This document shows, one piece after another, positions 1-64,000 of a stretch of 64,000 bases of DNA. Each line of letters starts with the position of its first letter. Within the stretch, counting starts at the first letter, position 1. Origin of the DNA: Nitrosopumilus sp. (GTDB lineage: Archaea; Thermoproteota; Nitrososphaeria; Nitrososphaerales; Nitrosopumilaceae); assembly GCA_029862745.1 (NCBI GenBank), contig JAOTWS010000008.1, positions 1 through 64,000 of the forward strand, given 5' to 3'. The translations under genes and the position numbers were made by a program. A model generated the notes under the pieces. The model was not told the DNA's origin. It worked only from the letters and a program-made list of their open reading frames with translations, and did not search any database.

Positions 1-252
1 TCAGCTAGGATAGCATCATAATTAGATTGGGTCTTTTCAAGATCATCTTTTTCTGACCTTAGCTTCTCAAGGTTTTGTTTTTGTTTGATAGATTCACTTT
101 CAAGAGAATGTTTTTCTTGTTCTATTTCAGCTAGGATAGCATCATAATTAGATTGGGTCTTTTCAAGATCATCTTTTTCTGACCTTAGCTTCTCAAGGTT
201 TTGTTTTTGTTTGATAGATTCACTTTCAAGAGAATGTTTTTCTTGTTCTATT
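1..252. repeat. Two identical 126-bp tandem repeats in the coiled-coil gene
   Basis: Positions 1-126 and 127-252 read the same throughout. The unit is 42 codons, so the frame is kept and each copy adds one coiled-coil block (beginning EQEKHSLESESIKQ). Identity at the DNA level points to recent duplication or ongoing homogenisation. The array runs off the window, so the copy number is unknown. Confidence 0.95.
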
Positions 253-1244
253 TGATTTCGGACTTCATCAAGTTGGGTTTGCATATCATTTAATTTGATT
301 TCTTCTCCTCTTAGTTGCATGATCAGTTTTGTTTGTTCATCTAAACTGGATTTGTAAGATTCTCGCATGTCTTGGAGACGAAGTTGATTTTGTTGGATTT
401 CTTTTTCTATTTCTTTTTGTTCTTTTTGAATTTGAATTAGTTTTTCTTCTTCTTCCTTTGATTCTTTTATTATGATATCTTGTTCTTTTTTGATACGACT
501 TAAAATAGCAATTCTTTCAGTTTTGACTTGTTCAATTTCAGCTTTTTTAGCGCTAATTTGTTTAAATAACTCTATTTCAGAAGCGATACGTTCACGCTCC
601 TCTTTAATTTGAGATTCTAAAATAATTTTCTCAGTTTCAAATTGTTTTATTTGTTCAGATGTTGTTTGTCTAATTTTCGATAGTTCAGAGTTTTTAGATT
701 CGGTAGATGCAATGTTATTGAGCATGATTTCATCGTCATTATTTCTAATAATTTTAGAAATACTTGAATCATATTCATTTGGACTAAAATTATTGAGCAC
801 CGTATTACTTGTTTCTGTAATTTTGTCTAAGGGATGATTTTGTGTGTCAGTTTGAATTATGGTGGTTTTTTTATCAACATGTGTATTAACAGAGTTATTT
901 GATATTTCATTTAATTTTCTCTGAACATAATTATGATCAGATTCATAAAGAGACTTACCTTGTAGTAATGTATCATAAATATATTGAAGTCGTCCAGGGT
1001 CTCCAGAACCAGAATCAATCAATTCTTTTACATGAGATAGAAGTGGATGTTGTGAGGATTCTTTATGTGTAAAGTTAATAGAAGAACTTAGTAATTTTTC
1101 AACATAAAGTTTATCAGAAGTAAACAGTGTTTTGCTATTTCTTAAAGATTCTCTAATATTATCTAATCTACCTACATCACCTTTACCAGTATCAATTAAT
1201 TGGCCTATTCTGTCAATGGCTTCTTCAATAGTTAATTCCTGCAA
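1..1244 (-). CDS. Long coiled-coil protein, C-terminal part beyond the window
   Basis: Open frame with no stop from the TTG at 1244 to the window edge, about 414 codons. An in-frame TAA lies shortly upstream and TTG is the only usual start codon after it, so that start is likely. Residues about 10-110 hold two copies of a short helical module with the pattern LID-G-GD-GRL (LIDTGKGDVGRL and LIDSGSGDPGRL), each followed by a K-LY/F-SD--YV motif. After a Ser/Asn/Asp-rich linker, residues from about 200 on are a continuous Glu/Lys/Gln-rich coiled coil that ends in an exact 42-residue repeat. There is no signal peptide or membrane segment, so it is probably cytoplasmic and structural. The family was not recognised; the duplicated module resembles short C-terminal SHOCT-like helices, but that is only an impression. 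Confidence 0.8.
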   Translation of the reverse strand, partial: MQELTIEEAIDRIGQLIDTGKGDVGRLDNIRESLRNSKTLFTSDKLYVEKLLSSSINFTHKESSQHPLLSHVKELIDSGSGDPGRLQYIYDTLLQGKSLYESDHNYVQRKLNEISNNSVNTHVDKKTTIIQTDTQNHPLDKITETSNTVLNNFSPNEYDSSISKIIRNNDDEIMLNNIASTESKNSELSKIRQTTSEQIKQFETEKIILESQIKEERERIASEIELFKQISAKKAEIEQVKTERIAILSRIKKEQDIIIKESKEEEEKLIQIQKEQKEIEKEIQQNQLRLQDMRESYKSSLDEQTKLIMQLRGEEIKLNDMQTQLDEVRNQIEQEKHSLESESIKQKQNLEKLRSEKDDLEKTQSNYDAILAEIEQEKHSLESESIKQKQNLEKLRSEKDDLEKTQSNYDAILA

Positions 1245-1261
1245 TTTACTATACAGTAGTT

Positions 1262-1967
1262 TTAATATTTTTGATTAATATAAGAATATTACAAAAAGAC
1301 TCTTGAAAATTTGTTATGTTTTGTATGACAAAAATTGACTCACAGATAATCCATAGAACAAAGTTAAAAAGATCACGTAGAAATGATTCATACTAATCAT
1401 CAGTATTTCATAAATACCATTTTACACGAATACTGTAATTGCATAAAACAAATAAAAAATATCAAATAGTAGAGATTCAAGATGATAGGCTTGTTTTGAT
1501 GGAAGTGGGTGCAGCCGATACAGAATTTGAAAAAAGAAAAATTATTGATTTATAGGTATAATTATAAGTTAGATATAGAAAATTCATAGGCAAAACATAG
1601 AATTTTTTCATCATAAAGCCATCATTTGGATTCATCTGAATACATATACTGAATAGCGAAACCTGAATTTTATTTTGTGTGTGCTCAAGAAGAATTAAGG
1701 GGGATTTTTGATGATCATGTCTCATCCTAAAACTGATTGAAAAATAAGAATAAAAAAATCCTCTGGATGATCAACAATGTAGAATTTACTATAACTACTA
1801 ATCTCACGTAGTTTCCTTAAAAAGTAGCAAAATAGCCTAGATAGGAATACACAATTGCAAATTAGATCCTAAAATAACATATCTGTTCATCTAGTTTTAT
1901 CTCAAGATAAACATCATTTGTAAAGTATGCGTTATATTTTTATACTGATAATAGAACGCAATTTTTT
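1262..1967. other. AT-rich spacer of about 700 bp
   Basis: No convincing gene. A minus-strand frame at 1477-1725 has low-complexity, uncharacteristic composition and is probably chance. A TATA-like stretch at 1934-1945 (tatatttttata) is suitably placed to drive the zinc-finger microprotein starting at 1968. Confidence 0.5.
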
Positions 1968-2102
1968 ATGCAAACAAAAACTGTATGGAAATGTCATATG
2001 TGTAATATGACGTTTGATAATCTGTTGACAGCTGACACTCATTACAATGTATTTAAGCACCCAGTAGAAATGATAAAGATTCCAATTCTACACCAGGTTT
2101 AG
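1968..2102 (+). CDS. C2H2-type zinc-finger microprotein, 44 aa
   Basis: ATG to TAG, 44 residues. It has Cys-x2-Cys near residues 9-12 (CHMC) and His-x5-His near residues 25-31, with the usual Phe and Leu between them, so one C2H2-like zinc finger makes up nearly the whole protein. It may bind nucleic acid or protein. Single-finger microproteins are common in archaea and often lack known roles. A TATA-like sequence lies about 25-35 bp upstream, suggesting a leaderless or short-leader transcript. It stands alone, about 150 bp before a cupredoxin gene on the same strand. Confidence 0.6.
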   Translation: MQTKTVWKCHMCNMTFDNLLTADTHYNVFKHPVEMIKIPILHQV

Positions 2103-2256
2103 ATACAGCAAGATATAGCCACCTAGTCTATTTCTTATTATTCACTAATGATTTGTTTTGATCGTCATGATTACGTTCTATACTTGAAAGGGAGATATCT
2201 AACTGTAGATGCATACAACATCAAGTTTTTTATTCTTATGCATTATTTGTTCTTCA

Positions 2257-3138
2257 ATGACAACAAATACACAAAAGACAATCTTGCTTTTGACAATAAC
2301 TGCGATGATAGTTTCAATACCTAGTGCATTTGCTGAACAAGTTACAGTCAGTCTTCCTGCAGGTTCTAGTGTTCCAGGCTGCGAGGAAACAAACAAATGC
2401 TATATCCCATCTAAAATAACAATACATCCGGGAGACAAAGTGGTGTGGAGTAACGATGACACTGCAGCCCATACTGTCACTAGTGGCACTCCTGCAAATG
2501 GTTCTGATGGAAAATTTGATAGTTCGTTATTTATGGCAGGAACCACATTTTCACACACATTTGACACTTTGGGAGAATACCCATATTATTGCATAGTCCA
2601 TCCGTGGATGATAGGCTCTGTGTTAACAACTGTAGGTGGAGGTGTTAAAGCAGATCTTGGTGAAATGACAATTGGTTCTGGAATGCAGTCATCTAATTCA
2701 AATATGATTTCCAGCATGTCTTCAATCAAGGTGTCAGACACAGATCTAATGATAGGGTACACGATAACATCTGGCAATGTAGTAAGTGTTATGCCTGATG
2801 TGGATACAAATTCACTCATAATTGGAATCAATGCCGACAAGGATGGAATTATCACATTAGAATTACCACGTTCTGTCTTGGATGCAAAGATGAACAATAA
2901 CGATGATGAATTTTTTGTATTGGTAGATGGTGAAGAGGTAAACTATGATGAATCAGTTACAAAAACACATCGAACATTGAGTGTTTCATTTCCTGCAGGT
3001 ACTGATGAAATTGAAATTATAGGTACATTCGTTATTCCAGAATTTGGCACAATAGCTGCAATGATTCTAGCAATTGCAACCATATCCATAATTGCAATAT
3101 CTGCAAAATCAAGATTAAGTGTAATGCCAAGACTCTAA
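2257..3138 (+). CDS. Secreted plastocyanin-like cupredoxin with PEFG-CTERM anchor
   Basis: The ATG at 2257 gives a classical signal peptide (about 26 residues ending SAFA); an earlier ATG at 2209 would only add residues ahead of it. Mature residues about 1-95 form a blue-copper domain with His in DTAAHTV and the Cys/His pair in YYCIVHPWM, the latter also supplying a candidate Met ligand. A beta domain follows, then a C-terminal PEFG motif, a hydrophobic helix and a basic end (SAKSRLSVMPRL). That arrangement is the archaeal PEFG sorting signal, thought to be processed by an archaeosortase. The protein is likely a surface-anchored electron carrier, in keeping with copper-based electron transport in ammonia-oxidising archaea. 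The domain before PEFG (SLIIGIN...EIEIIG) recurs in the broken gene at 26949-27401. Confidence 0.88.
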   Translation: MTTNTQKTILLLTITAMIVSIPSAFAEQVTVSLPAGSSVPGCEETNKCYIPSKITIHPGDKVVWSNDDTAAHTVTSGTPANGSDGKFDSSLFMAGTTFSHTFDTLGEYPYYCIVHPWMIGSVLTTVGGGVKADLGEMTIGSGMQSSNSNMISSMSSIKVSDTDLMIGYTITSGNVVSVMPDVDTNSLIIGINADKDGIITLELPRSVLDAKMNNNDDEFFVLVDGEEVNYDESVTKTHRTLSVSFPAGTDEIEIIGTFVIPEFGTIAAMILAIATISIIAISAKSRLSVMPRL

Positions 3139-3383
3139 GTTCAAATCCTTCTTTTTATTTTTTGAGTTTATCTTTTCAAATATTACATCACTTAAAGATA
3201 CAGATATTTCCAAAAAATATGATTGGTAATATTAAGGAAAAAATAGAGAATGCAATCAAATTTGGGATAAAATACAAGTAAAAAACAATCAACAAATGAT
3301 TCTATTATGATAAAAGATGAAAATATGTGGAATCATCATTTTTGATATAGTATAGTTTTTCATGGTCTTACATTGCATTATTC

Positions 3384-3779
3384 TTAATATCTTCTATTCT
3401 TTAACGCCATTATTGATGCGGATAGAAGGATTACAAATCCGGCTATTCCAACCAATAGTGAAAAAATTAGAATCATAAAAGATAAAAAAAATAAAATTCT
3501 TCCCACTCTCTTTGATTTTTTTATTACAAATGAAATCACAATTGCAAAGAAACACAATCCTGTAGAAATAATTCCTAATGCTCTAAAACCACCAACAAAC
3601 CCTGACAAATCTCTACCAGTATAGAAATCAATTATTTCTAAAATTAGATCCATGTTTGAAATAGCAATCAAAATTGGTATCATGCCGGCAAGTCCCCCAA
3701 TAATCACAAGAATTTGATAAGAGTGAAAGATAGAAACTATTTTTAGTGGACCATATTCTTGTTTTAGTCTTCTTGACAA
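3384..3779 (-). CDS. Small integral membrane protein, unknown function
   Basis: The frame is open up to 3881, but that would overlap the divergent gene at 3810. The TTG at 3779 gives 131 residues beginning MSRRLKQEYG and avoids the overlap, so it is preferred. Three to four hydrophobic segments are visible: residues about 12-40, 65-90 and 95-128. A charged KKSKR loop separates the last two. There is no recognisable family motif and no cofactor ligands. It is divergent from the 3810-4883 gene pair with only about 30 bp between starts, so the promoters must overlap. Confidence 0.6.
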   Translation of the reverse strand: MSRRLKQEYGPLKIVSIFHSYQILVIIGGLAGMIPILIAISNMDLILEIIDFYTGRDLSGFVGGFRALGIISTGLCFFAIVISFVIKKSKRVGRILFFLSFMILIFSLLVGIAGFVILLSASIMALKNRRY

Positions 3780-3809
3780 TTCCGGGATAAATCTCGAATC
3801 TTCCTTATC

Positions 3810-4325
3810 TTGTCGGACCCCACAAAAAGACCAAAATTTGCAATACCATGGACAGTGCCAGTTGTTCCTGAAGAAAGTCAATGGAGTAAAGAACTGTTAG
3901 GAGGTAAAAATAACACCATGGAAGACATAATTTCCAGAATTGGAAAGAAAGAAGAAGGTCTCCTTTTTGATATAAATGAATCAGATGTGCGAAATAACGG
4001 AGGTCCAAAAGACTCTTGCTGTATTTTGGTTAAAGTGAAAGGAGAATTTGATGTTAACGAACGTGAATCCCTTAAACAGATAATCAAGGACAAATTCAAT
4101 ATTCAAGATTCCAGAATGATTTTTGTGAAAATACCCATAATGGATGGAGAACCAGCTAATATCACCACACTAGTCAACACAAAAGCTATAGGTCCAAAGA
4201 TACTTGAGATTGCAACAGAGGCAGAAGAATCATGGACAGCCTACAAAGAAGAGTATGGAAAATGGGGTCTTTCAAGTGATGAATTCAAGCAGGGGTTAAT
4301 GGATGTTGTTCATCAGTTTAGCTAG
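3810..4325 (+). CDS. Hypothetical protein, first gene of a pair
   Basis: 171 residues from a TTG start giving MSDPTKRPKF. An ATG at 3918 is the alternative and has GGAGGT some 13 nt ahead, but the upstream residues look like genuine protein. It is soluble, with no signal or membrane segment. The middle (about 65-115) alternates beta strands with charged helices; the C-terminus (about 130-170) is helical and rich in Trp, Glu and Lys. No family was recognised. The stop is 9 bp before the next gene, whose ribosome site AGGAGGT overlaps the end of this one, so the two are co-transcribed. Confidence 0.7.
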   Translation: MSDPTKRPKFAIPWTVPVVPEESQWSKELLGGKNNTMEDIISRIGKKEEGLLFDINESDVRNNGGPKDSCCILVKVKGEFDVNERESLKQIIKDKFNIQDSRMIFVKIPIMDGEPANITTLVNTKAIGPKILEIATEAEESWTAYKEEYGKWGLSSDEFKQGLMDVVHQFS

Positions 4326-4334
4326 GAGGTAATT

Positions 4335-4883
4335 ATGTCTGATTTCAATTTTTTAGAAGATCTGGCCATACAAATTCAAGAGAACAGAAAGATACTTGTA
4401 GGTATAGAGCCTTCTCTGTCAGATGTCAACATGAGATTACATGAAATCCCATTGAAACGATCTACTGAATCCATTTTTGCTAAAATGACAGGATCCTCAT
4501 ATGATGATAAGTTTTCAGAACTAGAAAAGATAAAGAAGAATCTAGAAGATGAAAAACAAAGAATAGAACAACTAGTACATGATCAGCTTGATAAATTTCT
4601 GGCGGAGATTACATCACAAAACATCATAATCCCGTTGGATCCAAACCCAGTCATAATAGAAGGAAGAACAGTTTACAAATATCGTAATGAGGGAAAATTT
4701 GAAAATCTCTTCAACATACTTTGTGAACTGCTTGGACTTAGTTCTCCATTAGTAGTGAAAGATGTAATGCTGTCTCCAACCGAGATAGTTATTGCTGAAA
4801 AAGATGAGTTTGATGCAAAGCAAAAGTTTGTTAACAGTTTTAATGAAATACAAAATACGCTTCTTATAAAAAAACGTAATTAA
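4335..4883 (+). CDS. Hypothetical coiled-coil protein
   Basis: 182 residues, ATG start preceded by a strong AGGAGGT at 4325-4331, which is unusual in this leaderless-prone genome and marks it as the second gene of an operon. Residues about 50-95 form a Glu/Lys coiled coil (SELEKIKKNLEDEKQRIEQL). The C-terminal half looks alpha/beta with no known motif. Not recognised; it probably works with the product of the gene 9 bp upstream. Confidence 0.75.
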   Translation: MSDFNFLEDLAIQIQENRKILVGIEPSLSDVNMRLHEIPLKRSTESIFAKMTGSSYDDKFSELEKIKKNLEDEKQRIEQLVHDQLDKFLAEITSQNIIIPLDPNPVIIEGRTVYKYRNEGKFENLFNILCELLGLSSPLVVKDVMLSPTEIVIAEKDEFDAKQKFVNSFNEIQNTLLIKKRN

Positions 4884-5287
4884 ATAAAGATGAATTCAAA
4901 CTTTAACACTAGATATCATTATAAAAACTAAAACCTATAGTAAATGGTTCCTCAAGGGAAAAATTATAGATGGCATAAAAAATAATTTGGAAAAATAATA
5001 TTAATTTTGAAAATATCATACGGCTGGATTAATTTATCTACATTTGTCAAACCCTACGAACAAAATCGATCTTATAGTAATTAATACAAGAGTAGCTAGA
5101 TCTCCAAAAGAGAGTTTTTTCAGTATAGATTCTTACTTGATAAATCAAAAGTTGCTGTAAATATAATAAAATAATCATGATTATCCTTGAATCAAAATTA
5201 GTTTTTAATGAATTGTAATCATATACCTAAAAAAGCAGTATTTTTTTCCTAAAAATATTTCAATGTTTTGAAAATTACAAAAACAAA
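4884..5287. other. AT-rich spacer of about 400 bp
   Basis: Lies between two convergent genes. I see poly-A and poly-T stretches that could terminate transcripts from both sides, but no open frame, RNA-like fold or repeat I can support. Confidence 0.4.
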
Positions 5288-5764
5288 TTATAACAGATCA
5301 CGCCATATCCCTACAAATTCATCACTGTGAACTACAGTCTTTACCTCAAGAAAACCCAAGTGTTCAAGTCTTTCTCTTTTATCAAAATATTTGTAAATTC
5401 CTTCCTTGTCAGGGTAAATGGTAAGTGTTTCATGCTGTCCAGGTTCTAAAAGATCTGTCTGTACATCTAGCCCCTCAATGTATAACCTATGATGCTTATC
5501 ACCATTATTAATTACGGTCAAAATATATGCAAAACTAGTTCGAGTAATCAAATAGGGATTTGCCTCTCCGCCTATTCCAGAAATTCCTTGGAGTTGGACC
5601 TTCCCGTCAATATCTTCGAAAGCAACAGTCTGCTCTACACGTTCCTGCCAGAAAATTGAAACATGTCTAACATTTCCCTGACCGATAAATCCAATTACTC
5701 CAGCCAAAGTCCCAACACCCACTACAATTGCAATAATTATCAAAGTCTTATCCCTTGAAATCAT
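5288..5764 (-). CDS. Membrane-anchored cupredoxin-fold protein lacking copper ligands
   Basis: 158 residues from ATG. The N-terminal helix (residues 6-30) is a single membrane anchor. The rest is a beta-rich outer domain whose layout follows cupredoxins: a strand with FAYILTVINNGDKHHRLYIE, then LEPGQHETLTIYPDKEGIYKYF. In a true blue-copper protein the last motif would be followed by a Cys and His; here there is no Cys in the whole protein. It therefore probably has a structural or partner-binding role, as in subunit II-like or Cu-less cupredoxins. A 103-bp gap separates it from another membrane protein gene downstream on the same strand. Confidence 0.7.
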   Translation of the reverse strand: MISRDKTLIIIAIVVGVGTLAGVIGFIGQGNVRHVSIFWQERVEQTVAFEDIDGKVQLQGISGIGGEANPYLITRTSFAYILTVINNGDKHHRLYIEGLDVQTDLLEPGQHETLTIYPDKEGIYKYFDKRERLEHLGFLEVKTVVHSDEFVGIWRDLL

Positions 5765-5867
5765 GATTCGTCTAAGACTAAGGCTTATTTTTAAATAGAA
5801 TATGATTGTTAAAGTTGAAAGTCATTCTGAATTATGGCCTTATCAATTAAAAATAAAAAATAAAAAA

Positions 5868-6170
5868 TTAATTTGTCGGATTCATCAAAGAAGCACGTTC
5901 TTTTGTTTTTTGGTCAACTAAAGCGTAAACATACTGACCTGGTTTAGCACTACAATCGCCAATATTTACTGCATGGCCATCCATGGTTTCAGCAACACAC
6001 CCATCTTCTGTAACTGCAATTATCTTTACCATTTCTATGTTTTCGGCGGGCGCAGTATAGAACATCAAGTATGCAAAAAGTAGTCCTGCTCCTAGTGCAA
6101 TTATTCCGGCTATGATAAAAGTCATATTTTTACTTGATTTTTTATCAGAGTAATTATTTACTGCAGACAT
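5868..6170 (-). CDS. Small membrane-anchored protein
   Basis: The ATG at 6170 (MSAVNNYSDKKSS) is preferred over a longer reading from 6212, because it puts a charged cytoplasmic stub directly before the membrane helix (residues about 17-38). The outer part, about 60 residues, has two Cys (DGCVAET and IGDCSAK) that could form a disulfide, inside a compact beta domain with KPGQYVYALVDQKT. 100 residues. Family not recognised. It has the same orientation and topology as the cupredoxin-like gene that follows it downstream, suggesting both are envelope proteins. Confidence 0.65.
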   Translation of the reverse strand: MSAVNNYSDKKSSKNMTFIIAGIIALGAGLLFAYLMFYTAPAENIEMVKIIAVTEDGCVAETMDGHAVNIGDCSAKPGQYVYALVDQKTKERASLMNPTN

Positions 6171-6481
6171 ACGGATCATTATGTTAGAATTAATTAAAAA
6201 GTAAATAGACATTTTCCATTAGTAGTTTTCAAATGTGGAAATTGTTTCTAAGCATTATATGATGAATTCACCAAAGTTTTTAACACTCCAAAATTAATGT
6301 CTTAGTTTTTTTGTAAGATCTAATTATATCATCAATATTTTTTGGTTTTTACTGTATAGGTAAAACTCATTGTGTGTTTATTTTTCAAATAATATATTCA
6401 AGAAATACGATTCTCACATTTGATAGCTATTGCTGAAAAATGTATTTTTGGTATAATAATGACATTCCAGTAGTTTAATTT

Positions 6482-7234
6482 GTGAAGTTCAAAAATATTG
6501 GAATTATTTTATCTATAATAATTGGAATTACAATTATCGGCACAATAGCCATAACACTAAATCAAACACAAGATAGTACTGACAAACATGCTGTCAGTCT
6601 TGATACTCTAAAGATACTGCTTCAAAATAAAGAACATGTTTTAGTTGTAGACATTAGAGATGCACAAGAATACCAATCAGGACATTTGGTAGGAGCATCA
6701 CATGATGTTTTGGATTCTACAACTATTGAAAAAAGAGTAAATACCATCCAAAGTAAATTACCTGATGTTGCAGTAAGGTATAATTTTGTTTTAGTTGATG
6801 ACGATGAAACCCAAGCAAAGCAAGTGGCTCAAAATATGACGGAGATGGGAATTCAAACTTTCTATCTTGATGGTGGAATGAATAATTTATCTGAAAATCT
6901 CGTAACATCTAATTCTCAGACTGTAATTGATTCTAAAGAATTGATGAAAAGATTAGAATCTAATGAAGATCTATACCTGCTTGATGTAAGACAACCTGAT
7001 GAACTATTAGAATCAAAAATTGATGGTGCTGTGAACATTCCACTTGCAGAGATTTTCAAACCAAATGGTATGAATGCCATTCCTAATGACAAGCCAGTTG
7101 TTGTAATTTGCGGTTCTGGAAATCGAGCAACCATTGCATCTTATGCACTTGCTCAAGAAGGTATTGACTTTCAGGTTTTAGAGGGAGGAATGAATGCATG
7201 GAATGCTCAAATTAGAGAAAAAACGGACAAGTAG
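6482..7234 (+). CDS. Membrane-anchored tandem rhodanese-domain protein
   Basis: 250 residues from a GTG start; residues 5-26 are a membrane or signal helix. Two rhodanese modules follow. Module one (about 40-135) has VVDIRDAQEYQSGHL but lacks the catalytic Cys, with LVDDDETQAK where the active loop should be. Module two (about 150-240) has LLDVRQPDELLESKIDGAVN and an intact loop, CGSGNRA. This inactive-plus-active arrangement is typical of thiosulfate sulfurtransferases. It probably transfers sulfane sulfur outside the membrane or senses sulfur or oxidant stress. A small winged-helix gene lies 61 bp downstream on the same strand and may be co-expressed. Confidence 0.85.
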   Translation: MKFKNIGIILSIIIGITIIGTIAITLNQTQDSTDKHAVSLDTLKILLQNKEHVLVVDIRDAQEYQSGHLVGASHDVLDSTTIEKRVNTIQSKLPDVAVRYNFVLVDDDETQAKQVAQNMTEMGIQTFYLDGGMNNLSENLVTSNSQTVIDSKELMKRLESNEDLYLLDVRQPDELLESKIDGAVNIPLAEIFKPNGMNAIPNDKPVVVICGSGNRATIASYALAQEGIDFQVLEGGMNAWNAQIREKTDK

Positions 7235-7295
7235 ATTTACCAAATCTATTTTTTACAAATTAAGATATATTGTATCATAGGCTAAAAATTTTAGA

Positions 7296-7646
7296 TTGGC
7301 TGATTTTAAAATTTTAGCAAAAGATTCAGAATTTAGAAAGTCAATTCTGAAAGCATTGTCAGATGATTATTCCAGAACCATAATGAATGTTACAATAGAG
7401 AAGCCAAAATCTGTAATTGATCTTGTAAAAGAGTGTAATGTTCCCATGACTACTGCATACAGACGTGTTCATGAACTTGAAGAAAATAAAATTCTCAAAG
7501 TTACAGGTTCAATAGTTACTGATGATGGAAAGAAATTCTTTCTTTACCAAAATAGATTAAAGGCAATCTATGTAGTATTTGGTTTGGAATCATTAGATGT
7601 GCAAATAATAGACAATGACGGGATGGGCACTAGTGCTTATTGGTAA
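7296..7646 (+). CDS. Winged-helix DNA-binding protein (ArsR/TrmB-like)
   Basis: 116 residues from TTG. Residues about 12-75 form a winged helix: ILKALSDDYSRTIM, then the helix-turn-helix VIDLVKECNVPMTTAYRRV and the wing KILKVTG...KKFFLYQ. The C-terminus (about 80-116) is a short strand-rich extension without Cys ligands, so metal sensing is not indicated. Such small regulators are abundant in Nitrosopumilaceae. The rhodanese gene directly upstream could be a target or an operon partner; that is inference from position only. Confidence 0.8.
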   Translation: MADFKILAKDSEFRKSILKALSDDYSRTIMNVTIEKPKSVIDLVKECNVPMTTAYRRVHELEENKILKVTGSIVTDDGKKFFLYQNRLKAIYVVFGLESLDVQIIDNDGMGTSAYW

Positions 7647-7798
7647 TCATTATCAAATTTCTTTTCTGTTAAAATTTTGTTTCTATTGATCATTTCATTA
7701 TGCATAACATTGTGTATTTTTCAGACAATTCCCACCACTGAAAATCTATCATGGAATACGTGTTGATGTTTTTATACCAAAAAATATTTCACGATATA

Positions 7799-8758
7799 AT
7801 GAATAGAACAATAACGTTCTCAGCTATACTTAGTATAGCAGTTCTATTGACTGCATCAATATCCATTACAATGGATTTGAGGCAGACTGCAGACGCTGCA
7901 AAATCAAAAGGGACATCCTTACCCGAGATAGGCTCATCAAAAGTCTGTGGGGACAGATTATGCTCAGAAGTTCCTGAAGAAAAGAGAAAAGTCATGACGA
8001 AAAGTTCAACTATTACTGATGTATCAATTAACATCGATTACCTATTTGAGAGAATGAACTCAGTTCACAAGAAACATCAATCTGAAATGAAGCAGATGTG
8101 GAAATCAATGACACCACAAAAACAATCCGAAATGTTCCAGAACATGAAGCAGATGATGGAAAAAATGGAGTCAATGGATACTGCTGAACACATGAAGATG
8201 ATGGAAAAAATGATGATGCAAGATAAATCTCACATGGCACATGACGGAGAAAAGATGATGATGATGGGTAAAGAACCAGTCTACAACGAGACGCTAAACC
8301 CGAGACAGATTGACTATCCCAATATTTTGGGATTCAATGATCTCCACATACATGCAATCAGACATCTTGATGTCAACCAATCACATGGTTCAACAGATCA
8401 TCTTTTGCAGACCATAGTTCATCATCACTGCAAGGTTTACGATGACAACACTGCATCATGTTTGCTGTTCCCATACGGAATGACAGATCAAGACAAGCCA
8501 TACGGAATTGAATATGTCATCACAACTGATCAATACCAAGAGTTACCAGACGAGGAGAAACCATATTGGCACTATCACAAGACAGAGTTTCCAAGAGCAT
8601 TAGCAGCATTCCCAGAGCTAACTGATGAAGAGATATCTAAAGTCCAGCCAGTCCTTGACGAGACCTACGGAAAGGTAGTCTACTTTTGGAACTACGGTGA
8701 CACATATCCAATTGGTGAACCATACATTCTTGTTGTTCAGGATATTCCTGATCAATAA
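7799..8758 (+). CDS. Secreted DUF1264-domain protein with Met-rich segment
   Basis: The ATG at 7799 starts a signal peptide (MNRTITFSAILS...ADAA), so it is preferred over the ATG at 7751. 319 residues. After KVCGDRLCSE comes a very Met/Lys/His-rich stretch (about residues 75-150, with repeated MKMMEKMMM-like runs) that could bind copper or fold as a helix. From about residue 170 to the end is a DUF1264 domain: IVHHHCKVYDDN, YGIEYVITTDQY, the YWHYHKTEF motif and TYGKVVYFW. DUF1264 occurs in bacterial and fungal secreted proteins of unknown activity. Many His and Met residues make a metal-handling role plausible but unproven. Confidence 0.8.
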   Translation: MNRTITFSAILSIAVLLTASISITMDLRQTADAAKSKGTSLPEIGSSKVCGDRLCSEVPEEKRKVMTKSSTITDVSINIDYLFERMNSVHKKHQSEMKQMWKSMTPQKQSEMFQNMKQMMEKMESMDTAEHMKMMEKMMMQDKSHMAHDGEKMMMMGKEPVYNETLNPRQIDYPNILGFNDLHIHAIRHLDVNQSHGSTDHLLQTIVHHHCKVYDDNTASCLLFPYGMTDQDKPYGIEYVITTDQYQELPDEEKPYWHYHKTEFPRALAAFPELTDEEISKVQPVLDETYGKVVYFWNYGDTYPIGEPYILVVQDIPDQ

Positions 8759-9066
8759 CTTTTTTCTTTTTTCAAATAATGAATTCAAGGGAAATTAATT
8801 CAAATCCATAACTGACAATTTTCCTCTCAAAAACATACTTGTTGGATTCTTGGGTATGTATTGTTGTATCTTTCTTCAAAAACAGTAAAGCAAAAATCAT
8901 ATGTTTTAATGCAGTAACGTACACATCTAATGTTATAATGTCCATTATTACAGTTTTGATGTTAAATTATCCAACCATATTTAACACTTCAAAAATATAT
9001 TGAAGAATTATTAAATAAAGAAAATGAAGATATATTCCTTTCACCAAGGATGTAGGATACAAATAA
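8759..9066. other. AT-rich spacer of about 310 bp
   Basis: Lies between convergent genes. A poly-T run directly after 8758 may act as terminator for the DUF1264 gene. No gene seen. Confidence 0.4.
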
Positions 9067-11031
9067 TTAATTCAGGTTATGTTCGAAAAAAGACAATGTT
9101 TTTTGCCATGCGTCCTTTGACTCTTCAGGTGCATATCTATCGCCAGATGGATTTGCAAACGCATGGTTCACTCCAGGATATATGGTAATGTCATTTTCTA
9201 TTCCAACCTCATTTAATGCAGATTCAAACTTAGCTACTGTCTCAGGGGGTATTCCTGAATCAAGTTCTGCAAACACTCCCAATATGGGCCAGTTTATTTT
9301 GGATAGTTCTTCTTTGTCCGTTACTGGTTGTCCGTAATAGATTACAGTGGCATCCATATTATCACTGTTTAGTGCAAGATTAAGAGACTGTCCTCCTCCA
9401 AAGCACCAACCTATTGAACCCATACTTGATGGAGTATAATTGTCTTCAAGGTAAGACACTGCAGTATTCATGTTCTCAGTCCACTGTGACTGCTCAAAGG
9501 AACTACGTAATTGTCGTGCCTCATCAGCAGTAGTTCCAACTTGACCATCATACAGATCAACAGCAAAGACAACATATCCATGGGATGCAAGTTTTTCAGC
9601 CATCTGTTTAATATTGTCATTTAGTCCCCAGAATTCATGTATCATTATTACTCCGGGATATTTTCCATCGGTGCTAGGCTTTGCAAGATACCCATCTGAA
9701 TTTGCAAAATAGTCTGTCACGGTTATTGTCTCAACATCATATTCCCCTATCGCAAATATTGTAGAGTTGTTATTCTCATTTTTTTCATAGTCAGGTAGAA
9801 CATGTATTGCCCATCCTCTCTCAATTAGTTTTGCAACAGATGATGGCTTGATGCATGCCGGCTGACCATTTGACATCTTCAACACTAGTTCTAGTCCTTC
9901 AGTGCATGTTACATGTGCAGGTTCCGTTCCAGATTTAACCTGTTTTACGGGTGGTGGAAAGTATGCAAGACCTTGTTTTGGAACAGATGTGGCTTGACTA
10001 CCCATATTATCCATAATTTCATGAGTAGATTCTTTTTTATTTTGCGACGCATCTGCAAATATCACCCCAATCTTGTTGTTGTTGTAGTTTGGAAACCAAA
10101 TGTTTCCATCATTATCTGAATGAATGAATTTGATATGTGTTTCAGGTGATGGCATATCATACTCGTCAATCATCTGAGTGGTCTGATCCAGTTTTCCCAT
10201 CTTGTATATGCCAGTCATGCTAAACCATACATTGTCATATGGGTCTACCCATATTGCATACGATCCTGACGACTTTGAGCTTGTATCATATTCTTTTATC
10301 TCATTGGTTACAGGATCAAGGCTTGCTATCTTTCCTGCATTGTATTGTGTAATCCATAATATTCCATTACTATCAATTGCAATTCTTCTGGGGCCGCTGT
10401 TCTCAGTTGGTAGAGCATACTCGGTAACTTCTCCTGTAACTGCATCAACTCTTCCTACATGATGCCCTCGTAGTTCAGCAAACCATGCATTGCCTTTATC
10501 ATCTGTAATTATCCCATAAGGATTTGCAGACTCAGTTAACGTTTCAAATTCCTGTATCTGTCCAGTAGTTATGTCCATCTTGCCAATCTGAGATGCACTC
10601 TGCTCTGTGAACCAAAGTGTATTCTCATCTGCAAATATTGGAGTGTGTGGTCCTGCATTTGCGGTAGGTGTTGAGAACTCTTCTATGGTTCCAGTCTGAG
10701 GATCAAGTTTTCCTATCTTTGCGGCACCCACTTCTGTAAACCATATGTTGCCATGAATATCAGAAACAAGCCCATGTGGTCTTGAAGAGGGTGTTGGAAT
10801 TGAAAACTCTTTGAACTCTTCTGTATTGGGATTAAACATGCCTATTTTGTTTGAACTAAATTCTGTAAACCACACCATTCCATTTACTCCAACCACAATA
10901 TCGTGTGGAGCAGAATCAGGAGTTGGAATGTTCCATTCCTTAACTGTAATAGAATCGGAATCAGCGTTAGCCTGTAAAACACCTGAAAAAACAAATATCA
11001 TAATTGCAGATAATACTAAATTCAAATGCAT
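9067..11031 (-). CDS. Secreted beta-propeller (Vgb-like) / dienelactone hydrolase fusion
   Basis: The ATG at 11031 gives a signal peptide directly (MHLNLVLSAIMIF...ANA); the TTG at 11043 adds four residues. Residues about 25-320 contain seven repeats ending in W-T/F-E (VWFTEFSSNKIG, IWFTEVGAAKIG and so on), the virginiamycin-B-lyase/NHL propeller pattern. Residues about 370-410 hold a small Cys-paired module ending KLIERGWA. Residues about 430-654 are a dienelactone hydrolase: nucleophile Cys in GWCFGGG, Asp in FAELDSG, His in GVNHAF. It is exported, so the hydrolase would act outside the cell, with the propeller perhaps binding a substrate. The true reaction cannot be told from sequence. Confidence 0.85.
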   Translation of the reverse strand: MHLNLVLSAIMIFVFSGVLQANADSDSITVKEWNIPTPDSAPHDIVVGVNGMVWFTEFSSNKIGMFNPNTEEFKEFSIPTPSSRPHGLVSDIHGNIWFTEVGAAKIGKLDPQTGTIEEFSTPTANAGPHTPIFADENTLWFTEQSASQIGKMDITTGQIQEFETLTESANPYGIITDDKGNAWFAELRGHHVGRVDAVTGEVTEYALPTENSGPRRIAIDSNGILWITQYNAGKIASLDPVTNEIKEYDTSSKSSGSYAIWVDPYDNVWFSMTGIYKMGKLDQTTQMIDEYDMPSPETHIKFIHSDNDGNIWFPNYNNNKIGVIFADASQNKKESTHEIMDNMGSQATSVPKQGLAYFPPPVKQVKSGTEPAHVTCTEGLELVLKMSNGQPACIKPSSVAKLIERGWAIHVLPDYEKNENNNSTIFAIGEYDVETITVTDYFANSDGYLAKPSTDGKYPGVIMIHEFWGLNDNIKQMAEKLASHGYVVFAVDLYDGQVGTTADEARQLRSSFEQSQWTENMNTAVSYLEDNYTPSSMGSIGWCFGGGQSLNLALNSDNMDATVIYYGQPVTDKEELSKINWPILGVFAELDSGIPPETVAKFESALNEVGIENDITIYPGVNHAFANPSGDRYAPEESKDAWQKTLSFFEHNLN

Positions 11032-11287
11032 AAAATAAAACAAACACAGTACAATATTTGGTTTATGATCCTAATATTGTCAAACTTACTGGTACATATG
11101 TAAAATGTACCATATAGGTTATCAAGTAATTGTTGCTATTATTAGATGAAGATGATTACAGTTATGCTAAACGGTGAAAATCAGAGACAGATAACCTAGC
11201 AAAAATTCATGAGTATTGTATATTTTAAAAATTGATTAAAGAAACAAACACATTATTGTTGATTTGAAGTAGCAATACAGAACTGTT

Positions 11288-11816
11288 TTGAATGAAACCA
11301 GAAAAAAATCTGAGACAATGTCGTTTAGGATTGAAGTTAAGGTACTGAATAAATTACGACAAGAGGCTGAAAATCAAGGGGTTAGTCTAAACGTTCTTGC
11401 AAACAAGATATTTTTGCAATATGCAATATGGGATGTTTTTGAACCTAAGGTAGGAATGATTCCGGTTGCAAAACCAATTGTATCTGCATTATTTGAGAAG
11501 CTTGATAAAAAGGAGACTGGCACTTGCAAACAAAATTGGCAAGAATGTTGTATCAGATATTGCACACTTTATGAAAGGAACTATTGATATGGAGTCCTTT
11601 ATCTCATGGTTTGAAACAAGAATGAAGATATCGGAGTTTGAAATAAATCATACTGTTATTGATTCACTGCATAATTACATCATAAAGCACGATTTAGGAT
11701 ATAATTGGTCATTATATCATAAAACGGTATTAGAATTAATTTTCAATGATGTGTTTGAGAGAAAAATTGATTTTAATATAAATGATAGAATGATGGAAAT
11801 ATCATTTGAAAAATAA
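11288..11816 (+). pseudogene. Frameshifted RHH-like protein gene
   Basis: Frame one (TTG at 11288) encodes a ribbon-helix-helix-like start (MSFRIEVKVLNKLRQEAENQ) and runs to about residue 78. The rest of the protein (LANKIGKNVVSDIAHFMKG...) continues in a second frame to the TAA at 11816. Removing one G from the GG at 11519-11520 joins the two into about 175 residues. The second frame's own start codon lies inside the first, so two separate genes are unlikely. The N-terminus suggests DNA binding; the helical C-terminus is unknown. It may be decayed or a sequencing error. Confidence 0.75.
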
Positions 11817-13112
11817 CTATTTTATTTTCACAGTTCCAGTCATCCATGGATGAAGCATGCAGTTATAGCCATACAAACCTGTATCATCAAACGTTTGCTC
11901 AAATGTATCGCCAGGCATCATCATTCCAGAGTCAAAGAGACCATCATCACTGGTAATGGTATGTACAGAAGTATCTTTGTTAGTCCATGTCACCGTATCT
12001 CCAACGTTTGCCTGATTGAATTTTGGACTGAATGATTTGTTTGATGATGGCACTGCAGAACCTGTCTCCACATCACAAAGATTAGTCTCAATTATTTGAG
12101 ATTCATCTATTTCAGTAGATACTGGGACACCATGTTGCTCATGTCTTGATGAACTAGCAGATATTTTTGTAATTTCACCATTAGTATCTGGTTGTTGTAA
12201 ATTAATTGCAATCTATTTTTGCCATTCCCACATGTTAATTGATTTAGTCTTTGCCACATCAACACCGTCAACTGCATCAGTGGAAGCGTCCCTCACATCA
12301 AAGTAAGCCATAGTTCCTTTTTCTTCTGGAACTCCGTGCAAGTGGAATAGATATAGTCCAGATTCTTTCCATTTTGCCTCAAAGATTGTAGCATTTCCAG
12401 GACTTACCTCCCATGTCTGAGTACGAATAGGCTCATTCTCCCAGAGGCCTGAGATTATAGTGTCAAATATTGTACCATGAATATGAAACCCGAAAGCAGC
12501 AATAGCACCCATGTCCACATAGTATAGCCTTACCAATTCGTTAGTTTTTACAGGTAATGGATTGGACCAGTATTGATCAGCATATCCATTAAAAAAGACA
12601 TAATCAGGATTCCAAAACTCCTGATCTTCTAGATCATATTCTCCTTTGACTAAGACATATTCTCGTGCAGGCTCCAATCCTTCCTTTGGATCTACAATGA
12701 ATGCACCATACAAACCATTTCGAATATGCTCAGATACAGGCATCACATGGCAGTGATACATGAATAGTCCCGCAGGTTCTGCAATGAAATCATAGGTATA
12801 CGATCCCCCTGGTAGAATTTCTTGGAATACACCATCATTTTTTTCATTGTGATCTCCATGAAAATGCATAGTATGAGGAAGCTTTCCATTATTGATAAAA
12901 TTAATAATTACACGATCTCCTTCTGTTGCCCTTAATGTTGGACCAGGTATAGTACCGTTATAGGTCCAGGCCTCAACTCTAGTACCAGGAGCAATTTCAA
13001 GTGTTGTATCTTCAGCTATTACAGTATAGGTTCTAGTAATAGAATTGTGGATAGCATGATCATCTGCAAATGACTGTAAAGGTAATTCTGCATCTAAGGA
13101 AAAATATGGGTT
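11817..13112 (-). pseudogene. Broken two-domain multicopper oxidase with plastocyanin tail
   Basis: One continuous frame of 432 codons, interrupted by a TAG at 12213-12215. Upstream of it lie two cupredoxin domains with all eight expected type 2/3 copper His in four motifs (HFHG, YHCHVMP, FHIHG, FHLHG); the type 1 copper ligands fall in the first domain. After the TAG the same frame continues through a linker into a plastocyanin domain with VHTITS and NCMLHPWM. A CAG-to-TAG change would explain the stop. The N-terminus begins right after a TAA, with no ATG, GTG or TTG and no signal peptide. The family resembles the NirK-like/laccase-like oxidases of ammonia-oxidising archaea. An independent downstream product from the GTG at 12071 is possible but would lack export. 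Confidence 0.85.
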
Positions 13113-13263
13113 TTATTATAATTTGAACCAAATCATCATAGCCTGTCATCTATACATCATACAAGATGACTCTACTGTTTTTTCTCTATAATATAGTAGC
13201 ATATACAATCCTGCTATAGCGAAGTATGACTTAATATCCATTTTTGGTTTAATCAGAAATTTT

Positions 13264-13446
13264 TTAATTATTTTCATCCATAATTGGACTATACTCTTCA
13301 AATTTTCTTATTTCTTCATACATACTATCTTCAAATAGTTCAGGATTTTCTTTTTGAGCTTTCTTCATGAGTTTTTTAAAAGTGTCTGGATCTTCTAATT
13401 GTAGATCCAGTAGTATTTTTCCTATGGAAGCATCCAAATTACTCAT
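13264..13446 (-). CDS. Small acidic helical protein, 60 aa
   Basis: ATG start. Residues 1-50 are amphipathic helices with a DPDTFKKLMKKAQKENPELF pattern; the last ten are acidic. No Cys, signal or membrane segment. Not recognised; small soluble proteins of this kind are frequent in Nitrosopumilaceae. It lies upstream of the broken oxidase on the same strand, with about 150 bp between, so co-transcription is uncertain. Confidence 0.6.
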   Translation of the reverse strand: MSNLDASIGKILLDLQLEDPDTFKKLMKKAQKENPELFEDSMYEEIRKFEEYSPIMDENN

Positions 13447-13510
13447 ACGATCTAACTATCACCATAGTATTTTTATTTGTTCTAAATCGCAAAATTTGTT
13501 CTTGATACCC

Positions 13511-13600
13511 ATGGAGTATTGTAAATACTGCTATTTGGCCATTAATGTAAAAATCAGACTAAGGGAGAATGATCACAGTTTGGCTTGTGAAACTGGATAA
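13511..13600 (+). CDS. Possible CCHC zinc microprotein, 29 aa
   Basis: ATG to TAA, 29 residues. Cys-x2-Cys (CKYC, residues 4-7) and His-x3-Cys near the end (HSLAC) could bind one zinc ion. An upstream extension of the frame exists but overlaps the gene on the other strand. Small size makes this tentative. Confidence 0.4.
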   Translation: MEYCKYCYLAINVKIRLRENDHSLACETG

Positions 13601-13660
13601 TCTTACAAATACAGAAAATCATATTATTCAAAAAGTAACAAAATTTGAATTCAGGTAGTT

Positions 13661-14073
13661 TTAGAGTTCCATGTTTAGACTTTGAATTTTTTTAATTACT
13701 ATATCATGATCTCCTTCACTGTCAATTGATAAAATTAGTAATCCATCATCTAAAAATAGAGTGATCAGTTTTACAAGTTCTTTTGAGGTAATCATCCAAT
13801 TTGTCTTTCCTAATGAATCATCAAATACTGCCTCCATACTTGCCTTAACAGATATTTGATAGTGTGCCAGATTACTCATCTCATCATCAAGAAGTGGTTC
13901 TGAATCATCCCTTCTAACAAATGCAATGATTTTTTTTTCCTTGATTCTACCTACAAATCTAATTGATTCATCTAAACTAAGAATTTTTTATAATCTTTTT
14001 TTGTCTCGTGTGAATCCAATAGATCCAAGTAAATTTTATCTAGATGCTCTTCTATTTCTTCTCCATGTCTCAT
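13661..14073 (-). pseudogene. Frameshifted roadblock-like family protein
   Basis: Starts at the ATG at 14073 (MRHGEEIEEHLDKIY) and reads about 29 codons before a run of six A (T at 13984-13989 on the plus strand). One extra A there would join it to the frame that follows (ILSLDESIRFVGRIKEKK...) and ends at 13661, giving about 136 residues. The product matches the intact gene at 21783-22202 in layout: VG-I/L, then an internal FV/GF strand, then LLILSIDSEGD near the end with a final helix. A later ATG at 13879 would make only the last half. Homopolymer slippage, real or technical, is the simplest cause. Confidence 0.75.
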
Positions 14074-14220
14074 AAAATTTATTTAAATTAGATTCTACAT
14101 AATTGTTTTGTGTTAAATTTAAAAAATCAAGATCTGTTTACATCAGATCCTAAAGTTACTAGATATAATTAAAATCAAATAGAAATTATAAAATAACGAT
14201 TATAATTTATAAAACTAAAT

Positions 14221-15534
14221 TCAATTTCCTTTTACCTTACAATTTTTTTCTCCAGGAAGGCAATACACATAAAATTTAAACAATTCTGTTTTTGATGAAA
14301 TCCCGTCAGTGACATCAACAAATGCCAAAAGTGTTTTGATATCGTCGAACTTTTTTGGAATCTCCCATGAAAACACAAAATTACCCTGCTGGTTTGTGCG
14401 ACCATGAAATTCTCGTATAATATCTCCTCCATAATCCTCTATAGAGATAAAGACTTGAGCATCATTGACAGGAATTCTATCTTTATTTACTTGTATTTCT
14501 ATAATGTGAGTTGTACCACGTCTTACTTGTTTTTCTCCAGTAATCCCAACTTCAAGTTCAGACGAGTCATATCTAGATTGATCTATAACATACATAGGTA
14601 TTGAAATTGTAGATTCATTCTGATTTACCCCATCAGTTGCAAAGATTGTATACAAATCAGATGGAAGATTGTCTGGTAAAGACCATGGCATATACAATAC
14701 TCCATTTTCATTTGTCTTACTTCTAATAGAGGTTATTTTTTCATCATCATTTTTGATTGTAATTTCCACGTTGTGTAGTATGTGCCATCCATATCCATGA
14801 AACACAAGATATTTCCTTCCATCGATAATTTCGGTTGTAATATTTAATCTAGGGCCATCTGCTACATTCTTTTCATCAGAAATTACAGAAAATGATGAAC
14901 TGCTCTGCTCATTTTTTACCAAAACCCATCCTCTTTGAAATAAGGTGTTTTTGGTATCTTCAGTTACACATGCAACACGCATTCTATTATGTTTGTAAAC
15001 AGGGATTTTGTCATCATTACATTTAACATCAATTAAAGCAATACCGGATTGGATTTGTTTTAGTGGTGAAAGAGATTGCTCTTCAACACTTAGTAGAAAA
15101 TTAAATGTGCCATTTGCATTGCGCATTACTCCTGCTTTTGGATCAACATGTTCAGTAAATTCAACAAAAGGAATAGAGGTATCAATTTTTGAAATCTTTT
15201 CTTCCAACCCATCATCAAATGTGATTGTTATCAAAACATGTCCTTTTGTAAGCAATGTATTTGGATAAAAAGAAAGAGTAAATTCCACGTCATCTAAACG
15301 AATCGTATTGTTGGATTCAGATTCTAGGGTAAAAGGACCAATAATATGAAATAATTTTCCATCAATATTCTCAAGTTTATCTTTGCGTGGTTCTAGTATT
15401 ATAGATGCATTAGAATCATCACAGGGTACAAGTGTATTACTTGGATCATATGTACACTGTGCAGATACATAATTTATTGTAATTAGACTTGTAAAACAAA
15501 TCAAAATCAGGATGACAATTATAAGATATTTCAT
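14221..15534 (-). CDS. Secreted protein with Ig/macroglobulin-like domains
   Basis: 437 residues. The ATG at 15534 starts a signal peptide (about 26 residues to VSAQ). Residues about 30-165 are a beta domain; about 165-205 hold a Cys-paired module (VKCNDDKIPVYK...RVACVTE...LFQRGW) like the one inside the beta-propeller fusion at 9067-11031. Residues about 225-430 contain two Ig-like beta sandwiches of the kind in surface and macroglobulin-like proteins (NENGVLYMPWSLP and TNQQGNFVFSWEIP, each a typical turn-strand signature). There is no PEFG motif, so it may be released or associate with the S-layer. Function unknown; adhesion or structural work is likely. Confidence 0.75.
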   Translation of the reverse strand: MKYLIIVILILICFTSLITINYVSAQCTYDPSNTLVPCDDSNASIILEPRKDKLENIDGKLFHIIGPFTLESESNNTIRLDDVEFTLSFYPNTLLTKGHVLITITFDDGLEEKISKIDTSIPFVEFTEHVDPKAGVMRNANGTFNFLLSVEEQSLSPLKQIQSGIALIDVKCNDDKIPVYKHNRMRVACVTEDTKNTLFQRGWVLVKNEQSSSSFSVISDEKNVADGPRLNITTEIIDGRKYLVFHGYGWHILHNVEITIKNDDEKITSIRSKTNENGVLYMPWSLPDNLPSDLYTIFATDGVNQNESTISIPMYVIDQSRYDSSELEVGITGEKQVRRGTTHIIEIQVNKDRIPVNDAQVFISIEDYGGDIIREFHGRTNQQGNFVFSWEIPKKFDDIKTLLAFVDVTDGISSKTELFKFYVYCLPGEKNCKVKGN

Positions 15535-16058
15535 GATATGAATTAAATTCCAAATATAAAATTCATAAGTATATTGAATGTTTTACTCTATCTAGCAGGA
15601 ATTAGAACGATCCATCTTAGAAGGTGCAGTTTTGGACAGATCTGATGGTATGATGTATAATTTTATTCCTATATTCAAAATTGGTCTAGGTGGAAAATAG
15701 GTATCAGACCTGCAGTACATCAGTTGGATCTCAATTAAAGATCTTTTCGAGATAGTATTATTTGTATTTCAAGCCTACAATATCTTCAATCCCTTATTTC
15801 TTGGTAAGACTTGTCTTTGGAGAATGAATAGAGTTTGTTTTGCTTACAAACTATAACGTGCATCCACAAATATTATTGGATAAAAAATTCAGTTTCCATT
15901 TCACTAATAGGGATGACGTATTAACCCATGATTTGAATAAAACAAGAGTTAGATAATAAATCCAAAGCAAGAGGCACATAGAACATTTACAGATATATGT
16001 CAATCTCATCAAGATAACTTTAAGCAAACTACAAATTTTACAAAGGATTAACAATATT
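15535..16058. other. Spacer of about 520 bp with a weak coding trace
   Basis: Between divergent genes. An open stretch without a start at about 15586-15693 on the plus strand reads like protein (ELERSILEGAVLDRSDG) and could be the remains of a gene. The rest shows only AT-rich sequence. Confidence 0.35.
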
Positions 16059-16451
16059 GTGCTTTACCCAATTGTGATTTATGATAATCTGTGCACTTCT
16101 TGCACATTATATGCCAAACTTGTGAATAGATTGCTTGGTGGAAAAGTGGTGATGGTGGGACATTATACAGTACGTGGTAAGGAACTCAAAGAAGTAATAT
16201 TTCCTAAAGATTATGATGGAACAGATATGTCATGGTTTGTCACAAAGAACAAGGCATACGGAGGAAAGGAATGTCTGAAAGAGCTGATAAGATATGGAAT
16301 TTCAAGAATGCGAAAAACTAATCATTATGAATTTCCGAAAAATATATTTGCACTTGATAAGTGTACTTCAGACTGTAAAACAATAAAAAATGTGATTATC
16401 CGCTCTTACAGTATTATTACGGATGGAAAAATAATTGAGATTAGTAAATAA
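16059..16451 (+). CDS. Thioredoxin-fold protein of the DCC/DUF393 type
   Basis: 130 residues from a GTG start. The opening PIVIYDNLCTSCTLYAKLVN has a strand followed by Cys-x2-Cys (residues about 12-15), the layout of DUF393 thiol-disulfide proteins, where YD is followed by the redox CxxC. Further Cys occur at ECLK and KCTSDC. No signal peptide, so it would work in the cytoplasm as a small dithiol oxidoreductase or sulfur carrier. The match is to a short motif only, so the family call is moderate. Confidence 0.6.
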   Translation: MLYPIVIYDNLCTSCTLYAKLVNRLLGGKVVMVGHYTVRGKELKEVIFPKDYDGTDMSWFVTKNKAYGGKECLKELIRYGISRMRKTNHYEFPKNIFALDKCTSDCKTIKNVIIRSYSIITDGKIIEISK

Positions 16452-16544
16452 TATGCATTATGTGTAGTTTCAGGTTTTTAGAAATTTCTATTCTGCAAGT
16501 ATTTTCATTCTTCTGATTGTGAATTTTTCGGGTTTTATTATGAT

Positions 16545-16935
16545 AAAACAAAGAAGATCTTTTTTCCCAATCACCTCACATTGATGTGGAAATAGATGCA
16601 AGGTATTCTGATGGAAGATACATGTTTTCAGCCGCAGTCAACATCATAGAGACCAAAGAATTCCATACTGTTGACACTTTACTTCTTAGAATTTAATAAA
16701 ACAATGTACATCAAGATACACACCTTCAACAAATTCCAACAAGGATTCTTAGTTTGATCTAGAGAATGATTTCAATGTCTACGAGTCTGCAAAAATCAAC
16801 ATCAACTGCCTTGATGACAAAGACGGTGACACAAACCTCACATTTGACAGCGTATATAGACAGGCGGTAAACGATACACGCTCAGGCATCTTGGATCAGT
16901 TTCTGCAGCATGAAATTGTAAAATGTAATGTCTAA
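16545..16935 (+). pseudogene. Decayed gene of unknown family
   Basis: Protein-like stretches appear in three frames in order: one to 16697 (HIDVEIDARYSDGRYMF...), a middle part near 16700-16755 (IKIHTFNKFQQG), and one from about 16755 to the TAA at 16935 (DLENDFNVYESAKININC...DTRSGILDQFLQHEIVKC). They have higher GC than the spacers and normal amino-acid use. At least two frameshifts are needed to join them, and there is no start codon. Not recognised. Confidence 0.6.
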
Positions 16936-16959
16936 ATTAATGAAAAAATATGATAGCAT

Positions 16960-17328
16960 ATGTTTGAAATCCAAGACTGGCACAATAAAAAATACATCTC
17001 ACTTGAGACATACAGAAAAAACGGCATTCCTGTAAGAACTCCTGTATGGTTTGTCATACTTGATAACACAATACATGTGGTGACAAGAGAGGACACTGGA
17101 AAAATAAAACGTCTGAGAAACAACAAATCAGTCAAAATTGCCTTGTGTACATTCAATGGTAAATCTACTGGAGAATGGATTTCAGGAACTGGACAATTTG
17201 TAACAAACGACATATTTGAAAAGGTAATTGAGTTACGGAAACAAAAATACGGATTTATGGAAAGAGTTGCAAGATTTGTCAGTAGGAAAAGAGGAAAACT
17301 AGTTGTTTTTTCCATAGAAACAAAATGA
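16960..17328 (+). CDS. PPOX-class flavin/F420-dependent split-barrel protein
   Basis: 122 residues from ATG. Motifs YISLETYRKNGIPVRTPVWF, VVTREDTGKIKRLRNNKSV and the strand SGTGQFVTN are those of the pyridoxamine-phosphate-oxidase-like family (Rv2061-type) that bind FMN or F420. Length is usual for the family. Cytoplasmic; substrate unknown. Ammonia-oxidising archaea make F420, so a deazaflavin oxidoreductase is likely. It sits directly between two broken genes. Confidence 0.8.
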   Translation: MFEIQDWHNKKYISLETYRKNGIPVRTPVWFVILDNTIHVVTREDTGKIKRLRNNKSVKIALCTFNGKSTGEWISGTGQFVTNDIFEKVIELRKQKYGFMERVARFVSRKRGKLVVFSIETK

Positions 17329-17838
17329 GTTGGGATTTGTGAGATCCTAATGTCGTCTATTCTCAATCCAAGATTTGTAATCTCTCTGGATATGTTTTCG
17401 TATTTTGTCATTTCGGCCTTGATTGGAAACGACATGTATGCAACAAAGGAATCAGCAGAGTTTACTTTACCTGCATAGCCAAATCTATTACCATCAAAGT
17501 TTGTCTGAATATATGATATCGACACATCATCAAAAATCCAAAAGTTCTTTTTCTAGATCCTCTGAAATGTCAGCCATGTTCTGATTATAGTTATCCAATG
17601 CCTTTGGGAGTTCAGATGGCAGGCCGTTTATCACAAGCACCATCACTACAGAATCAGGCTCAAGCGTTGCAGAGATCTCCCCACTTGTAGTTATAGTAGT
17701 ATACCCATCACTTTGGCTCATTATATTGACAAAATCAAACGGAATAGAAATAGAGTAAGAATCAGAAATCACAATTGTTGTAAATATTCCCAGCATCACA
17801 AACACTGCTAACAAGTATTGGATAAAACCTCAACTCAT
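17329..17838 (-). pseudogene. Broken SIMPL-domain (DUF541) secreted protein
   Basis: The probable original start is the ATG at 17838, with a TGA as third codon, followed by a signal-like helix (YLLAVFVMLGIFTTIVIS). The SIMPL pattern follows: TTSGEISATLEPDSVVMVL and NYNQNMADISEDLEKEL. At 17532-17536 one extra base in a run of five shifts the frame; deleting it continues with DDVSISYIQTNFDGNRFGYAG...DDIRISQIPT. The C-terminus then runs into the gene on the other strand and is lost. Three defects make decay more likely than sequencing error. Confidence 0.75.
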
Positions 17839-18054
17839 ATTTTATGAAAATAAAGATCTAGTTAAACAATTCCATCAAATGCTTTTTTGTAAGACTCTAC
17901 TACATCTTGAATTTAGAATAATGATATGTATGATAAACCATCATGTGTTGGTTTTACCATTAACAAAAAACCATATGTTAAAAAATTTGCCATATCGAGA
18001 GTTAACTAAATTATAGATTTTTCGAGTAGAAGCAATAATCATCTAAAAAAGATT

Positions 18055-18255
18055 CTATGAGGACTGGTTTATAGATGCGGATTTCTTTTCCTTGTTTGGA
18101 CATGATTTGCCCTCATGTGTTCTATCTTTGTATGTATCTTCTCCACCATCAGAAACAGGGTCATCAGCCTGTGCCACTGCAGTATCAAATGGTAAGGCAA
18201 GTGAAAATACTGCAACTAGTGCTATTACTGCAAAAGTAATGGTTATGGTGTTCAT
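18055..18255 (-). CDS. Small secreted protein, 66 aa
   Basis: ATG start, signal peptide of about 28 residues (TITFAVIALVAVFSLALPF...AVAQ), then a 38-residue hydrophilic tail rich in Asp, Lys and Ser with one Cys (KSCPNKEKK). No fold motif. Not recognised; it may be a small exported peptide or a lipid- or surface-associated factor. Confidence 0.6.
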   Translation of the reverse strand: MNTITITFAVIALVAVFSLALPFDTAVAQADDPVSDGGEDTYKDRTHEGKSCPNKEKKSASINQSS

Positions 18256-18347
18256 CTAATTCTACAGTACACTATCTTTAGATTTAAGTATTGTTAACAA
18301 CTTGTACCCAATACATTTTATTGCAGCAACCTAAGTTTATTTCAGTC

Positions 18348-18764
18348 ATGACAGAATCGGTGATACGACATACTCTATTTCATGACGTAGCGCATTTTGG
18401 TGTACGCATCACAGTTGGCCTCATATTTATCATGCATTCACTAGGTAAGTTTGAACCTGGTTTTCTGGGATTCTTGGAGAGACTAGGGTTACCACCTGAG
18501 ATGCAGTTTCCAATTGCACTGGCAGAGTTTGTCCCAGGTATACTGCTGATCATAGGAGGTCTGACAAGAATCTCTGCATCAATATTGGCTATAGTGATGT
18601 TAGGAGCAATCTTTGTTGTAAAGGGTGCCGAGAATTTTACAGGACAGGGAGGAACAGAACTTGATATATTATTACTTGCAAGCTGTCTTGTGATAATAGT
18701 AATAGGCCCATGCAGAATTTCAATATCATATATTCTAAAAAAGGTACCAAGATTCTTGCAGTGA
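18348..18764 (+). CDS. DoxX-family membrane protein
   Basis: The ATG at 18348 (MTESVIRHTLF) gives 138 residues; the 18291 start would add an uncharacteristic leader. Four membrane helices are visible. The DoxX signature is present: FGVRITVGLIFIMHSLGKF, then LGLPPEMQFPIALAEFVPGILLI and the GAIFVVKGAENF loop. DoxX proteins are four-helix membrane proteins linked to terminal oxidase subunits or thiosulfate:quinone oxidoreductase in some archaea, but many have unknown roles. No partner gene is adjacent. Confidence 0.8.
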   Translation: MTESVIRHTLFHDVAHFGVRITVGLIFIMHSLGKFEPGFLGFLERLGLPPEMQFPIALAEFVPGILLIIGGLTRISASILAIVMLGAIFVVKGAENFTGQGGTELDILLLASCLVIIVIGPCRISISYILKKVPRFLQ

Positions 18765-19083
18765 TTAGATATCAATCAGTTGGAGAGAACCAAGTTATTT
18801 TATAACAAAGTCACGCAGCAACAAGTGCATATAGATTTACAGTTCCACCAATTCTGTCAAGGTAGATCCTTACTGAATTATGAGGGTCTATTTTGATTTA
18901 TTTTGGGATTTCATCTTTGACGATATTTGAATGTAGTAATATTCTTCACAGGTATGCAAACAGATAAGGTGAATGGTTTACGGTTCTGAAAAGATGGAGT
19001 TTGTCTCATATAATAAAATATCAAATCTACTCATAACTGTGTTGAAAATAAAAAAATAAAAAACGGATTTGTATGCTTAAAGA
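18765..19083. other. AT-rich spacer of about 320 bp
   Basis: Between convergent genes; nothing beyond T- and A-rich termini was found. Confidence 0.4.
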
Positions 19084-19332
19084 CTATTCTTCCTGATCTA
19101 AGAGAATTCCTAATTTCTTGATTGTCATCTCTTCTACTTTGAGATGTTTTTTCAATAGATTTTGGTGATCACGTCTATGTTTTTGAAACACTTGACGCAG
19201 TCTTGCTCTTGTTTTTGCATTTTTTAGCTGCTTGTCGTAATCAGTATGCAGTTTTTTGACACCCTTACTAAGATCATCCAGAGTCTTTTTTCCACTGGAT
19301 GAAACTACAGTTGTGATTGATTTTGAAGTCAT
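19084..19332 (-). CDS. Small basic coiled-coil protein
   Basis: The ATG at 19332 (MTSKSITTVVSSSG) gives 82 residues. From about residue 17 it is one long basic amphipathic helix (LSKGVKKLHTDYDKQLKNAK and RLRQVFQKHRRDHQNLLKKH), which could form a coiled coil or bind nucleic acid. No known motif. Confidence 0.6.
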   Translation of the reverse strand: MTSKSITTVVSSSGKKTLDDLSKGVKKLHTDYDKQLKNAKTRARLRQVFQKHRRDHQNLLKKHLKVEEMTIKKLGILLDQEE

Positions 19333-19636
19333 GAATAAATCAAATGAAATTCCATACAAAAGTCAGTGAGGTACAAAATATTAGACTGTACCATGAACAA
19401 TGCAAACAAGATTTTTCTGGATCCATCTCAGTTTTAAGGAATATAAAATTATGAAAAAGAAAAAAAGAGAATCAGTTACCAGTAACTAAATCCCAAATGA
19501 ATCCAAAGAATTCTTTTATCATGTACTGATTTCCAAGAAAAAAGTAGATAATTTCAGATCTTAACATTCATTGACCCAGATCGAATAAATTTTCAATCAA
19601 ACAGTTCTAATCTGATTTATAATAATTTATTGTTCC

Positions 19637-19732
19637 ATGATAGGATTATGCTCAAAATGCTATACTTCAGGCGTATCTCTTGTATTGCATGACGAAACAT
19701 TTGAAGCAATATGCGACAAGTGTAGAAACTAA
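19637..19732 (+). CDS. Zinc-ribbon microprotein, 31 aa
   Basis: ATG to TAA, 31 residues holding Cys-x2-Cys (CSKC, residues 5-8) and a second Cys-x2-Cys (CDKC, residues 26-29) separated by a beta-like segment, the spacing of a minimal zinc ribbon. Its regular composition and full motif make it likely real despite its size. Possible nucleic-acid or protein binding. Confidence 0.55.
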   Translation: MIGLCSKCYTSGVSLVLHDETFEAICDKCRN

Positions 19733-19975
19733 TCGTCTATTGGAGAAAAATTTACTTTATATCCAAATAGACACTAACAATTGTAACTTATCTATATTAT
19801 TTTTTATCTGCTGATTATTCCAGTAGATTGTTTGTCTTGTATCTAATACATGTGAATTTACACACCATGAACAAAATAACCAACGCTAATTTATGAATTC
19901 AAGACACGGTATATTCAATACCAAATCCATGTGCAACTCAAAAAATATAACATGTGATAATTAATTCCATATAAG

Positions 19976-20563
19976 ATGGGTCTAAAAATATTAGGTGTCG
20001 CCTCTAGTATGCGAGAGTCATCCTACAGTACATACGTTCTAAAATTGACATTGGAAAAAGCAGAAAGGGAAAGCGCAGAAACAAAATTACTAGACCTACG
20101 AGAGACACAATTACCAATGTATCACCCCGAACAAAACAGTTCACCTGAACTTAACAAAGTAACAGAGTATGTAAAATGGGCAGATGCCTTTATTCTAGCA
20201 TCACCTGATTATCATGGTTCTATGTCTGGAGTAATGAAAAACTTTCTGGATTTTTTCTGGTCTGATTTTGCAGGAAAGACATTTGGATATATTTGTGCAT
20301 CACATGAAAAAGGCCTTACAGTCATGGACCAGATGAGAACCGCCGTAAGACAATGTTATGGATGGAGTATGCCGTATGGTGTTTCAGTAAATTCTGATCA
20401 GGATTTTGACAAACAAGGAAAAATCACTAACAAAAACATCCTATCTCGTATTGAAACTATGAGTAGAGATTTGATAGTATATGGAAGTTTGATTGCAGAC
20501 CAGTACAAAAAAGATCTTCAAAGTAAAGAATCAAATACGTTTGCTGCTAGGTATAGACCATAG
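19976..20563 (+). CDS. NADPH-dependent FMN reductase (flavodoxin-like)
   Basis: 195 residues from ATG. The family signature is present: ILGVASSMRESSYSTYVL (FMN-phosphate loop), LLDLRETQLPMYHP, and ASPDYHGSMSGVMKNFLDFF, the YHGSxSGxxKNxLDF motif that contacts flavin. Usual length. It would reduce FMN, quinones or metal ions with NAD(P)H in the cytoplasm. It stands alone with wide spacers on both sides, so regulation cannot be inferred. Confidence 0.88.
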   Translation: MGLKILGVASSMRESSYSTYVLKLTLEKAERESAETKLLDLRETQLPMYHPEQNSSPELNKVTEYVKWADAFILASPDYHGSMSGVMKNFLDFFWSDFAGKTFGYICASHEKGLTVMDQMRTAVRQCYGWSMPYGVSVNSDQDFDKQGKITNKNILSRIETMSRDLIVYGSLIADQYKKDLQSKESNTFAARYRP

Positions 20564-20702
20564 AAATGTACTGTCTGATAAGCATGATTGATTACTCATT
20601 TTAAGTACAATCATGAAAATTATAACCAATACAATAATTTCTAAAAATACATTTTTTGTATTTGCTTTTTCCTTTCATTAAAGGTCATATTCTAAACCAT
20701 GT

Positions 20703-20903
20703 ATGGATTTTGTAATATCGTGAAAAGATGTCTGGGTAAATACTGACTTTGAGATAGGACCCCTGACGGGTTAATCTCAAATTGTATTTGCAAACGGAAC
20801 AAGCAGAGCATCTTTGTGGCATATTTCACTGTACATCTTGCACCATCATCATAATCTCAAAGAAATGAAATACGAATGGATTTTTTTATACAAAATCAAT
20901 TAG
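20703..20903 (+). pseudogene. Possible gene fossil with two stops
   Basis: A 67-codon frame from ATG to TAG contains an internal TGA and TAA. Between them the residues look coded (KDVWVNTDFEIGPLTG, then SQIVFANGTSRASLWHIS). No family recognised. It is short, so chance cannot be excluded. Confidence 0.35.
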
Positions 20904-21077
20904 TGTTAAATCACCATCAAATTTTTTTGCCATAGTCAATCCTACAAAAAAGGATTGTTTTACATTATGAGTTACAAACGCAACTACCATGTGTTTGAAT
21001 ATAGTAGGTGTTATTTCATATATATTAAAAAGATTAAAAATATTCAAAAAAGCATATATCAGAATTTACATATTTAA

Positions 21078-21362
21078 GTGGATATGAACAATGATGACAT
21101 TACACATAACATGATAATTCGAACAATTGATTCAAACAAACTACCAGATGTAGAAAATTATGTACGATCTCTTTATAAGAAAGGTTACTTTGCAAAATTG
21201 ATAAAAGAAGGAATGTTTACCGTAGAAGAGATAAAAAAATTACCGATTGGAAAGATGTGTGATATTTTCTTCCGAAAATCTGATCAATCTCTTCAATCAG
21301 GAGATATTAGGATTTTCAAAGATAGTGGGGATTATGCAGTTAATCTTGAGTCAGGTGTATAA
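21078..21362 (+). CDS. Hypothetical protein, 94 aa
   Basis: GTG at 21078 or ATG at 21084; both give nearly the same product. It is alpha-helical in the first two thirds (LPDVENYVRSLYKKGYFAKL and MFTVEEIKKLP), with a short beta tail (SGDIRIFKDSGDYAVNLE). Soluble, one Cys, no known motif. Flanked by spacers of 170 and 420 bp, thus its own transcript. Confidence 0.65.
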   Translation: MDMNNDDITHNMIIRTIDSNKLPDVENYVRSLYKKGYFAKLIKEGMFTVEEIKKLPIGKMCDIFFRKSDQSLQSGDIRIFKDSGDYAVNLESGV

Positions 21363-21782
21363 TTTCATGATTTTTGATTGCAAGTTGATGTTTTAATTTT
21401 AAAATATTTTTTAGATAAACGTGATGTCTCCATCAATCATATATGTAATACACAAGTATTTTTAGTTCATCCTTAGACAGTTTGACAACAGAATCATCTC
21501 TATTTTTTTACGCAATCAGACCTACTTGAGGATTCATTTTACATTAGATAAAATGTTGTCATTGACAATTAATTTCATTTAACATATTCTATCCATATTT
21601 AACACATAATTAAAAAAATAATTTATAGATTGAATTTCATCTTGATGTTACAAAGATGATGTAATAGCAGAAGATTATTGTTTTTACTAAGATAAGTTTT
21701 AAGAATGACATACATGCAAAACTCTAGTTAAAAGTTAGAATAAAGATAAAGAAATAAATCATAACAAGAGAGAAAACCATCA
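21363..21782. other. AT-rich spacer of about 420 bp
   Basis: No gene, repeat or fold that I can support. The purine-rich run just before 21783 is part of the leader of the next gene. Confidence 0.4.
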
Positions 21783-22202
21783 ATGACTGAATTAACTGAA
21801 GATGAAGTGAATTCATTAGAGCGTGCATGTGCAAAACTTGCACAAGAAAAAAAAGTATTTCATGTGGGGGTACTTAATAGATATGGTAAATTAGTGGCAG
21901 GGGGATTCAAAGATAGTGTTGAATTTCTAATTGATAGTGACAAATCTAAAATCATTTATGAATTAATGAATAACATTTTCCAAAAAAGAAAAGAACTAGA
22001 CAGTGTATTAGGCGAAACAGATTATGCCACGTTACGACGAACAAATTTTTTGTTAATCACTGTTCCAGAAAAAGGAGATTTATTGATAGTTATAATTGCG
22101 GAATCCGATTCTGATGATAGAAAAATTATCAAAAAGGTAGAAGATATCTTTGATAATGTGAAGATCAAGTCTGTCGGAGTCTCATATCCAATATATGATT
22201 AA
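21783..22202 (+). CDS. Roadblock/profilin-like family protein, intact copy
   Basis: 139 residues from ATG. An N-terminal helix (about 5-20) is followed by strands HVGVLNRYGKLVAGGF, a central helix pair (about 48-75), then strands NFLLITVPEKGDLLIVIIA and a C-terminal helix. This strand-strand-helix-strands-helix order resembles roadblock/longin-type modules that scaffold small GTPases or regulators, but the likeness is by layout only. Two other family members in this window (13661-14073 and 48939-49297) carry single frameshifts, making this the only intact one here. Confidence 0.75.
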   Translation: MTELTEDEVNSLERACAKLAQEKKVFHVGVLNRYGKLVAGGFKDSVEFLIDSDKSKIIYELMNNIFQKRKELDSVLGETDYATLRRTNFLLITVPEKGDLLIVIIAESDSDDRKIIKKVEDIFDNVKIKSVGVSYPIYD

Positions 22203-22444
22203 CAATTCTACAAAGTGACTTCATTACAAAATGACATAATATGTGCTTTGAATCCTTTATCCATCAGAGGTTTTTGGAATTTCAACCAATATTGACAAAA
22301 GAAAACGGATAATCACAAACAAACAAGAGGTACAAGACTAGAATCACATCATCACAAGGTTAATCATAACTGAAGAATAATTGATGAATATACTGGTAAT
22401 ACTGCCTCTTGGAGATATATTATGAGTAAAAAATTTCAATACTG

Positions 22445-22885
22445 TTGAATACCTTTTACCACTCTTTTGTTTTAAACGCCCCTATTGACAAGGTATGGGA
22501 TTTTTATACGGATTTACACCATTTAGAAATAATTACCCCAAAAAGATTGGATTTGAAGATAATAGAATCAAGCAACAATAAGATTACACAGGGCCAGACT
22601 GCTTATTTTTCAAGCAAGATAATGACCAGAATAACTTGGAAAACCAAGATCACTGCATGTAAACCATACACATATGTAGATGAAATGAGTAATGCGTTAT
22701 TCAAACACTGGAGACACACTCATGTTTTTCATAAAATAAGCGAGACGCAGACCAAGGTAATAGATGAGATTGAATTTGAACTACAGTATGGTTTTATTGG
22801 AAAAATGTTTGGATGGTATGCTCTAGACAAACTCAAAAAAATCTTTGCACACAGACAACAAGCAACAATTAATGCCCTTGAGTAA
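22445..22885 (+). CDS. SRPBCC (START-like) ligand-binding protein
   Basis: 146 residues from TTG. The opening FYHSFVLNAPIDKVWDFYTD is the standard SRPBCC start, a beta strand followed by the helix with a W-FYxD motif. Later come TRITWKTKITACKPYTYVDE and DEIEFELQYGFIG, then a long C-terminal helix that closes the hydrophobic pocket. The family binds lipids, polyketides or other hydrophobic ligands, or acts as cyclase; the ligand here is unknown. Confidence 0.8.
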   Translation: MNTFYHSFVLNAPIDKVWDFYTDLHHLEIITPKRLDLKIIESSNNKITQGQTAYFSSKIMTRITWKTKITACKPYTYVDEMSNALFKHWRHTHVFHKISETQTKVIDEIEFELQYGFIGKMFGWYALDKLKKIFAHRQQATINALE

Positions 22886-22972
22886 TCTTTGAACCATTTT
22901 TAAAGTCTGAAATCTCAACTAGATATCATAATTACTCTAGTCAAAAAAATGAATTTAACATTCATAGAAAAA

Positions 22973-23545
22973 TCAGGGGGTAATAGTAAAATCAAATTCA
23001 GAGTATTTTATTCCATCTGTTTCATTTATCTGTAAGATCAAGGAAGGCTTTACTAACCAATCATGGTGTTCATCGCCAGCAAAATAGAGTTGTGTTGTAA
23101 GTGGTTCTCCTTCAGGAGATGAAATCTTTACGTGAAGATGTGAGGGTCTGACTACACCTGATTCAGAATATTTTCCAGGAAATATCGTTTCAAGATGATA
23201 TAATCCATTCTCATCGGCATGTATTTTTCCTCGAAGAGTAAAATCTTCAAAATAATAATTACCTTTTGAATCCGTTTGCCAGATGTCTATTATTGCACCT
23301 GGTACGGGATTGCAATTGTAATCAAACACGTGTCCTGAAATTATCAGTTTTTCTCCCTCTAGTAATTCACCTAGTTTTTCCTTTTGAGGTGCATCTGCAA
23401 TGTAATAGGGTCCCTCAACATTGTTTTCTGTTAAAGCACATGGGTAATTAGAATTAGGTAATCCACTATTTTGCCATAACACGCTTCCTAAAACCAAGAC
23501 AGTAATAATCGGCACTATTGCAATAACTATATTCTTTAGCAACAC
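22973..23545 (-). CDS. Exported intradiol-dioxygenase-family protein
   Basis: 190 residues; ATG at 23545 with a signal or anchor helix (residues 5-24). The catalytic fold is clear: ENNVEGPYYI, NPVPGAIIDIWQTDSKGNY, FTLRGKIHADENGLYHLETI, GKYSES, and RPSHLHVKI. The Tyr in GLYHLE or in GKYSES and the two His of SHLHV fit iron ligands of protocatechuate 3,4-dioxygenase-like enzymes. Its single-domain length and export match the extracellular intradiol proteins of unknown substrate, not the cytoplasmic ring-cleaving enzymes. It stands alone, without other aromatic catabolism genes. Confidence 0.82.
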   Translation of the reverse strand: MLLKNIVIAIVPIITVLVLGSVLWQNSGLPNSNYPCALTENNVEGPYYIADAPQKEKLGELLEGEKLIISGHVFDYNCNPVPGAIIDIWQTDSKGNYYFEDFTLRGKIHADENGLYHLETIFPGKYSESGVVRPSHLHVKISSPEGEPLTTQLYFAGDEHHDWLVKPSLILQINETDGIKYSEFDFTITP

Positions 23546-23652
23546 AACAAAAAATTACTTTATGTCAAGTAATAAGTTTCACAATGACTAAAAATGGTGG
23601 AGATATATTCCATTAATAGATATTATCTCTTTGTTTGAATTAGTCATAGCAA

Positions 23653-24609
23653 ATGAGTGACATCATAATTCGTCATATGATCAAAGAAGATCTACAAGAA
23701 GCAGATAGGATAATCAGATTAGCATTTGGGACTTTTTTGGGTTACGATAATCCTGAAGACTATCGTTTAGATGCAAGATATGCCAATACACGATACAATG
23801 CTGATCCTTCTGCGGCATTTGTAGCTGAATTAGATGGTAAAATGATAGGCTCTAATTTTGGGCTTCACTGGGGTAGTGTCGGAATATTTGGACCTCTAAC
23901 CGTTCATCCTGAATATTGGGGCAAGGAGGCAGGAAGCATGCTAATGGAGTCTGTAATGAAATGTTTTGAGAAATGGAAGGTGACCCATTCAGGAGCCATG
24001 ACTTTTGCAAACAGTCCAAAACACATCAGATTATACAGAAAGTTTGGATACCATCCCAGATTTTTAATTCCAGTAATGTCAAAAAAAATAGAACCCAAAT
24101 CTGTTATTTCAAATTCCAAATTTACATGGGTAAAATATTCAGACTGTGAGGAAAATCAAGACAAGTATCTTGAGGGATGCAATCAAGTTACAAATACAAT
24201 TTACCCTGGTCTTGAGCTAGAATTAGAAATAAAGGCAGTAGACAAGATGAATTATGGAGATACAGTGATTCTCTTTGATAGAAATAAAGAGATTGCAGGG
24301 TTTGCCACTTGTCATTGTGGAACCAATACCGAAGCTGGAAATGACAAGTGTTATGTAAAGTTTGGTGCAGTAAAGGCAGATTCAGAATCACAAAGCAATT
24401 TCATGAATCTTTTAAAAGCATGTGAAGAATTAACCATCGCAAAAGGACTTTCTTTTCTGACAGGAGGAGTCAATGCAGGCCGCTATAATGCATACCAGTA
24501 TATGTTAAAGCAAAATTTCTCAATTGATTTTCTAGGCGTATCGTTGCATAAGCCAAACAATGATGCATATAATATTGCAGATAGATATGCCATAGATGAC
24601 TGGCGTTAG
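23653..24609 (+). CDS. GNAT-family N-acetyltransferase, two-domain
   Basis: 318 residues from ATG. The N-terminal GNAT domain (about 1-140) opens with IIIRHMIKEDLQEADRIIR, and has the acetyl-CoA loop in GPLTVHPEYWGKEAGSMLM and the strand LYRKFGYHPRF. The C-terminal half (about 165-310) follows a second GNAT-like fold with CYVKFGAV and a final YQYMLKQNFSIDFLGVSLHK, but lacks a clear acetyl-CoA loop. Substrate is unknown. Confidence 0.82.
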   Translation: MSDIIIRHMIKEDLQEADRIIRLAFGTFLGYDNPEDYRLDARYANTRYNADPSAAFVAELDGKMIGSNFGLHWGSVGIFGPLTVHPEYWGKEAGSMLMESVMKCFEKWKVTHSGAMTFANSPKHIRLYRKFGYHPRFLIPVMSKKIEPKSVISNSKFTWVKYSDCEENQDKYLEGCNQVTNTIYPGLELELEIKAVDKMNYGDTVILFDRNKEIAGFATCHCGTNTEAGNDKCYVKFGAVKADSESQSNFMNLLKACEELTIAKGLSFLTGGVNAGRYNAYQYMLKQNFSIDFLGVSLHKPNNDAYNIADRYAIDDWR

Positions 24610-25049
24610 GAATGTTTCGATGTTATAAAATCAATAACTCATTCAATATTTGTTTAGATTAGAAAGTGCACGTAACAACCAATTCAGTTCTACAAAACAT
24701 CAAGACTAGGAATGACAGCACAAATGCTTTACTGATTTGAACAGAAATATTCTATAATCATAAATTTCAACATTCACACAAGCAAGAAATTGATGTGATT
24801 TCTTTTTTCTAGATTTATTGTAGTATTGCAGATTTTTCCATCTATATCTGAATTCCTCTAGAATGTGAAACATCAGAAACTTCTACCCAGTAGAATAGTG
24901 GTAGATTTTTTCTAGTTGAAAAATGTCATGTGAGGCAATAAAAAATTGTAAAAAGGTTTTCAAAACTTAAGGCCAGAAACAAGGGTATTCTAGTGACAGT
25001 TTTGCTCTGATTCCAATGCAGTGAAGCCAACTTTGTTCTCAGTATCAGT
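24610..25049. other. AT-rich spacer of about 440 bp holding a repeat copy
   Basis: Nothing coded was found from 24610 to about 24960. The last part carries the first copy of a 33-bp direct repeat (24967-24999) and looks less AT-rich than its surroundings. Confidence 0.4.
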
Positions 25050-25082
25050 TTAAGGCCTGAAACTATTGTAATCAGGCGACAG
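24967..25082. repeat. Pair of 33-bp direct repeats, 83 bp apart
   Basis: Copies at 24967-24999 and 25050-25082 share ttaaggcc-gaaac at one end and gacag at the other, with the middle 13 bp diverged. Read on the minus strand each encodes CTG-TC plus about nine codons and ends at the same TAA (LSPDYNSFRP and LSLEYPCFWP), suggesting a duplicated gene end. Confidence 0.6.
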
Positions 25083-25094
25083 CCAGCCGTTCAT
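25050..25094 (-). CDS. Possible 14-codon leaderless mini-ORF
   Basis: ATG at 25094, TAA at 25050; product MNGWLSPDYNSFRP. The ATG lies about 20-25 bp after a TATA box (25112-25120), the distance seen in leaderless archaeal transcripts and the same as for the operon at 26613. It could be a leader peptide, a real micropeptide, or the 5' remains of a longer gene. Confidence 0.3.
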   Translation of the reverse strand: MNGWLSPDYNSFRP

Positions 25095-25111
25095 AGTTTG
25101 TTTTTGATTGT

Positions 25112-25149
25112 GATATTTAACTAGTGGTAAATAATAATTCTGGTGGTAA
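25112..25149 (-). promoter_or_regulatory. Promoter with two CTAGTGGTAA-like sites
   Basis: On the minus strand, TATA-like sequence (25112-25120) is directly preceded by sites at 25121-25130 (ctagtggtaa) and 25140-25149 (ctggtggtaa), 19 bp apart. The same layout occurs at 26635-26689. Confidence 0.55.
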
Positions 25150-25294
25150 TAATGTTCACCATAAATTAGTTTTTAAAAAAAATTAGTAAAGATTATTTCT
25201 TAAAAGTTATCAAGTTTTGAAATCTATTCTTTTTTTAACAAATCATTGCTAATTTTCAAAATATTATTGATAATTTAAATCACTTTTGTAATCA

Positions 25295-25393
25295 CTACTG
25301 GATTAATTGAAAAGAACCCCCTGTCACTCTATCTCGAATGTCTTTTGCAACCAACCCGAATGGGATTCAGGCTTGTTTGTTACTGCTATCCAT
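25295..25393 (-). pseudogene. Tiny gene fossil with a TGA stop
   Basis: A 33-codon frame from ATG to TAG with a TGA at the ninth codon, followed by IPFGLVAKDIRDRVTGGSFQ, which reads as normal protein. GGA-to-TGA would explain the stop. Not recognised. Confidence 0.4.
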
Positions 25394-25420
25394 ATTTTAC
25401 TATAAAGATAACCTGTCCAA

Positions 25421-25440
25421 CTAGTGCTAATTTTAAATAT
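25421..25440 (+). promoter_or_regulatory. Promoter with single CTAGTGCTAA site
   Basis: A ctagtgctaa element at 25421-25430 directly precedes the TATA box (25431-25440, ttttaaatat), about 45 bp before the gene at 25485. It is a third occurrence of the shared element in 1.3 kb. Confidence 0.45.
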
Positions 25441-25484
25441 GAAACAAAAGAGTTCTATTTTACCTATACTGACGTTATAACAAC

Positions 25485-25751
25485 ATGAGACAAATTTTTG
25501 TAATACTTGCAGTTGGAGTACCGCTGTTATTTGCAGCGTTGTTTATAGTAAACGGAATTATCTCAGAGACCTTCCCAATGTTTATAGAAACACCATTTGA
25601 TGAGTCACAGAATTTACAACAAACATACCAAGCAGGATTAAATCACTGTGAAAACAATTATGGAAAGTCTGATGCATTAGATAAGAAAAACAGGTATGAG
25701 GAATGTGTTGATTTGGTTGAAAAATGGTATGCTGAAAATATTGAAAAATAA
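25485..25751 (+). CDS. Small membrane-anchored or secreted protein, 88 aa
   Basis: ATG start, one N-terminal hydrophobic helix (residues 4-28), then a helical, hydrophilic domain with two Cys (NHCENNYGKSD and YEECVDLVEKW) that could form a disulfide. Not recognised. A clear TATA box lies about 45 bp upstream with an adjacent CTAGTGCTAA element. Confidence 0.7.
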   Translation: MRQIFVILAVGVPLLFAALFIVNGIISETFPMFIETPFDESQNLQQTYQAGLNHCENNYGKSDALDKKNRYEECVDLVEKWYAENIEK

Positions 25752-26048
25752 TAGAACATCAAATGAATTTCCCATTGTACCTGTAGTTGATTATTTTATG
25801 GAACGTATTGTGTGATGCGATTACATATATGGATGATAATAAAGCACAGATGAAATTTCTTATTGCTATCAATTCGTTTTGATTGTCAATAATAAGTGAG
25901 GTTTCAAACACGACGTAAAAGTTGTCAAAGAGTCAGAATACGAAGGTTAACTATTATCTTGTAAGATTTGTTTTTTGCAGCAGAGTATACATACTACCGA
26001 GATATTTCTATCTGTGATTCATTGTATGACATATCTGCTAACCCATTC

Positions 26049-26426
26049 TTAGAAAACGTCACTGAGTTTTTTCAGTTTTCTCAAGTCAGTTATTTCAATA
26101 CTATTACTTAGCGTTACAATCTTTGCAAGTTTTGGATTTGCCTTCTCACCGAGCTTGAGCACAGGTTCTCCATGCAATCTTATTTCAAGTGTAATATTTT
26201 GCTGTTTTAGATTTTTTGCAAGATCCTTTGCTTCTGATAATTGTTTTATCAGACCAGGTCTTTTTTCAATCTCAATTGGAATGTCAATGATGTCGATAAT
26301 TCGAGAGTTGCCTTCGGCAAGAAAGGTAATTGATGGGGCACCATCACATGCAACCTTTAGACTTCCACTTTGTATAAAAGATAAAAAATTGGCGGGAATA
26401 TCAAAATCTTTCATTTTCATCCACAC
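26049..26426 (-). CDS. Hypothetical protein, second gene of a pair
   Basis: 125 residues from the GTG at 26426 (an ATG two codons later is the alternative). The upstream gene ends at 26428, so the two are translationally coupled. Layout: an N-terminal helix (IPANFLSFIQSGSLKVA), strands around 30-50 (SITFLAEGN and IIDIPIEIE), a helix with SEAKDLAKNLKQQ, then TLEIRLHGEPVLKLGEKANP. No Cys and no membrane segment. Not recognised. It is controlled by the operator-bearing promoter at 26635-26689. Confidence 0.7.
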   Translation of the reverse strand: MWMKMKDFDIPANFLSFIQSGSLKVACDGAPSITFLAEGNSRIIDIIDIPIEIEKRPGLIKQLSEAKDLAKNLKQQNITLEIRLHGEPVLKLGEKANPKLAKIVTLSNSIEITDLRKLKKLSDVF

Positions 26427-26427
26427 C

Positions 26428-26613
26428 TCATTTTGCTGTAATAGTCAGTTTTCCAGTTAAGGAAACCGTGCCTGTAGGGATTGTCTTGCCGTCTTTTTCG
26501 ATCTTACCTTGCATCTCAAGATTTTCAAAATCATAAGTGATTGAGGCATGCTTTTGCGTAAGCTTGTCAAAAATTTCGGCCAGTAAATTTGCCCATTCTT
26601 GTTCTTCTGCCAT
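26428..26613 (-). CDS. Hypothetical small protein, first gene of a pair
   Basis: The ATG at 26613 (MAEEQEWANLLAEIFD) gives 61 residues and lies about 22 bp from a TATA box, so the transcript is leaderless. An N-terminal helix is followed by two to three strands (ITYDFENLEMQGKI and VSLTGKLTITAK). It probably forms a complex with the product of the coupled downstream gene. Not recognised. Confidence 0.7.
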   Translation of the reverse strand: MAEEQEWANLLAEIFDKLTQKHASITYDFENLEMQGKIEKDGKTIPTGTVSLTGKLTITAK

Positions 26614-26634
26614 GATTATTTTAATCAATTTATG

Positions 26635-26689
26635 GTATTTAACCTAGGGGTAAGATTAATTCTAGTGGTAAGATTAATTCTAGTGCCAA
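26635..26689 (-). promoter_or_regulatory. Promoter with three 18-bp-spaced CTAGTGGTAA-like sites
   Basis: On the minus strand, TATA (about 26635-26642) is directly preceded by sites at 26644-26653 (ctaggggtaa), 26662-26671 (ctagtggtaa) and 26680-26689 (ctagtgccaa). The first two lie in an almost perfect 18-bp tandem repeat. Regular spacing next to TATA suggests a multimeric regulator. Confidence 0.65.
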
Positions 26690-26948
26690 TAAATAAGGCG
26701 CAGACGACTTTTGAATCATATGGAAATATTTTGTTGAAATCAAAAAACAACATGCACTTATCTGTTATTTTGTATTTTACTTAGCACCACATCTAATTTC
26801 TCTAAAGTATTAAAAATGATGAAACAAGAAAAGATTTGTAGGATTTAAAATTTCAATTTCTGACAATAAACGCACTTTCGGAGTTCTAGTTATCACAATA
26901 ATTCTGAATTCATTAATTGGAATCCAATTAGTTTAAGATTCTTTTCCA

Positions 26949-27401
26949 ATGAAGGCTAAAGGAAAAGAAGGTTGAAAATATGACTCTAAAACATCAAGAA
27001 TTGTTTGTGGTGACAGACTCTGTTCTGAAATTCCAAATGAAGAATCAGAATATATTTCAAATATGAAATTGCAATCACAGGATATCAGGCAAACAGTAAA
27101 CTGCACTGACAGTGAAATTTTAATCAGAGATAATTATTGTGTTGCATACAAAGTCTCTGAAACTTTTGTGAATAATGCATATGTCAATGAAGAATTCAAT
27201 TCTCTAATTATACAGGTAAATCCATATAACGATGGTACTTTGGTGATTGGTATTTCTCCACAGATCATAAGTGAAATATTTATGATTTTGATCGATGGTC
27301 AAGAATGGATGGATTCCTACATAGAGGGCAACAAGGTGACTGTAAACTTTACCCGGGGAACTAAGAAAATTGAAATAATTGGTGAGAAAATACAAAGTTG
27401 A
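26949..27401 (+). pseudogene. Truncated PEFG-type surface protein
   Basis: The ATG at 26949 reads eight codons into a TGA. The same frame then continues with SRIVCGDRLCSEIPNEE and a beta domain to the TGA at 27401. The second part (FNSLIIQVNPYNDGTLVIGI...KKIEIIGEK) matches the domain before PEFG in the cupredoxin at 2257-3138. Neither a signal peptide nor a PEFG anchor is left, so it is a shortened relic; the ATG at 27063 could still make about 112 residues without export. The CGDRLC element also occurs in the DUF1264 protein. Confidence 0.6.
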
Positions 27402-27534
27402 AATTTAATAGACTTGCTTTATTTAATGAATAAATTTATAGTAATTGGATGACATCAAGAGTAAAGGTAGAATAAAATTTGTCATTTAATATTTCTGTAA
27501 CTTTATCGATAAAAAATATTAGATATACTTTATC

Positions 27535-28950
27535 ATGAAAAAATATCAAAAATCTGTATTTTTATTTAGACGGGATCTGAGAGTAGTTGACAATACTGGT
27601 TTGATTGAGGCTAGTAGGTCCTCTAACCAAACAATTCCCTGTTTTATCCTTGATCCAAAATTATTGAAAAAATCTAATCCAAAATTTAGCAAGTTCAGAC
27701 TTCAGTTTATTCGAGAATGCCTGGTGGATCTTGATAAACAATTACAAAACAACGAGTCATACTTGCATATTCTTTCAGGGAAACCAGAAAAAATTATTGA
27801 AAATCTAATTAATCTGATAAAAATTGATGCGATTTTTGTAAATACTGATTACACGCAATTTAGTAAAAAGAGAGACAGAGATATTAGAAAAGTTTGCAGC
27901 AAACACAAGGTTGATTTTATTTCAACAGACGACCTACTCTTGCATGATGTAGATGAGATCAAGACTCTAAAAGGAGAGCCATACAAGGTTTTCACATCAT
28001 ATTTCTCAACTTCAAGAGGATTATCAGTAAGAAAACCACAAAACCATGATTTTTCTAATCTTTCAAATCAAGAGATAAAATTAGAGATTTCAAGTGGCAA
28101 CCTAGAAAGTCATATGGAAAAAAATAATCACAAAGCCTCATTCAGAGGAGGAAGAGAATCATGCGTGTCATTGTTGAATAATCTAAAAAATCTAAAAAAT
28201 TACGACGTTGATCGAAATTATCCTGCAATAAACGGCACCTCGATGTTATCTGCTCATAATAGATTTGGAACCTGCTCCATACGGGAATTTTATCATAGAA
28301 TTTTACAGGATTTGGGGTCAACCCATACACTAATTGCACAACTTCATTGGAGGGATTTTTTCACGTATATAATGCATCATTATCCGCATAGTTTTTCAGA
28401 TGAATTTAACAAAAAATACCAAAAAATTCCATGGAGTAGAAACAAAAGGGCATTTAGAAAATGGTGTGAAGGCAAAACTGGTTTCCCAATCGTAGATGCT
28501 GGAATGAGGGAACTGAACGAAACCGGATTTATGCACAATAGAGTGAGAATGATTGTGGCATCCTTTCTCACAAAAGATCTGCATATTGACTGGAGATGGG
28601 GCGAGCAGTACTTTGCATCAAAACTGATTGATTACGATCCAAGTGTAAATATCGGGAATTGGCAATGGGCAGCATCCACTGGATGCGATGCCCAACCATG
28701 GTTTAGGATATTCAATCCATGGCTTCAGCAACAAAAATTTGATCCGGATTGCATCTACATAAAGAGAGAGATTCCAGAACTAGAAAATATCTCATCTAAA
28801 GTTATTCACAGATTAGATACAAAATATCCTGAAAATATGCTGAATTATCCCAAACCTATGATAGACCACAAGTCTGAATCATCACACACCAAAGAAATTT
28901 TCAAAGAAATATCAAAAATAGATGAAAAGATCAATGGGATTGGAGAATAG
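27535..28950 (+). CDS. phr: DNA photolyase / cryptochrome, class I type
   Basis: 471 residues from ATG, the usual length. The N-terminal Rossmann domain (VFLFRRDLRVVDNTGL) binds an antenna chromophore. The C-terminal domain holds FAD-binding residues: WRDFFTYIMHHYP, GKTGFPIVDAGMREL, MHNRVRMIVASFLTKDL, and NIGNWQWAASTGCDAQPWFR. This is the pattern of CPD photolyases, which use light to repair UV dimers. An Asn-rich and His-rich signature typical of (6-4) enzymes is not seen. Together with uvrBAC at 56-63 kb it gives the cell two routes of UV repair, suiting a surface-water or light-exposed life. It stands alone. Confidence 0.92.
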   Translation: MKKYQKSVFLFRRDLRVVDNTGLIEASRSSNQTIPCFILDPKLLKKSNPKFSKFRLQFIRECLVDLDKQLQNNESYLHILSGKPEKIIENLINLIKIDAIFVNTDYTQFSKKRDRDIRKVCSKHKVDFISTDDLLLHDVDEIKTLKGEPYKVFTSYFSTSRGLSVRKPQNHDFSNLSNQEIKLEISSGNLESHMEKNNHKASFRGGRESCVSLLNNLKNLKNYDVDRNYPAINGTSMLSAHNRFGTCSIREFYHRILQDLGSTHTLIAQLHWRDFFTYIMHHYPHSFSDEFNKKYQKIPWSRNKRAFRKWCEGKTGFPIVDAGMRELNETGFMHNRVRMIVASFLTKDLHIDWRWGEQYFASKLIDYDPSVNIGNWQWAASTGCDAQPWFRIFNPWLQQQKFDPDCIYIKREIPELENISSKVIHRLDTKYPENMLNYPKPMIDHKSESSHTKEIFKEISKIDEKINGIGE

Positions 28951-28972
28951 CGTTGTAAATTTTTTAATTATT

Positions 28973-29206
28973 TTACTCTGAACTACTAAAGTATACCTCT
29001 AACGTATCAAACTTTTCTTGGTGATCCGCAACATAATGCAGCACATCTTAAGAACCAATCTCAATCCATTCTGAGATACCTTTGAAATAAACAGTATCCT
29101 TAACGCATACGTCACTGGGACCGGATAGCCTCATGAGTTTAATTTAATCCTCAAAATCAGGAGCATTTCTAGATACAAGTTGCTTTCCTACTCCGGTTGG
29201 AGCCAA
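28973..29206 (-). pseudogene. Gene fossil with two TAA stops
   Basis: A frame of 78 codons, TTG at 29206 to TAA at 28973, carries two internal TAA. Pieces read as normal protein: GKQLVSRNAPDFED, SGPSDVCVKDTVYFKGISEW and DVLHYVADHQEKFDTLEVYF. An untouched frame with only point stops points to recent inactivation. Family not recognised. Confidence 0.6.
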
Positions 29207-29556
29207 ACATTCTACAGTTCAATAAAATATTGTTCCTTTTTCAAGTATCAAAAATTCATTTTAATCATGAATTAATATTTAAGATCACATTAGTTTGAAT
29301 TAATCTTTAATTTACACTAGAGAATTATTTGAAATTATTTTTCGTGAATAATTACATATTGAAAATATTTCCACGTAAGTCTTATTCTGAATACCATAAC
29401 TAATCCCCCACGCACGCTATATTCCTAATCAAATTTGAATCAAGTTATTTTTAGATCTTAAATGTTACAGCAATCATCATATTCTTACTGCTAGATTAAG
29501 AGTATTTTATTTTATCATAGTAAATGATTAAAATGTTTAATGTCTAACAAAACAAG
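29207..29556. other. AT-rich spacer of about 350 bp
   Basis: Upstream region of the methyltransferase gene. Several TATA-like stretches are present, none clearly preferred. No gene or repeat. Confidence 0.4.
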
Positions 29557-30594
29557 ATGACTACTTTTGATGAACAAATGTTAGACATTATGAATAAATC
29601 TGCATTAGCATTAATGCTTTCAATTGGCCATAGAACAAAATTGTTTGATGTGATGGCAGAGATTCCCCCCTCTACCAGTAATGACATTGCATTAAGAGCA
29701 AGGCTTAATGAAAGATACGTGAGAGAATGGCTAGGGGCTTTAGTTACTTCCAAGATTGTTGATTATGACCCTCAATTAGCACTATATTCCCTGCCTAAAG
29801 AAAAAGCAGATTTTTTAACTCGAAATGGTTCATTTAATTTTGCAACATCGATGCAATTCATTCCAGTTATGGCAAGAGTTGAGGATGAAATTATCCATTG
29901 TTTTGAAAATGGTGGTGGGGTTCCATACGAATCATATCACCGATTTCATGATGTGATGGCAGAAGAAAGTAATCAGACTGTTATTGCTGAATTAATCGAT
30001 GGTATTTTACCAATTGTTTCGGGAGTCACAAATAAGCTTTCTCAAGGCATTCAAGTACTAGATGTCGGATGTGGTAGTGGACGAGCAATTAATCTCATGG
30101 CAAAGAATTTTCCTAGTTCTCATTTTCACGGGTATGACTTTTCAGCTGAAGGAATAGCAAATGCAAGAGACGAGATGACAAAACTTGGATTAAAAAATGT
30201 AACATTTGAACAGCAAGATGTAACACATTTTGATCATGCAGATTACTTTGATTTTATCACTGCATTTGATGCAATTCATGATCAAGCTCATCCAGATAAA
30301 GTTCTTGAGAATATTTGTCGTTCTCTAAAACCAGACGGAGTATTTTTAATGCAAGATATTGCAGGTTCTTCAAAACTTGAAAATAACATGCAGCATACAT
30401 TAGCTCCATTTCTTTACACCATCTCCTGTTTACACTGTATGACTGTCTCATTAGCACTTAACGGTAAAGGACTAGGAGCCATGTGGGGGAGAGAAAAGGC
30501 TACAGAGATGCTTCATGATGCAGGGTTCTCAAAAGTTGAAGTCAAACAACTTCCTCATGATCCAATCAATTATTTCTATATTGCAAAAATATAG
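29557..30594 (+). CDS. SAM-dependent methyltransferase with N-terminal winged helix
   Basis: 345 residues from ATG. Residues about 10-90 form a winged helix (HRTKLFDVMAEIPP and NERYVREWLGAL), as in methyltransferases of the O-methyltransferase and demethylmenaquinone type that dimerise through this part. Motif I (VLDVGCGSGRA) lies around 165-175, followed by FHGYDFSAEG, the acidic strand FDFITAFDAIHD and the post-motif LKPDGVFLMQDI. The His-rich segment HDQAHPDKVL is typical of small-molecule methyltransferases. Substrate unknown. Confidence 0.85.
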   Translation: MTTFDEQMLDIMNKSALALMLSIGHRTKLFDVMAEIPPSTSNDIALRARLNERYVREWLGALVTSKIVDYDPQLALYSLPKEKADFLTRNGSFNFATSMQFIPVMARVEDEIIHCFENGGGVPYESYHRFHDVMAEESNQTVIAELIDGILPIVSGVTNKLSQGIQVLDVGCGSGRAINLMAKNFPSSHFHGYDFSAEGIANARDEMTKLGLKNVTFEQQDVTHFDHADYFDFITAFDAIHDQAHPDKVLENICRSLKPDGVFLMQDIAGSSKLENNMQHTLAPFLYTISCLHCMTVSLALNGKGLGAMWGREKATEMLHDAGFSKVEVKQLPHDPINYFYIAKI

Positions 30595-30779
30595 ATTTCT
30601 TCATTTCTTAATCAATGGTAAACATTGATTGAAAGACTAAATTATTGTTTGTTTTATTTTGAATTTAATTTCTTCAAATGTATTGTTGAAAAAATATTTT
30701 GTCGTTAGTAATCAACATTCCATAGTAGAATATTTTTCCAGTGTTTGATTTTCTAGTAATTAAATCAAAAATTTGATTT

Positions 30780-30968
30780 TCATGCTTCTTGCCAAAAATA
30801 ATCAAAACTACTGTACATTGACATTCTTCCACATTTTGGACATTTCCACATATTTTCAAAAAGTTCTGATTTTTCTTTGGCCTTGATGAATTCCATTGTG
30901 GTCAAAACGGATTGTATTGGTGATTCGTGAATTGCATTACAAATCTTACATTTTACTACCGCAGTCAT
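30780..30968 (-). CDS. Small zinc-ribbon protein, 62 aa
   Basis: The ATG at 30968 (MTAVVKCKICNAI) is preferred to the ORF start at 30992. Two Cys-x2-Cys knuckles (CKIC near residue 7 and CPKC near residue 43) flank a helix, a treble-clef or ribbon arrangement. The end MYSSFDYFW is aromatic. A regulator or RNA/protein-binding role is possible. No partner gene nearby. Confidence 0.65.
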   Translation of the reverse strand: MTAVVKCKICNAIHESPIQSVLTTMEFIKAKEKSELFENMWKCPKCGRMSMYSSFDYFWQEA

Positions 30969-31142
30969 CAACTGATCGTACTGAATGTGCACAAAATGAC
31001 AAAAATCAAAATAATTTCACCATCAGGCTAGAAACAACAGCAAGAATATCATTTTATTTACTCATCAAACTGTGTTGCTGAATGTTCAGTACACCTTCAA
31101 AACATAGCACAAACCTAGGCGTAAAAAGAGAGGATACCATTT

Positions 31143-32159
31143 TTAGAGATTGTCAGTAATCTGTCTTGTAAACTCCAAAGTGGTCTTGTTGCCTCCAATA
31201 TCCTTAGTCTTTACACCATTCTTTACCAAATCAAAGATGATAGATTCCAGTCGTTTGCCTACCTCAATACATTTGGAATCATTATGCCTATTACCAAGCC
31301 AGTCAAACATCATCTTAATTGACAGTAAAAAAGACGAGGGGTTTGCAATATTTTGTCCTGCGATATCAAATGCAGCACCATGAACTGGCTCAAAAAGTGC
31401 AAAGTTATCTCCAATGTTGGCAGCTGGGGCCATTCCCAATCCCCCAACCACTTGGGACGATTCATCAGACAAGATATCACCAAACAAGTTTGTTGTGACA
31501 ATAACATCAAACTGTTCGGGTTGACGAATCAGATTCATTGCACATGCATCAACATACATCTGCTCAAATGTAACATCAGGATAACCCTTGGATACATCAA
31601 TACATGTCTTTGCAAACAAGCCATCAGTTACGCGCATGACATTTGACTTGTGAACACATGTTACCTTTCTCATAGAGTCACGCTGCATGGCAGTCTCAAA
31701 TGCATACTTTGCAATTCGCTTTGATGCAGTCTCTGAGATTATTCTCAATGCGACTGCTGCATTACCCAGACTGAATTCCTTTCCAGTGTAAAGATCCTCA
31801 GTATTCTCTCTAACTATCACCATGTCAATATCATCACGCAATGCAGGCATGTGTGGGTATGACTTTGCAGGTCTGATGTTAGCATACAAGTCAAGGGTTC
31901 GTCTTAATACCACAATTACATCAGCTGCACTCTCACCAACTGGTGCCTTAAGACACGCATCAGAGTTTTTTATTGTAGAAACAACATCATCAGGCAATGC
32001 CTTGCCTGTCTCAGATAAAGCCTTGTCACCGGCAGATAATTTTGTAACGTCAAATTTCAAATCAAGTTTGTCATGAATAGTGTTTAGTACAGATACTGCA
32101 GATTCAGAGAGTTCAGGACCAATTCCATCCCCAGTAATTAACGAGATTTTGTACACCAT
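31143..32159 (-). CDS. leuB: 3-isopropylmalate dehydrogenase-type enzyme
   Basis: 338 residues from ATG, usual length. ISLITGDGIGPEL is the family start; VRENTEDLYTG and NLFGDILSDESSQVVGGLGM hold metal and substrate contacts; the GAAFDIAGQNIANPSS motif contacts NAD. It oxidises and decarboxylates 3-isopropylmalate to 2-oxoisocaproate for leucine synthesis. The family also contains isocitrate and homoisocitrate dehydrogenases, but the position 15 bp after leuA at the end of the ilvB-ilvN-leuA operon decides in favour of LeuB. No leuC or leuD lies in the window. Confidence 0.9.
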   Translation of the reverse strand: MVYKISLITGDGIGPELSESAVSVLNTIHDKLDLKFDVTKLSAGDKALSETGKALPDDVVSTIKNSDACLKAPVGESAADVIVVLRRTLDLYANIRPAKSYPHMPALRDDIDMVIVRENTEDLYTGKEFSLGNAAVALRIISETASKRIAKYAFETAMQRDSMRKVTCVHKSNVMRVTDGLFAKTCIDVSKGYPDVTFEQMYVDACAMNLIRQPEQFDVIVTTNLFGDILSDESSQVVGGLGMAPAANIGDNFALFEPVHGAAFDIAGQNIANPSSFLLSIKMMFDWLGNRHNDSKCIEVGKRLESIIFDLVKNGVKTKDIGGNKTTLEFTRQITDNL

Positions 32160-32174
32160 ACCATCACAAAAGAA

Positions 32175-33689
32175 TTAGCTATACTGCTTTTCATGAAGTA
32201 TGTTTTTGAGCATCATTCTATTAATTCCATCAATCACTGCTTGAACACTTGTGGTTACAATGTCCTCGCCGACTGATTTTGATGAGACCTTGTTTCTATT
32301 TGCGTCCTCTATAGTAACGGTTACTTCACACAATGCAGTAGAGCCTCCAGAGATTGAGGCCAAGCCATAGTCTTTGATTGTCAATTCAGCAATCTTCCCA
32401 GTAATCTTTTGGATTGCATTGAGTGCTGCATCTACTGGACCAACACCATAGTTGGTTCCGATATAGTCTTTCCCATCAATGTTTAGCTTTACAAATGCAT
32501 AAGGCATTGTTCCAATTCCAGTTGATACTGAAAAGCCAGTTAGGTGAACAATTCTCTTGATTCCTTTTTCTCCCAAGACATCACTTGCAATGGATAACAA
32601 CTCAACATCGGTTATCTGCTTCCCCTGATCACCTAGTACTTTGATCTTCTCAAGAATCTGTTTTGATTGGTCCTCAGTGGTTTTTATTCCAAATTCTTCA
32701 AGCATTGCATTCATTCCATGAATTCCTGCATGTTTTCCAACATGTAGTTGTCTCTTTCTTCCAACTAGTTCAGGGCTGATTGGCTCATAGGTAAGAGGGT
32801 TACTCAATACACCGTGTGTATGAATGCCAGACTCATGACCAAACGCATTATTTCCTACAATTGCCTTATTTGGCTGAACCTTAATTCCAACAGTCTTCGA
32901 GATAAAACGGGATGCGTCATAGATTAATTCAGACTTGATGTTAGTTTCATATTTTTGCTCATGTGGTAAACACTGTAATGCCATTGCAAGTTCCTCAAGG
33001 GATGCATTACCCGCACGTTCTCCAATTCCATTTACCGTAACATGTGCACATGTTGCACCAGCATGAATGCCAGACAATGAGTTTGCAACTGCCAATCCAA
33101 AGTCGTTATGACAGTGAACGCTTACTGGGAGTTTTGTTGCAATTACTGTATCTCGAGTAATTTCTGCCATGTATTCAGGAGTTGCATATCCTACAGTATC
33201 AGGAATGTTGACTCTATCAGCTCCTGCTTTTGCAACCTCACCAAATACCTTTTTCAAAAATTCCCGGTCAGTTCGAGTAGCGTCCTCAGCTGAAAACTCT
33301 ACTTGTAATCCTCGTGACTTGCAATATTCTACTGCATCAACTGCCTTTGCAAGTGCTTGGTCTCGAGTCATTTTGAGTTTGTATTCCAAATGAATGTCAG
33401 AAGTTGCAATAAATGTGTGAATGTAATTTAGCCCTGCATTAACTGCAGCATCAATATCTTTTTTGTTTGTTCTTGCCAATCCTGCAATCTCACAAGACAG
33501 TCCTTCATCAGATATCATCTTGACTGCTTTTGATTCCCCTTCAGATATCACTGGAAATCCAGCCTCTATTGCATCAACACCTAATTCGTCAAGTCTTTTT
33601 GCAATTGCAAGTTTTTGATCAGGTGACAACGATACACCAATGGTTTGCTCTCCGTCTCTTAGGGTGGTATCAAATATTCTGATCTTCAT
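32175..33689 (-). CDS. leuA: 2-isopropylmalate synthase
   Basis: 504 residues from ATG. The TIM barrel starts RIFDTTLRDGEQTIGVSLSP, with the metal motif VHCHNDFGLAVANSL and GIGERAGNASLEE. A C-terminal regulatory domain (about 380-500) contains GGSTALCEVTVTIED, the part that binds leucine in typical LeuA. It condenses acetyl-CoA and 2-oxoisovalerate, the first step to leucine. Citramalate and homocitrate synthases are close relatives, but operon context supports LeuA. The start overlaps ilvN's stop by 4 bp. Confidence 0.92.
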   Translation of the reverse strand: MKIRIFDTTLRDGEQTIGVSLSPDQKLAIAKRLDELGVDAIEAGFPVISEGESKAVKMISDEGLSCEIAGLARTNKKDIDAAVNAGLNYIHTFIATSDIHLEYKLKMTRDQALAKAVDAVEYCKSRGLQVEFSAEDATRTDREFLKKVFGEVAKAGADRVNIPDTVGYATPEYMAEITRDTVIATKLPVSVHCHNDFGLAVANSLSGIHAGATCAHVTVNGIGERAGNASLEELAMALQCLPHEQKYETNIKSELIYDASRFISKTVGIKVQPNKAIVGNNAFGHESGIHTHGVLSNPLTYEPISPELVGRKRQLHVGKHAGIHGMNAMLEEFGIKTTEDQSKQILEKIKVLGDQGKQITDVELLSIASDVLGEKGIKRIVHLTGFSVSTGIGTMPYAFVKLNIDGKDYIGTNYGVGPVDAALNAIQKITGKIAELTIKDYGLASISGGSTALCEVTVTIEDANRNKVSSKSVGEDIVTTSVQAVIDGINRMMLKNILHEKQYS

Positions 33690-34168
33690 TCTTCGCTCCT
33701 TTGCAAAGCTGCAACACCAGTTCGTGCAACATCAATGATTCCAAATGGTTTTGCCAATTCCTCAAATGTTGCAATTTGGTCAGGAGTTGCAGTCAATTCA
33801 ACCATGATTGAATCCTTTTTTGCATCATGAACTTTGGCACCATATGCGTTTGCCATTTTATTAATTTCCATACTATCATTAGCATTACGTAGTTTTATCT
33901 TAAAAAGGCTAAGTTCTCGATATACGGTTTTATGCTTATCCAAGTGTTCAACTTTAACAGTATCAATCATTTTATCAAGCTGTTTTACAATCTGTTCGAT
34001 CTGTTTTTCATCACCAATGGTGGTGATGGTCATTTTAGAGTATTCAGGATTATCAGTTACTCCTACTGAGATGCTGTCAATATTGAAGTTCCTAGACCTA
34101 AAAAGATGAGTTACCTTAAACAAGATTCCAGGTTTATTTTCAACAAGAATAGAAAGAATTGCCCACAT
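33686..34168 (-). CDS. ilvN: Acetolactate synthase regulatory subunit
   Basis: 160 residues. The first ACT domain (about 1-75) opens WAILSILVENKPGILFKVTH and SRNFNIDSISVGVTDNPEYS; the second half carries SLFKIKLRNAN and the C-terminal GVAALQRSEE. Valine feedback usually works through this subunit. The start codon is GTG or ATG right at the operon boundary (ATG at 34168), 9 bp after ilvB; its end overlaps leuA, so it is translated with both. Confidence 0.93.
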   Translation of the reverse strand: MWAILSILVENKPGILFKVTHLFRSRNFNIDSISVGVTDNPEYSKMTITTIGDEKQIEQIVKQLDKMIDTVKVEHLDKHKTVYRELSLFKIKLRNANDSMEINKMANAYGAKVHDAKKDSIMVELTATPDQIATFEELAKPFGIIDVARTGVAALQRSEE

Positions 34169-34177
34169 TGTTAATCA

Positions 34178-35890
34178 CTAAGATGGTAAGATCATATCCG
34201 AAAGAGAAGTTCCTGGTGCAACAAATGGCAATACATCTTCTTCAGGATCAATTGGAATGTCAATAACAGTTGCAACATTACTGCTCAATGCATTTTTGAT
34301 TGCCTTGTCAAGCTCATCCATTGACTGTGCACGAATTCCTTGAGCACCATATGATTCAGCAAGTTTAACATAATCAGGGCAATGACCTTGATCAACTCCG
34401 ATCATACGTCTATCATAGAAAGTTCGTTGCCATTGAGCAACCATACCCAATGAAGAGTTATTTAAAATAAGTACAATTACTGGAATATCTTCTAAAACTG
34501 CAGTCGCAAGCGAGTTTTCAGTCATACTAAAACTACCATCACCTGCAATATCAACAACAGGAACATCAGGTTTTGCAACTTTGGCACCAATAGATGCAGG
34601 AAATCCCCAACCCATCGTACCAAGACCAGTAGAGCTAAAGAAAGTTCCAGGTTGAATTACATCATAAAACAAAGATGCCCACATTTGGTGTTGTCCTACT
34701 TCAGTAGTTACAATAGATTCTTTTGGTAATAGCTCTCGAAGTTTTCTCAAAATTTTTGCAGCACCAAGCTCACCTGGATGGAGTTTCAAATTTTCGCTCC
34801 AGTATGCTTTGGTCTCTTTAACATGTTTAATCCATGTACTTTCTTCAGATTTTTTCATTGACTTTTGTAAAAGTAATTTTACCATAATTCTAAGGGATGC
34901 ACGAACATCACCTACTACTGCAATTTGTGCGGTTTGATTTTTGCCAATCTCTGCAGGATCAACATCCATATGAATAATTTTTAATCTCTTTTCAAAAGCC
35001 TCAAATGTTCCAACCGATCTGTCAGAAAACCTAGTTCCAATTGCCAATACACAATCAGCTTCGGACATCATTTTATTTGCCTCTGCATGTCCATGCATCC
35101 CAATTGGACCTAATGACAAAGGATGGTTCTCAGGAAATGCACCCTTGCCTTTGAAAGTAGTAACTACTGGAAGCATCAAAGTTTCAGCTATTGCTTGGAG
35201 TTCAGCAAATGCAGATGAGATAATGGTACCACCACCAGCTAAAATAATTGGTTTTTCAGAATTAACAAGCATATCAATTGCTTTTTCAACACTAGCAATA
35301 TCAGGATCAGCCCATGGATGATAACCACGAATTTGAAACTCATCTGGAAAAATCATTTCAGATTCATTTTGTTGAACATCTTTTGGAATGTCAATTAGTA
35401 CAGGTCCGGGTCTACCAGTTTCTGCAATAAAGAATCCTTTTCTTACAACTTCAGGAATTTCAGCAGCTGTTCTTGGTTGGAATGCATACTTTACAACAGG
35501 ATTAGCCATTCCAATAATATCACTTTCCTGAAATGCATCTCGTCCGATCATTGCCACGGGTACTTGGCCAGTCACTGCAATCATTGGAGAAGAATCAGCT
35601 TGAGCTGTTGCAATCCCTGTTAAAATGTTAGTTGCACCAGGTCCTGACGTTGCAAAACAGACACCAGGTTTTCTACTGACCCTACCAAAACCATCTGCCA
35701 TATGAGCAGCTGATTGCTCGTGTCTTACCAAAATATGTCTAATATTACATCTAGCAAATTCATCATACATTGGAAGATTTGCACCTCCAGGTAATCCAAA
35801 TACTTCTTTGACGCCTTCTTTTTCCATTGCGACCATCAAGGCCTTTGCGCCTGTCATTTTTTCCATTTTATTCATTAAATCAATCTCCAT
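34178..35890 (-). CDS. ilvB: Acetolactate synthase catalytic subunit
   Basis: 570 residues, usual length. ThDP-enzyme signature: the catalytic Glu in ILVRHEQSAAHMADG, FAD-region FQESDIIGMANPVVKYA, and the ThDP/Mg motif GDGSFSMTENSLATA with N in ILNNSSLGMVAQWQ. It makes 2-acetolactate or acetohydroxybutyrate, the first shared step to valine, leucine and isoleucine. First gene of the ilvB-ilvN-leuA-leuB operon, all minus strand. An ATG a few codons inside (MNKMEKMTGAKAL) is an alternative start. Confidence 0.94.
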   Translation of the reverse strand: MEIDLMNKMEKMTGAKALMVAMEKEGVKEVFGLPGGANLPMYDEFARCNIRHILVRHEQSAAHMADGFGRVSRKPGVCFATSGPGATNILTGIATAQADSSPMIAVTGQVPVAMIGRDAFQESDIIGMANPVVKYAFQPRTAAEIPEVVRKGFFIAETGRPGPVLIDIPKDVQQNESEMIFPDEFQIRGYHPWADPDIASVEKAIDMLVNSEKPIILAGGGTIISSAFAELQAIAETLMLPVVTTFKGKGAFPENHPLSLGPIGMHGHAEANKMMSEADCVLAIGTRFSDRSVGTFEAFEKRLKIIHMDVDPAEIGKNQTAQIAVVGDVRASLRIMVKLLLQKSMKKSEESTWIKHVKETKAYWSENLKLHPGELGAAKILRKLRELLPKESIVTTEVGQHQMWASLFYDVIQPGTFFSSTGLGTMGWGFPASIGAKVAKPDVPVVDIAGDGSFSMTENSLATAVLEDIPVIVLILNNSSLGMVAQWQRTFYDRRMIGVDQGHCPDYVKLAESYGAQGIRAQSMDELDKAIKNALSSNVATVIDIPIDPEEDVLPFVAPGTSLSDMILPS

Positions 35891-36088
35891 AATTTTAAGT
35901 TAGTAAATTTGAGCACCTATTACAGTGAAGCTAGATGAGGTAAGTAATTGCGAAGAAATCCAGTTAATTTGATACTCATTGAAATCAACAAAAACCATCA
36001 ATTTACAACTAATAAAGATTATCTAAAATAATCATAATTTTATTTACAAGTATACAGAAGATTTAAACCAAGAATTTTTATATTTTGA

Positions 36089-36499
36089 ATGATTGGTTTG
36101 ACAGATAATGAAAAAATCATAAGAATTATTGAATCGTTATTTGAAGCAGGAGTAACAAAGAATCTAGAGGTTCTAAAAGACATTCATCTAAACGACCCTA
36201 GGTTTTCAAGCTTTAGTGATTTACCACCTTATGATCTGAAAGATTATCAAAATACAATTGAATTAGAAGAGTTAAGATTTGTAAGCATATCAGACTATAC
36301 TTATGAAATCAAAAATCCAAAATTTAGTATATTTGGAGATGTAGCAGTAGTAGCTTTTGAATTAATTCAGAAAGGAATGTTAGTAGATAACAAAGCATTC
36401 ACTGGTGAGCACATGATAGTTAATGGTCGAGCAACATTTGTACTAGCCAAGCAACCAACATGGAAAATTGTACATATTCATTTATCAAAAATTAATTGA
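36089..36499 (+). CDS. NTF2/SnoaL-like protein
   Basis: 136 residues from ATG (an ATT codon precedes). An N-terminal helix pair (EKIIRIIESLFEAGV) is followed by a cone-like beta sheet: FSIFGDVAVVAFELIQKG, GRATFVLAKQPTWKIVHIHLS, which is the last-strand pattern of DUF4440/SnoaL-like folds. Such proteins often catalyse small isomerisations or bind hydrophobic ligands. No catalytic residue is obvious. It ends 7 bp before the convergent aldolase gene. Confidence 0.65.
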   Translation: MIGLTDNEKIIRIIESLFEAGVTKNLEVLKDIHLNDPRFSSFSDLPPYDLKDYQNTIELEELRFVSISDYTYEIKNPKFSIFGDVAVVAFELIQKGMLVDNKAFTGEHMIVNGRATFVLAKQPTWKIVHIHLSKIN

Positions 36500-36505
36500 T
36501 ATATT

Positions 36506-37447
36506 CTATTTATTTTTAGGGTTTGATTTGTTTTGATTAGGATTGTTCTTTGGTTTCTTTGATTTGTTTTGATTAGGATTGTTCTTTGGTTTCTTTGATT
36601 TGTTTTGATTAGGATTGTTCTTTGGTTTCTTTGATTTGTTTTGATTAGGATTATTTTTTGGTTCCTCGCTAACTAGTTTTTGGTACAGCTTGAAAGCTTG
36701 ATCAACATTTAAGTTTCCATGTACAATTGATCTTACTGCACGAATCATTGCAACTGGGTGATCGGATTGCCAGATATTTCGTCCCATGTCAACACCGACT
36801 GCACCATCTTTGATAGAATTAAATGTCAATTGCAAAGCATCGCGTTCAGGAATCTTCTTTCCACCTGCAACAATTATTGGTACAGGGCATGATTGAACAA
36901 CTTTTTCAAAATTCTCACAATAGTATGTTTTTACAATATGTGCCCCTTGTTCTGCTGCAACTCTACAGGCAAGTGAGAGATAGCGTGCATCCTTTCCAAG
37001 TTCTTTCCCAACAGCAGTTACAGCCAAAACTGGAATTCCGTATTGTTCAGCCTCACTCACTAATTTTCCCAAATTCACAATAGTTTGATATTCATATTTT
37101 GAGCCAACAAAGATAGACATTGCAAGTGCACTTGCATTAAGTCTAATTGCATCCTGAATTGAGACAGTGATGTCTTCTTGAGATAAGTCCTCACCAATAA
37201 TACTAGAACCACCAGAAACTCTCAACACCATTGGAGTATCAGTGGTTGCAGAAACAGATGTTCGCTGAACACCACGAGTGACCATCAAGGAATCACAATA
37301 TTTCAAAAGCGGCGCAATGACTTTTTTTGGATTTTCTAATTTTTCAGTTGGACCAAGAAAATAGCCGTGATCTACTGCAAGCATCAGTGCTCGGTTATTT
37401 TGAGGTTTAATTATACTAGATAATCTGTTTTGTAATCCCCAATCCAT
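36506..37447 (-). CDS. LsrF/DhnA-type class I aldolase with repeat tail
   Basis: 313 residues from ATG. The TIM barrel has ALMLAVDHGYFLGPTEKL, the substrate loop DSLMVTRGVQRT, and the Schiff-base Lys in GAHIVKTYYCENF, then VPIIVAGGKKIPERDAL. This set is found in LsrF thiolase, archaeal fructose-bisphosphate aldolases and the shikimate-route ADH synthase; the closest motif match by eye is to LsrF. After residue about 262 the enzyme ends, and a 50-residue tail of four Lys/Pro/Asn/Gln repeats (KKPKNNPNQNKS) follows. The tail is unusual and likely unstructured. A zinc dehydrogenase gene lies 46 bp upstream on the same strand, suggesting a shared pathway. Confidence 0.82.
   Translation of the reverse strand: MDWGLQNRLSSIIKPQNNRALMLAVDHGYFLGPTEKLENPKKVIAPLLKYCDSLMVTRGVQRTSVSATTDTPMVLRVSGGSSIIGEDLSQEDITVSIQDAIRLNASALAMSIFVGSKYEYQTIVNLGKLVSEAEQYGIPVLAVTAVGKELGKDARYLSLACRVAAEQGAHIVKTYYCENFEKVVQSCPVPIIVAGGKKIPERDALQLTFNSIKDGAVGVDMGRNIWQSDHPVAMIRAVRSIVHGNLNVDQAFKLYQKLVSEEPKNNPNQNKSKKPKNNPNQNKSKKPKNNPNQNKSKKPKNNPNQNKSNPKNK
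36525..36666. repeat. 36-bp tandem repeat in the aldolase gene end
   Basis: Copies at 36525-36560, 36561-36596 and 36597-36632 read alike, and a fourth from 36633 is diverged. Each unit is 12 codons, so number changes keep the frame. It encodes the tail of the aldolase. Confidence 0.92.
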
Positions 37448-37493
37448 ATATCTTCAATTTTTTTTGAAACGAAATACCTTTCTTAAGCCTTTC

Positions 37494-38522
37494 TCATTTT
37501 GTAATAATTATTTTCATTGCATTCTCACCTGTACGTGCATGATCAAATGCTTTTTGAGAATCATTTATGCAGTAAGTGTGAGTTATTAATTGCCTCACAT
37601 CAATCTGAGACGATTCTATTAGATTCAACGCTTCAGCAGTATCTTTGTCAGATGCGGCATAGCTAGTAACTAAAGTGATCTCTTTAGAGTAAACTACACT
37701 CATATCCAAATTCATCATTGCGCCTTTTGATGGAACACCAAACATCATGACAGAACCTCCCTTACGAACCATTCCAATTGCATCCTCTAGTGCTTTAAGA
37801 CTGCTTGTAGCTACAATTGCTACATCTACACCTTGTCCATCAGTGTGGTCTAGAATCTTTTGTTTTCTGTTTTCATCCATAGAGTTAATGGACAGTGTTA
37901 TGTTGAACTTTTTTGCAAAGTTTAGTCTAAAGTTATTTACATCAAAACAGAAAATTTTTGAAAACTTTTTTGCGTGAGCCAACATTACATGCATCATACC
38001 TGTAGGACCAACACCAAATATTGCAGTTGAGTCGCCTTCTTTGTATTGGAATTTAGTCCAAGCCCTAACACAGCATGCTAGTGGCTCAATCATAGCTGCC
38101 TCTTCAAAACTAGTTTTATCAGAAATTTTCAAGACACCATCATGTGAAACATTCCAAGATGGAACAACATATTTTTCTGATAAACCACATGGAGATAGAT
38201 TAGTTTCATAGTATTTTACACACATCGTTTCATTTCCATGCTTACACAAATGACAATCATAACAAGGAACATGGTGATGTGTGAAAACTCTATCACCCTT
38301 TTTAAATTGAGTTACACCAGAGCCAACATCTAAAACTATGCCAGCAGGTTCATGACCTAAACGCATTGATGGTTGACCATAGTGACCAAACACTTTTTCC
38401 AAATCAGAGCCACATATACCACAAGACTCCATCTGAACTAGAATATCTCCAGATCTTAGGTTGGGTGTTTCTACATTATCAATAGAAATTATACCTGATT
38501 CTTTTACAGATGCAGTTTTCAT
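37494..38522 (-). CDS. Zinc-dependent medium-chain alcohol dehydrogenase
   Basis: 342 residues from ATG. Catalytic zinc: Cys in SCGICGSD, then GHEPAGIV. Structural zinc: the four Cys of CYDCHLCKHGNETMC. NAD(P) binding: IFGVGPTGMMHV. Family includes sorbitol, threonine and glucose dehydrogenases; the substrate cannot be chosen from sequence. It lies just upstream of the aldolase and 42 bp after atpF on the same strand; a joint role with the aldolase in sugar-phosphate-like metabolism is inference. Confidence 0.88.
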   Translation of the reverse strand: MKTASVKESGIISIDNVETPNLRSGDILVQMESCGICGSDLEKVFGHYGQPSMRLGHEPAGIVLDVGSGVTQFKKGDRVFTHHHVPCYDCHLCKHGNETMCVKYYETNLSPCGLSEKYVVPSWNVSHDGVLKISDKTSFEEAAMIEPLACCVRAWTKFQYKEGDSTAIFGVGPTGMMHVMLAHAKKFSKIFCFDVNNFRLNFAKKFNITLSINSMDENRKQKILDHTDGQGVDVAIVATSSLKALEDAIGMVRKGGSVMMFGVPSKGAMMNLDMSVVYSKEITLVTSYAASDKDTAEALNLIESSQIDVRQLITHTYCINDSQKAFDHARTGENAMKIIITK

Positions 38523-38563
38523 GGTAGAGTATTAAAGTGCTGATTATAAGTAGATTAAAAGAA

Positions 38564-38857
38564 CTATACACCAAGAATTTTTTTAAGCATTAATCTATAG
38601 TCGACTTCATTTTTTTCACTTCCTGCTGCAGGAAGTGAAAATACAAGAGTCGACTTTTCAGCCCTCAGTGATGTCAATTCATCACCGATTGATTCTGTGA
38701 TATCATCACTTACTAATACCAGACCAACATCAGAATCATCAGTTAGTGTTCTGATTTGAGTCAATGCTTTTTGTGGAGTATCAGAGATAATACCTGGAAT
38801 CCCGGCCAATTGGAAACTTGTAACAAAGGATTTGCTGCCAACAGTAAAGATTTTCAC
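38564..38857 (-). CDS. atpF: A-type ATP synthase subunit F
   Basis: 97 residues from ATG. The opening MKIFTVGSKSFVTSFQLAGI, the strand VGLVLVSDDI and the ending with PAAGS..YRLMLKKILGV are the V/A-ATPase subunit F pattern, a CheY-like fold in the central stalk that links rotor and catalytic head. Usual length. No other ATPase subunits are in the window, so the complex is encoded elsewhere. Confidence 0.85.
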   Translation of the reverse strand: MKIFTVGSKSFVTSFQLAGIPGIISDTPQKALTQIRTLTDDSDVGLVLVSDDITESIGDELTSLRAEKSTLVFSLPAAGSEKNEVDYRLMLKKILGV

Positions 38858-38945
38858 AGTTATGAATTTCGTTCATTCTAATTTAACCCTTTTTGGCACA
38901 TGAGATCAGGAAAGATTGATTTACTCTGAAAAAACTAGTCAATTT

Positions 38946-39242
38946 ATGACAAAAATTGATACTGGAAAGGACATCTATTTGTTCCTGCATGGAAGAATGG
39001 ATCTTAAAGAAAAAGCAAGCAAGGCTCTTGCCTCAAAGGGGTTTGCAAATGAGAAAATTATGATGGCATTACCAAGTAAGGTTGGGAATGTGGGCGACTA
39101 TATGGCAATGTTATGGATGCCACCAAATCCAGATCATATAAAAATTCAACAAATTACCAAGGTAGAAAAAGTAGAGCCGGAAGGAATGATCGGCCTTTGG
39201 AAAGGCGTATCAAAAGACGATATAGACACTGTTCCGTTATAG
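38946..39242 (+). CDS. Hypothetical protein, 98 aa
   Basis: The ATG at 38946 (MTKIDTGKDIYLFLHGRMDL) is preferred to the TTG at 38916. It looks like a compact alpha/beta protein: a strand YLFLHGRMD, a helix KEKASKALASKGF, then strands around DYMAMLWMP and IQQITKVEKVEP. No motif recognised. Divergent from atpF, with the starts about 90 bp apart, and ending against a small gene on the other strand. Confidence 0.65.
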   Translation: MTKIDTGKDIYLFLHGRMDLKEKASKALASKGFANEKIMMALPSKVGNVGDYMAMLWMPPNPDHIKIQQITKVEKVEPEGMIGLWKGVSKDDIDTVPL

Positions 39243-39494
39243 TTAGCTGAATCCAGCACCAAAATCAGTACCTTTCTCAAGCAGACCACCTGAGTCAGAG
39301 CTTTTTAATTTTCTATACAGCAGGGCTTCAAAAACCAACTTCATTGCTTCTTCATCATCAATACCACAGTCTTTTTTGATTAGGTTTTTGTATTTTTCTA
39401 GTTTAGAAGCATTCTGTTCATCAAATGAAATATTATCATGAACCATTAGGTTTGCTATTTTTTCAATTTCAGAATTTTGTTGGTCATCATCCAT
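39243..39494 (-). CDS. Small acidic helical protein, 83 aa
   Basis: ATG start (MDDDQQNSEIEKIANL). Helical throughout with a flexible Gly-rich end (SGGLLEKGTDFGAGFS). One Cys. Not recognised. The stop codon is directly adjacent to that of the gene on the other strand. Confidence 0.65.
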   Translation of the reverse strand: MDDDQQNSEIEKIANLMVHDNISFDEQNASKLEKYKNLIKKDCGIDDEEAMKLVFEALLYRKLKSSDSGGLLEKGTDFGAGFS

Positions 39495-39542
39495 GATTTT
39501 GTATGTTTTTGCTAGTAATTAACACGTTCGAATAACAAATCA

Positions 39543-39845
39543 TTACAAATCAGAAATTAATCCTGAAAGAAAATCAGAAAACTCTTCATCAGAAAAAATA
39601 ATTTTATCAACTTGATTCTCTTTTCTTGCAAGTTCTGCAGATTCGAGATGATAGCAAGTAATCTTTCCTGCCAACTGTCCAAAATAAAATCCAGGGCAAG
39701 AACAATAATGATCATCCGGATCTAACCAGTATTCATCACCCACACCAACCACAGTCCAGATTTTTCTTTGACTAGGCTCAAAAACATGTAGTTTGACCCG
39801 CTTTTCAGAAACTATTGATTGAATGCGTCCTAGATCTTGAGTCAT
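39543..39845 (-). CDS. SWIM zinc-finger protein
   Basis: 100 residues from ATG. Residues about 45-75 hold the SWIM pattern: Cys-x-Cys in YCSCPGF, then after 15 residues CYH (CxnCxH). SWIM domains bind DNA or proteins; in eukaryotes and archaea they are linked to RecA/Rad51 family partners (Shu2/SWS1 type). No other domain is present, so it is a stand-alone SWIM protein. Divergent from the phosphoesterase with 31 bp between. Confidence 0.82.
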   Translation of the reverse strand: MTQDLGRIQSIVSEKRVKLHVFEPSQRKIWTVVGVGDEYWLDPDDHYCSCPGFYFGQLAGKITCYHLESAELARKENQVDKIIFSDEEFSDFLSGLISDL

Positions 39846-39879
39846 AAAGACTTAATCATGTATCCAAGGTATAACTTTG

Positions 39880-40629
39880 ATGCCACAAATCAGAATACTT
39901 CCAGCAAGACCTGCATTGATAATAGAAGGAAAGAAAAAAAATCTAGTGATCACAGATTTACATATTGGGTTTGAAAATAGCATGACATCAAATAAAATTT
40001 TTGTAGGAAAAAATTCCACAATAAATGAAACGATTCAAGAATTATCAAAGATGATAGAATCTGAAAAGCCGGACTCGGTAATTTTATTAGGAGACATAAA
40101 GTCGAGCATTAAAAGTATTTCAAGAAATGAATGGGATGAAATCCCAAAATTCTTCAAAGAGGTTAAAGAAAAGTGTGATGTCATACTAATTCCAGGAAAT
40201 CATGATGCAAACATTCAGAGATTAGTTCCAGATAACATCTCAATGATCAGTTCAGCTGGAATGGTAGAAGACAATATGTTGCTGACACATGGACATACAA
40301 TGCCTTCAGAGAATTTTTCACACGTAGACAAAATAATTATGGGACATATTCATCCAGTATTTTTCCAGGAAGACTCTATAATGAATGGCCAAAGGGTCTG
40401 GGTATCAATAAAGACAGAGAAAGAAAAGATATTTCCAAATAGATCAGGAGAGATTGAAATCACTATCATCCCATCATTTAACAGATATTTTTATGCAACA
40501 CATAGAAAACAATACAAAAAATCAATCTCGCCAATTATTGACAAGATAAAACCAGTTTTATCTGCGAGGATAGTTACACTTGATGGAGTAATTATTGGGA
40601 ATGAATCAATCATAGATCAAGTGATTTAA
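39880..40629 (+). CDS. MJ0037-type metallophosphoesterase
   Basis: 249 residues; the ATG at 39880 is directly after a TTG. All calcineurin-like metal motifs are present: LVITDLHIGFE (DxH), ILLGDIKS (GD), IPGNHDANI (GNHD), LLTHGHTMP and MGHIHPVFF (GHxH). This archaeal group of roughly 250 residues is annotated as MJ0037-like or phosphoesterase and often lies near a DEAD helicase in other archaea; here the neighbour is a SWIM protein on the opposite strand. Nuclease or nucleotide phosphatase activity is likely. Confidence 0.85.
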   Translation: MPQIRILPARPALIIEGKKKNLVITDLHIGFENSMTSNKIFVGKNSTINETIQELSKMIESEKPDSVILLGDIKSSIKSISRNEWDEIPKFFKEVKEKCDVILIPGNHDANIQRLVPDNISMISSAGMVEDNMLLTHGHTMPSENFSHVDKIIMGHIHPVFFQEDSIMNGQRVWVSIKTEKEKIFPNRSGEIEITIIPSFNRYFYATHRKQYKKSISPIIDKIKPVLSARIVTLDGVIIGNESIIDQVI

Positions 40630-40772
40630 TCAAACATACTTTATGCAGGCGTCAATGAGTAACGACAACATTGTGATTTTGTCCAATTTAACCTTAAATG
40701 ATACAATTTAGACAACATAGCCCATTTTGACATAAGATATTTGAAAAGATATCTTAGGGTTCCAGTTTAATA

Positions 40773-43700
40773 TCATGTGTAATTATCATAAGGCTCAATT
40801 GGTTCAATGGTAGGTTTGTTATTCTTTAGCCATTCCAGAGTTTTTACAAAAGAGTCTGCCAATTCAATTGTAGTTAATACTGGAATCCCTAATTCCAAAG
40901 ACTTGCGTCTTATTTGATATTCATCATCTAGCATTCCAACATATTTTTCCAGTGTTGAGGTACTTGGAATATTTATGATAAAGTCAATCTTTCGCTGATA
41001 TAGAAGATCTGCAATGTTTGGTTTTCTTGTAGGTTCTGAAATTTTGTGAACTATTTGAACTTCACCGATTTTTTCTTTAAAGAATTCAGCAGTGTGTTCA
41101 GTTCCAAGAATTTCAAATCCAAGTTGTTTGAGTCTTGCAATTGTAGATACTAGTTTTTCTTTATTTTGTGAACCACCAACTGTAACAAGTGCAGTGCCAG
41201 ATTCTGGAAGAGTATATCCTACTGATATCAGGCCTTTTGATAGTGCATCATAAAAGCTGTTTCCAAAACATGCGGCTTCACCAGTAGATTGCATCTCAAC
41301 TCCTAGTGCAATATCTGCTCCTTGCAATTGCATAAAGGAGAACTGTGGTACCTTTATTCCATAATTCTGGATTCTCTGCCACTTGTTTTCAGGTATTTTA
41401 GGCAAGGGTTTATCCAAAATTGCCTTGGCTGCAAGTGAAATCAAGTTTGTTTTGACTAGTTTTGATACAAAAGGCATTGAACGCGATGCTCTGATATTTA
41501 GCTCAATTACATAAACGTGATCATCATGAATCAAGAACTGTAAATTAAACGGACCCTTGATATTAAATGTCAGTGCAATCTTTTTTGTGTAATCATTAAT
41601 GATTTCAATAATATTGTTACTCAAACGCCAAGGTGGAATACACATCATTGCATCACCAGAGTGAACACCTGCACTGTCAATATGTTCAACTATTGCACCA
41701 ATTACTACTTCTTTTCCATTGCAAATTCCATCAACATCTACTTCAAGTGAATTTAACATAAATTTTGAAATCACTACAGGGTGATCAGGAGATACATCTG
41801 TTGCTTCCTTAACATATTGTTTTAGTTGATCTTGTGACCAGACAACTTTCATCGCAGCACCAGATAAAACATATGAGGGTCTTACAATTACTGGAAATCC
41901 GACATCTTGTGCAAAACTTTTTGCCTCGTTAAGATTTGTAAATGCTTGCCATTGCGGTTGTTGTATGTGAAGTTTATCAAGTTCTGCACTAAACTTTGAG
42001 CGATTCTCGGCCCTATCAACATCATATGCAGTGGTTCCCAAGATGTTGATTCCATGTTCTGCAAGTCCAGGTGTCAGGTTATTTGCAGTTTGTCCACCAA
42101 CACATGTGATTATTCCTCTTGGATGCTCAAATTCATGTATATCTAAAATTCTCTCTTCAGTTAATTCCTCAAAGTAAAGTCTAGTACAGATATCATAATC
42201 AGTTGATACTGTTTCAGGATTGCAGTTTACAACAGAGACACTTTTCTCACCATTTTCTTGCAACCCCCACACCATATTGACAGTGCCCCAGTCAAATTCA
42301 ACGCTACTTCCAATTCGGTAAGGACCAGCACCAAGTACAACTATTCCTTTTTCGTCAGGAGGTATTATGACGTCATTCGAGTGTCCCCCATATGTGAGAT
42401 ACAGATAGTTTGTTACTGCAGGCCATTCTGCTGCCAAGGTATCAATTTGTTTTACAGAGGGCAAAATTCCGTATTTCTTGCGCAATGAACGTATTTCATC
42501 AGGGGATTTTTCTTTAGCTCGAGCAATTTGCTTGTCTGAGAAACCCATTTTTTTTGCCTCCCAAAGAAGTGATTCGTCAAGATCTGACTGCTTTAGTTTT
42601 GACTCGATATCTACTATGTTTTTTATTTTTTCAATAAACCAAGGATCAATAGTTGAAAGTGTATAAATTCTCTCAACAGAGATTTTCATTTTCAGTGCGA
42701 TTGCAACATGATACATAATGTGATCATCGTGGTGAGATAGTTTGTATTCGATTTCTTCTTCAGAATATGTTTTTCCGTTTGCACGATTAAGAACTAATCC
42801 ATCATTTCCAATATCTAACATTCGAATTGCTTTTTGAAATGATTCCTCAAAGGTTCTTCCGATTGCCATTACTTCACCAACGGATTTCATTGTAGGTCCA
42901 AGTTTTCTGTTTACGAGTTCAAATTTTTCAAAATCCCATCTAGGATGTTTGCATACAATATAATCAAGTGAGGGTTCAAAACAAGCTGTAGTATTTTTTG
43001 TAATTCTGTTTACTAGTTCAGACAAATTGTAACCTAGTCCAATTTTTGCAGACATGTATGCAAGCGGATATCCAGTGGCCTTACTTGCAAGTGCAGAAGA
43101 ACGTGAAAGCCTTGGATTTATTTCAATTGCAACGTATTTATCAGAATATGGTTCAAGGGCATATTGGATGTTGCATTCTCCAACAATTCCAACATGCTTT
43201 GTTGCACGCAATGCAGCAGAACGCAACATATGATATTCATGATTGTCAATTGTTTGAGACGGTGCAACTACAATGTTATCACCAGTGTGTGCTTTCATGG
43301 AAAGAATATTTTCCATGTTACAGACAATTACGTTATTTCCATCATAATCTTGCATCACCTCATATTCTATTTGTTTCCAGTGTCCAATGTATTCTTCAAT
43401 TAGAACTTGACCAACAATGCTTGCCTTGAAGCCTCGTTCAACAATTTCGTGTAGTTCAATTTCATTATATGCAACTCCGCCTCCTCGTCCACCCAAAGTA
43501 TATGCGACTCGAACTATCACAGGGTATGTCAGTTCTTCAGCTACCTTTTTTGCATCCTCAAAATTTGTGACAGTTTTACTTTTTAGAACAGGGACATCAC
43601 ATTCTGACATAGAGTCCTTGAAGAGTTGACGATCTTCGGTTCTTTGTATTCCTTTGATTTGCGTTCCAAGTACCTTTACATCATACTTTTGAAGTATGCC

Positions 43701-44037
43701 AGATTGCTCTAGACCAACCCCACAGTTAAGAGCAGTTTGACCACCATATGCCAGCATAATTCCATCTGGTCTTTCTTTTTCGATAATAGATTCAACGTAC
43801 TCTTTGTTTACAGGAAGGAGATACACTTGATCTGCGAATCTAGTATCTGTCTGGATTGTAGCAATGTTTGGATTAATTAAAACACTCTTCAGTCCATCTT
43901 CTCGTATGGCTTTGAGGCATTGGCTTCCGGAGTAGTCAAATTGACGGTCGTTTTTAGCGACTCTCGCCGGCTTCTCCGATTTTTATTGCCCCACTTCCAA
44001 GTACAAGAATTTTCTTTAACGATTCATTCTTTGGCAG
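40773..44037 (-). CDS. carB: Carbamoyl phosphate synthase large subunit, interrupted by a 22-nt putative intron
   Basis: With 43941-43962 removed the gene encodes 1080 residues, the usual length. It has two homologous halves, each with a preATP-grasp and an ATP-grasp domain (VIVRVAYTLGGRGGGVAYNE; VIVRPSYVLSGAAMKVVWS), and a C-terminal MGS-like allosteric domain. It makes carbamoyl phosphate from glutamine nitrogen, bicarbonate and two ATP, for pyrimidines and arginine. Without splicing, the frame from codon 25 runs into a stop two codons later. The later GTG at 43826, from which a 1017-residue frame runs, would lose the first 70 residues, including conserved ones. The start appears to be CTG at 44037 (a GGAGG about 9 nt before it); no ATG, GTG or TTG is in frame. 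It overlaps the end of carA. Confidence 0.88.
43941..43962 (-). other. Candidate 22-nt archaeal mRNA intron in carB
   Basis: On the minus strand, exon 1 ends GGCGAG and exon 2 begins TTTGAC. The RNA folds with inner stem GUCG/CGAC closing a 7-nt loop, and a central 4-bp helix GGCG/CGUC (one G-U pair). The 3-nt bulges AGA and AAU flank that helix. Cutting after the second nucleotide of each bulge removes exactly 22 nt and joins GGC GAG TTT GAC (Gly-Glu-Phe-Asp), the residues expected in every CarB. The outer exon helix is weak, making it a bulge-helix-loop variant. It is phase 0, after codon 25. Confidence 0.7.
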
Positions 44038-45181
44038 ATGTTCCTTCCTCCATAAGATGTTTTAACTCTTCAAAGACGAACTTACAATCATAAGGACCAG
44101 GTGCAGCTTCGGGATGAAATTGTACTGCAATACACTTTTGTTTTTTGTGTTTTATTCCTTCAACTGTTTTGTCGTCCGCATTTGTAAACCATAAATTAAA
44201 TTCAGACTTAGCAAGGGATTCTGGAGTTATTCCATATCCATGATTCTGACTAGTAACATAAACTTGATTGTTCTCCAAGTTGACACAAGGTTTGTTTTGT
44301 CCACGATGCCCATATTTTAGTTTGTAAGTATCAGTGTTTCCTGCGATTCCAATAATTTGTGCACCTAAACAAATCCCTAACGTAGGGATATTATTATCAA
44401 TTAATTTTTTTGCAGTATAAATTGTGTCAGGGCATTTTTGAGGATCGCCAGGACCACTACTAAGTACAACTCCTTTTGGATGATATGACATTATCTTTTC
44501 ATATGTAGTGTCCCATGGCACACGAATTACCTTATAACCAATCTCTCGAATATTTCGTATTATTGCATTTTTTGCACCAGTGTCAACTACAACAACGGAC
44601 TTACTTTCATTGCCATAGATTTTTTCTTGTTTTGTTGAAACATCATCCATGAATTGTTCAGATTCATATTTAGTGGCAGTCGCAAGCCGTTTTTTTATAT
44701 CCTTAGTATCTATTTGAGAGTCAGAGACAACCAATGCAGCCATCATGACACCGCCGGTTCTAATCTTCTTTGTTAGTTCGCGAGTATCTATTCCAGAGAT
44801 CCCAGGAATCTTTTCTTTATATAACCACTCATCCAGAGTCATGGCAAGATTCCAGTGACTTGCAGTAAGTGACAATTCATGCACTACTAACCCCCGAACT
44901 TGGATTTTATCAGATTCAAAGAATTTTGGGATTCCATCAATGTCTGTAATCGAAGAGTCAGGAACACCATAGTTCCCAACTAGCGGATACGTTAGGGTAA
45001 GTATTTGTCCGCTGTATGAAGGGTCTGTTAGAGCTTCTGTATATCCCACCATTCCAGTATTAAAGACAATTTCACCAAAAATAACCGTAGAATAACCAAA
45101 ACCTTCACCGTCAAGAACAGTTCCATCAGCAAAAATCAGTTTTCCAAACTTTTTTGCGTGGTTTGATTTCTTTGTAGTAAT
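44024..45181 (-). CDS. carA: Carbamoyl phosphate synthase small (glutaminase) subunit
   Basis: The ORF from an ATG at 45052 would lack the conserved N-terminus. The frame upstream reads KLIFADGTVLDGEGFGYST and GEIVFNTGMVGYTEAL, as in known CarA, but has no ATG, GTG or TTG before an in-frame TAA. Candidates are the ATT at 45181, with GAGGGT 4 nt before it and an upstream TATA-like aatttaag at 45212-45219 (385 residues), or the CTG at 45139 (371). The glutaminase triad is present: Cys in LGICLGAQ, His and Glu in AVQFHPEAAPG. It releases ammonia from glutamine for CarB, with which it overlaps by 14 bp. Confidence 0.9.
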   Translation of the reverse strand: MTTKKSNHAKKFGKLIFADGTVLDGEGFGYSTVIFGEIVFNTGMVGYTEALTDPSYSGQILTLTYPLVGNYGVPDSSITDIDGIPKFFESDKIQVRGLVVHELSLTASHWNLAMTLDEWLYKEKIPGISGIDTRELTKKIRTGGVMMAALVVSDSQIDTKDIKKRLATATKYESEQFMDDVSTKQEKIYGNESKSVVVVDTGAKNAIIRNIREIGYKVIRVPWDTTYEKIMSYHPKGVVLSSGPGDPQKCPDTIYTAKKLIDNNIPTLGICLGAQIIGIAGNTDTYKLKYGHRGQNKPCVNLENNQVYVTSQNHGYGITPESLAKSEFNLWFTNADDKTVEGIKHKKQKCIAVQFHPEAAPGPYDCKFVFEELKHLMEEGTSAKE

Positions 45182-45270
45182 TGTGACCCTCGATAAGTCC
45201 GCTAGAAAGCGAATTTAAGTTTTATGCGAGAATTAAAATTGAAAAAATTGATCGCGATCATAGTAAGCGT

Positions 45271-46464
45271 CTAAAGTGCCTGGAACTCTTCGCTCCACTT
45301 GTGATATGCGCGAATCATTTCAAGTGAGACACTGGGTTTACGTCTTGCCATAATATCTTTGAAATCAGCTGTTGTCAATTCTCTTGGTTGTCTAGGCGTC
45401 TCACCTTCAATTGGTTCATGATAATCTGGATCATTGAAAATTTCATGGACTGTTTTGATTTGCGCTGCCTGACAAACATCCTTGATATCACTTGCGCTGT
45501 ATCCGTCAAACAATTTTGCAAGTTCGGTGTTATTGACATTGTAATTTTTGCTAAGTGGCTCAGTGTATTGTTTAAACAGATTTTCTCTTGCTGCTTGTGT
45601 TGGAAGAGATACATAAATTCTCTTTTGGAATCTCCTAAGGAAAGGCCAATCAAGACTCCAAGGTTTGTTTGTAGCACCTATCACATACAACATCAGTTGT
45701 TTGCCTTTGCTGTTTACACCATCCATCTCAGTCAGAAATTGATTTTTAGTTCTCACCTCTCCACCTACTTCACTGTTTCTAGAACCAAGCAAAGAATCAA
45801 CTTCATCTACAAACAAAATTACAGGTTTACCTTCTTTTTCTGCATGTTGTCTTGCCATTGCAAATAGTTTTGAAACGTTCTTTTCTGCCTCACCTAACCA
45901 TTTACTCATCATTGATGATGCGTCAACATTAATGAAATAACCATCCATCTCGTTTGCAGTTGCGGCTGCAAGCATTGTTTTACCAGTGCCTGGAGGACCA
46001 TAAAGTAGCATTCCTTTTGGCCAGCCTAAAGGAAACAAATCAGGTCTCTTTGTAGGATATACAATAGATTCGCGAAGCGCGCTTTTAGCATCATCTAATC
46101 CAATTACTTGGTCCCAAGTAACATCAGGTTTTTCTTTCATGATTAATTCTTCAAAGTCATTTTCATTTTCTTGTCTTTGAACAGATTCCTTTTGTTCAGA
46201 TTCGGTGGCCTTTGGATCAACTGCAGGTTCTACACCATGTGTCTGCTGCAGTGCACCTATTCTGTTATGGTAAGAGTTACATCGGTCTTTGTAAATTTGA
46301 TTTAGTTTGCTGTTTGGATAAAGTTGTAATAGTTTAACCAGAGTGTCTATGGCATTTTGATAGTGAGTAATTGCCATACCACGAGCACCTTGTGAGTCAC
46401 ATTTGATGGCTTCAGAAGCATATTTGCTTGCTGTGTTTTCTAATTCTTGTGGCGCTAAACTCAT
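45271..46464 (-). CDS. cdvC: CdvC/Vps4-family AAA ATPase
   Basis: 397 residues from ATG. An N-terminal MIT domain (about 5-75: NTASKYASEAIKCDSQGARG) binds ESCRT-III-like proteins. After an acidic linker comes the AAA core: Walker A GPPGTGKT (about 165), Walker B ILFVDEVDSLLGSR (about 228), and arginine-finger region FLRRFQKRIY. A C-terminal Vps4-type helix closes it. In Cdv-dividing archaea it disassembles ESCRT-III polymers in cell division and vesicle release. Two helical genes immediately upstream (10-nt gaps) form an operon with it. Confidence 0.93.
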   Translation of the reverse strand: MSLAPQELENTASKYASEAIKCDSQGARGMAITHYQNAIDTLVKLLQLYPNSKLNQIYKDRCNSYHNRIGALQQTHGVEPAVDPKATESEQKESVQRQENENDFEELIMKEKPDVTWDQVIGLDDAKSALRESIVYPTKRPDLFPLGWPKGMLLYGPPGTGKTMLAAATANEMDGYFINVDASSMMSKWLGEAEKNVSKLFAMARQHAEKEGKPVILFVDEVDSLLGSRNSEVGGEVRTKNQFLTEMDGVNSKGKQLMLYVIGATNKPWSLDWPFLRRFQKRIYVSLPTQAARENLFKQYTEPLSKNYNVNNTELAKLFDGYSASDIKDVCQAAQIKTVHEIFNDPDYHEPIEGETPRQPRELTTADFKDIMARRKPSVSLEMIRAYHKWSEEFQAL

Positions 46465-46473
46465 CTTAATTAC

Positions 46474-46959
46474 CTACTTAGTATCCATTTGATATTTTTC
46501 TAGGTATCCTATGGTGTGAATCTGTCTAACAAAAGTTGTTAAATTTATTGCACTTGTTTCATACTCATTATAGTCAGGTCCGTCATGATATTTTTTCTTA
46601 AAATCAGATTTCTCTGAGATACTGGTATGCATGTCCTTGACTTTGTTTATAGAATCCTCAGCTGCCAGTATTAGTTCAGATACCTCATCGTCTATCTCAA
46701 CTATCGAGTTTGCAGTATCAGAGATGACAGAGTTGAAATATTGTAAAATTGCGTGGAGTTCTTTTTTCTCTGAATATTTGTATAGCATAAAATCAGCAAT
46801 GCTGACAAGCTTGTTTAAATCCTGTAACTCTTCAAAAGTGAGATTATCAATGGTATGATCTTCGGATGGCTTGGTATTAGATAATTTCTTGTCAATTTTT
46901 GAAGAGATTGTCTTTATGATGTTAACGTCCTTTGAGAAATGACGAATAGAGTTTAACAT
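46474..46959 (-). CDS. Helical protein in the cdvC operon
   Basis: 161 residues from ATG, almost entirely alpha-helical and acidic: IKTISSKIDKKLSNTK, EELQDLNKLVSIADFMLYK, and ILAAEDSINKVKDMHTSIS. No membrane segment or known motif. The spacing of 10 bp on each side places it in one transcript with cdvC and an ESCRT-III-like gene. It may be a shortened, diverged ESCRT-III paralogue or an adaptor of the division machinery. Family not recognised. Confidence 0.75.
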   Translation of the reverse strand: MLNSIRHFSKDVNIIKTISSKIDKKLSNTKPSEDHTIDNLTFEELQDLNKLVSIADFMLYKYSEKKELHAILQYFNSVISDTANSIVEIDDEVSELILAAEDSINKVKDMHTSISEKSDFKKKYHDGPDYNEYETSAINLTTFVRQIHTIGYLEKYQMDTK

Positions 46960-46969
46960 GATTAGTTAT

Positions 46970-47521
46970 TCACAGTTTAGAAAAATCAACATTAGGGTAT
47001 TGCTTACTTAATTTAGAGTCTGCCATCAACTTTACTTCATCAAGTATTATGGAAGATTCTTTGTTTGATTGACTAAAATCAAATCTAGCATTTGTGAGAA
47101 CAGCTGAATCAAGTACAATACTACCAAGGTGAACAGATAATTCAGATAATTTCTGGCTGCAAAGAGGGATAATATCAAAAAGTTGTGCGCTAACAGTTCT
47201 AATCATATGAATAGATACAGGAAGAACTTCAGGAATATTACCAATTCCAGAGATATATTCTGCTCTATGTTTTATGTGCAATATAATATCAAGTGAACAA
47301 ACCATTATTTGTTCTAGTTTTATGGCACTAAGATGAGTTTTATTATATTCATCAAAATCTAAAAGGAGCAACTTGTTTGACTCTTTTATTTCATTGCGTT
47401 TTTCCTCAAGGATTTCAATTATATTATTTAGCAAATTAAGTGAGTATTCTAATCTAGGAACAAGTGTAACGGAATGGGAGATTGTTTCTTGTCGTAATGG
47501 AATACTATATTTTACCAACAT
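46970..47521 (-). CDS. ESCRT-III (CdvB/Snf7)-like protein
   Basis: 183 residues from ATG, all helical. The first two long helices (about 20-85: LVPRLEYSLNLLNNIIEILE and LEQIMVCSLDIILHIKHRAE) and the region ISGIGNIPEVLPVSIHMIRT followed by FDIIPLCSQKLSELSVHLGS follow the CdvB pattern of a helical hairpin and the G-G/DV-xxL-P linker. The C-terminus (about 150-183) lacks an obvious winged helix or MIM motif. It probably forms or joins ESCRT-III polymers remodelled by CdvC, encoded two genes downstream. The likeness is by pattern, so the call is moderate. Confidence 0.6.
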   Translation of the reverse strand: MLVKYSIPLRQETISHSVTLVPRLEYSLNLLNNIIEILEEKRNEIKESNKLLLLDFDEYNKTHLSAIKLEQIMVCSLDIILHIKHRAEYISGIGNIPEVLPVSIHMIRTVSAQLFDIIPLCSQKLSELSVHLGSIVLDSAVLTNARFDFSQSNKESSIILDEVKLMADSKLSKQYPNVDFSKL

Positions 47522-47678
47522 TACATAGTCATTCTAGATTTTGTATATCAGGACAATGTATCATCTAATTTAGTAACCATAGTTACACCTGTATGCAGAT
47601 ACAATTTGGATTATTTTTGAGTATTTGTGTAAAGGAATTTAGCTCTCAATTTTACCTAATAACTAATCAAGGGAATAC

Positions 47679-48839
47679 ATGGTAAACGAGAAGGTCTTAA
47701 CAGTAAGCTTGGAAGAATTTGGGCTTAGTAAATACGAGGCACAGGCATATGTGGCATTAATTTCCAAAGGATCTATTTCAGCTGGGGAACTGGCATATCA
47801 CTCAGAGATCCCACGAACAAAAGTCTATCCAACTTTGTTAAAATTAGAAAGCAAAAAACTGGTAATAATTTCAAAAAGCAAGCCAATCATGTGTACTGCA
47901 ATTGCACCAGAAGATGCATTTGATGAAATCATCCACGAGCAAATCAACAAGGTAAATGCAATGAATGCATTAATCTCAAATTTAAAGAAGGCAAGTGAAG
48001 AAAGTAGAAAATCAAGGGGTTCTGAAGAGAGAAGATATTTCCACATGAGCGCAAACAATGTAGTAACTCAACTTCAAACGATGATTGAAGGTTCAAAATC
48101 ATCAATCAAGATAATGACAGATCAATGGGGATTTGGATTGCTCGCCGAATGCAAGGAGCAGATGCTAGCAGTTTTGCGTCGTAGTTTGGATGTTAAAGTA
48201 CTTGTCACCCCAATACAAATTGGTTCAGATGCATTCAGAGCAATTCCAGAGGGGGTAGAAATTAGAGTATCTGAAATTAGTCAAAACTGCTTTATTTTTG
48301 ATGAGACAGAATTGTTAATGATAAATAATAATAATGGCAAAGGTGCAATTTTTTCATCAACTGAGATTCTGGGAATAAATCAAGAAAGAATGTTTTCTAA
48401 TATTTGGAAAAATGCAATTAAAACTAAAGCTCTTGCAGACATGTCAAAAACAGACGCCCAAGAGATTTACAAAATAATAAAAACGGTTAACGAGACAGGT
48501 TTGTCACATATTCTTAGTGCATCAATAATATCAAAAAAACCAGAATTAGGAATTTTCAAAATGCTAGAAAAAAATGGAATCTCTTTGAAATCAAGATCAC
48601 TTGAAGAGGTTATAGAAATAATTGATGCAGTAATGCAAATTACATGTTCTGGGCATGTTAACTTTGAAGCAAATACTAAAAACATTACAATTGAATCAAA
48701 ACTAAACAGTGGCCATTCATTGCCATGGGTATCAATTCTAGATGGATGTCTACAAAGCCAGGGATATAAGACCAGAACTATTTATCAGAATAATTCAAGC
48801 AAAGGTGAAAAAGTTCACATAAAGATAAGTAAAAACTAA
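47679..48839 (+). CDS. TrmB-family transcription regulator
   Basis: 386 residues from ATG. Residues 5-75 hold the TrmB winged helix (LEEFGLSKYEAQAYVALISK, then IPRTKVYPTLLKLESKKLV). A coiled coil follows (about 80-115), then a phospholipase-D-like sensor domain (about 120-230: IKIMTDQWGFGLLAE and RRSLDVKVLVTPI). The last 130 residues are an extra domain. TrmB proteins repress or activate sugar and energy genes in archaea. It is divergent from the cdvC operon with 157 bp between, so it could regulate itself or that operon. Confidence 0.9.
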   Translation: MVNEKVLTVSLEEFGLSKYEAQAYVALISKGSISAGELAYHSEIPRTKVYPTLLKLESKKLVIISKSKPIMCTAIAPEDAFDEIIHEQINKVNAMNALISNLKKASEESRKSRGSEERRYFHMSANNVVTQLQTMIEGSKSSIKIMTDQWGFGLLAECKEQMLAVLRRSLDVKVLVTPIQIGSDAFRAIPEGVEIRVSEISQNCFIFDETELLMINNNNGKGAIFSSTEILGINQERMFSNIWKNAIKTKALADMSKTDAQEIYKIIKTVNETGLSHILSASIISKKPELGIFKMLEKNGISLKSRSLEEVIEIIDAVMQITCSGHVNFEANTKNITIESKLNSGHSLPWVSILDGCLQSQGYKTRTIYQNNSSKGEKVHIKISKN

Positions 48840-48938
48840 ATCAAAAAAAAAGATTGTGTCTTAAAGTCATGGATAAATCAATTATTTTTGATTTTATGAC
48901 AGTAAAAGCCTTAAGTAATTTTATTTGATAAATATCAA

Positions 48939-49297
48939 ATGGACTGTGACTCATTTTACAATAAATTAATGAGAATTGATTCTATTCGCTATTCCGTAAT
49001 TTTATCCAGTACTGGTGAAAAAATTTGTGGTGGATTTCAAAAAAATGTAGTACCAATATTAAATGATGAGGAGATCAAGATGATGCATTTTTATGCCGTA
49101 CAAAGATGGGTACTAGAAAAAATGTAGAGCACAAACTGGGTGCAACAAAATATGCAATGGCAGAATATGAAAAATTAAAGCGGATAAGCTTTCCTGTTGA
49201 CGAAAAACATCTCGTAATGATAACAGTTGATATCAATACAGACCACAAAAAAATTATTGATGATGTATTAGAATTAATAAAAGAGTTGCATGTATAA
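48939..49297 (+). pseudogene. Frameshifted roadblock-like family protein
   Basis: Frame one reads MDCDSFYNKLMRIDSIRY...MMHFYAVQRW; the match to the family then continues in frame two with GTRKNVEHKLGATKYAMAEYE and KHLVMITVDINTDHKKIIDD. One extra G in the GGG at 49108-49110 would give one gene of about 119 residues. The relation to 21783-22202 is clear by layout. A single homopolymer difference could be a sequencing error, so the gene may be alive. Confidence 0.75.
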
Positions 49298-49406
49298 CCC
49301 AATCTTATACAATTCTTGATTTTAGTTGTGTTTTTCCTTATGTACAGATAGCGTTTACCATTTTCTATAAGTAAAAACTAAAATCACCAAAAAACAGCAT
49401 CATGTT

Positions 49407-49868
49407 ATGATAGAAGAAAAACTCGATTCATTAGGAGTTAAACTTCCAACCCCACCAACTCCTGCAGGATCTTATGTTCCTGCAGTAAAGACAGGTAATT
49501 TATTGTTCATCTCAGGACAGATTCCAATGGAGAATGGCAAGGTAATTTTTACAGGCAAAGTATCTGAAGAAAATTTAGAAATAGCCCAAAAATCTGCAAG
49601 AATGTGTGCAATCAACCTCTTGGCTCAGATAAAAAGAGAGTTAGGCGATCTGGATAAAGTGACAAAAATAGTAAGATTATCAGGATTTGTAAATTCAGCC
49701 CCAGAATTTTCTCAGCAACCCAAAGTTATCAATCCAGCTTCGGACTTGTTTTTTGAAATATTCGGAGAGAAAGGAAAGCATTCTAGAATCGCAGTTGGTG
49801 TAGCTAATTTACCATTAAATTCTATGACAGAAATTGATGCAATAGTTGAATTTTCAAATCAAAAATAA
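49407..49868 (+). CDS. ridA: RidA/YjgF-family enamine/imine deaminase
   Basis: 153 residues from ATG. Characteristic pieces: GSYVPAVKTGNLLFISGQIP, EIAQKSARMCAINLLAQIKR, IVRLSGFVNSAPEFSQQPKV, and HSRIAVGVANLPLNSMTEID, with the Arg of SRIAVGV that binds the carboxylate. It hydrolyses reactive 2-aminoacrylate and other enamines formed by PLP enzymes. The length is that of the longer YjgF subgroup (about 150). Stand-alone. Confidence 0.9.
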   Translation: MIEEKLDSLGVKLPTPPTPAGSYVPAVKTGNLLFISGQIPMENGKVIFTGKVSEENLEIAQKSARMCAINLLAQIKRELGDLDKVTKIVRLSGFVNSAPEFSQQPKVINPASDLFFEIFGEKGKHSRIAVGVANLPLNSMTEIDAIVEFSNQK

Positions 49869-49937
49869 ATTCAATTTTATGAATATTACCGCAAAATCAT
49901 AGATATCATTCATATATCGACAATATTTAGAATTTTC

Positions 49938-50753
49938 ATGTTAAAAATTCCATTTTTGATGTTAATTGCAGTTTCAATCTTTTCATCCTCGGCTTTTGCA
50001 GAATCAACAATAGAGGTTAGCGTTTCTGAGGAAAACATCAAGTCTTTAGACGCAGTTTTGATCACAGGAAAAATAACAGAAGTGTCTCAATACAAACCAG
50101 TAAAACTTACGGTAACAGATCCAGAAGGGATTGTTGTATACAGTCCATTAGTGACAATAAAGGATGATGGATCATTCAGAAAGATAATCCAGCCAACCCT
50201 TCCAAGTTTCAAAGATGGGACATATTCTATAACTGCAAGTCATGAAGAAACACAAGTTATAGCAAAGACACAGTTTACAGTAACACAGGATGGAATTCCA
50301 AGGAGTATAATACAACCAACCCAAGAACCCAAAATTGTTGAAAATGGTAGTTCACCAAAAACAGGGATCACATTGGAAGCTGATGCAGTAAACGGCTCAG
50401 ATACTATCAAGATTAAAGGAAATACTAGTTACAGAGGAACAGACATTACTTTCATTGTAAATTCTCCGGCAGGTAATTTAATATCAATTGGTCAGATCAC
50501 ACCGGGAATACACGGAGACTTTGAATTAGAAATTAAAGCAGGAGGATCACTATGGAAGGAAGATGGAATTTACACAATTACTGCTAACCAAGGAACATCA
50601 TCAGAATACAAAAAATCAATTCAAGTTGAAATCAAAGATGGTTTGGTAATCCCAGAGTTTGGGGTAGTTGCATCATTGGTTTTAGGTATTTCATTATTTA
50701 CAATGATAATGATTTCATCAAAATCAAAAATTAGTATTTTATCTAGATACTAG
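49938..50753 (+). CDS. PEFG-CTERM surface protein with Ig-like repeats
   Basis: 271 residues. ATG with a signal peptide ending SSAFA. Two Ig-like beta domains follow (about 25-115 and 140-230: VLITGKITEVSQYKPVKLTV, and DTIKIKGNTSYRGTDITFIV), then VIPEFG, a hydrophobic helix and the basic end SKSKISILSRY. The PEFG sorting signal implies anchoring outside the cell membrane. The domains look structural or adhesive; no enzyme motif. Confidence 0.85.
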   Translation: MLKIPFLMLIAVSIFSSSAFAESTIEVSVSEENIKSLDAVLITGKITEVSQYKPVKLTVTDPEGIVVYSPLVTIKDDGSFRKIIQPTLPSFKDGTYSITASHEETQVIAKTQFTVTQDGIPRSIIQPTQEPKIVENGSSPKTGITLEADAVNGSDTIKIKGNTSYRGTDITFIVNSPAGNLISIGQITPGIHGDFELEIKAGGSLWKEDGIYTITANQGTSSEYKKSIQVEIKDGLVIPEFGVVASLVLGISLFTMIMISSKSKISILSRY

Positions 50754-51105
50754 ATCCAAAAAAACAGAGATACATTAAAAGATTCAAAGAGAAAAATTAT
50801 TTTATTGGAGAGAGATAAAAAAACAGAGACGATTAGAACCACAGCATATGATATCATAAGAAATAATTTCGTTCAAGTGGTCACAAGAGAGAAAATAGGT
50901 AAATTGAAATTAACATAGACAAGCAACAAATAGGATATAGCAGACCATAAGAGAATAAATCGGTTGAGTAGATGTCAGGCAATGTAGGAATTTAACAAAT
51001 GTTGGGATTATCAATGTAGTAAAGTTAAGAGATATTGATTGCTGTAATTACTAAATTTGCATCTAAAAGCAAAAACGATTTTGTGACTTTTATAATTAAA
51101 CTAGA
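50754..51105. other. Spacer of about 350 bp between convergent genes
   Basis: Purine-rich sequence containing one short open frame (50805-50918, listed separately). Nothing else found. Confidence 0.4.
50805..50918 (+). CDS. Possible 37-aa peptide
   Basis: TTG to TAG; product begins MERDKKTETIRTTAYDI and is basic, with normal amino-acid use. No motif. Chance is possible at this length. Confidence 0.3.
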   Translation: MERDKKTETIRTTAYDIIRNNFVQVVTREKIGKLKLT

Positions 51106-52233
51106 TTAAGCGATTTTTTTATTTAATTCTGTAATGAATTTTTTTATCTTTGGTTTTGGAATTACTGCACCACATGCTTTATCATGACCACCTCCAGAAC
51201 CACCAAGATCAGTTGCCAAGATATTGACAATCTTGCCCAAATGAACTTTACAATTCTTTGAACCTCTAACTGAAACAGCATAAATACCATGATCAACTCT
51301 TTCTTTGTATGCAACGCCAACGTCTTTTCCAGACAAACCCATTACAAAATTAACAGCTCCACTTGCGCCAGCATCCAAAATTTCCATATATCCAAGATTC
51401 TTCATAGTTTTCATTCCTTTCTTAACTTTGGCAATCATTTGAGATAGTTTTTCTACTTGGATTTGTGCAAATTCAAAGGTGTTAGGAATATCATGTGGGA
51501 ATTTTGATTCGGCTAACTCCTCAACTAGATACAATAAATAATCAGGTTCTTTTTGATGGCCCACAATATTGTAAGTCAAAACAGTTGCACTAATCAAAGC
51601 AAATTGTCGATCATAGATTTGAAGCAATCTTGAACCAAGAGGTCTATCTTCCATGTAATCAGTAATAGCAGCACATGTAGCAACAAAAGAGGCATGATCA
51701 TTTAATTTTGATTTGTAAGCAGTGTAAACCTGAACGGTGGTACATTCATTGATATCGTGAATTACTTTGACCTTAATTTTCTGTAGAGCCTTGACAACAT
51801 CAGGATCAATGTCATGGTGATCGATATAAGTTACAGAGACCTTATTTTTTCGCAAAGCCTTCATAATATCGATAAACTCATCTTGTGTTTTCTTGCTTAA
51901 ACCTAAATCACAGATAAATAATGATTTTAATTTTTCATCTGAGGCTACCTGGTGTAATGCCTCCATTTGGCCAGGGTAATCAACAAGGATGGCGTCACCG
52001 CCAAAAGCCTGTCTAATCAAAGCAGCTGAGCTGATTCCATCTGCATCCTCCTTGTGAGATATACAAATTACTTTAGTACGTTGTGAGGGAGTAGTTTTTT
52101 TGACCGTTGTTTTTTTAGGTATTTTTTTAGGTGTTTTTTTAACAATAGGTTTCTTAGTTACTGTTTTTTTAGTGGTAGGTGTTGTTTTTTTCTTTACTGT
52201 TGTTTTAATTTTTGATGCTACCAATATATTCAT
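51106..52233 (-). CDS. DHH-family phosphoesterase with basic N-terminal tail
   Basis: 375 residues. Residues about 8-50 are a Lys/Thr/Pro tail of PKKTVTKK-like repeats resembling histone H1 ends, fit to bind nucleic acid. The DHH domain follows: ISHKEDADGISSAALIRQAF, CDLGLSKK, and YIDHHDIDPDV with the DHH triad. The C-terminal DHHA1 part has GGSGGGHDKACGA. This is the archaeal RecJ/GdpP-like group (nuclease or nanoRNase). In archaea such proteins are partly linked to the replisome (GAN) or RNA turnover; the choice is open. ATG at 52233; the basic tail may vary in length. Confidence 0.85.
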   Translation of the reverse strand: MNILVASKIKTTVKKKTTPTTKKTVTKKPIVKKTPKKIPKKTTVKKTTPSQRTKVICISHKEDADGISSAALIRQAFGGDAILVDYPGQMEALHQVASDEKLKSLFICDLGLSKKTQDEFIDIMKALRKNKVSVTYIDHHDIDPDVVKALQKIKVKVIHDINECTTVQVYTAYKSKLNDHASFVATCAAITDYMEDRPLGSRLLQIYDRQFALISATVLTYNIVGHQKEPDYLLYLVEELAESKFPHDIPNTFEFAQIQVEKLSQMIAKVKKGMKTMKNLGYMEILDAGASGAVNFVMGLSGKDVGVAYKERVDHGIYAVSVRGSKNCKVHLGKIVNILATDLGGSGGGHDKACGAVIPKPKIKKFITELNKKIA

Positions 52234-52271
52234 AAAAATTACAGACCCTCATTTAAAGTAAGAATGAGAAA

Positions 52272-52463
52272 TCAAAGTTCTCTGAAAGACTTTCGAATAG
52301 GTCGATTTATCAGTGAGCTGGAATCAAGATAAATATCATAAAAAGACAACCCATCCATCTGAGTTTGCTGATCAATTTCTTGAATTTTTTTTAGTTCTTC
52401 AGATGATGCTCCAAGCACCAAGTTATCTAATTTTTTTAGACGTTCTCGTTCTTTGGGAGTCAT
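52272..52463 (-). CDS. Small helical protein, FYD(I/M) type
   Basis: 63 residues from ATG. Helical (ERERLKKLDNLVLGASSEEL), then GLSFYDIYLDSSS. The FYD-I/M motif and the placement near a larger enzyme are shared with 54845-55105. It lies 38 bp upstream of the DHH gene on the same strand and may be its operon partner. Not recognised. Confidence 0.65.
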   Translation of the reverse strand: MTPKERERLKKLDNLVLGASSEELKKIQEIDQQTQMDGLSFYDIYLDSSSLINRPIRKSFREL

Positions 52464-52540
52464 TTAATTTTTGATTAAAAATTCTCATTTATGACCGAAA
52501 GTTGTCATATTAGACTAACGGGGTTGCAAAATATTAGCAG

Positions 52541-52714
52541 ATGGCGTCAGATAATTTATCTGAAAAGATAGGATCATCGGTAATTGTAGATACTGTAAAT
52601 CCAATCAAAATAAAGAAAATTATCAAAAAAATCACAATATTGGTTAAACCATATTGGACGTTCATGAAGAATCTTATTAGCATGGAATGTACTTGTAGAG
52701 AATCTACCAACTAG
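52541..52714 (+). CDS. Possible small basic protein, 57 aa
   Basis: ATG to TAG. Middle section is Lys/Ile-rich (NPIKIKKIIKKITILVKPYW), likely an amphipathic or membrane-associated helix; two Cys near the end (ECTCRES). Composition is unlike the surrounding spacer. No known family. Confidence 0.4.
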   Translation: MASDNLSEKIGSSVIVDTVNPIKIKKIIKKITILVKPYWTFMKNLISMECTCRESTN

Positions 52715-53040
52715 TTCTGAGGATAAAATTAGGTTCAGGTATACATGCGTTGATGTCCTTAAGGTGAAATTTTGCTCCTTTACATTCCACAACTGGAAAT
52801 GTTTATCGTGTTCTTTGAGTTACTTGCAGCACCACCATGTCATGTAGTAATCTATGAAATTCTGTGAATTTCTCATTTGTAGGATCATCAAAATGTTTAA
52901 TGTAGGATATTTTCAATAAATCAAGCTAAAATCGTGATATTCATAAGTACTTCAAATCTTTTGAATAAAAATAAATCATCTTTGTTTTAGCAATAACACA
53001 GATAGAAATAATATTAAATCATTGCCAATTCACAGTATTG
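52715..53040. other. AT-rich spacer of about 330 bp
   Basis: A minus-strand open piece reaching to 52792 reads partly like protein (VECKGAKFHLKDINAC) but has no start and stops early; it may be a fossil. Otherwise nothing seen. Confidence 0.35.
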
Positions 53041-53262
53041 ATGAGTGAGCCACCAGAATCTGTTTTTGGAGACGAAATTTGTCCAATGTGTGGTAAAGCA
53101 AAAAATCATCATGATTCAGATGAGATTCGAAAGTGTTCTGAAAAATTAGTGGAGATGGGAATAATGCGTTATTGTGGGCTATGTGGATTAACAAAACCTG
53201 CATTAGGTGTTCATGATAGATGTGGGAAATGTAATGAAAAGTATTCTTTTTCAAATTCTTAA
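53041..53262 (+). CDS. Multi-knuckle zinc protein, 73 aa
   Basis: ATG at 53041. Four Cys pairs or near-pairs: CPMCGKAKNHH (about 16-26), RKCSEK, YCGLCGLTKP (about 44-53) and CGKC (about 61-64). Two zinc-binding sites can be built from them. No signal peptide. Such small multi-zinc proteins are common in Nitrosopumilaceae and probably bind RNA or protein. Confidence 0.75.
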   Translation: MSEPPESVFGDEICPMCGKAKNHHDSDEIRKCSEKLVEMGIMRYCGLCGLTKPALGVHDRCGKCNEKYSFSNS

Positions 53263-53349
53263 ATTCCAGTTTGACTATACTACACTGAAGTTTTTTGGTA
53301 TTTCGGATAATCATCCAAGGAAGCAAAATAGTTTCTAATTATTTCTTCC

Positions 53350-53370
53350 ATTGTTTCCCGTGGAAACAAT
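53350..53370. terminator. 9-bp palindrome with 3-nt loop
   Basis: Arms at 53350-53358 (attgtttcc) and 53362-53370 (ggaaacaat), perfect match. It is followed by a T-rich stretch, so it may end the zinc-protein transcript; an operator is the other possibility. Confidence 0.35.
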
Positions 53371-53547
53371 TATTTCTTTCATTATTTCCAATTATTCTTT
53401 CCAGAAAAATAAATTATTTTTTCAATGTCTAATCAGATAAATTGCAAATACATTATGCCCTTCAAAATGTATTATTACTGATTATTAGGGTGCATATAAT
53501 ATTTTCATAATTCTAAAATGATAATATTTCTATTTTTTTTACCTCAA

Positions 53548-53585
53548 AGTTAACTTGGGTTGTCTCATTCTAGTTAAGCTTGGGT
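53548..53585 (+). promoter_or_regulatory. Direct repeats AGTTAA-CTTGGGT before citrate synthase
   Basis: agttaacttgggt (53548-53560) and agttaagcttgggt (53572-53585), 24 bp apart and about 100 bp before the start codon. A TATA-like tattaaact follows at about 53606. A regulator binding site is inferred. Confidence 0.4.
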
Positions 53586-53678
53586 ATTACCAAATTTGGA
53601 TGCATATTAAACTAATTACTAAACCCCATAGATATGATTTTGGAAGAAATATAATAGAAGAATTCCTACATACTTGCT

Positions 53679-54842
53679 ATGGAGACCAAAAATATTGGTT
53701 TGCGAGGAATCGAAGTAGCTGATACTAAGATCTCAAACATTGATGGCGAAAGAGGCAAGCTCATTTACAGAGGATATGATATTTTAGAACTAACCACAAA
53801 ATCAACATTTGAAGAAACAGCATACCTGCTTCTTTATGATGACCTGCCAACCAGGCAACAATTAAACGAATTCAATACAAAATTGATTGATGCAAGATTA
53901 ATCCCAAAACAGATGCAAAAAAATATGAAAAACTGGAGAAAAGACGCAGATCCAATGGATATGCTTCAGGCATTTGTTGCAGCGCTTGCAGGATATTATG
54001 ACGAAGAATTTGCAAATAAAGAGGCAAGTTATGAAAAGGCAATAAACCTTATTGCAAAAGTCCCAACAATCATTGCAAGCTGGAATAGAATAAGAAATGG
54101 ATTAGAGATAGTAGACCCTGATCCAACGTTAAGTCATGCAGCTAACTTTCTATACATGATGTCAGGCAAAAAACCTGATCCAGAAGTTGAGAGAATTTTT
54201 GATGTTTGTTTGATTCTACATGCAGACCACACTTTCAACGCGTCAACATTTACAGCAAGACAAGTTGCATCAACTAGAGCACACATGTATTCTGCATGCA
54301 GTGCTGCAATTGGCGCCTTAAGTGGAGAACTTCATGGAGGTGCCAACACAGAAGTTATGAAAATGCTTCTAGAGATTGGAGATATCAGTAAAGTCAAAGA
54401 GATGATTAAAGAAAAATTGAGCAAGGATGAAAGGATTATGGGAATGGGTCATGCAGTCTACAAAACTTATGATCCTAGAGCACAAGTGCTAAAGAAACTA
54501 TCACGTAAACTTGCTGAAAAAACAAAAGAACCATGGTTTGCAATAACAGAAAAAATTGAAACCGTGACCATCGCTGAGATGAAATCACAAAAAGGCAGAG
54601 ACATATATCCAAACGTAGATTTGTATAGTGCATCCTTATACTATATGCTAAAAATTCCAATGGATCTTAACACACCAATCTTTGCAATTGCAAGGGTTGT
54701 TGGATGGGCAGCTCATATTATTGAGGAAAAATTTGCAGAGGCGGCACCAAAGCCTGCATTATACAGACCAAAAGCAACCTATGTTGGAAAATATTGTGGG
54801 CCCGAGGGATGTAAATACAAAACACTGGACTTGAGAAAATAA
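53679..54842 (+). CDS. gltA: Citrate synthase
   Basis: 387 residues from ATG. All active-site motifs are present: HADHTFNASTFTARQVAST (His that binds oxaloacetate), SGELHGGANTEVM (His), GMGHAVYKTYDPRA (His and Arg) and NVDLYSASLYYML (Asp). The start KLIYRGYDILEL is the type II (archaeal/gram-positive) dimeric form. It joins acetyl-CoA and oxaloacetate for the TCA cycle and for 2-oxoglutarate as a biosynthetic precursor. It stands alone; direct repeats upstream hint at regulation. Confidence 0.95.
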   Translation: METKNIGLRGIEVADTKISNIDGERGKLIYRGYDILELTTKSTFEETAYLLLYDDLPTRQQLNEFNTKLIDARLIPKQMQKNMKNWRKDADPMDMLQAFVAALAGYYDEEFANKEASYEKAINLIAKVPTIIASWNRIRNGLEIVDPDPTLSHAANFLYMMSGKKPDPEVERIFDVCLILHADHTFNASTFTARQVASTRAHMYSACSAAIGALSGELHGGANTEVMKMLLEIGDISKVKEMIKEKLSKDERIMGMGHAVYKTYDPRAQVLKKLSRKLAEKTKEPWFAITEKIETVTIAEMKSQKGRDIYPNVDLYSASLYYMLKIPMDLNTPIFAIARVVGWAAHIIEEKFAEAAPKPALYRPKATYVGKYCGPEGCKYKTLDLRK

Positions 54843-54844
54843 TT

Positions 54845-55105
54845 TTAATTTCTGGTATTAAGCCATTCTTTTGCTTTTGAATTTACATCATGTTTGTACA
54901 ACACTTCAAACACCATATCATAAAATGTAATACCTTTTTTCTGTGCCTGATCATCCAGCCATTTAATTCCGTCTGCTAATTCTGGATCATATTCAGAGAA
55001 TTCTACTAGTTCATCAACCATTTTCGAGAAGAATGCATGTGACTCAAGCATACGTAAACCTTTCAATCTTTGATCATAAGTGAAGGATTCAAAATATATT
55101 AACAA
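54845..55105 (-). CDS. Small helical protein, FYDM type
   Basis: 86 residues from TTG (an ATG at residue 19 is the alternative: MLESHAFFSKMVDELVEF). Helical; ends GITFYDMVFEVLYKHD...EWLNTRN. It shares the FYD motif and general size with 52272-52463. Its stop lies 2 bp from that of citrate synthase. Not recognised. Confidence 0.65.
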   Translation of the reverse strand: MLIYFESFTYDQRLKGLRMLESHAFFSKMVDELVEFSEYDPELADGIKWLDDQAQKKGITFYDMVFEVLYKHDVNSKAKEWLNTRN

Positions 55106-55127
55106 AAGACCACTTTTTGATTGACAA

Positions 55128-55508
55128 TTGAACCATGTTTTTTATTCATATGGGAATGCTCAAAAAATCACATGGATCATTCAAAATGATGATTCATCGT
55201 TTATTGAGAATCGAGAACATATAGATATGTACAAAGACAAAGTGACAAATTTACAATCAAAATATGTGGCACTGCATATTGGTTTGTTTTGGGGGATTGG
55301 AACATTCATAATAAAAAATGAAGACAATGTCAAAATAAAATTAGATGAAAAAATAATGTTTGATCAGTTTACAACTGATTTAAAAATTGAAGATGTGTTT
55401 ATACAAAAACGTTTACGATTTATTAAACAGTTAATTGATCAGAGAAAATTAAAAATTGAATTTGAAGTAATTAGTAAAGATGAAAACATTGCCAGAAATA
55501 AGATCTAA
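55128..55508 (+). CDS. Hypothetical protein, 126 aa
   Basis: TTG start. Beta-rich first part (FYSYGNAQKITWIIQNDDSS), a helix DMYKDKVTNLQSKYVAL, an aromatic strand LHIGLFWGIGTFIIKNED, then C-terminal helices FIKQLIDQRKLKIEFEV. Possible nucleotide- or RNA-associated fold, but no motif recognised. It lies 22 bp from the divergent small gene, so the promoters overlap. Confidence 0.65.
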   Translation: MNHVFYSYGNAQKITWIIQNDDSSFIENREHIDMYKDKVTNLQSKYVALHIGLFWGIGTFIIKNEDNVKIKLDEKIMFDQFTTDLKIEDVFIQKRLRFIKQLIDQRKLKIEFEVISKDENIARNKI

Positions 55509-55810
55509 TCACAAAAGAGACAACACTAAAAACAAGAGAAGAAACAGAGGATATCTTAATTATAATACATGAATAGCAGTACGGAGTATATACATGAAAA
55601 AAAATAATTACGTAATAACATGAAAAATACTAAATCAACAATTATTGCGATCATATGAAAATTTCAATGAAAATTTGTAATTTTTGTAAAAAAAATTTCA
55701 AATTCTAAATCAGTATTTAATGACGAATTTAGCATCACATATGAAAATCTTAAAAATAAAGCAGGAAATAATTGAAAAAAACGATTAGATTTATTTAGCA
55801 TACATGAAGT
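55509..55810. other. AT-rich spacer of about 300 bp
   Basis: Promoter region of the cupredoxin gene; several A-runs, no gene or strong repeat. Confidence 0.4.
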
Positions 55811-55822
55811 GTGAAATCAATT

Positions 55823-56431
55823 ATGACAAGTATGGACAAGGCAGCAATAGCATTTTCAATTGCAATTGTTGTCGTAGGCGTAGCTGTTGCATTCTCTATG
55901 AGTGCAGTTCAAGATGCAGGTCCTGTAGTCTCTACTCCAACTGTTTCAGCTAAAACTGTGGAGCCAAAAGTGCAAGAAGACCCATTTGCAGATTTGGCAA
56001 ACAAAGTAAAACAAGAAGCTCCAATGGTGAACGAGGAAAAGATGAAAGAGCCTGCAAAAGAACCAGTAAAAATGGAAGAAAAAGTAGAAGTTAAAGAAAC
56101 TAAACCAATAGCAAAAGAACCAGCAGCACCACAAACACACAAAGTGGCAATCCCAGTAGGGACTGCAGTTCCAGGATGTGAAAGCAACAATGCATGTTAT
56201 ACACCAGCAGACATCACGATCAAAGCTGGGGATAAAGTAACATGGAATAATGTAGACACAGCAGCACATACAGTAACTGGAGGAAGTCCAGCAGACGGAC
56301 CTTCTGGTGTATTTGATAGTAGTCTAGTCATGGCAAATGCAGATTATACATTTACCTTTAATGACAAAGGCAGTTACAAGTACTTCTGTATGGTACATCC
56401 TTGGATGGTTGGCAGTGTTACAGTAAACTAA
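55823..56431 (+). CDS. Membrane-anchored plastocyanin-like cupredoxin
   Basis: The ATG at 55823 (MTSMDKAAIAFSIAIVVVG) starts right before one membrane helix; the GTG at 55811 is an alternative. About 202 residues. A linker of about 75 residues rich in Pro, Lys and Glu (AKEPVKMEEKVEVKE) follows. The copper domain (about 110-202) has His in DTAAHTVTGG and the Cys, His and Met of YFCMVHPWM. So an N-terminal anchor presents the copper domain on a flexible arm, in contrast to the C-terminal PEFG anchor of the related protein at 2257. Probable electron carrier in the copper-based respiratory chain. Confidence 0.9.
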   Translation: MTSMDKAAIAFSIAIVVVGVAVAFSMSAVQDAGPVVSTPTVSAKTVEPKVQEDPFADLANKVKQEAPMVNEEKMKEPAKEPVKMEEKVEVKETKPIAKEPAAPQTHKVAIPVGTAVPGCESNNACYTPADITIKAGDKVTWNNVDTAAHTVTGGSPADGPSGVFDSSLVMANADYTFTFNDKGSYKYFCMVHPWMVGSVTVN

Positions 56432-56451
56432 CCAAACTTTTTCCTTTTTTC

Positions 56452-58038
56452 TTATTTTATTTGATTTTTTCTTATTGTCCGGTTGTATGCCACACCAAAT
56501 CTATGAGTTTCATCTCGTGCATACTGTAAAATTTTTAGCGAAGGTTTGTTTTTTGGGATTATTATAGGAGTTTTATTTTTTGGAGTGTAGACTTCCTCGT
56601 TTTCCTTTGCAAGAGAGATACATGGTAACTTTAATCCGAGTGACTCTAATGACTTCATAGCAGCATTAAGCTGTCCCTTGCCACCATCAATTACAACCAA
56701 GTCAGGAAGTTCAGAGTTTTCTTCCAACAACCTATAGTATCTTCTTTTAATTATTTCACCAATCATTGCAAAATCATCTCGTCCAGATACGGTTTTGATC
56801 TTAAATTTTCTATATCCAGATTTATCAGGAATGCCACCTACAAATCTAGACATGGACCCCACAGCAAAATCCTCACCATGATTTGAGATATCAAAACATT
56901 CAATGATGTTTGGAATTACAGGAAGGTTAAGAATATCTTTTAACTCTACCAATCCAGGATCTGTACCTGTAGAATGAATTAATTGGATATTTTTCATTAT
57001 AAGATTTATGATGTTTTTTCTTTTCCCTTTGTTTGGAACAATAATCTTTACTTCAAACCCAGATTGTTCAGACAAGAGTGATTCTAGCAACATGTGGTTC
57101 TCTGGAAGTTCACTTACTAAAACGAATTTTGGAATTTTGTGAGTTGAATAATACTGGTAAAGAAAAGTGGAGAAAGAGTTGTCACCTACTAGATCAAAAA
57201 AGAATTTATCACTATCTCTGATCACACCATGTATCATTCTAAAATTCATTACAGTAGCAGCATGTTCTTTGATTCCAATCCCAAAGTACTCCTCGTTTGA
57301 ATTTTCAACATATTCCATTTTTTGTTTGGTTTTAAGACTTCCAAGCCTAATTAGAGTATCACGAATATCTTTTGCTCTTTCAAATTGCTGTAAATCTGCC
57401 GCCTGATGCATCTCATCTTCTAATTTTTTTGTAAAAATTTTCATCTGATCTTTTCCTTTAAGAACATCCTCTAATGCAGCAATATGATTAGGATATCTTT
57501 CTTGTGCATTTTTGAATTCACATGGACCTTCGCAATTTCCCAAATGATATTCAAGGCAGACTTTTTTTGGAAGTGTTTTACATATTCTGATTTGGAATGA
57601 TTTTCTCAGAGTACCAATTGTCAGTAACTTTGAGCTGCCCTGAGTAAATGGTCCAAATGTCTTTCCTTTACCCAAAAATTTTCCATCTCTTGTTCTTCTT
57701 GCCACTAAAAGCCTAGGATATTTTTCATGAGAGATTCTAAGATACGTATATCTTTGCTGGTCTTTCAATTCAATGTTAAATCTTGGCCGATATTTTTTGA
57801 TCATGTTTGATTCTAAAAGAAAAGCTTCGCTTTCATTATCAGTTAAAACAAATTCAATGTTTGCAATGTTTTCAACTAATTTTTGTGTCTTGTAATTTTG
57901 GTTTTTCAAAAAATATGACTTTACACGATTTTTTAGATTCTTTGCCTTTCCAATATAGATAATTTTTCCATCAGAATCCTTCATCAAGTAGATTCCAGGA
58001 TCAGTAGGGATTTGGATTTGAGATATATTAAAAGTCAT
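56452..58038 (-). CDS. uvrC: UvrC excinuclease subunit, short form
   Basis: 528 residues from ATG. GIY-YIG nuclease at the N-terminus (PGIYLMKDSDGKIIYIGKAK), then the Cys cluster CKTLPKKVCLEYHLGNCEGPC, a UVR motif, and the RNase-H-like nuclease with FDISNHGED and VIDGGKGQLNAAMKSL. It makes the two cuts around a lesion. It ends just after DETHRFGVAYNR, so the C-terminal helix-hairpin-helix pair of bacterial UvrC is missing. The start overlaps uvrA by 4 bp; last gene of uvrB-uvrA-uvrC. Confidence 0.93.
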   Translation of the reverse strand: MTFNISQIQIPTDPGIYLMKDSDGKIIYIGKAKNLKNRVKSYFLKNQNYKTQKLVENIANIEFVLTDNESEAFLLESNMIKKYRPRFNIELKDQQRYTYLRISHEKYPRLLVARRTRDGKFLGKGKTFGPFTQGSSKLLTIGTLRKSFQIRICKTLPKKVCLEYHLGNCEGPCEFKNAQERYPNHIAALEDVLKGKDQMKIFTKKLEDEMHQAADLQQFERAKDIRDTLIRLGSLKTKQKMEYVENSNEEYFGIGIKEHAATVMNFRMIHGVIRDSDKFFFDLVGDNSFSTFLYQYYSTHKIPKFVLVSELPENHMLLESLLSEQSGFEVKIIVPNKGKRKNIINLIMKNIQLIHSTGTDPGLVELKDILNLPVIPNIIECFDISNHGEDFAVGSMSRFVGGIPDKSGYRKFKIKTVSGRDDFAMIGEIIKRRYYRLLEENSELPDLVVIDGGKGQLNAAMKSLESLGLKLPCISLAKENEEVYTPKNKTPIIIPKNKPSLKILQYARDETHRFGVAYNRTIRKNQIK

Positions 58039-60854
58039 TTTTTAAGCAATTTTTTCAAATATTTTCCAGTATAACTCCCAGGTGCCTTTACGATATCTTG
58101 AGGGGTACCAACAGCTACTACCATACCTCCTTCATTGCCACCTTCAGGTCCAAGATCAATTATCCAGTCGGAATTTTTAATCACATCCATGTTATGCTCA
58201 ATTACTACTACAGTATTTCCTAGATTCACCAAACGATTCAAAACATCTAGTAATTTCTGAACATCTGCAAAATGTAATCCTGTAGTAGGCTCATCTAGGA
58301 TATAGAAAGTCTTGCCGGTGCCGCGTTTTGATAACTCTGATGCAAGTTTTACTCTCTGAGCCTCACCGCCAGACAGAGTAGTTGAGGATTGTCCTAGTTT
58401 GATATAACCCAAACCTACATCATATACAGTTTGTAATTTTCGTTTAATTGCAGGAATATTTTCAAAAAAATTTAATGCCTCATATACAGTCATGTCTAAG
58501 ATATCGGAAATATTTTTCCCCTTGTATAATACAGATAATGTTTCAGTGTTGTATCTTTTTCCTTTGCATTCATCACACTTTACATACACGTCTGATAAAA
58601 ACTGCATTTCAATTTGTTTGACTCCATCACCATCACATGCAAAGCATCGTCCATCTGCCACATTAAATGAGAATTGCCCTGGAGCATACCCTCTTTCTTT
58701 TGATAATGCAGTGTTTGAATATAATTCTCGAATTGGAGTAAATGCACCGATATAAGTTGCAGGATTTGAGCGGGGGGTTCTACCAATAGGAGATTGATCT
58801 ATTGCAATGACCTTATCAATATTTTCCAAACCTATAATTTCTTTATGACTTCCATAACGTATATTTGATTTGTTAAAGTGATTTTCCAATGTTTTAAGTA
58901 AAATGTCATTAATTAGGGTAGATTTTCCTGAACCAGAAACTCCGGTTACAGATACAAATAATCCTAATGGGATTTCAATATCTATATTTTTTAAATTATT
59001 TTCAGATGCACTCTTAATTATTAATGAACCATAACGATTACGTATTTTATCTTTTAGAGTAATCAAAGAATTATCTTTAAGATATTTACCAGTTACAGAT
59101 TTAGTGTTCTTGAGAATATCATCAACAGATCCTTCAAACACCACATTTCCACCATGAACACCAGCTCCTGGACCCAAATCCACCATCCAGTCTGAATTTC
59201 GTATTACTTCCTCGTCATGCTCCACTACAATTACTGTATTTCCCAGATTTCGTAGTTTATGCAGCGTTTTAATTAGTCGGGCATTATCACGCTGATGTAA
59301 ACCAATTGTTGGTTCATCAAGAACATACAAGACACCAGTAAGATTAGACCCAATCTGAGTTGCCAGACGAATTCTTTGGGATTCACCTCCAGATAAGGTA
59401 GAACTTAGTCTGTTTAATGTAAGATAATTCAATCCAACATTCATTAAAAATTCAAGACGTTCTTTAATCTCCTTTAAAACATCTCTTGCAATATATTGCT
59501 CATTTTCAGTTAATTTTAGTGTAGAAAAAAAATCATAGCAATTGTCAATGGACATATCACACACATCCATGATACCTTGTTCGTTGATTTTAACAGCAAG
59601 TGATTCAGGTTTTAATTTTTTACCATTGCAAACATTACAAGGGGTGTCTCGCATGAATTGTTTTAGCCATTCACGTTTTGATTCGGAATCAGTTTCTAGA
59701 AATACTCGCTGTAGATTTGCAAGTACTCCCTCAAACGCATTGGTATATTGCCAAGAGGAATCCCCAGATTTTGAGCGATAATTAAAATCAATTAGATCAT
59801 CTGTGCCATTCATGATGATTTCAAAATGTTTAGGTTTTATTTTTTCGATAGGAGTCATCAAATCAAACCCAAACTTTTTTCCAACCGCCCTTAACGCTTG
59901 TTTTCTAAATGATGAAAAACGGCCACTCCATGGAATGATCGCACCATCTAAAATTGATTTTGTCTTATCAGGAACCACAAGATCAGCATCAAATTCCATC
60001 TTTATACCTAATCCATTACACGTTTTACACATTCCAAATGGCGAATTAAAAGAAAACGATCTTGGTTCTAATTCACCAACAGTCAGTCCACAATAAGGAC
60101 ATGCATTATTCTGTGAGAAAATTTTTTCAGATTTATCAGTTACAATCATTACATCTCCCTTTGATGATTTAATTGCAGTTTGAATAGCCTCAAATAGTCT
60201 AGATCTTTCTGATTTTTCAGTAGTCATTCTATCAACCACGACCTCAATATTATGCCACTTCTGCCTATCGAGTGGCGGAATTTCATTATCCAGGCTCAAA
60301 ACTTCGCCATTTAAACGGATTCTAGAATAGCCATCTTTTTTGATTTGCTCAAATAATTTTTCATATGTACCTTTTTTTCTCTGTATTATAGGAGCTAAAA
60401 TTAAAATTTGTTTTCCTGAAAAATCTTTGAGTACAGAATCACATATTCTCTCAACTGATTGAGTAGATACTTTTCTTCCACAGTTTGTACAGTATGGAAT
60501 TCCAATTCTTGCAAACAACAGTCTCATATAGTCATAAATTTCAGTAGTAGTTCCAACTGTAGAACGGGGATTTTTGCTAGTAGTTTTTTGTTGGATTGCA
60601 ATTGCAGGAGAAAGACCTTCAATAGAGTCAACGTCTGGTTTATCCATCATCTCCAAAAATTGTCGGGCATATGCAGAAAGTGATTCAACGTATCTTCTCT
60701 GACCTTCAGCATAGATTGTGTCAAAAGCTAATGTAGATTTTCCAGATCCAGACAATCCACTAATTACAACTAGTTTGTTTTTTGGGATATTGATATCGAT
60801 GTTTTTTAGGTTGTGATGTCGTGCTCCACGAATTTTTAATTTATTCTCGGCCAT
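58035..60854 (-). CDS. uvrA: UvrA excinuclease ATPase
   Basis: 939 residues, the usual length. Two ABC ATPase halves: Walker A in VISGLSGSGKSTLAFDTIYA and VTGVSGSGKSTLINDIL; signature LSGGESQRIRLATQ and LSGGEAQRVKLASE; zinc knuckles CPYCG, CKTCNG, CNVCNG and CFACDGDG. It finds DNA damage and loads UvrB. Start ATG at 60854, overlapping uvrB by 14 bp. UvrABC is a bacterial-type system; its presence fits the transfer known in Thaumarchaeota and some other archaea. Confidence 0.96.
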   Translation of the reverse strand: MAENKLKIRGARHHNLKNIDINIPKNKLVVISGLSGSGKSTLAFDTIYAEGQRRYVESLSAYARQFLEMMDKPDVDSIEGLSPAIAIQQKTTSKNPRSTVGTTTEIYDYMRLLFARIGIPYCTNCGRKVSTQSVERICDSVLKDFSGKQILILAPIIQRKKGTYEKLFEQIKKDGYSRIRLNGEVLSLDNEIPPLDRQKWHNIEVVVDRMTTEKSERSRLFEAIQTAIKSSKGDVMIVTDKSEKIFSQNNACPYCGLTVGELEPRSFSFNSPFGMCKTCNGLGIKMEFDADLVVPDKTKSILDGAIIPWSGRFSSFRKQALRAVGKKFGFDLMTPIEKIKPKHFEIIMNGTDDLIDFNYRSKSGDSSWQYTNAFEGVLANLQRVFLETDSESKREWLKQFMRDTPCNVCNGKKLKPESLAVKINEQGIMDVCDMSIDNCYDFFSTLKLTENEQYIARDVLKEIKERLEFLMNVGLNYLTLNRLSSTLSGGESQRIRLATQIGSNLTGVLYVLDEPTIGLHQRDNARLIKTLHKLRNLGNTVIVVEHDEEVIRNSDWMVDLGPGAGVHGGNVVFEGSVDDILKNTKSVTGKYLKDNSLITLKDKIRNRYGSLIIKSASENNLKNIDIEIPLGLFVSVTGVSGSGKSTLINDILLKTLENHFNKSNIRYGSHKEIIGLENIDKVIAIDQSPIGRTPRSNPATYIGAFTPIRELYSNTALSKERGYAPGQFSFNVADGRCFACDGDGVKQIEMQFLSDVYVKCDECKGKRYNTETLSVLYKGKNISDILDMTVYEALNFFENIPAIKRKLQTVYDVGLGYIKLGQSSTTLSGGEAQRVKLASELSKRGTGKTFYILDEPTTGLHFADVQKLLDVLNRLVNLGNTVVVIEHNMDVIKNSDWIIDLGPEGGNEGGMVVAVGTPQDIVKAPGSYTGKYLKKLLKK

Positions 60855-62802
60855 CTTTGTATTTAATCTCCTTTTCTATTCTTTTAATTCTGTCTCTACA
60901 CTCTATTGCTTTTTCAAAGTCTAAATCTTCAGAGTATTTTTTCATTTGTGCATCAAGATCAATAATATCAGCAGCAAGATCATGAACAGATTTTAATTTT
61001 GAATCATCTAATACGGTTTCTTGTTCAGGAACTGACTTAATAATTGTCCTAGGAGTAATGTGATGTTCTTTGTTATATCGAATTTGTTTTTCTCTACGAC
61101 GATTAGTCTCATCAATAGTGTTTTTCATGGATTGAGTAATATTATTGGCATACATTATTACAGTGCCATTTACATTTCTTGCAGCACGACCACATGTTTG
61201 AATTAGACTGGTGAAATTTCTCAAAAACCCTTCCTTGTCTGCGTCCAAAATTGCAACTAGAGAAACTTCGGGTATATCTAGTCCTTCTCTAAGCAAATTG
61301 ATTCCAACTAGAACATCAAATTCTCCCAGTCTCAACTGTCTGATTATCTCAGTTCGTTGCAGTCCTTCAATCTCAGAGTGCATGTATCTCACTCTGACTT
61401 GCTTTTTTGACAAATACTCTGCTAAGTCTTCAGCCATTCTTTTGGTAAGAGTAGTAACTAAAACACGTTCAGAGTGAGTGGATCTTTTCTGAATTTCTTT
61501 GATCAAATCATCCATTTGATCTTTTGTTGGTCTAACCTCAATTTTTGGATCAAGCAAGCCAGTTGGGCGGACTAGTTGCTCTGCAATAGTCGATGAGATT
61601 TTTCGCTCATATTCTGAAGGAGTAGCTGATACAAAAATAGTATTTTTAATATAATCTTCAAATTCCTCAAATTTTAGAGGGCGGTTATCAAATGCACTTG
61701 GTAATCTAAATCCATATGTGACCAATTCATTTTTTCTTGAATGATCACCCTTGTACATCCCATGAAGTTGAGGTAAAGTAACATGAGATTCATCAATTAC
61801 CAAAAGATAATCATCTCCAAAAAAATCCATCAAACAAAATGCCTTTTCTCCAGACTTTCGACCATCAAAATGCCTTGAATAATTTTCAATTCCAGAACAA
61901 TAACCTAATTCCTCAATCATCTCTAAGTCATATTTTGTTCTCATCTCTAGTCTTTGTTTTTCTAATTCATTTAATTCAGGAAGTCTTTTTTCTAACTCTT
62001 CTTTGATAGATTTGACAGCCATTTCCCTAACATCTTTTGCAATTAGATAATGCTTTGCAGGGAAAATTTTCATTTGAGATAAATTTTTTTTTTCTTTTAA
62101 TGAAACATGATCAAGCAAGATAATTTTTTCAATCTCATCACCAAACATGGAAATTCTTACAATATCTTCAGAATATGCAGGTGTGACATCAATGGTATCT
62201 CCTTTAACTCGAAAATTTCCAGGTGCAACTTCAGTGTCATTTCGTTCATATCTTGCATCAATGAGTTTTCGAATAATCTCGTTTCGTTTTATTATATCAC
62301 CAGTATTGATCATGATTGCAAGATCTTTCCAATCTTGTGGATTTCCAAGCGAGTAAATGCAAGACACGGTAGAGACAATGATAGTAGGTTCATCAGATAA
62401 CAACATAGCAGTTGCCTCTAATCTCAATTTTTCAATTTTCTCATTAATTTGAGTATCTTTTTCAATGTATGTATCAGTCTGGGGCAAGTAACTTTCAGGC
62501 TGGTAATAATCATAGTATGATACAAAATAACCTACATTGTTTTTAGGAAAAAATTGCTTTAATTCCGAATACAGTTGAGCTGCTAGAGTTTTGTTATGAG
62601 ATATGACTAGTGTGTTTTTTCCCGTCCTTGCGATAACATTAGCAATTGAGAATGTTTTGCCACTTCCAGTTACACCTAACAATGTCTGAACTGACCCCTT
62701 CTTTACACCTTCAACTAGCGTATCAATTGCCTGAGGTTGATCGCCTGTGGGCCCATATTCAGATACTAATTCAAAATGTAATGCTCGTTTCAACAGATCC
62801 AA
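60841..62802 (-). CDS. uvrB: UvrB excinuclease helicase
   Basis: 653 residues from a TTG at 62802; a second TTG a few codons in is possible. Walker A in LLGVTGSGKTFSIANVI, the damage hairpin region YYDYYQPESYLP, DESHVTLPQ and the helicase Arg motif LIQTCGRAARN, with a C-terminal UVR motif that binds UvrC. It verifies damage after UvrA. First gene of the repair operon. Confidence 0.96.
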   Translation of the reverse strand: MDLLKRALHFELVSEYGPTGDQPQAIDTLVEGVKKGSVQTLLGVTGSGKTFSIANVIARTGKNTLVISHNKTLAAQLYSELKQFFPKNNVGYFVSYYDYYQPESYLPQTDTYIEKDTQINEKIEKLRLEATAMLLSDEPTIIVSTVSCIYSLGNPQDWKDLAIMINTGDIIKRNEIIRKLIDARYERNDTEVAPGNFRVKGDTIDVTPAYSEDIVRISMFGDEIEKIILLDHVSLKEKKNLSQMKIFPAKHYLIAKDVREMAVKSIKEELEKRLPELNELEKQRLEMRTKYDLEMIEELGYCSGIENYSRHFDGRKSGEKAFCLMDFFGDDYLLVIDESHVTLPQLHGMYKGDHSRKNELVTYGFRLPSAFDNRPLKFEEFEDYIKNTIFVSATPSEYERKISSTIAEQLVRPTGLLDPKIEVRPTKDQMDDLIKEIQKRSTHSERVLVTTLTKRMAEDLAEYLSKKQVRVRYMHSEIEGLQRTEIIRQLRLGEFDVLVGINLLREGLDIPEVSLVAILDADKEGFLRNFTSLIQTCGRAARNVNGTVIMYANNITQSMKNTIDETNRRREKQIRYNKEHHITPRTIIKSVPEQETVLDDSKLKSVHDLAADIIDLDAQMKKYSEDLDFEKAIECRDRIKRIEKEIKYKDGRE

Positions 62803-63003
62803 TCATCGAAAACTGAACTTATATCTAATGATCATCGAGTTATCACTGAAGGTTTACAATAATTAATATTAGAAGGCCAAAAGCAGCCAAATTTTTTGAT
62901 ATAAAAGAGAGGTTAATACAGTATTTACTAAAAGCAGAAAAACTACAAATCATGGCGATAGAATACCAATGTACCTCAAAAAACATCTCCAAACGTCATT
63001 AAC

Positions 63004-63189
63004 ATGCCAATCGCAGATACAAAGACATTTTTAGATTACAATGATATTGAATTAAAACGAAGTGATATCAATAAGTTTCAACCAGCTCGAGTAGTAAAGA
63101 CAGATGATAAAACACAACTTACATGTGAAATCTCAAAGATGGTAAGTTTTACCACCAAATTAAGAACTAAAATGTTAAATTCAATATAA
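63004..63189 (+). CDS. Possible small protein, 61 aa
   Basis: ATG to TAA; product MPIADTKTFLDYNDIELKRSD... is hydrophilic with an SKMVSFTTKLRTKM end. It lies alone between divergent flanks and meets the next gene end to end. No motif; moderate to low support. Confidence 0.35.
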   Translation: MPIADTKTFLDYNDIELKRSDINKFQPARVVKTDDKTQLTCEISKMVSFTTKLRTKMLNSI

Positions 63190-63206
63190 AGTACATTAGA
63201 TGGTTT

Positions 63207-63839
63207 TTACCATATTGGCTCGTCAAACATTTCCAATCCATTTTTAGTTATCTCAAAACCCATAATTTTTAAAGTCTCTTTTGAAGTAGGAGAGTTTTTA
63301 GCAAGTATTTTTTTTGCAAGATTTATTCTATTTTCGACAGCCATATGCTGTCCAATTTTGTATTTTCCATAGAGAGAGTCTGGAATAACTTTGATTACTG
63401 CAACCGCATCTAAAATTTTCATGGTGGGCTGTATTGGTTCATATTTCCCCTCTGGCTGATATTTTTCCATAAGGCCATTTAGAGCAATTGCTTTTTCTTC
63501 TTTATTTATGACAATGGATGCTTTTCCTTTAATTACAACACTAATGTATAACGTATCTGCAAGTGATGCATTTTTTGGATCTTCAAAATAAGAAGGTAAA
63601 AATTCTAATTCTCTGTCAACTTCAAATCCAACTTTGCTGTTTTGACGGATATTTTTGATCTTTTCTCCTTTTACATGAGAATGCATGTATATAGAATTAT
63701 TTAGATAGACAAAATTCATCGGAATTATTTGAGGATATCCGTTCTCATCAATACTAGAAATTCGCCCTACATGCTCTTGATCCAGAAATTCCTTAATTTT
63801 TTGATGAGACTTTATTTGTAAAATTCCAATCAGTTGCAA
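63207..63839 (-). CDS. FMN-binding split-barrel (PPOX-like) protein
   Basis: 210 residues from TTG. Split-barrel pattern: FLDQEHVGRISSIDENGYPQ, IPMNFVYLNNSIYMHSHVKG, KIKNIRQNSKVGFEVDRE, and TLYISVVIKGKASIV, as in the pyridoxamine-phosphate-oxidase-like nitroimidazole-resistance group. After the barrel, a 60-residue C-terminal extension (KYKIGQHMAVENRINLAKKI) looks like a helical cap. It would bind FMN or heme in the cytoplasm; substrate unknown. Alternative starts are possible within the first ten codons. Confidence 0.85.
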   Translation of the reverse strand: MQLIGILQIKSHQKIKEFLDQEHVGRISSIDENGYPQIIPMNFVYLNNSIYMHSHVKGEKIKNIRQNSKVGFEVDRELEFLPSYFEDPKNASLADTLYISVVIKGKASIVINKEEKAIALNGLMEKYQPEGKYEPIQPTMKILDAVAVIKVIPDSLYGKYKIGQHMAVENRINLAKKILAKNSPTSKETLKIMGFEITKNGLEMFDEPIW

Positions 63840-64000
63840 CGATAATATTTTTATTTATAATATTATAAATCCAGATCATCAAGATTCCTAAAATACAAGT
63901 TAGATAAAAAATAAGTGTGAGAGATCATTATCTTGATGAGTTAAAAAACGATTTTAATTCATATTCAAATCAGTTAAAAAAATTAAAAACTAAACTTTTG

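Follow-up and report, generated by a model that had tools for sequence, protein, structure and literature searches.

Tandem repeats adjoining TATA boxes in a Nitrosopumilus genome as probable operators of a CarH-like, putatively light-responsive regulator

The window, that is, the whole stretch of 64,000 nucleotides of Nitrosopumilus sp. DNA analysed here, contains a recurring half-site next to three TATA boxes. The relevant features are listed by position in the window.

24953..25086, minus strand: structured non-coding RNA, a divergent member of its family, with UGUC/UCUUAA internal loops in three hairpins
25114..25120, minus strand: TATA box TTAAATA of the RNA promoter
25121..25130, minus strand: proximal half-site TTACCACTAG of the RNA promoter, exact match
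25140..25149, minus strand: distal half-site TTACCACCAG of the RNA promoter, 1 mismatch
25421..25430, opposite orientation: single half-site, CTAGTGCTAA on the plus strand, directly upstream of a TATA box TTTTAAATA (25431-25439)
25485..25751, plus strand: 88-aa gene behind the single half-site, of narrow distribution (3 of 61 genomes)
26049..26426, minus strand: operon gene B, encoding 125 aa, assigned to no family
26428..26613, minus strand: operon gene A, encoding 61 aa (MAEEQEWANLL...), assigned to no family
26636..26642, minus strand: TATA box TTAAATA of the operon, ~26 bp before the ATG, probably leaderless
26644..26653, minus strand: proximal half-site TTACCCCTAG of the triple operator, abutting the TATA box, 1 mismatch
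26662..26671, minus strand: middle half-site TTACCACTAG of the triple operator, exact match
26680..26689, minus strand: distal half-site TTGGCACTAG of the triple operator, 2 mismatches
27535..28950, plus strand: DNA photolyase gene, ~0.9 kb from the operon, with no operator of its own

The site positions and the spacing of 18-19 bp given in a preliminary description of this DNA were reproduced: the sites at 25121 and 26662 are exact, those at 25140, 25421 and 26644 have one mismatch, and that at 26680 has two. The arrays had also been placed upstream of TATA boxes, which for two of them is correct on the minus strand only, with transcription running leftwards. Both arrays end in a minus-strand TTAAATA box (26642-26636 and 25120-25114, respectively). 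Since both lie upstream of TATA on this strand only, the motif is better written TTANCACTAG, which in the regulated orientation points toward the TATA box. On the minus strand the triple array reads TTGGCACTAG-N8-TTACCACTAG-N8-TTACCCCTAG-G-TTAAATA...ATG(26613), and the array of the RNA promoter TTACCACCAG-N9-TTACCACTAG-TTAAATA. Leaderless transcription, proposed for two of the three cases, is plausible for the gene at 26613 with its nearby TATA box; the pair at 25121 belongs to the minus-strand RNA and not to gene 25485, which would have a leader of ~20 nt. A 17-mer at the single half-site 25421 (CTAGTGCTAATTTTAAA) is identical upstream of the orthologue in genome G016 (locus L259).

Counting single motifs was uninformative, as loose matches are too common: with two mismatches the window holds 73 against 43.5 expected, a mild enrichment. 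Statements on the whole genome are based on pattern searches and retrieved stretches. Pairs of TTANCACTAG with up to 3 mismatches occur 9 times at 18 bp and 9 times at 19 bp, compared to 1 and 6 in a reversed control, and a 20-bp period shows no enrichment (1 pair versus 3 in the reversed-pattern control). Pairs with no more than one mismatch are without exception non-coding, and none lies in an ORF longer than 61 aa, the 61-aa ORF that spans the 26644 array being spurious; several pairs with 2-3 mismatches are found inside real, longer ORFs. Random occurrence of the motif in coding regions had been set beforehand as a check, which, run on the tandem form, gave no refutation. This 1.8-Mb Nitrosopumilus-like genome has tandem pairs in front of about ten promoters, good pairs being found at C1:113193, C1:113325, C1:237351, C1:242134, C1:242221, C1:244504, C5:91593, C8:25121 and C8:26644. 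The proposal of a shared tandem operator, adjoining TATA boxes, for an oligomeric regulator that controls gene 26613 and others is supported by these data.

A candidate regulator is encoded at G000:C1:242279-243130, a B12-binding protein of 284 aa (PF02607 and PF02310). Motif pairs in 61 relatives cluster at this gene, and it is the target retained in every lineage examined. Of 62 regions upstream of regulator genes, 49 contain a pair (at most 3 mismatches), always 19 bp apart and 27-30 nt from the ATG, as compared to 1 of 1240 in a shuffle control; the sequences are related and do not represent 49 independent events. Within these regions the spacers vary freely and the half-sites are kept. 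In other families of the order, where protein identity is ~30%, regulator genes are likewise preceded by pairs (L239, L241, L243, L244, L245); named relatives are Nitrosopumilus, Nitrosarchaeum, Cenarchaeum and Nitrososphaeraceae. Over 61 genomes, motif and regulator co-occur strongly (p = 2e-6), a relation that is marginal within the genus (p = 0.03-0.06) and confounded by descent. The regulator's own proximal half-site, unlike that of target promoters, is usually degenerate (TTAGCAYYAG; L141-L195), which is perhaps a sign of tuned autoregulation. In L112 and L165 a TFB gene with a weak operator-like pair upstream lies near the regulator (at 10.0 kb of L112 and 9.6 kb of L165).

The sensor domain of the protein is of the CarH type. 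CarH proteins are characterized by the motifs Wx9EH and, for cobalamin, D/ExHx2G/P x41 SxT/V x22-27 GG (PMC9304148), and the regulator matches both position for position (W128x9E138H139; E173xH175xxG178, x41, S220xT222, x25, G248G249). It also has all four elements of the light-response signature (G125xxW128, E138H139, G172xxH175, G197xxxP201). Among 74 regulator proteins, Wx9EH and GxxWx9EH are found in all 74, the strict classic B12 motif in 67, and a complete GxxxP element in just 49. The best NCBIfam match is CarH (NF052513) with 60.4 bits, below the curated cut-off of 400. A structural model with good local confidence (pLDDT 84.5) has Thermus CarH (E = 2e-12) and a photocobilin as its closest solved folds; with a low pTM of 0.46, its domain arrangement is tentative.

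The likeness to the bacterial CarH/LitR systems (Thermus, Bacillus, Myxococcales) comprises the four-helix bundle with GxxWx9EH, the Rossmann cobalamin motif, direct-repeat operators overlapping core-promoter elements, autoregulation, and light-related neighbours. The differences are an archaeal host with TATA/TFB promoters, a predicted beta-sheet N-terminus in which Pfam detects none of the MerR winged helix with RxWERRY of CarH/LitR, and the operator, which for CarH is nnnnTnnACAn at 11 bp and here a half-site TTRGCACTA at 18-19 bp, abutting the promoter. Lacking the MerR head and the 11-bp operator repeats, and scoring below the NCBIfam cut-off, the protein is called CarH-like rather than CarH. 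Photocobilins, of which 8j2w and 8j2x are the solved structures that match best by sequence, and other CBD proteins with the signature (PMC11796333) likewise combine a CarH-type light signature with the absence of a MerR head; unlike photocobilins, the archaeal regulator has no biliverdin-domain match and is associated with genome-wide DNA operators. A further sequence match without a MerR domain is AerR (7te2), a purple-bacterial cobalamin-binding antirepressor. AerR acts through a partner repressor, whereas the archaeal regulator has a dedicated, conserved N-terminal domain and matching operators.

Our interpretation is that the repeats are probably tandem direct-repeat operators of an archaeal CarH-like, light-responsive regulator. 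Tandem half-sites, fixed spacing, TATA contact, an autoregulatory position and a CarH-type cobalamin domain are established at the level of sequence, from which we infer light as the signal, the cofactor and the direction of control. The N-terminal beta-sheet domain would read TTRGCACTA, and the C-terminal domain, given its signature, would hold AdoCbl. In the dark, an AdoCbl-bound oligomer would occupy half-sites 18-19 bp apart and keep TFB off the BRE, such that initiation is blocked; such a block is suggested by the proximal half-site, which abuts TATA and covers the TFB-BRE contact. Green or blue light would, by analogy with CarH, break the Co-C bond and release the genes. Besides its own gene, the regulator is predicted to control the two-gene operon at 26613 and the three-hairpin RNA, together with genes for an NmrA/SDR enzyme, for an FAD amine-oxidase-like protein and for secreted proteins; for one genus we propose a regulator-photolyase operon as a further target.

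The alternative with the most weight concerns the direction of control only, and hence overlaps with this interpretation: bound upstream of TATA, the protein may recruit TFB/TBP as an activator that light turns on or off. Archaeal activators usually sit upstream of TATA, as these sites do, and the operators, two or three half-sites long, reach outward from the box. Activation is a serious possibility, which we nevertheless rank as the less likely direction, given a proximal half-site that covers the BRE region and given that CarH homologues repress from operators overlapping promoter elements (PMC9304148). Repression is therefore preferred.

A second alternative retains the B12 protein as regulator and replaces light by corrinoid supply, NO or redox as the signal. 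Ammonia-oxidising archaea make cobalamin, which they also supply to others, and produce NO, an interaction of NO and cobalamin under stress has been described (PMC7490402), and relatives of the regulator are found in soil and hot-spring type lineages. A signal of this kind nevertheless appears unlikely to us, since the light-response signature GxxW, EH, GxxH, GxxxP, as checked on exemplar proteins, marks AdoCbl photoreceptors (PMC11796333) and its GxxW/EH elements are invariant here, and since photolyase genes are neighbours. Photolyase genes occur in the examined flanks of 9 of 64 regulator loci; in L256 the gene starts 2 nt behind the regulator, and in the window a photolyase gene ~0.9 kb from the operon adds to the link with light. 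The operator was found upstream of none of the 9 photolyase genes, and the link to light is thus one of neighbourhood. Photolyases have been reported from epipelagic marine and low-salinity freshwater clades of ammonia-oxidising archaea (PMC9239080). Photoinhibition of ammonia oxidation is well documented (PMC9239080). The literature searched, with subscription journals and preprints outside its coverage, contained no paper with both CarH and Nitrosopumilus, no archaeal B12 photoreceptor, and no light-responsive regulator for ammonia-oxidising archaea.

A third alternative assigns the reading of the operators to another DNA-binding protein, with the gene of the B12 protein merely a target and its product a co-sensor. 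Such a division of labour would be in keeping with an N-terminus in which no known DNA-binding fold is recognised, and with the TFB genes near the regulator in L112 and L165. The N-terminus is predicted to form three antiparallel strands in a three-stranded beta-sheet (pLDDT 91), and comparison with solved structures (PDB) gave no significant match, only weak ones such as PC4, for which reason DNA binding by this domain is stated as a prediction. A micrarchaeal Fic/DOC protein (L206, 4023-5060) has the same N-terminus, ~42% identical over the first 45-52 residues, and its gene has inverted pairs TAGTGCTAA-N26-TTAGCACTA just before the start codon and across the gene end. Four exact TTAGCACTA 9-mers lie in 10.2 kb of 59% GC DNA around this gene, versus 0.003 expected. 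As the half-site is kept wherever the protein occurs, and as a protein of another phylum pairs the same N-terminus with the same half-site, we infer that the N-terminal domain reads TTRGCACTA. Given also the retention of the B12 gene as target, a separate reader is improbable. The combination of N-terminal domain and readable half-site suggests a new class of DNA-binding domain that occurs in more than one archaeal phylum, in Fic proteins as well as in regulators. In L248 and L249 (genome G403), short proteins reminiscent of transposase N-termini begin with a weak relative of the domain, hinting at an origin from mobile elements.

The preliminary description had proposed a small local regulon. 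For a local regulon under an unrelated repressor the three arrays inside 1.6 kb could be cited; with the same arrays elsewhere in the genome and in relatives this is very improbable, and the repeats are operators of a dispersed regulon, genome-wide and conserved across ammonia-oxidising archaea, with the probable regulator encoded outside the window. Repeats arising by chance, or an extended core-promoter element that has no regulator, would draw on an AT-rich genome rich in loose single matches, and are effectively dismissed by the fixed period, by half-sites conserved while spacers diverge, and by the restricted target set.

Taken more broadly, it appears fairly likely that in ammonia-oxidising archaea the cell's own B12 serves to sense light, by means of a CarH-type domain joined to a previously undescribed beta-sheet DNA-binding domain, with a regulon that includes a new RNA family and with photolyase nearby. 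If true, this would be the first archaeal B12 photoreceptor regulon and would offer a direct handle on photoinhibition of nitrification in organisms that are among the most abundant ocean microbes. With a sensor, an operator, a list of targets and an RNA predicted, the question of light becomes testable, and the regulator also suggests a ready-made light switch for archaeal genetics.

Among the predicted targets, the window operon is found in several arrangements. Orthologues of gene A lie behind the operator in 15 records; the orthologous operon is head-to-head with the B12-regulator gene in G006, G011, G017, G022, G023 and G028. The pair at C5:91593 belongs to a paralogous copy of the operon (gene B 82% identical), and the tandem operator is found at this paralogue as well as at the orthologues L123, L132 and L133. 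The pair at C1:242221 precedes the gene of the B12-binding protein, and that at C1:242134 faces the opposite way, toward an NmrA/SDR gene. A census of ~250 sites over all retrieved loci is headed by the B12 protein, with 60, and by a secreted protein containing PAWVKTNAGWWA repeats, with 55, followed by SDR enzymes (26, and 9 related), an FAD amine-oxidase-like protein that is phytoene-desaturase-like (18), a second secreted protein (17) and the window operon (15). A PPOX-type protein accounts for 6, and there are a few others; as the loci overlap, these figures count distinct upstream sequences, not species. After the regulator, the commonest target is a secreted protein that belongs to no known family and contains PAWVKTNAGWWADG repeats (L027 973-3321 and relatives); L027 has two neighbouring copies of it.

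The remaining target in the window is the RNA behind the 25121 pair. A protein-coding gene was considered at this position and rejected, since there is no conserved ORF and the conserved segment, present in other genomes, is an RNA. The aligned homologues share a fold of three hairpins, all of which contain a UGUC/UCUUAA internal loop; in an alignment of 8 sequences 97.5% of cells pair, and 7 pairs are changed on both sides versus a shuffle mean of 2.2, a signal that collapses once the partners are slid. A covariance model (R1) whose training set excludes the window copy recovers that copy by cmsearch (E = 2.7e-9), and the model detects further members of the RNA family, in 28 of 121 Nitrosopumilaceae genomes overall. 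Neither the window nor five homologous RNA loci gave a credible match to any Rfam 15 family. The window copy itself is divergent, with an unsupported middle hairpin and an unremarkable folding energy (z = -0.23). Perfect operators precede the RNA in other genera, namely TTAGCACTAG-N9-TTAGCACTAG-TTAAATA in L300 and L302 and a similar one in L304; at the copies in most members of the own genus the distal half-site alone is recognisable. Further copies of the family are G000:C4:149245-149383 (minus strand) and L282-L304. Next to the RNA, positions 24674-24808 of the window hold a second conserved non-coding element with up to 81% identity in G013, G016 and others. Single CUGUCACCA...GGUCUUAAG hairpin units without operator occur in other genera as well as, for one genome, within the genus (L305-L309); the lone hairpin is perhaps a protein-binding one.
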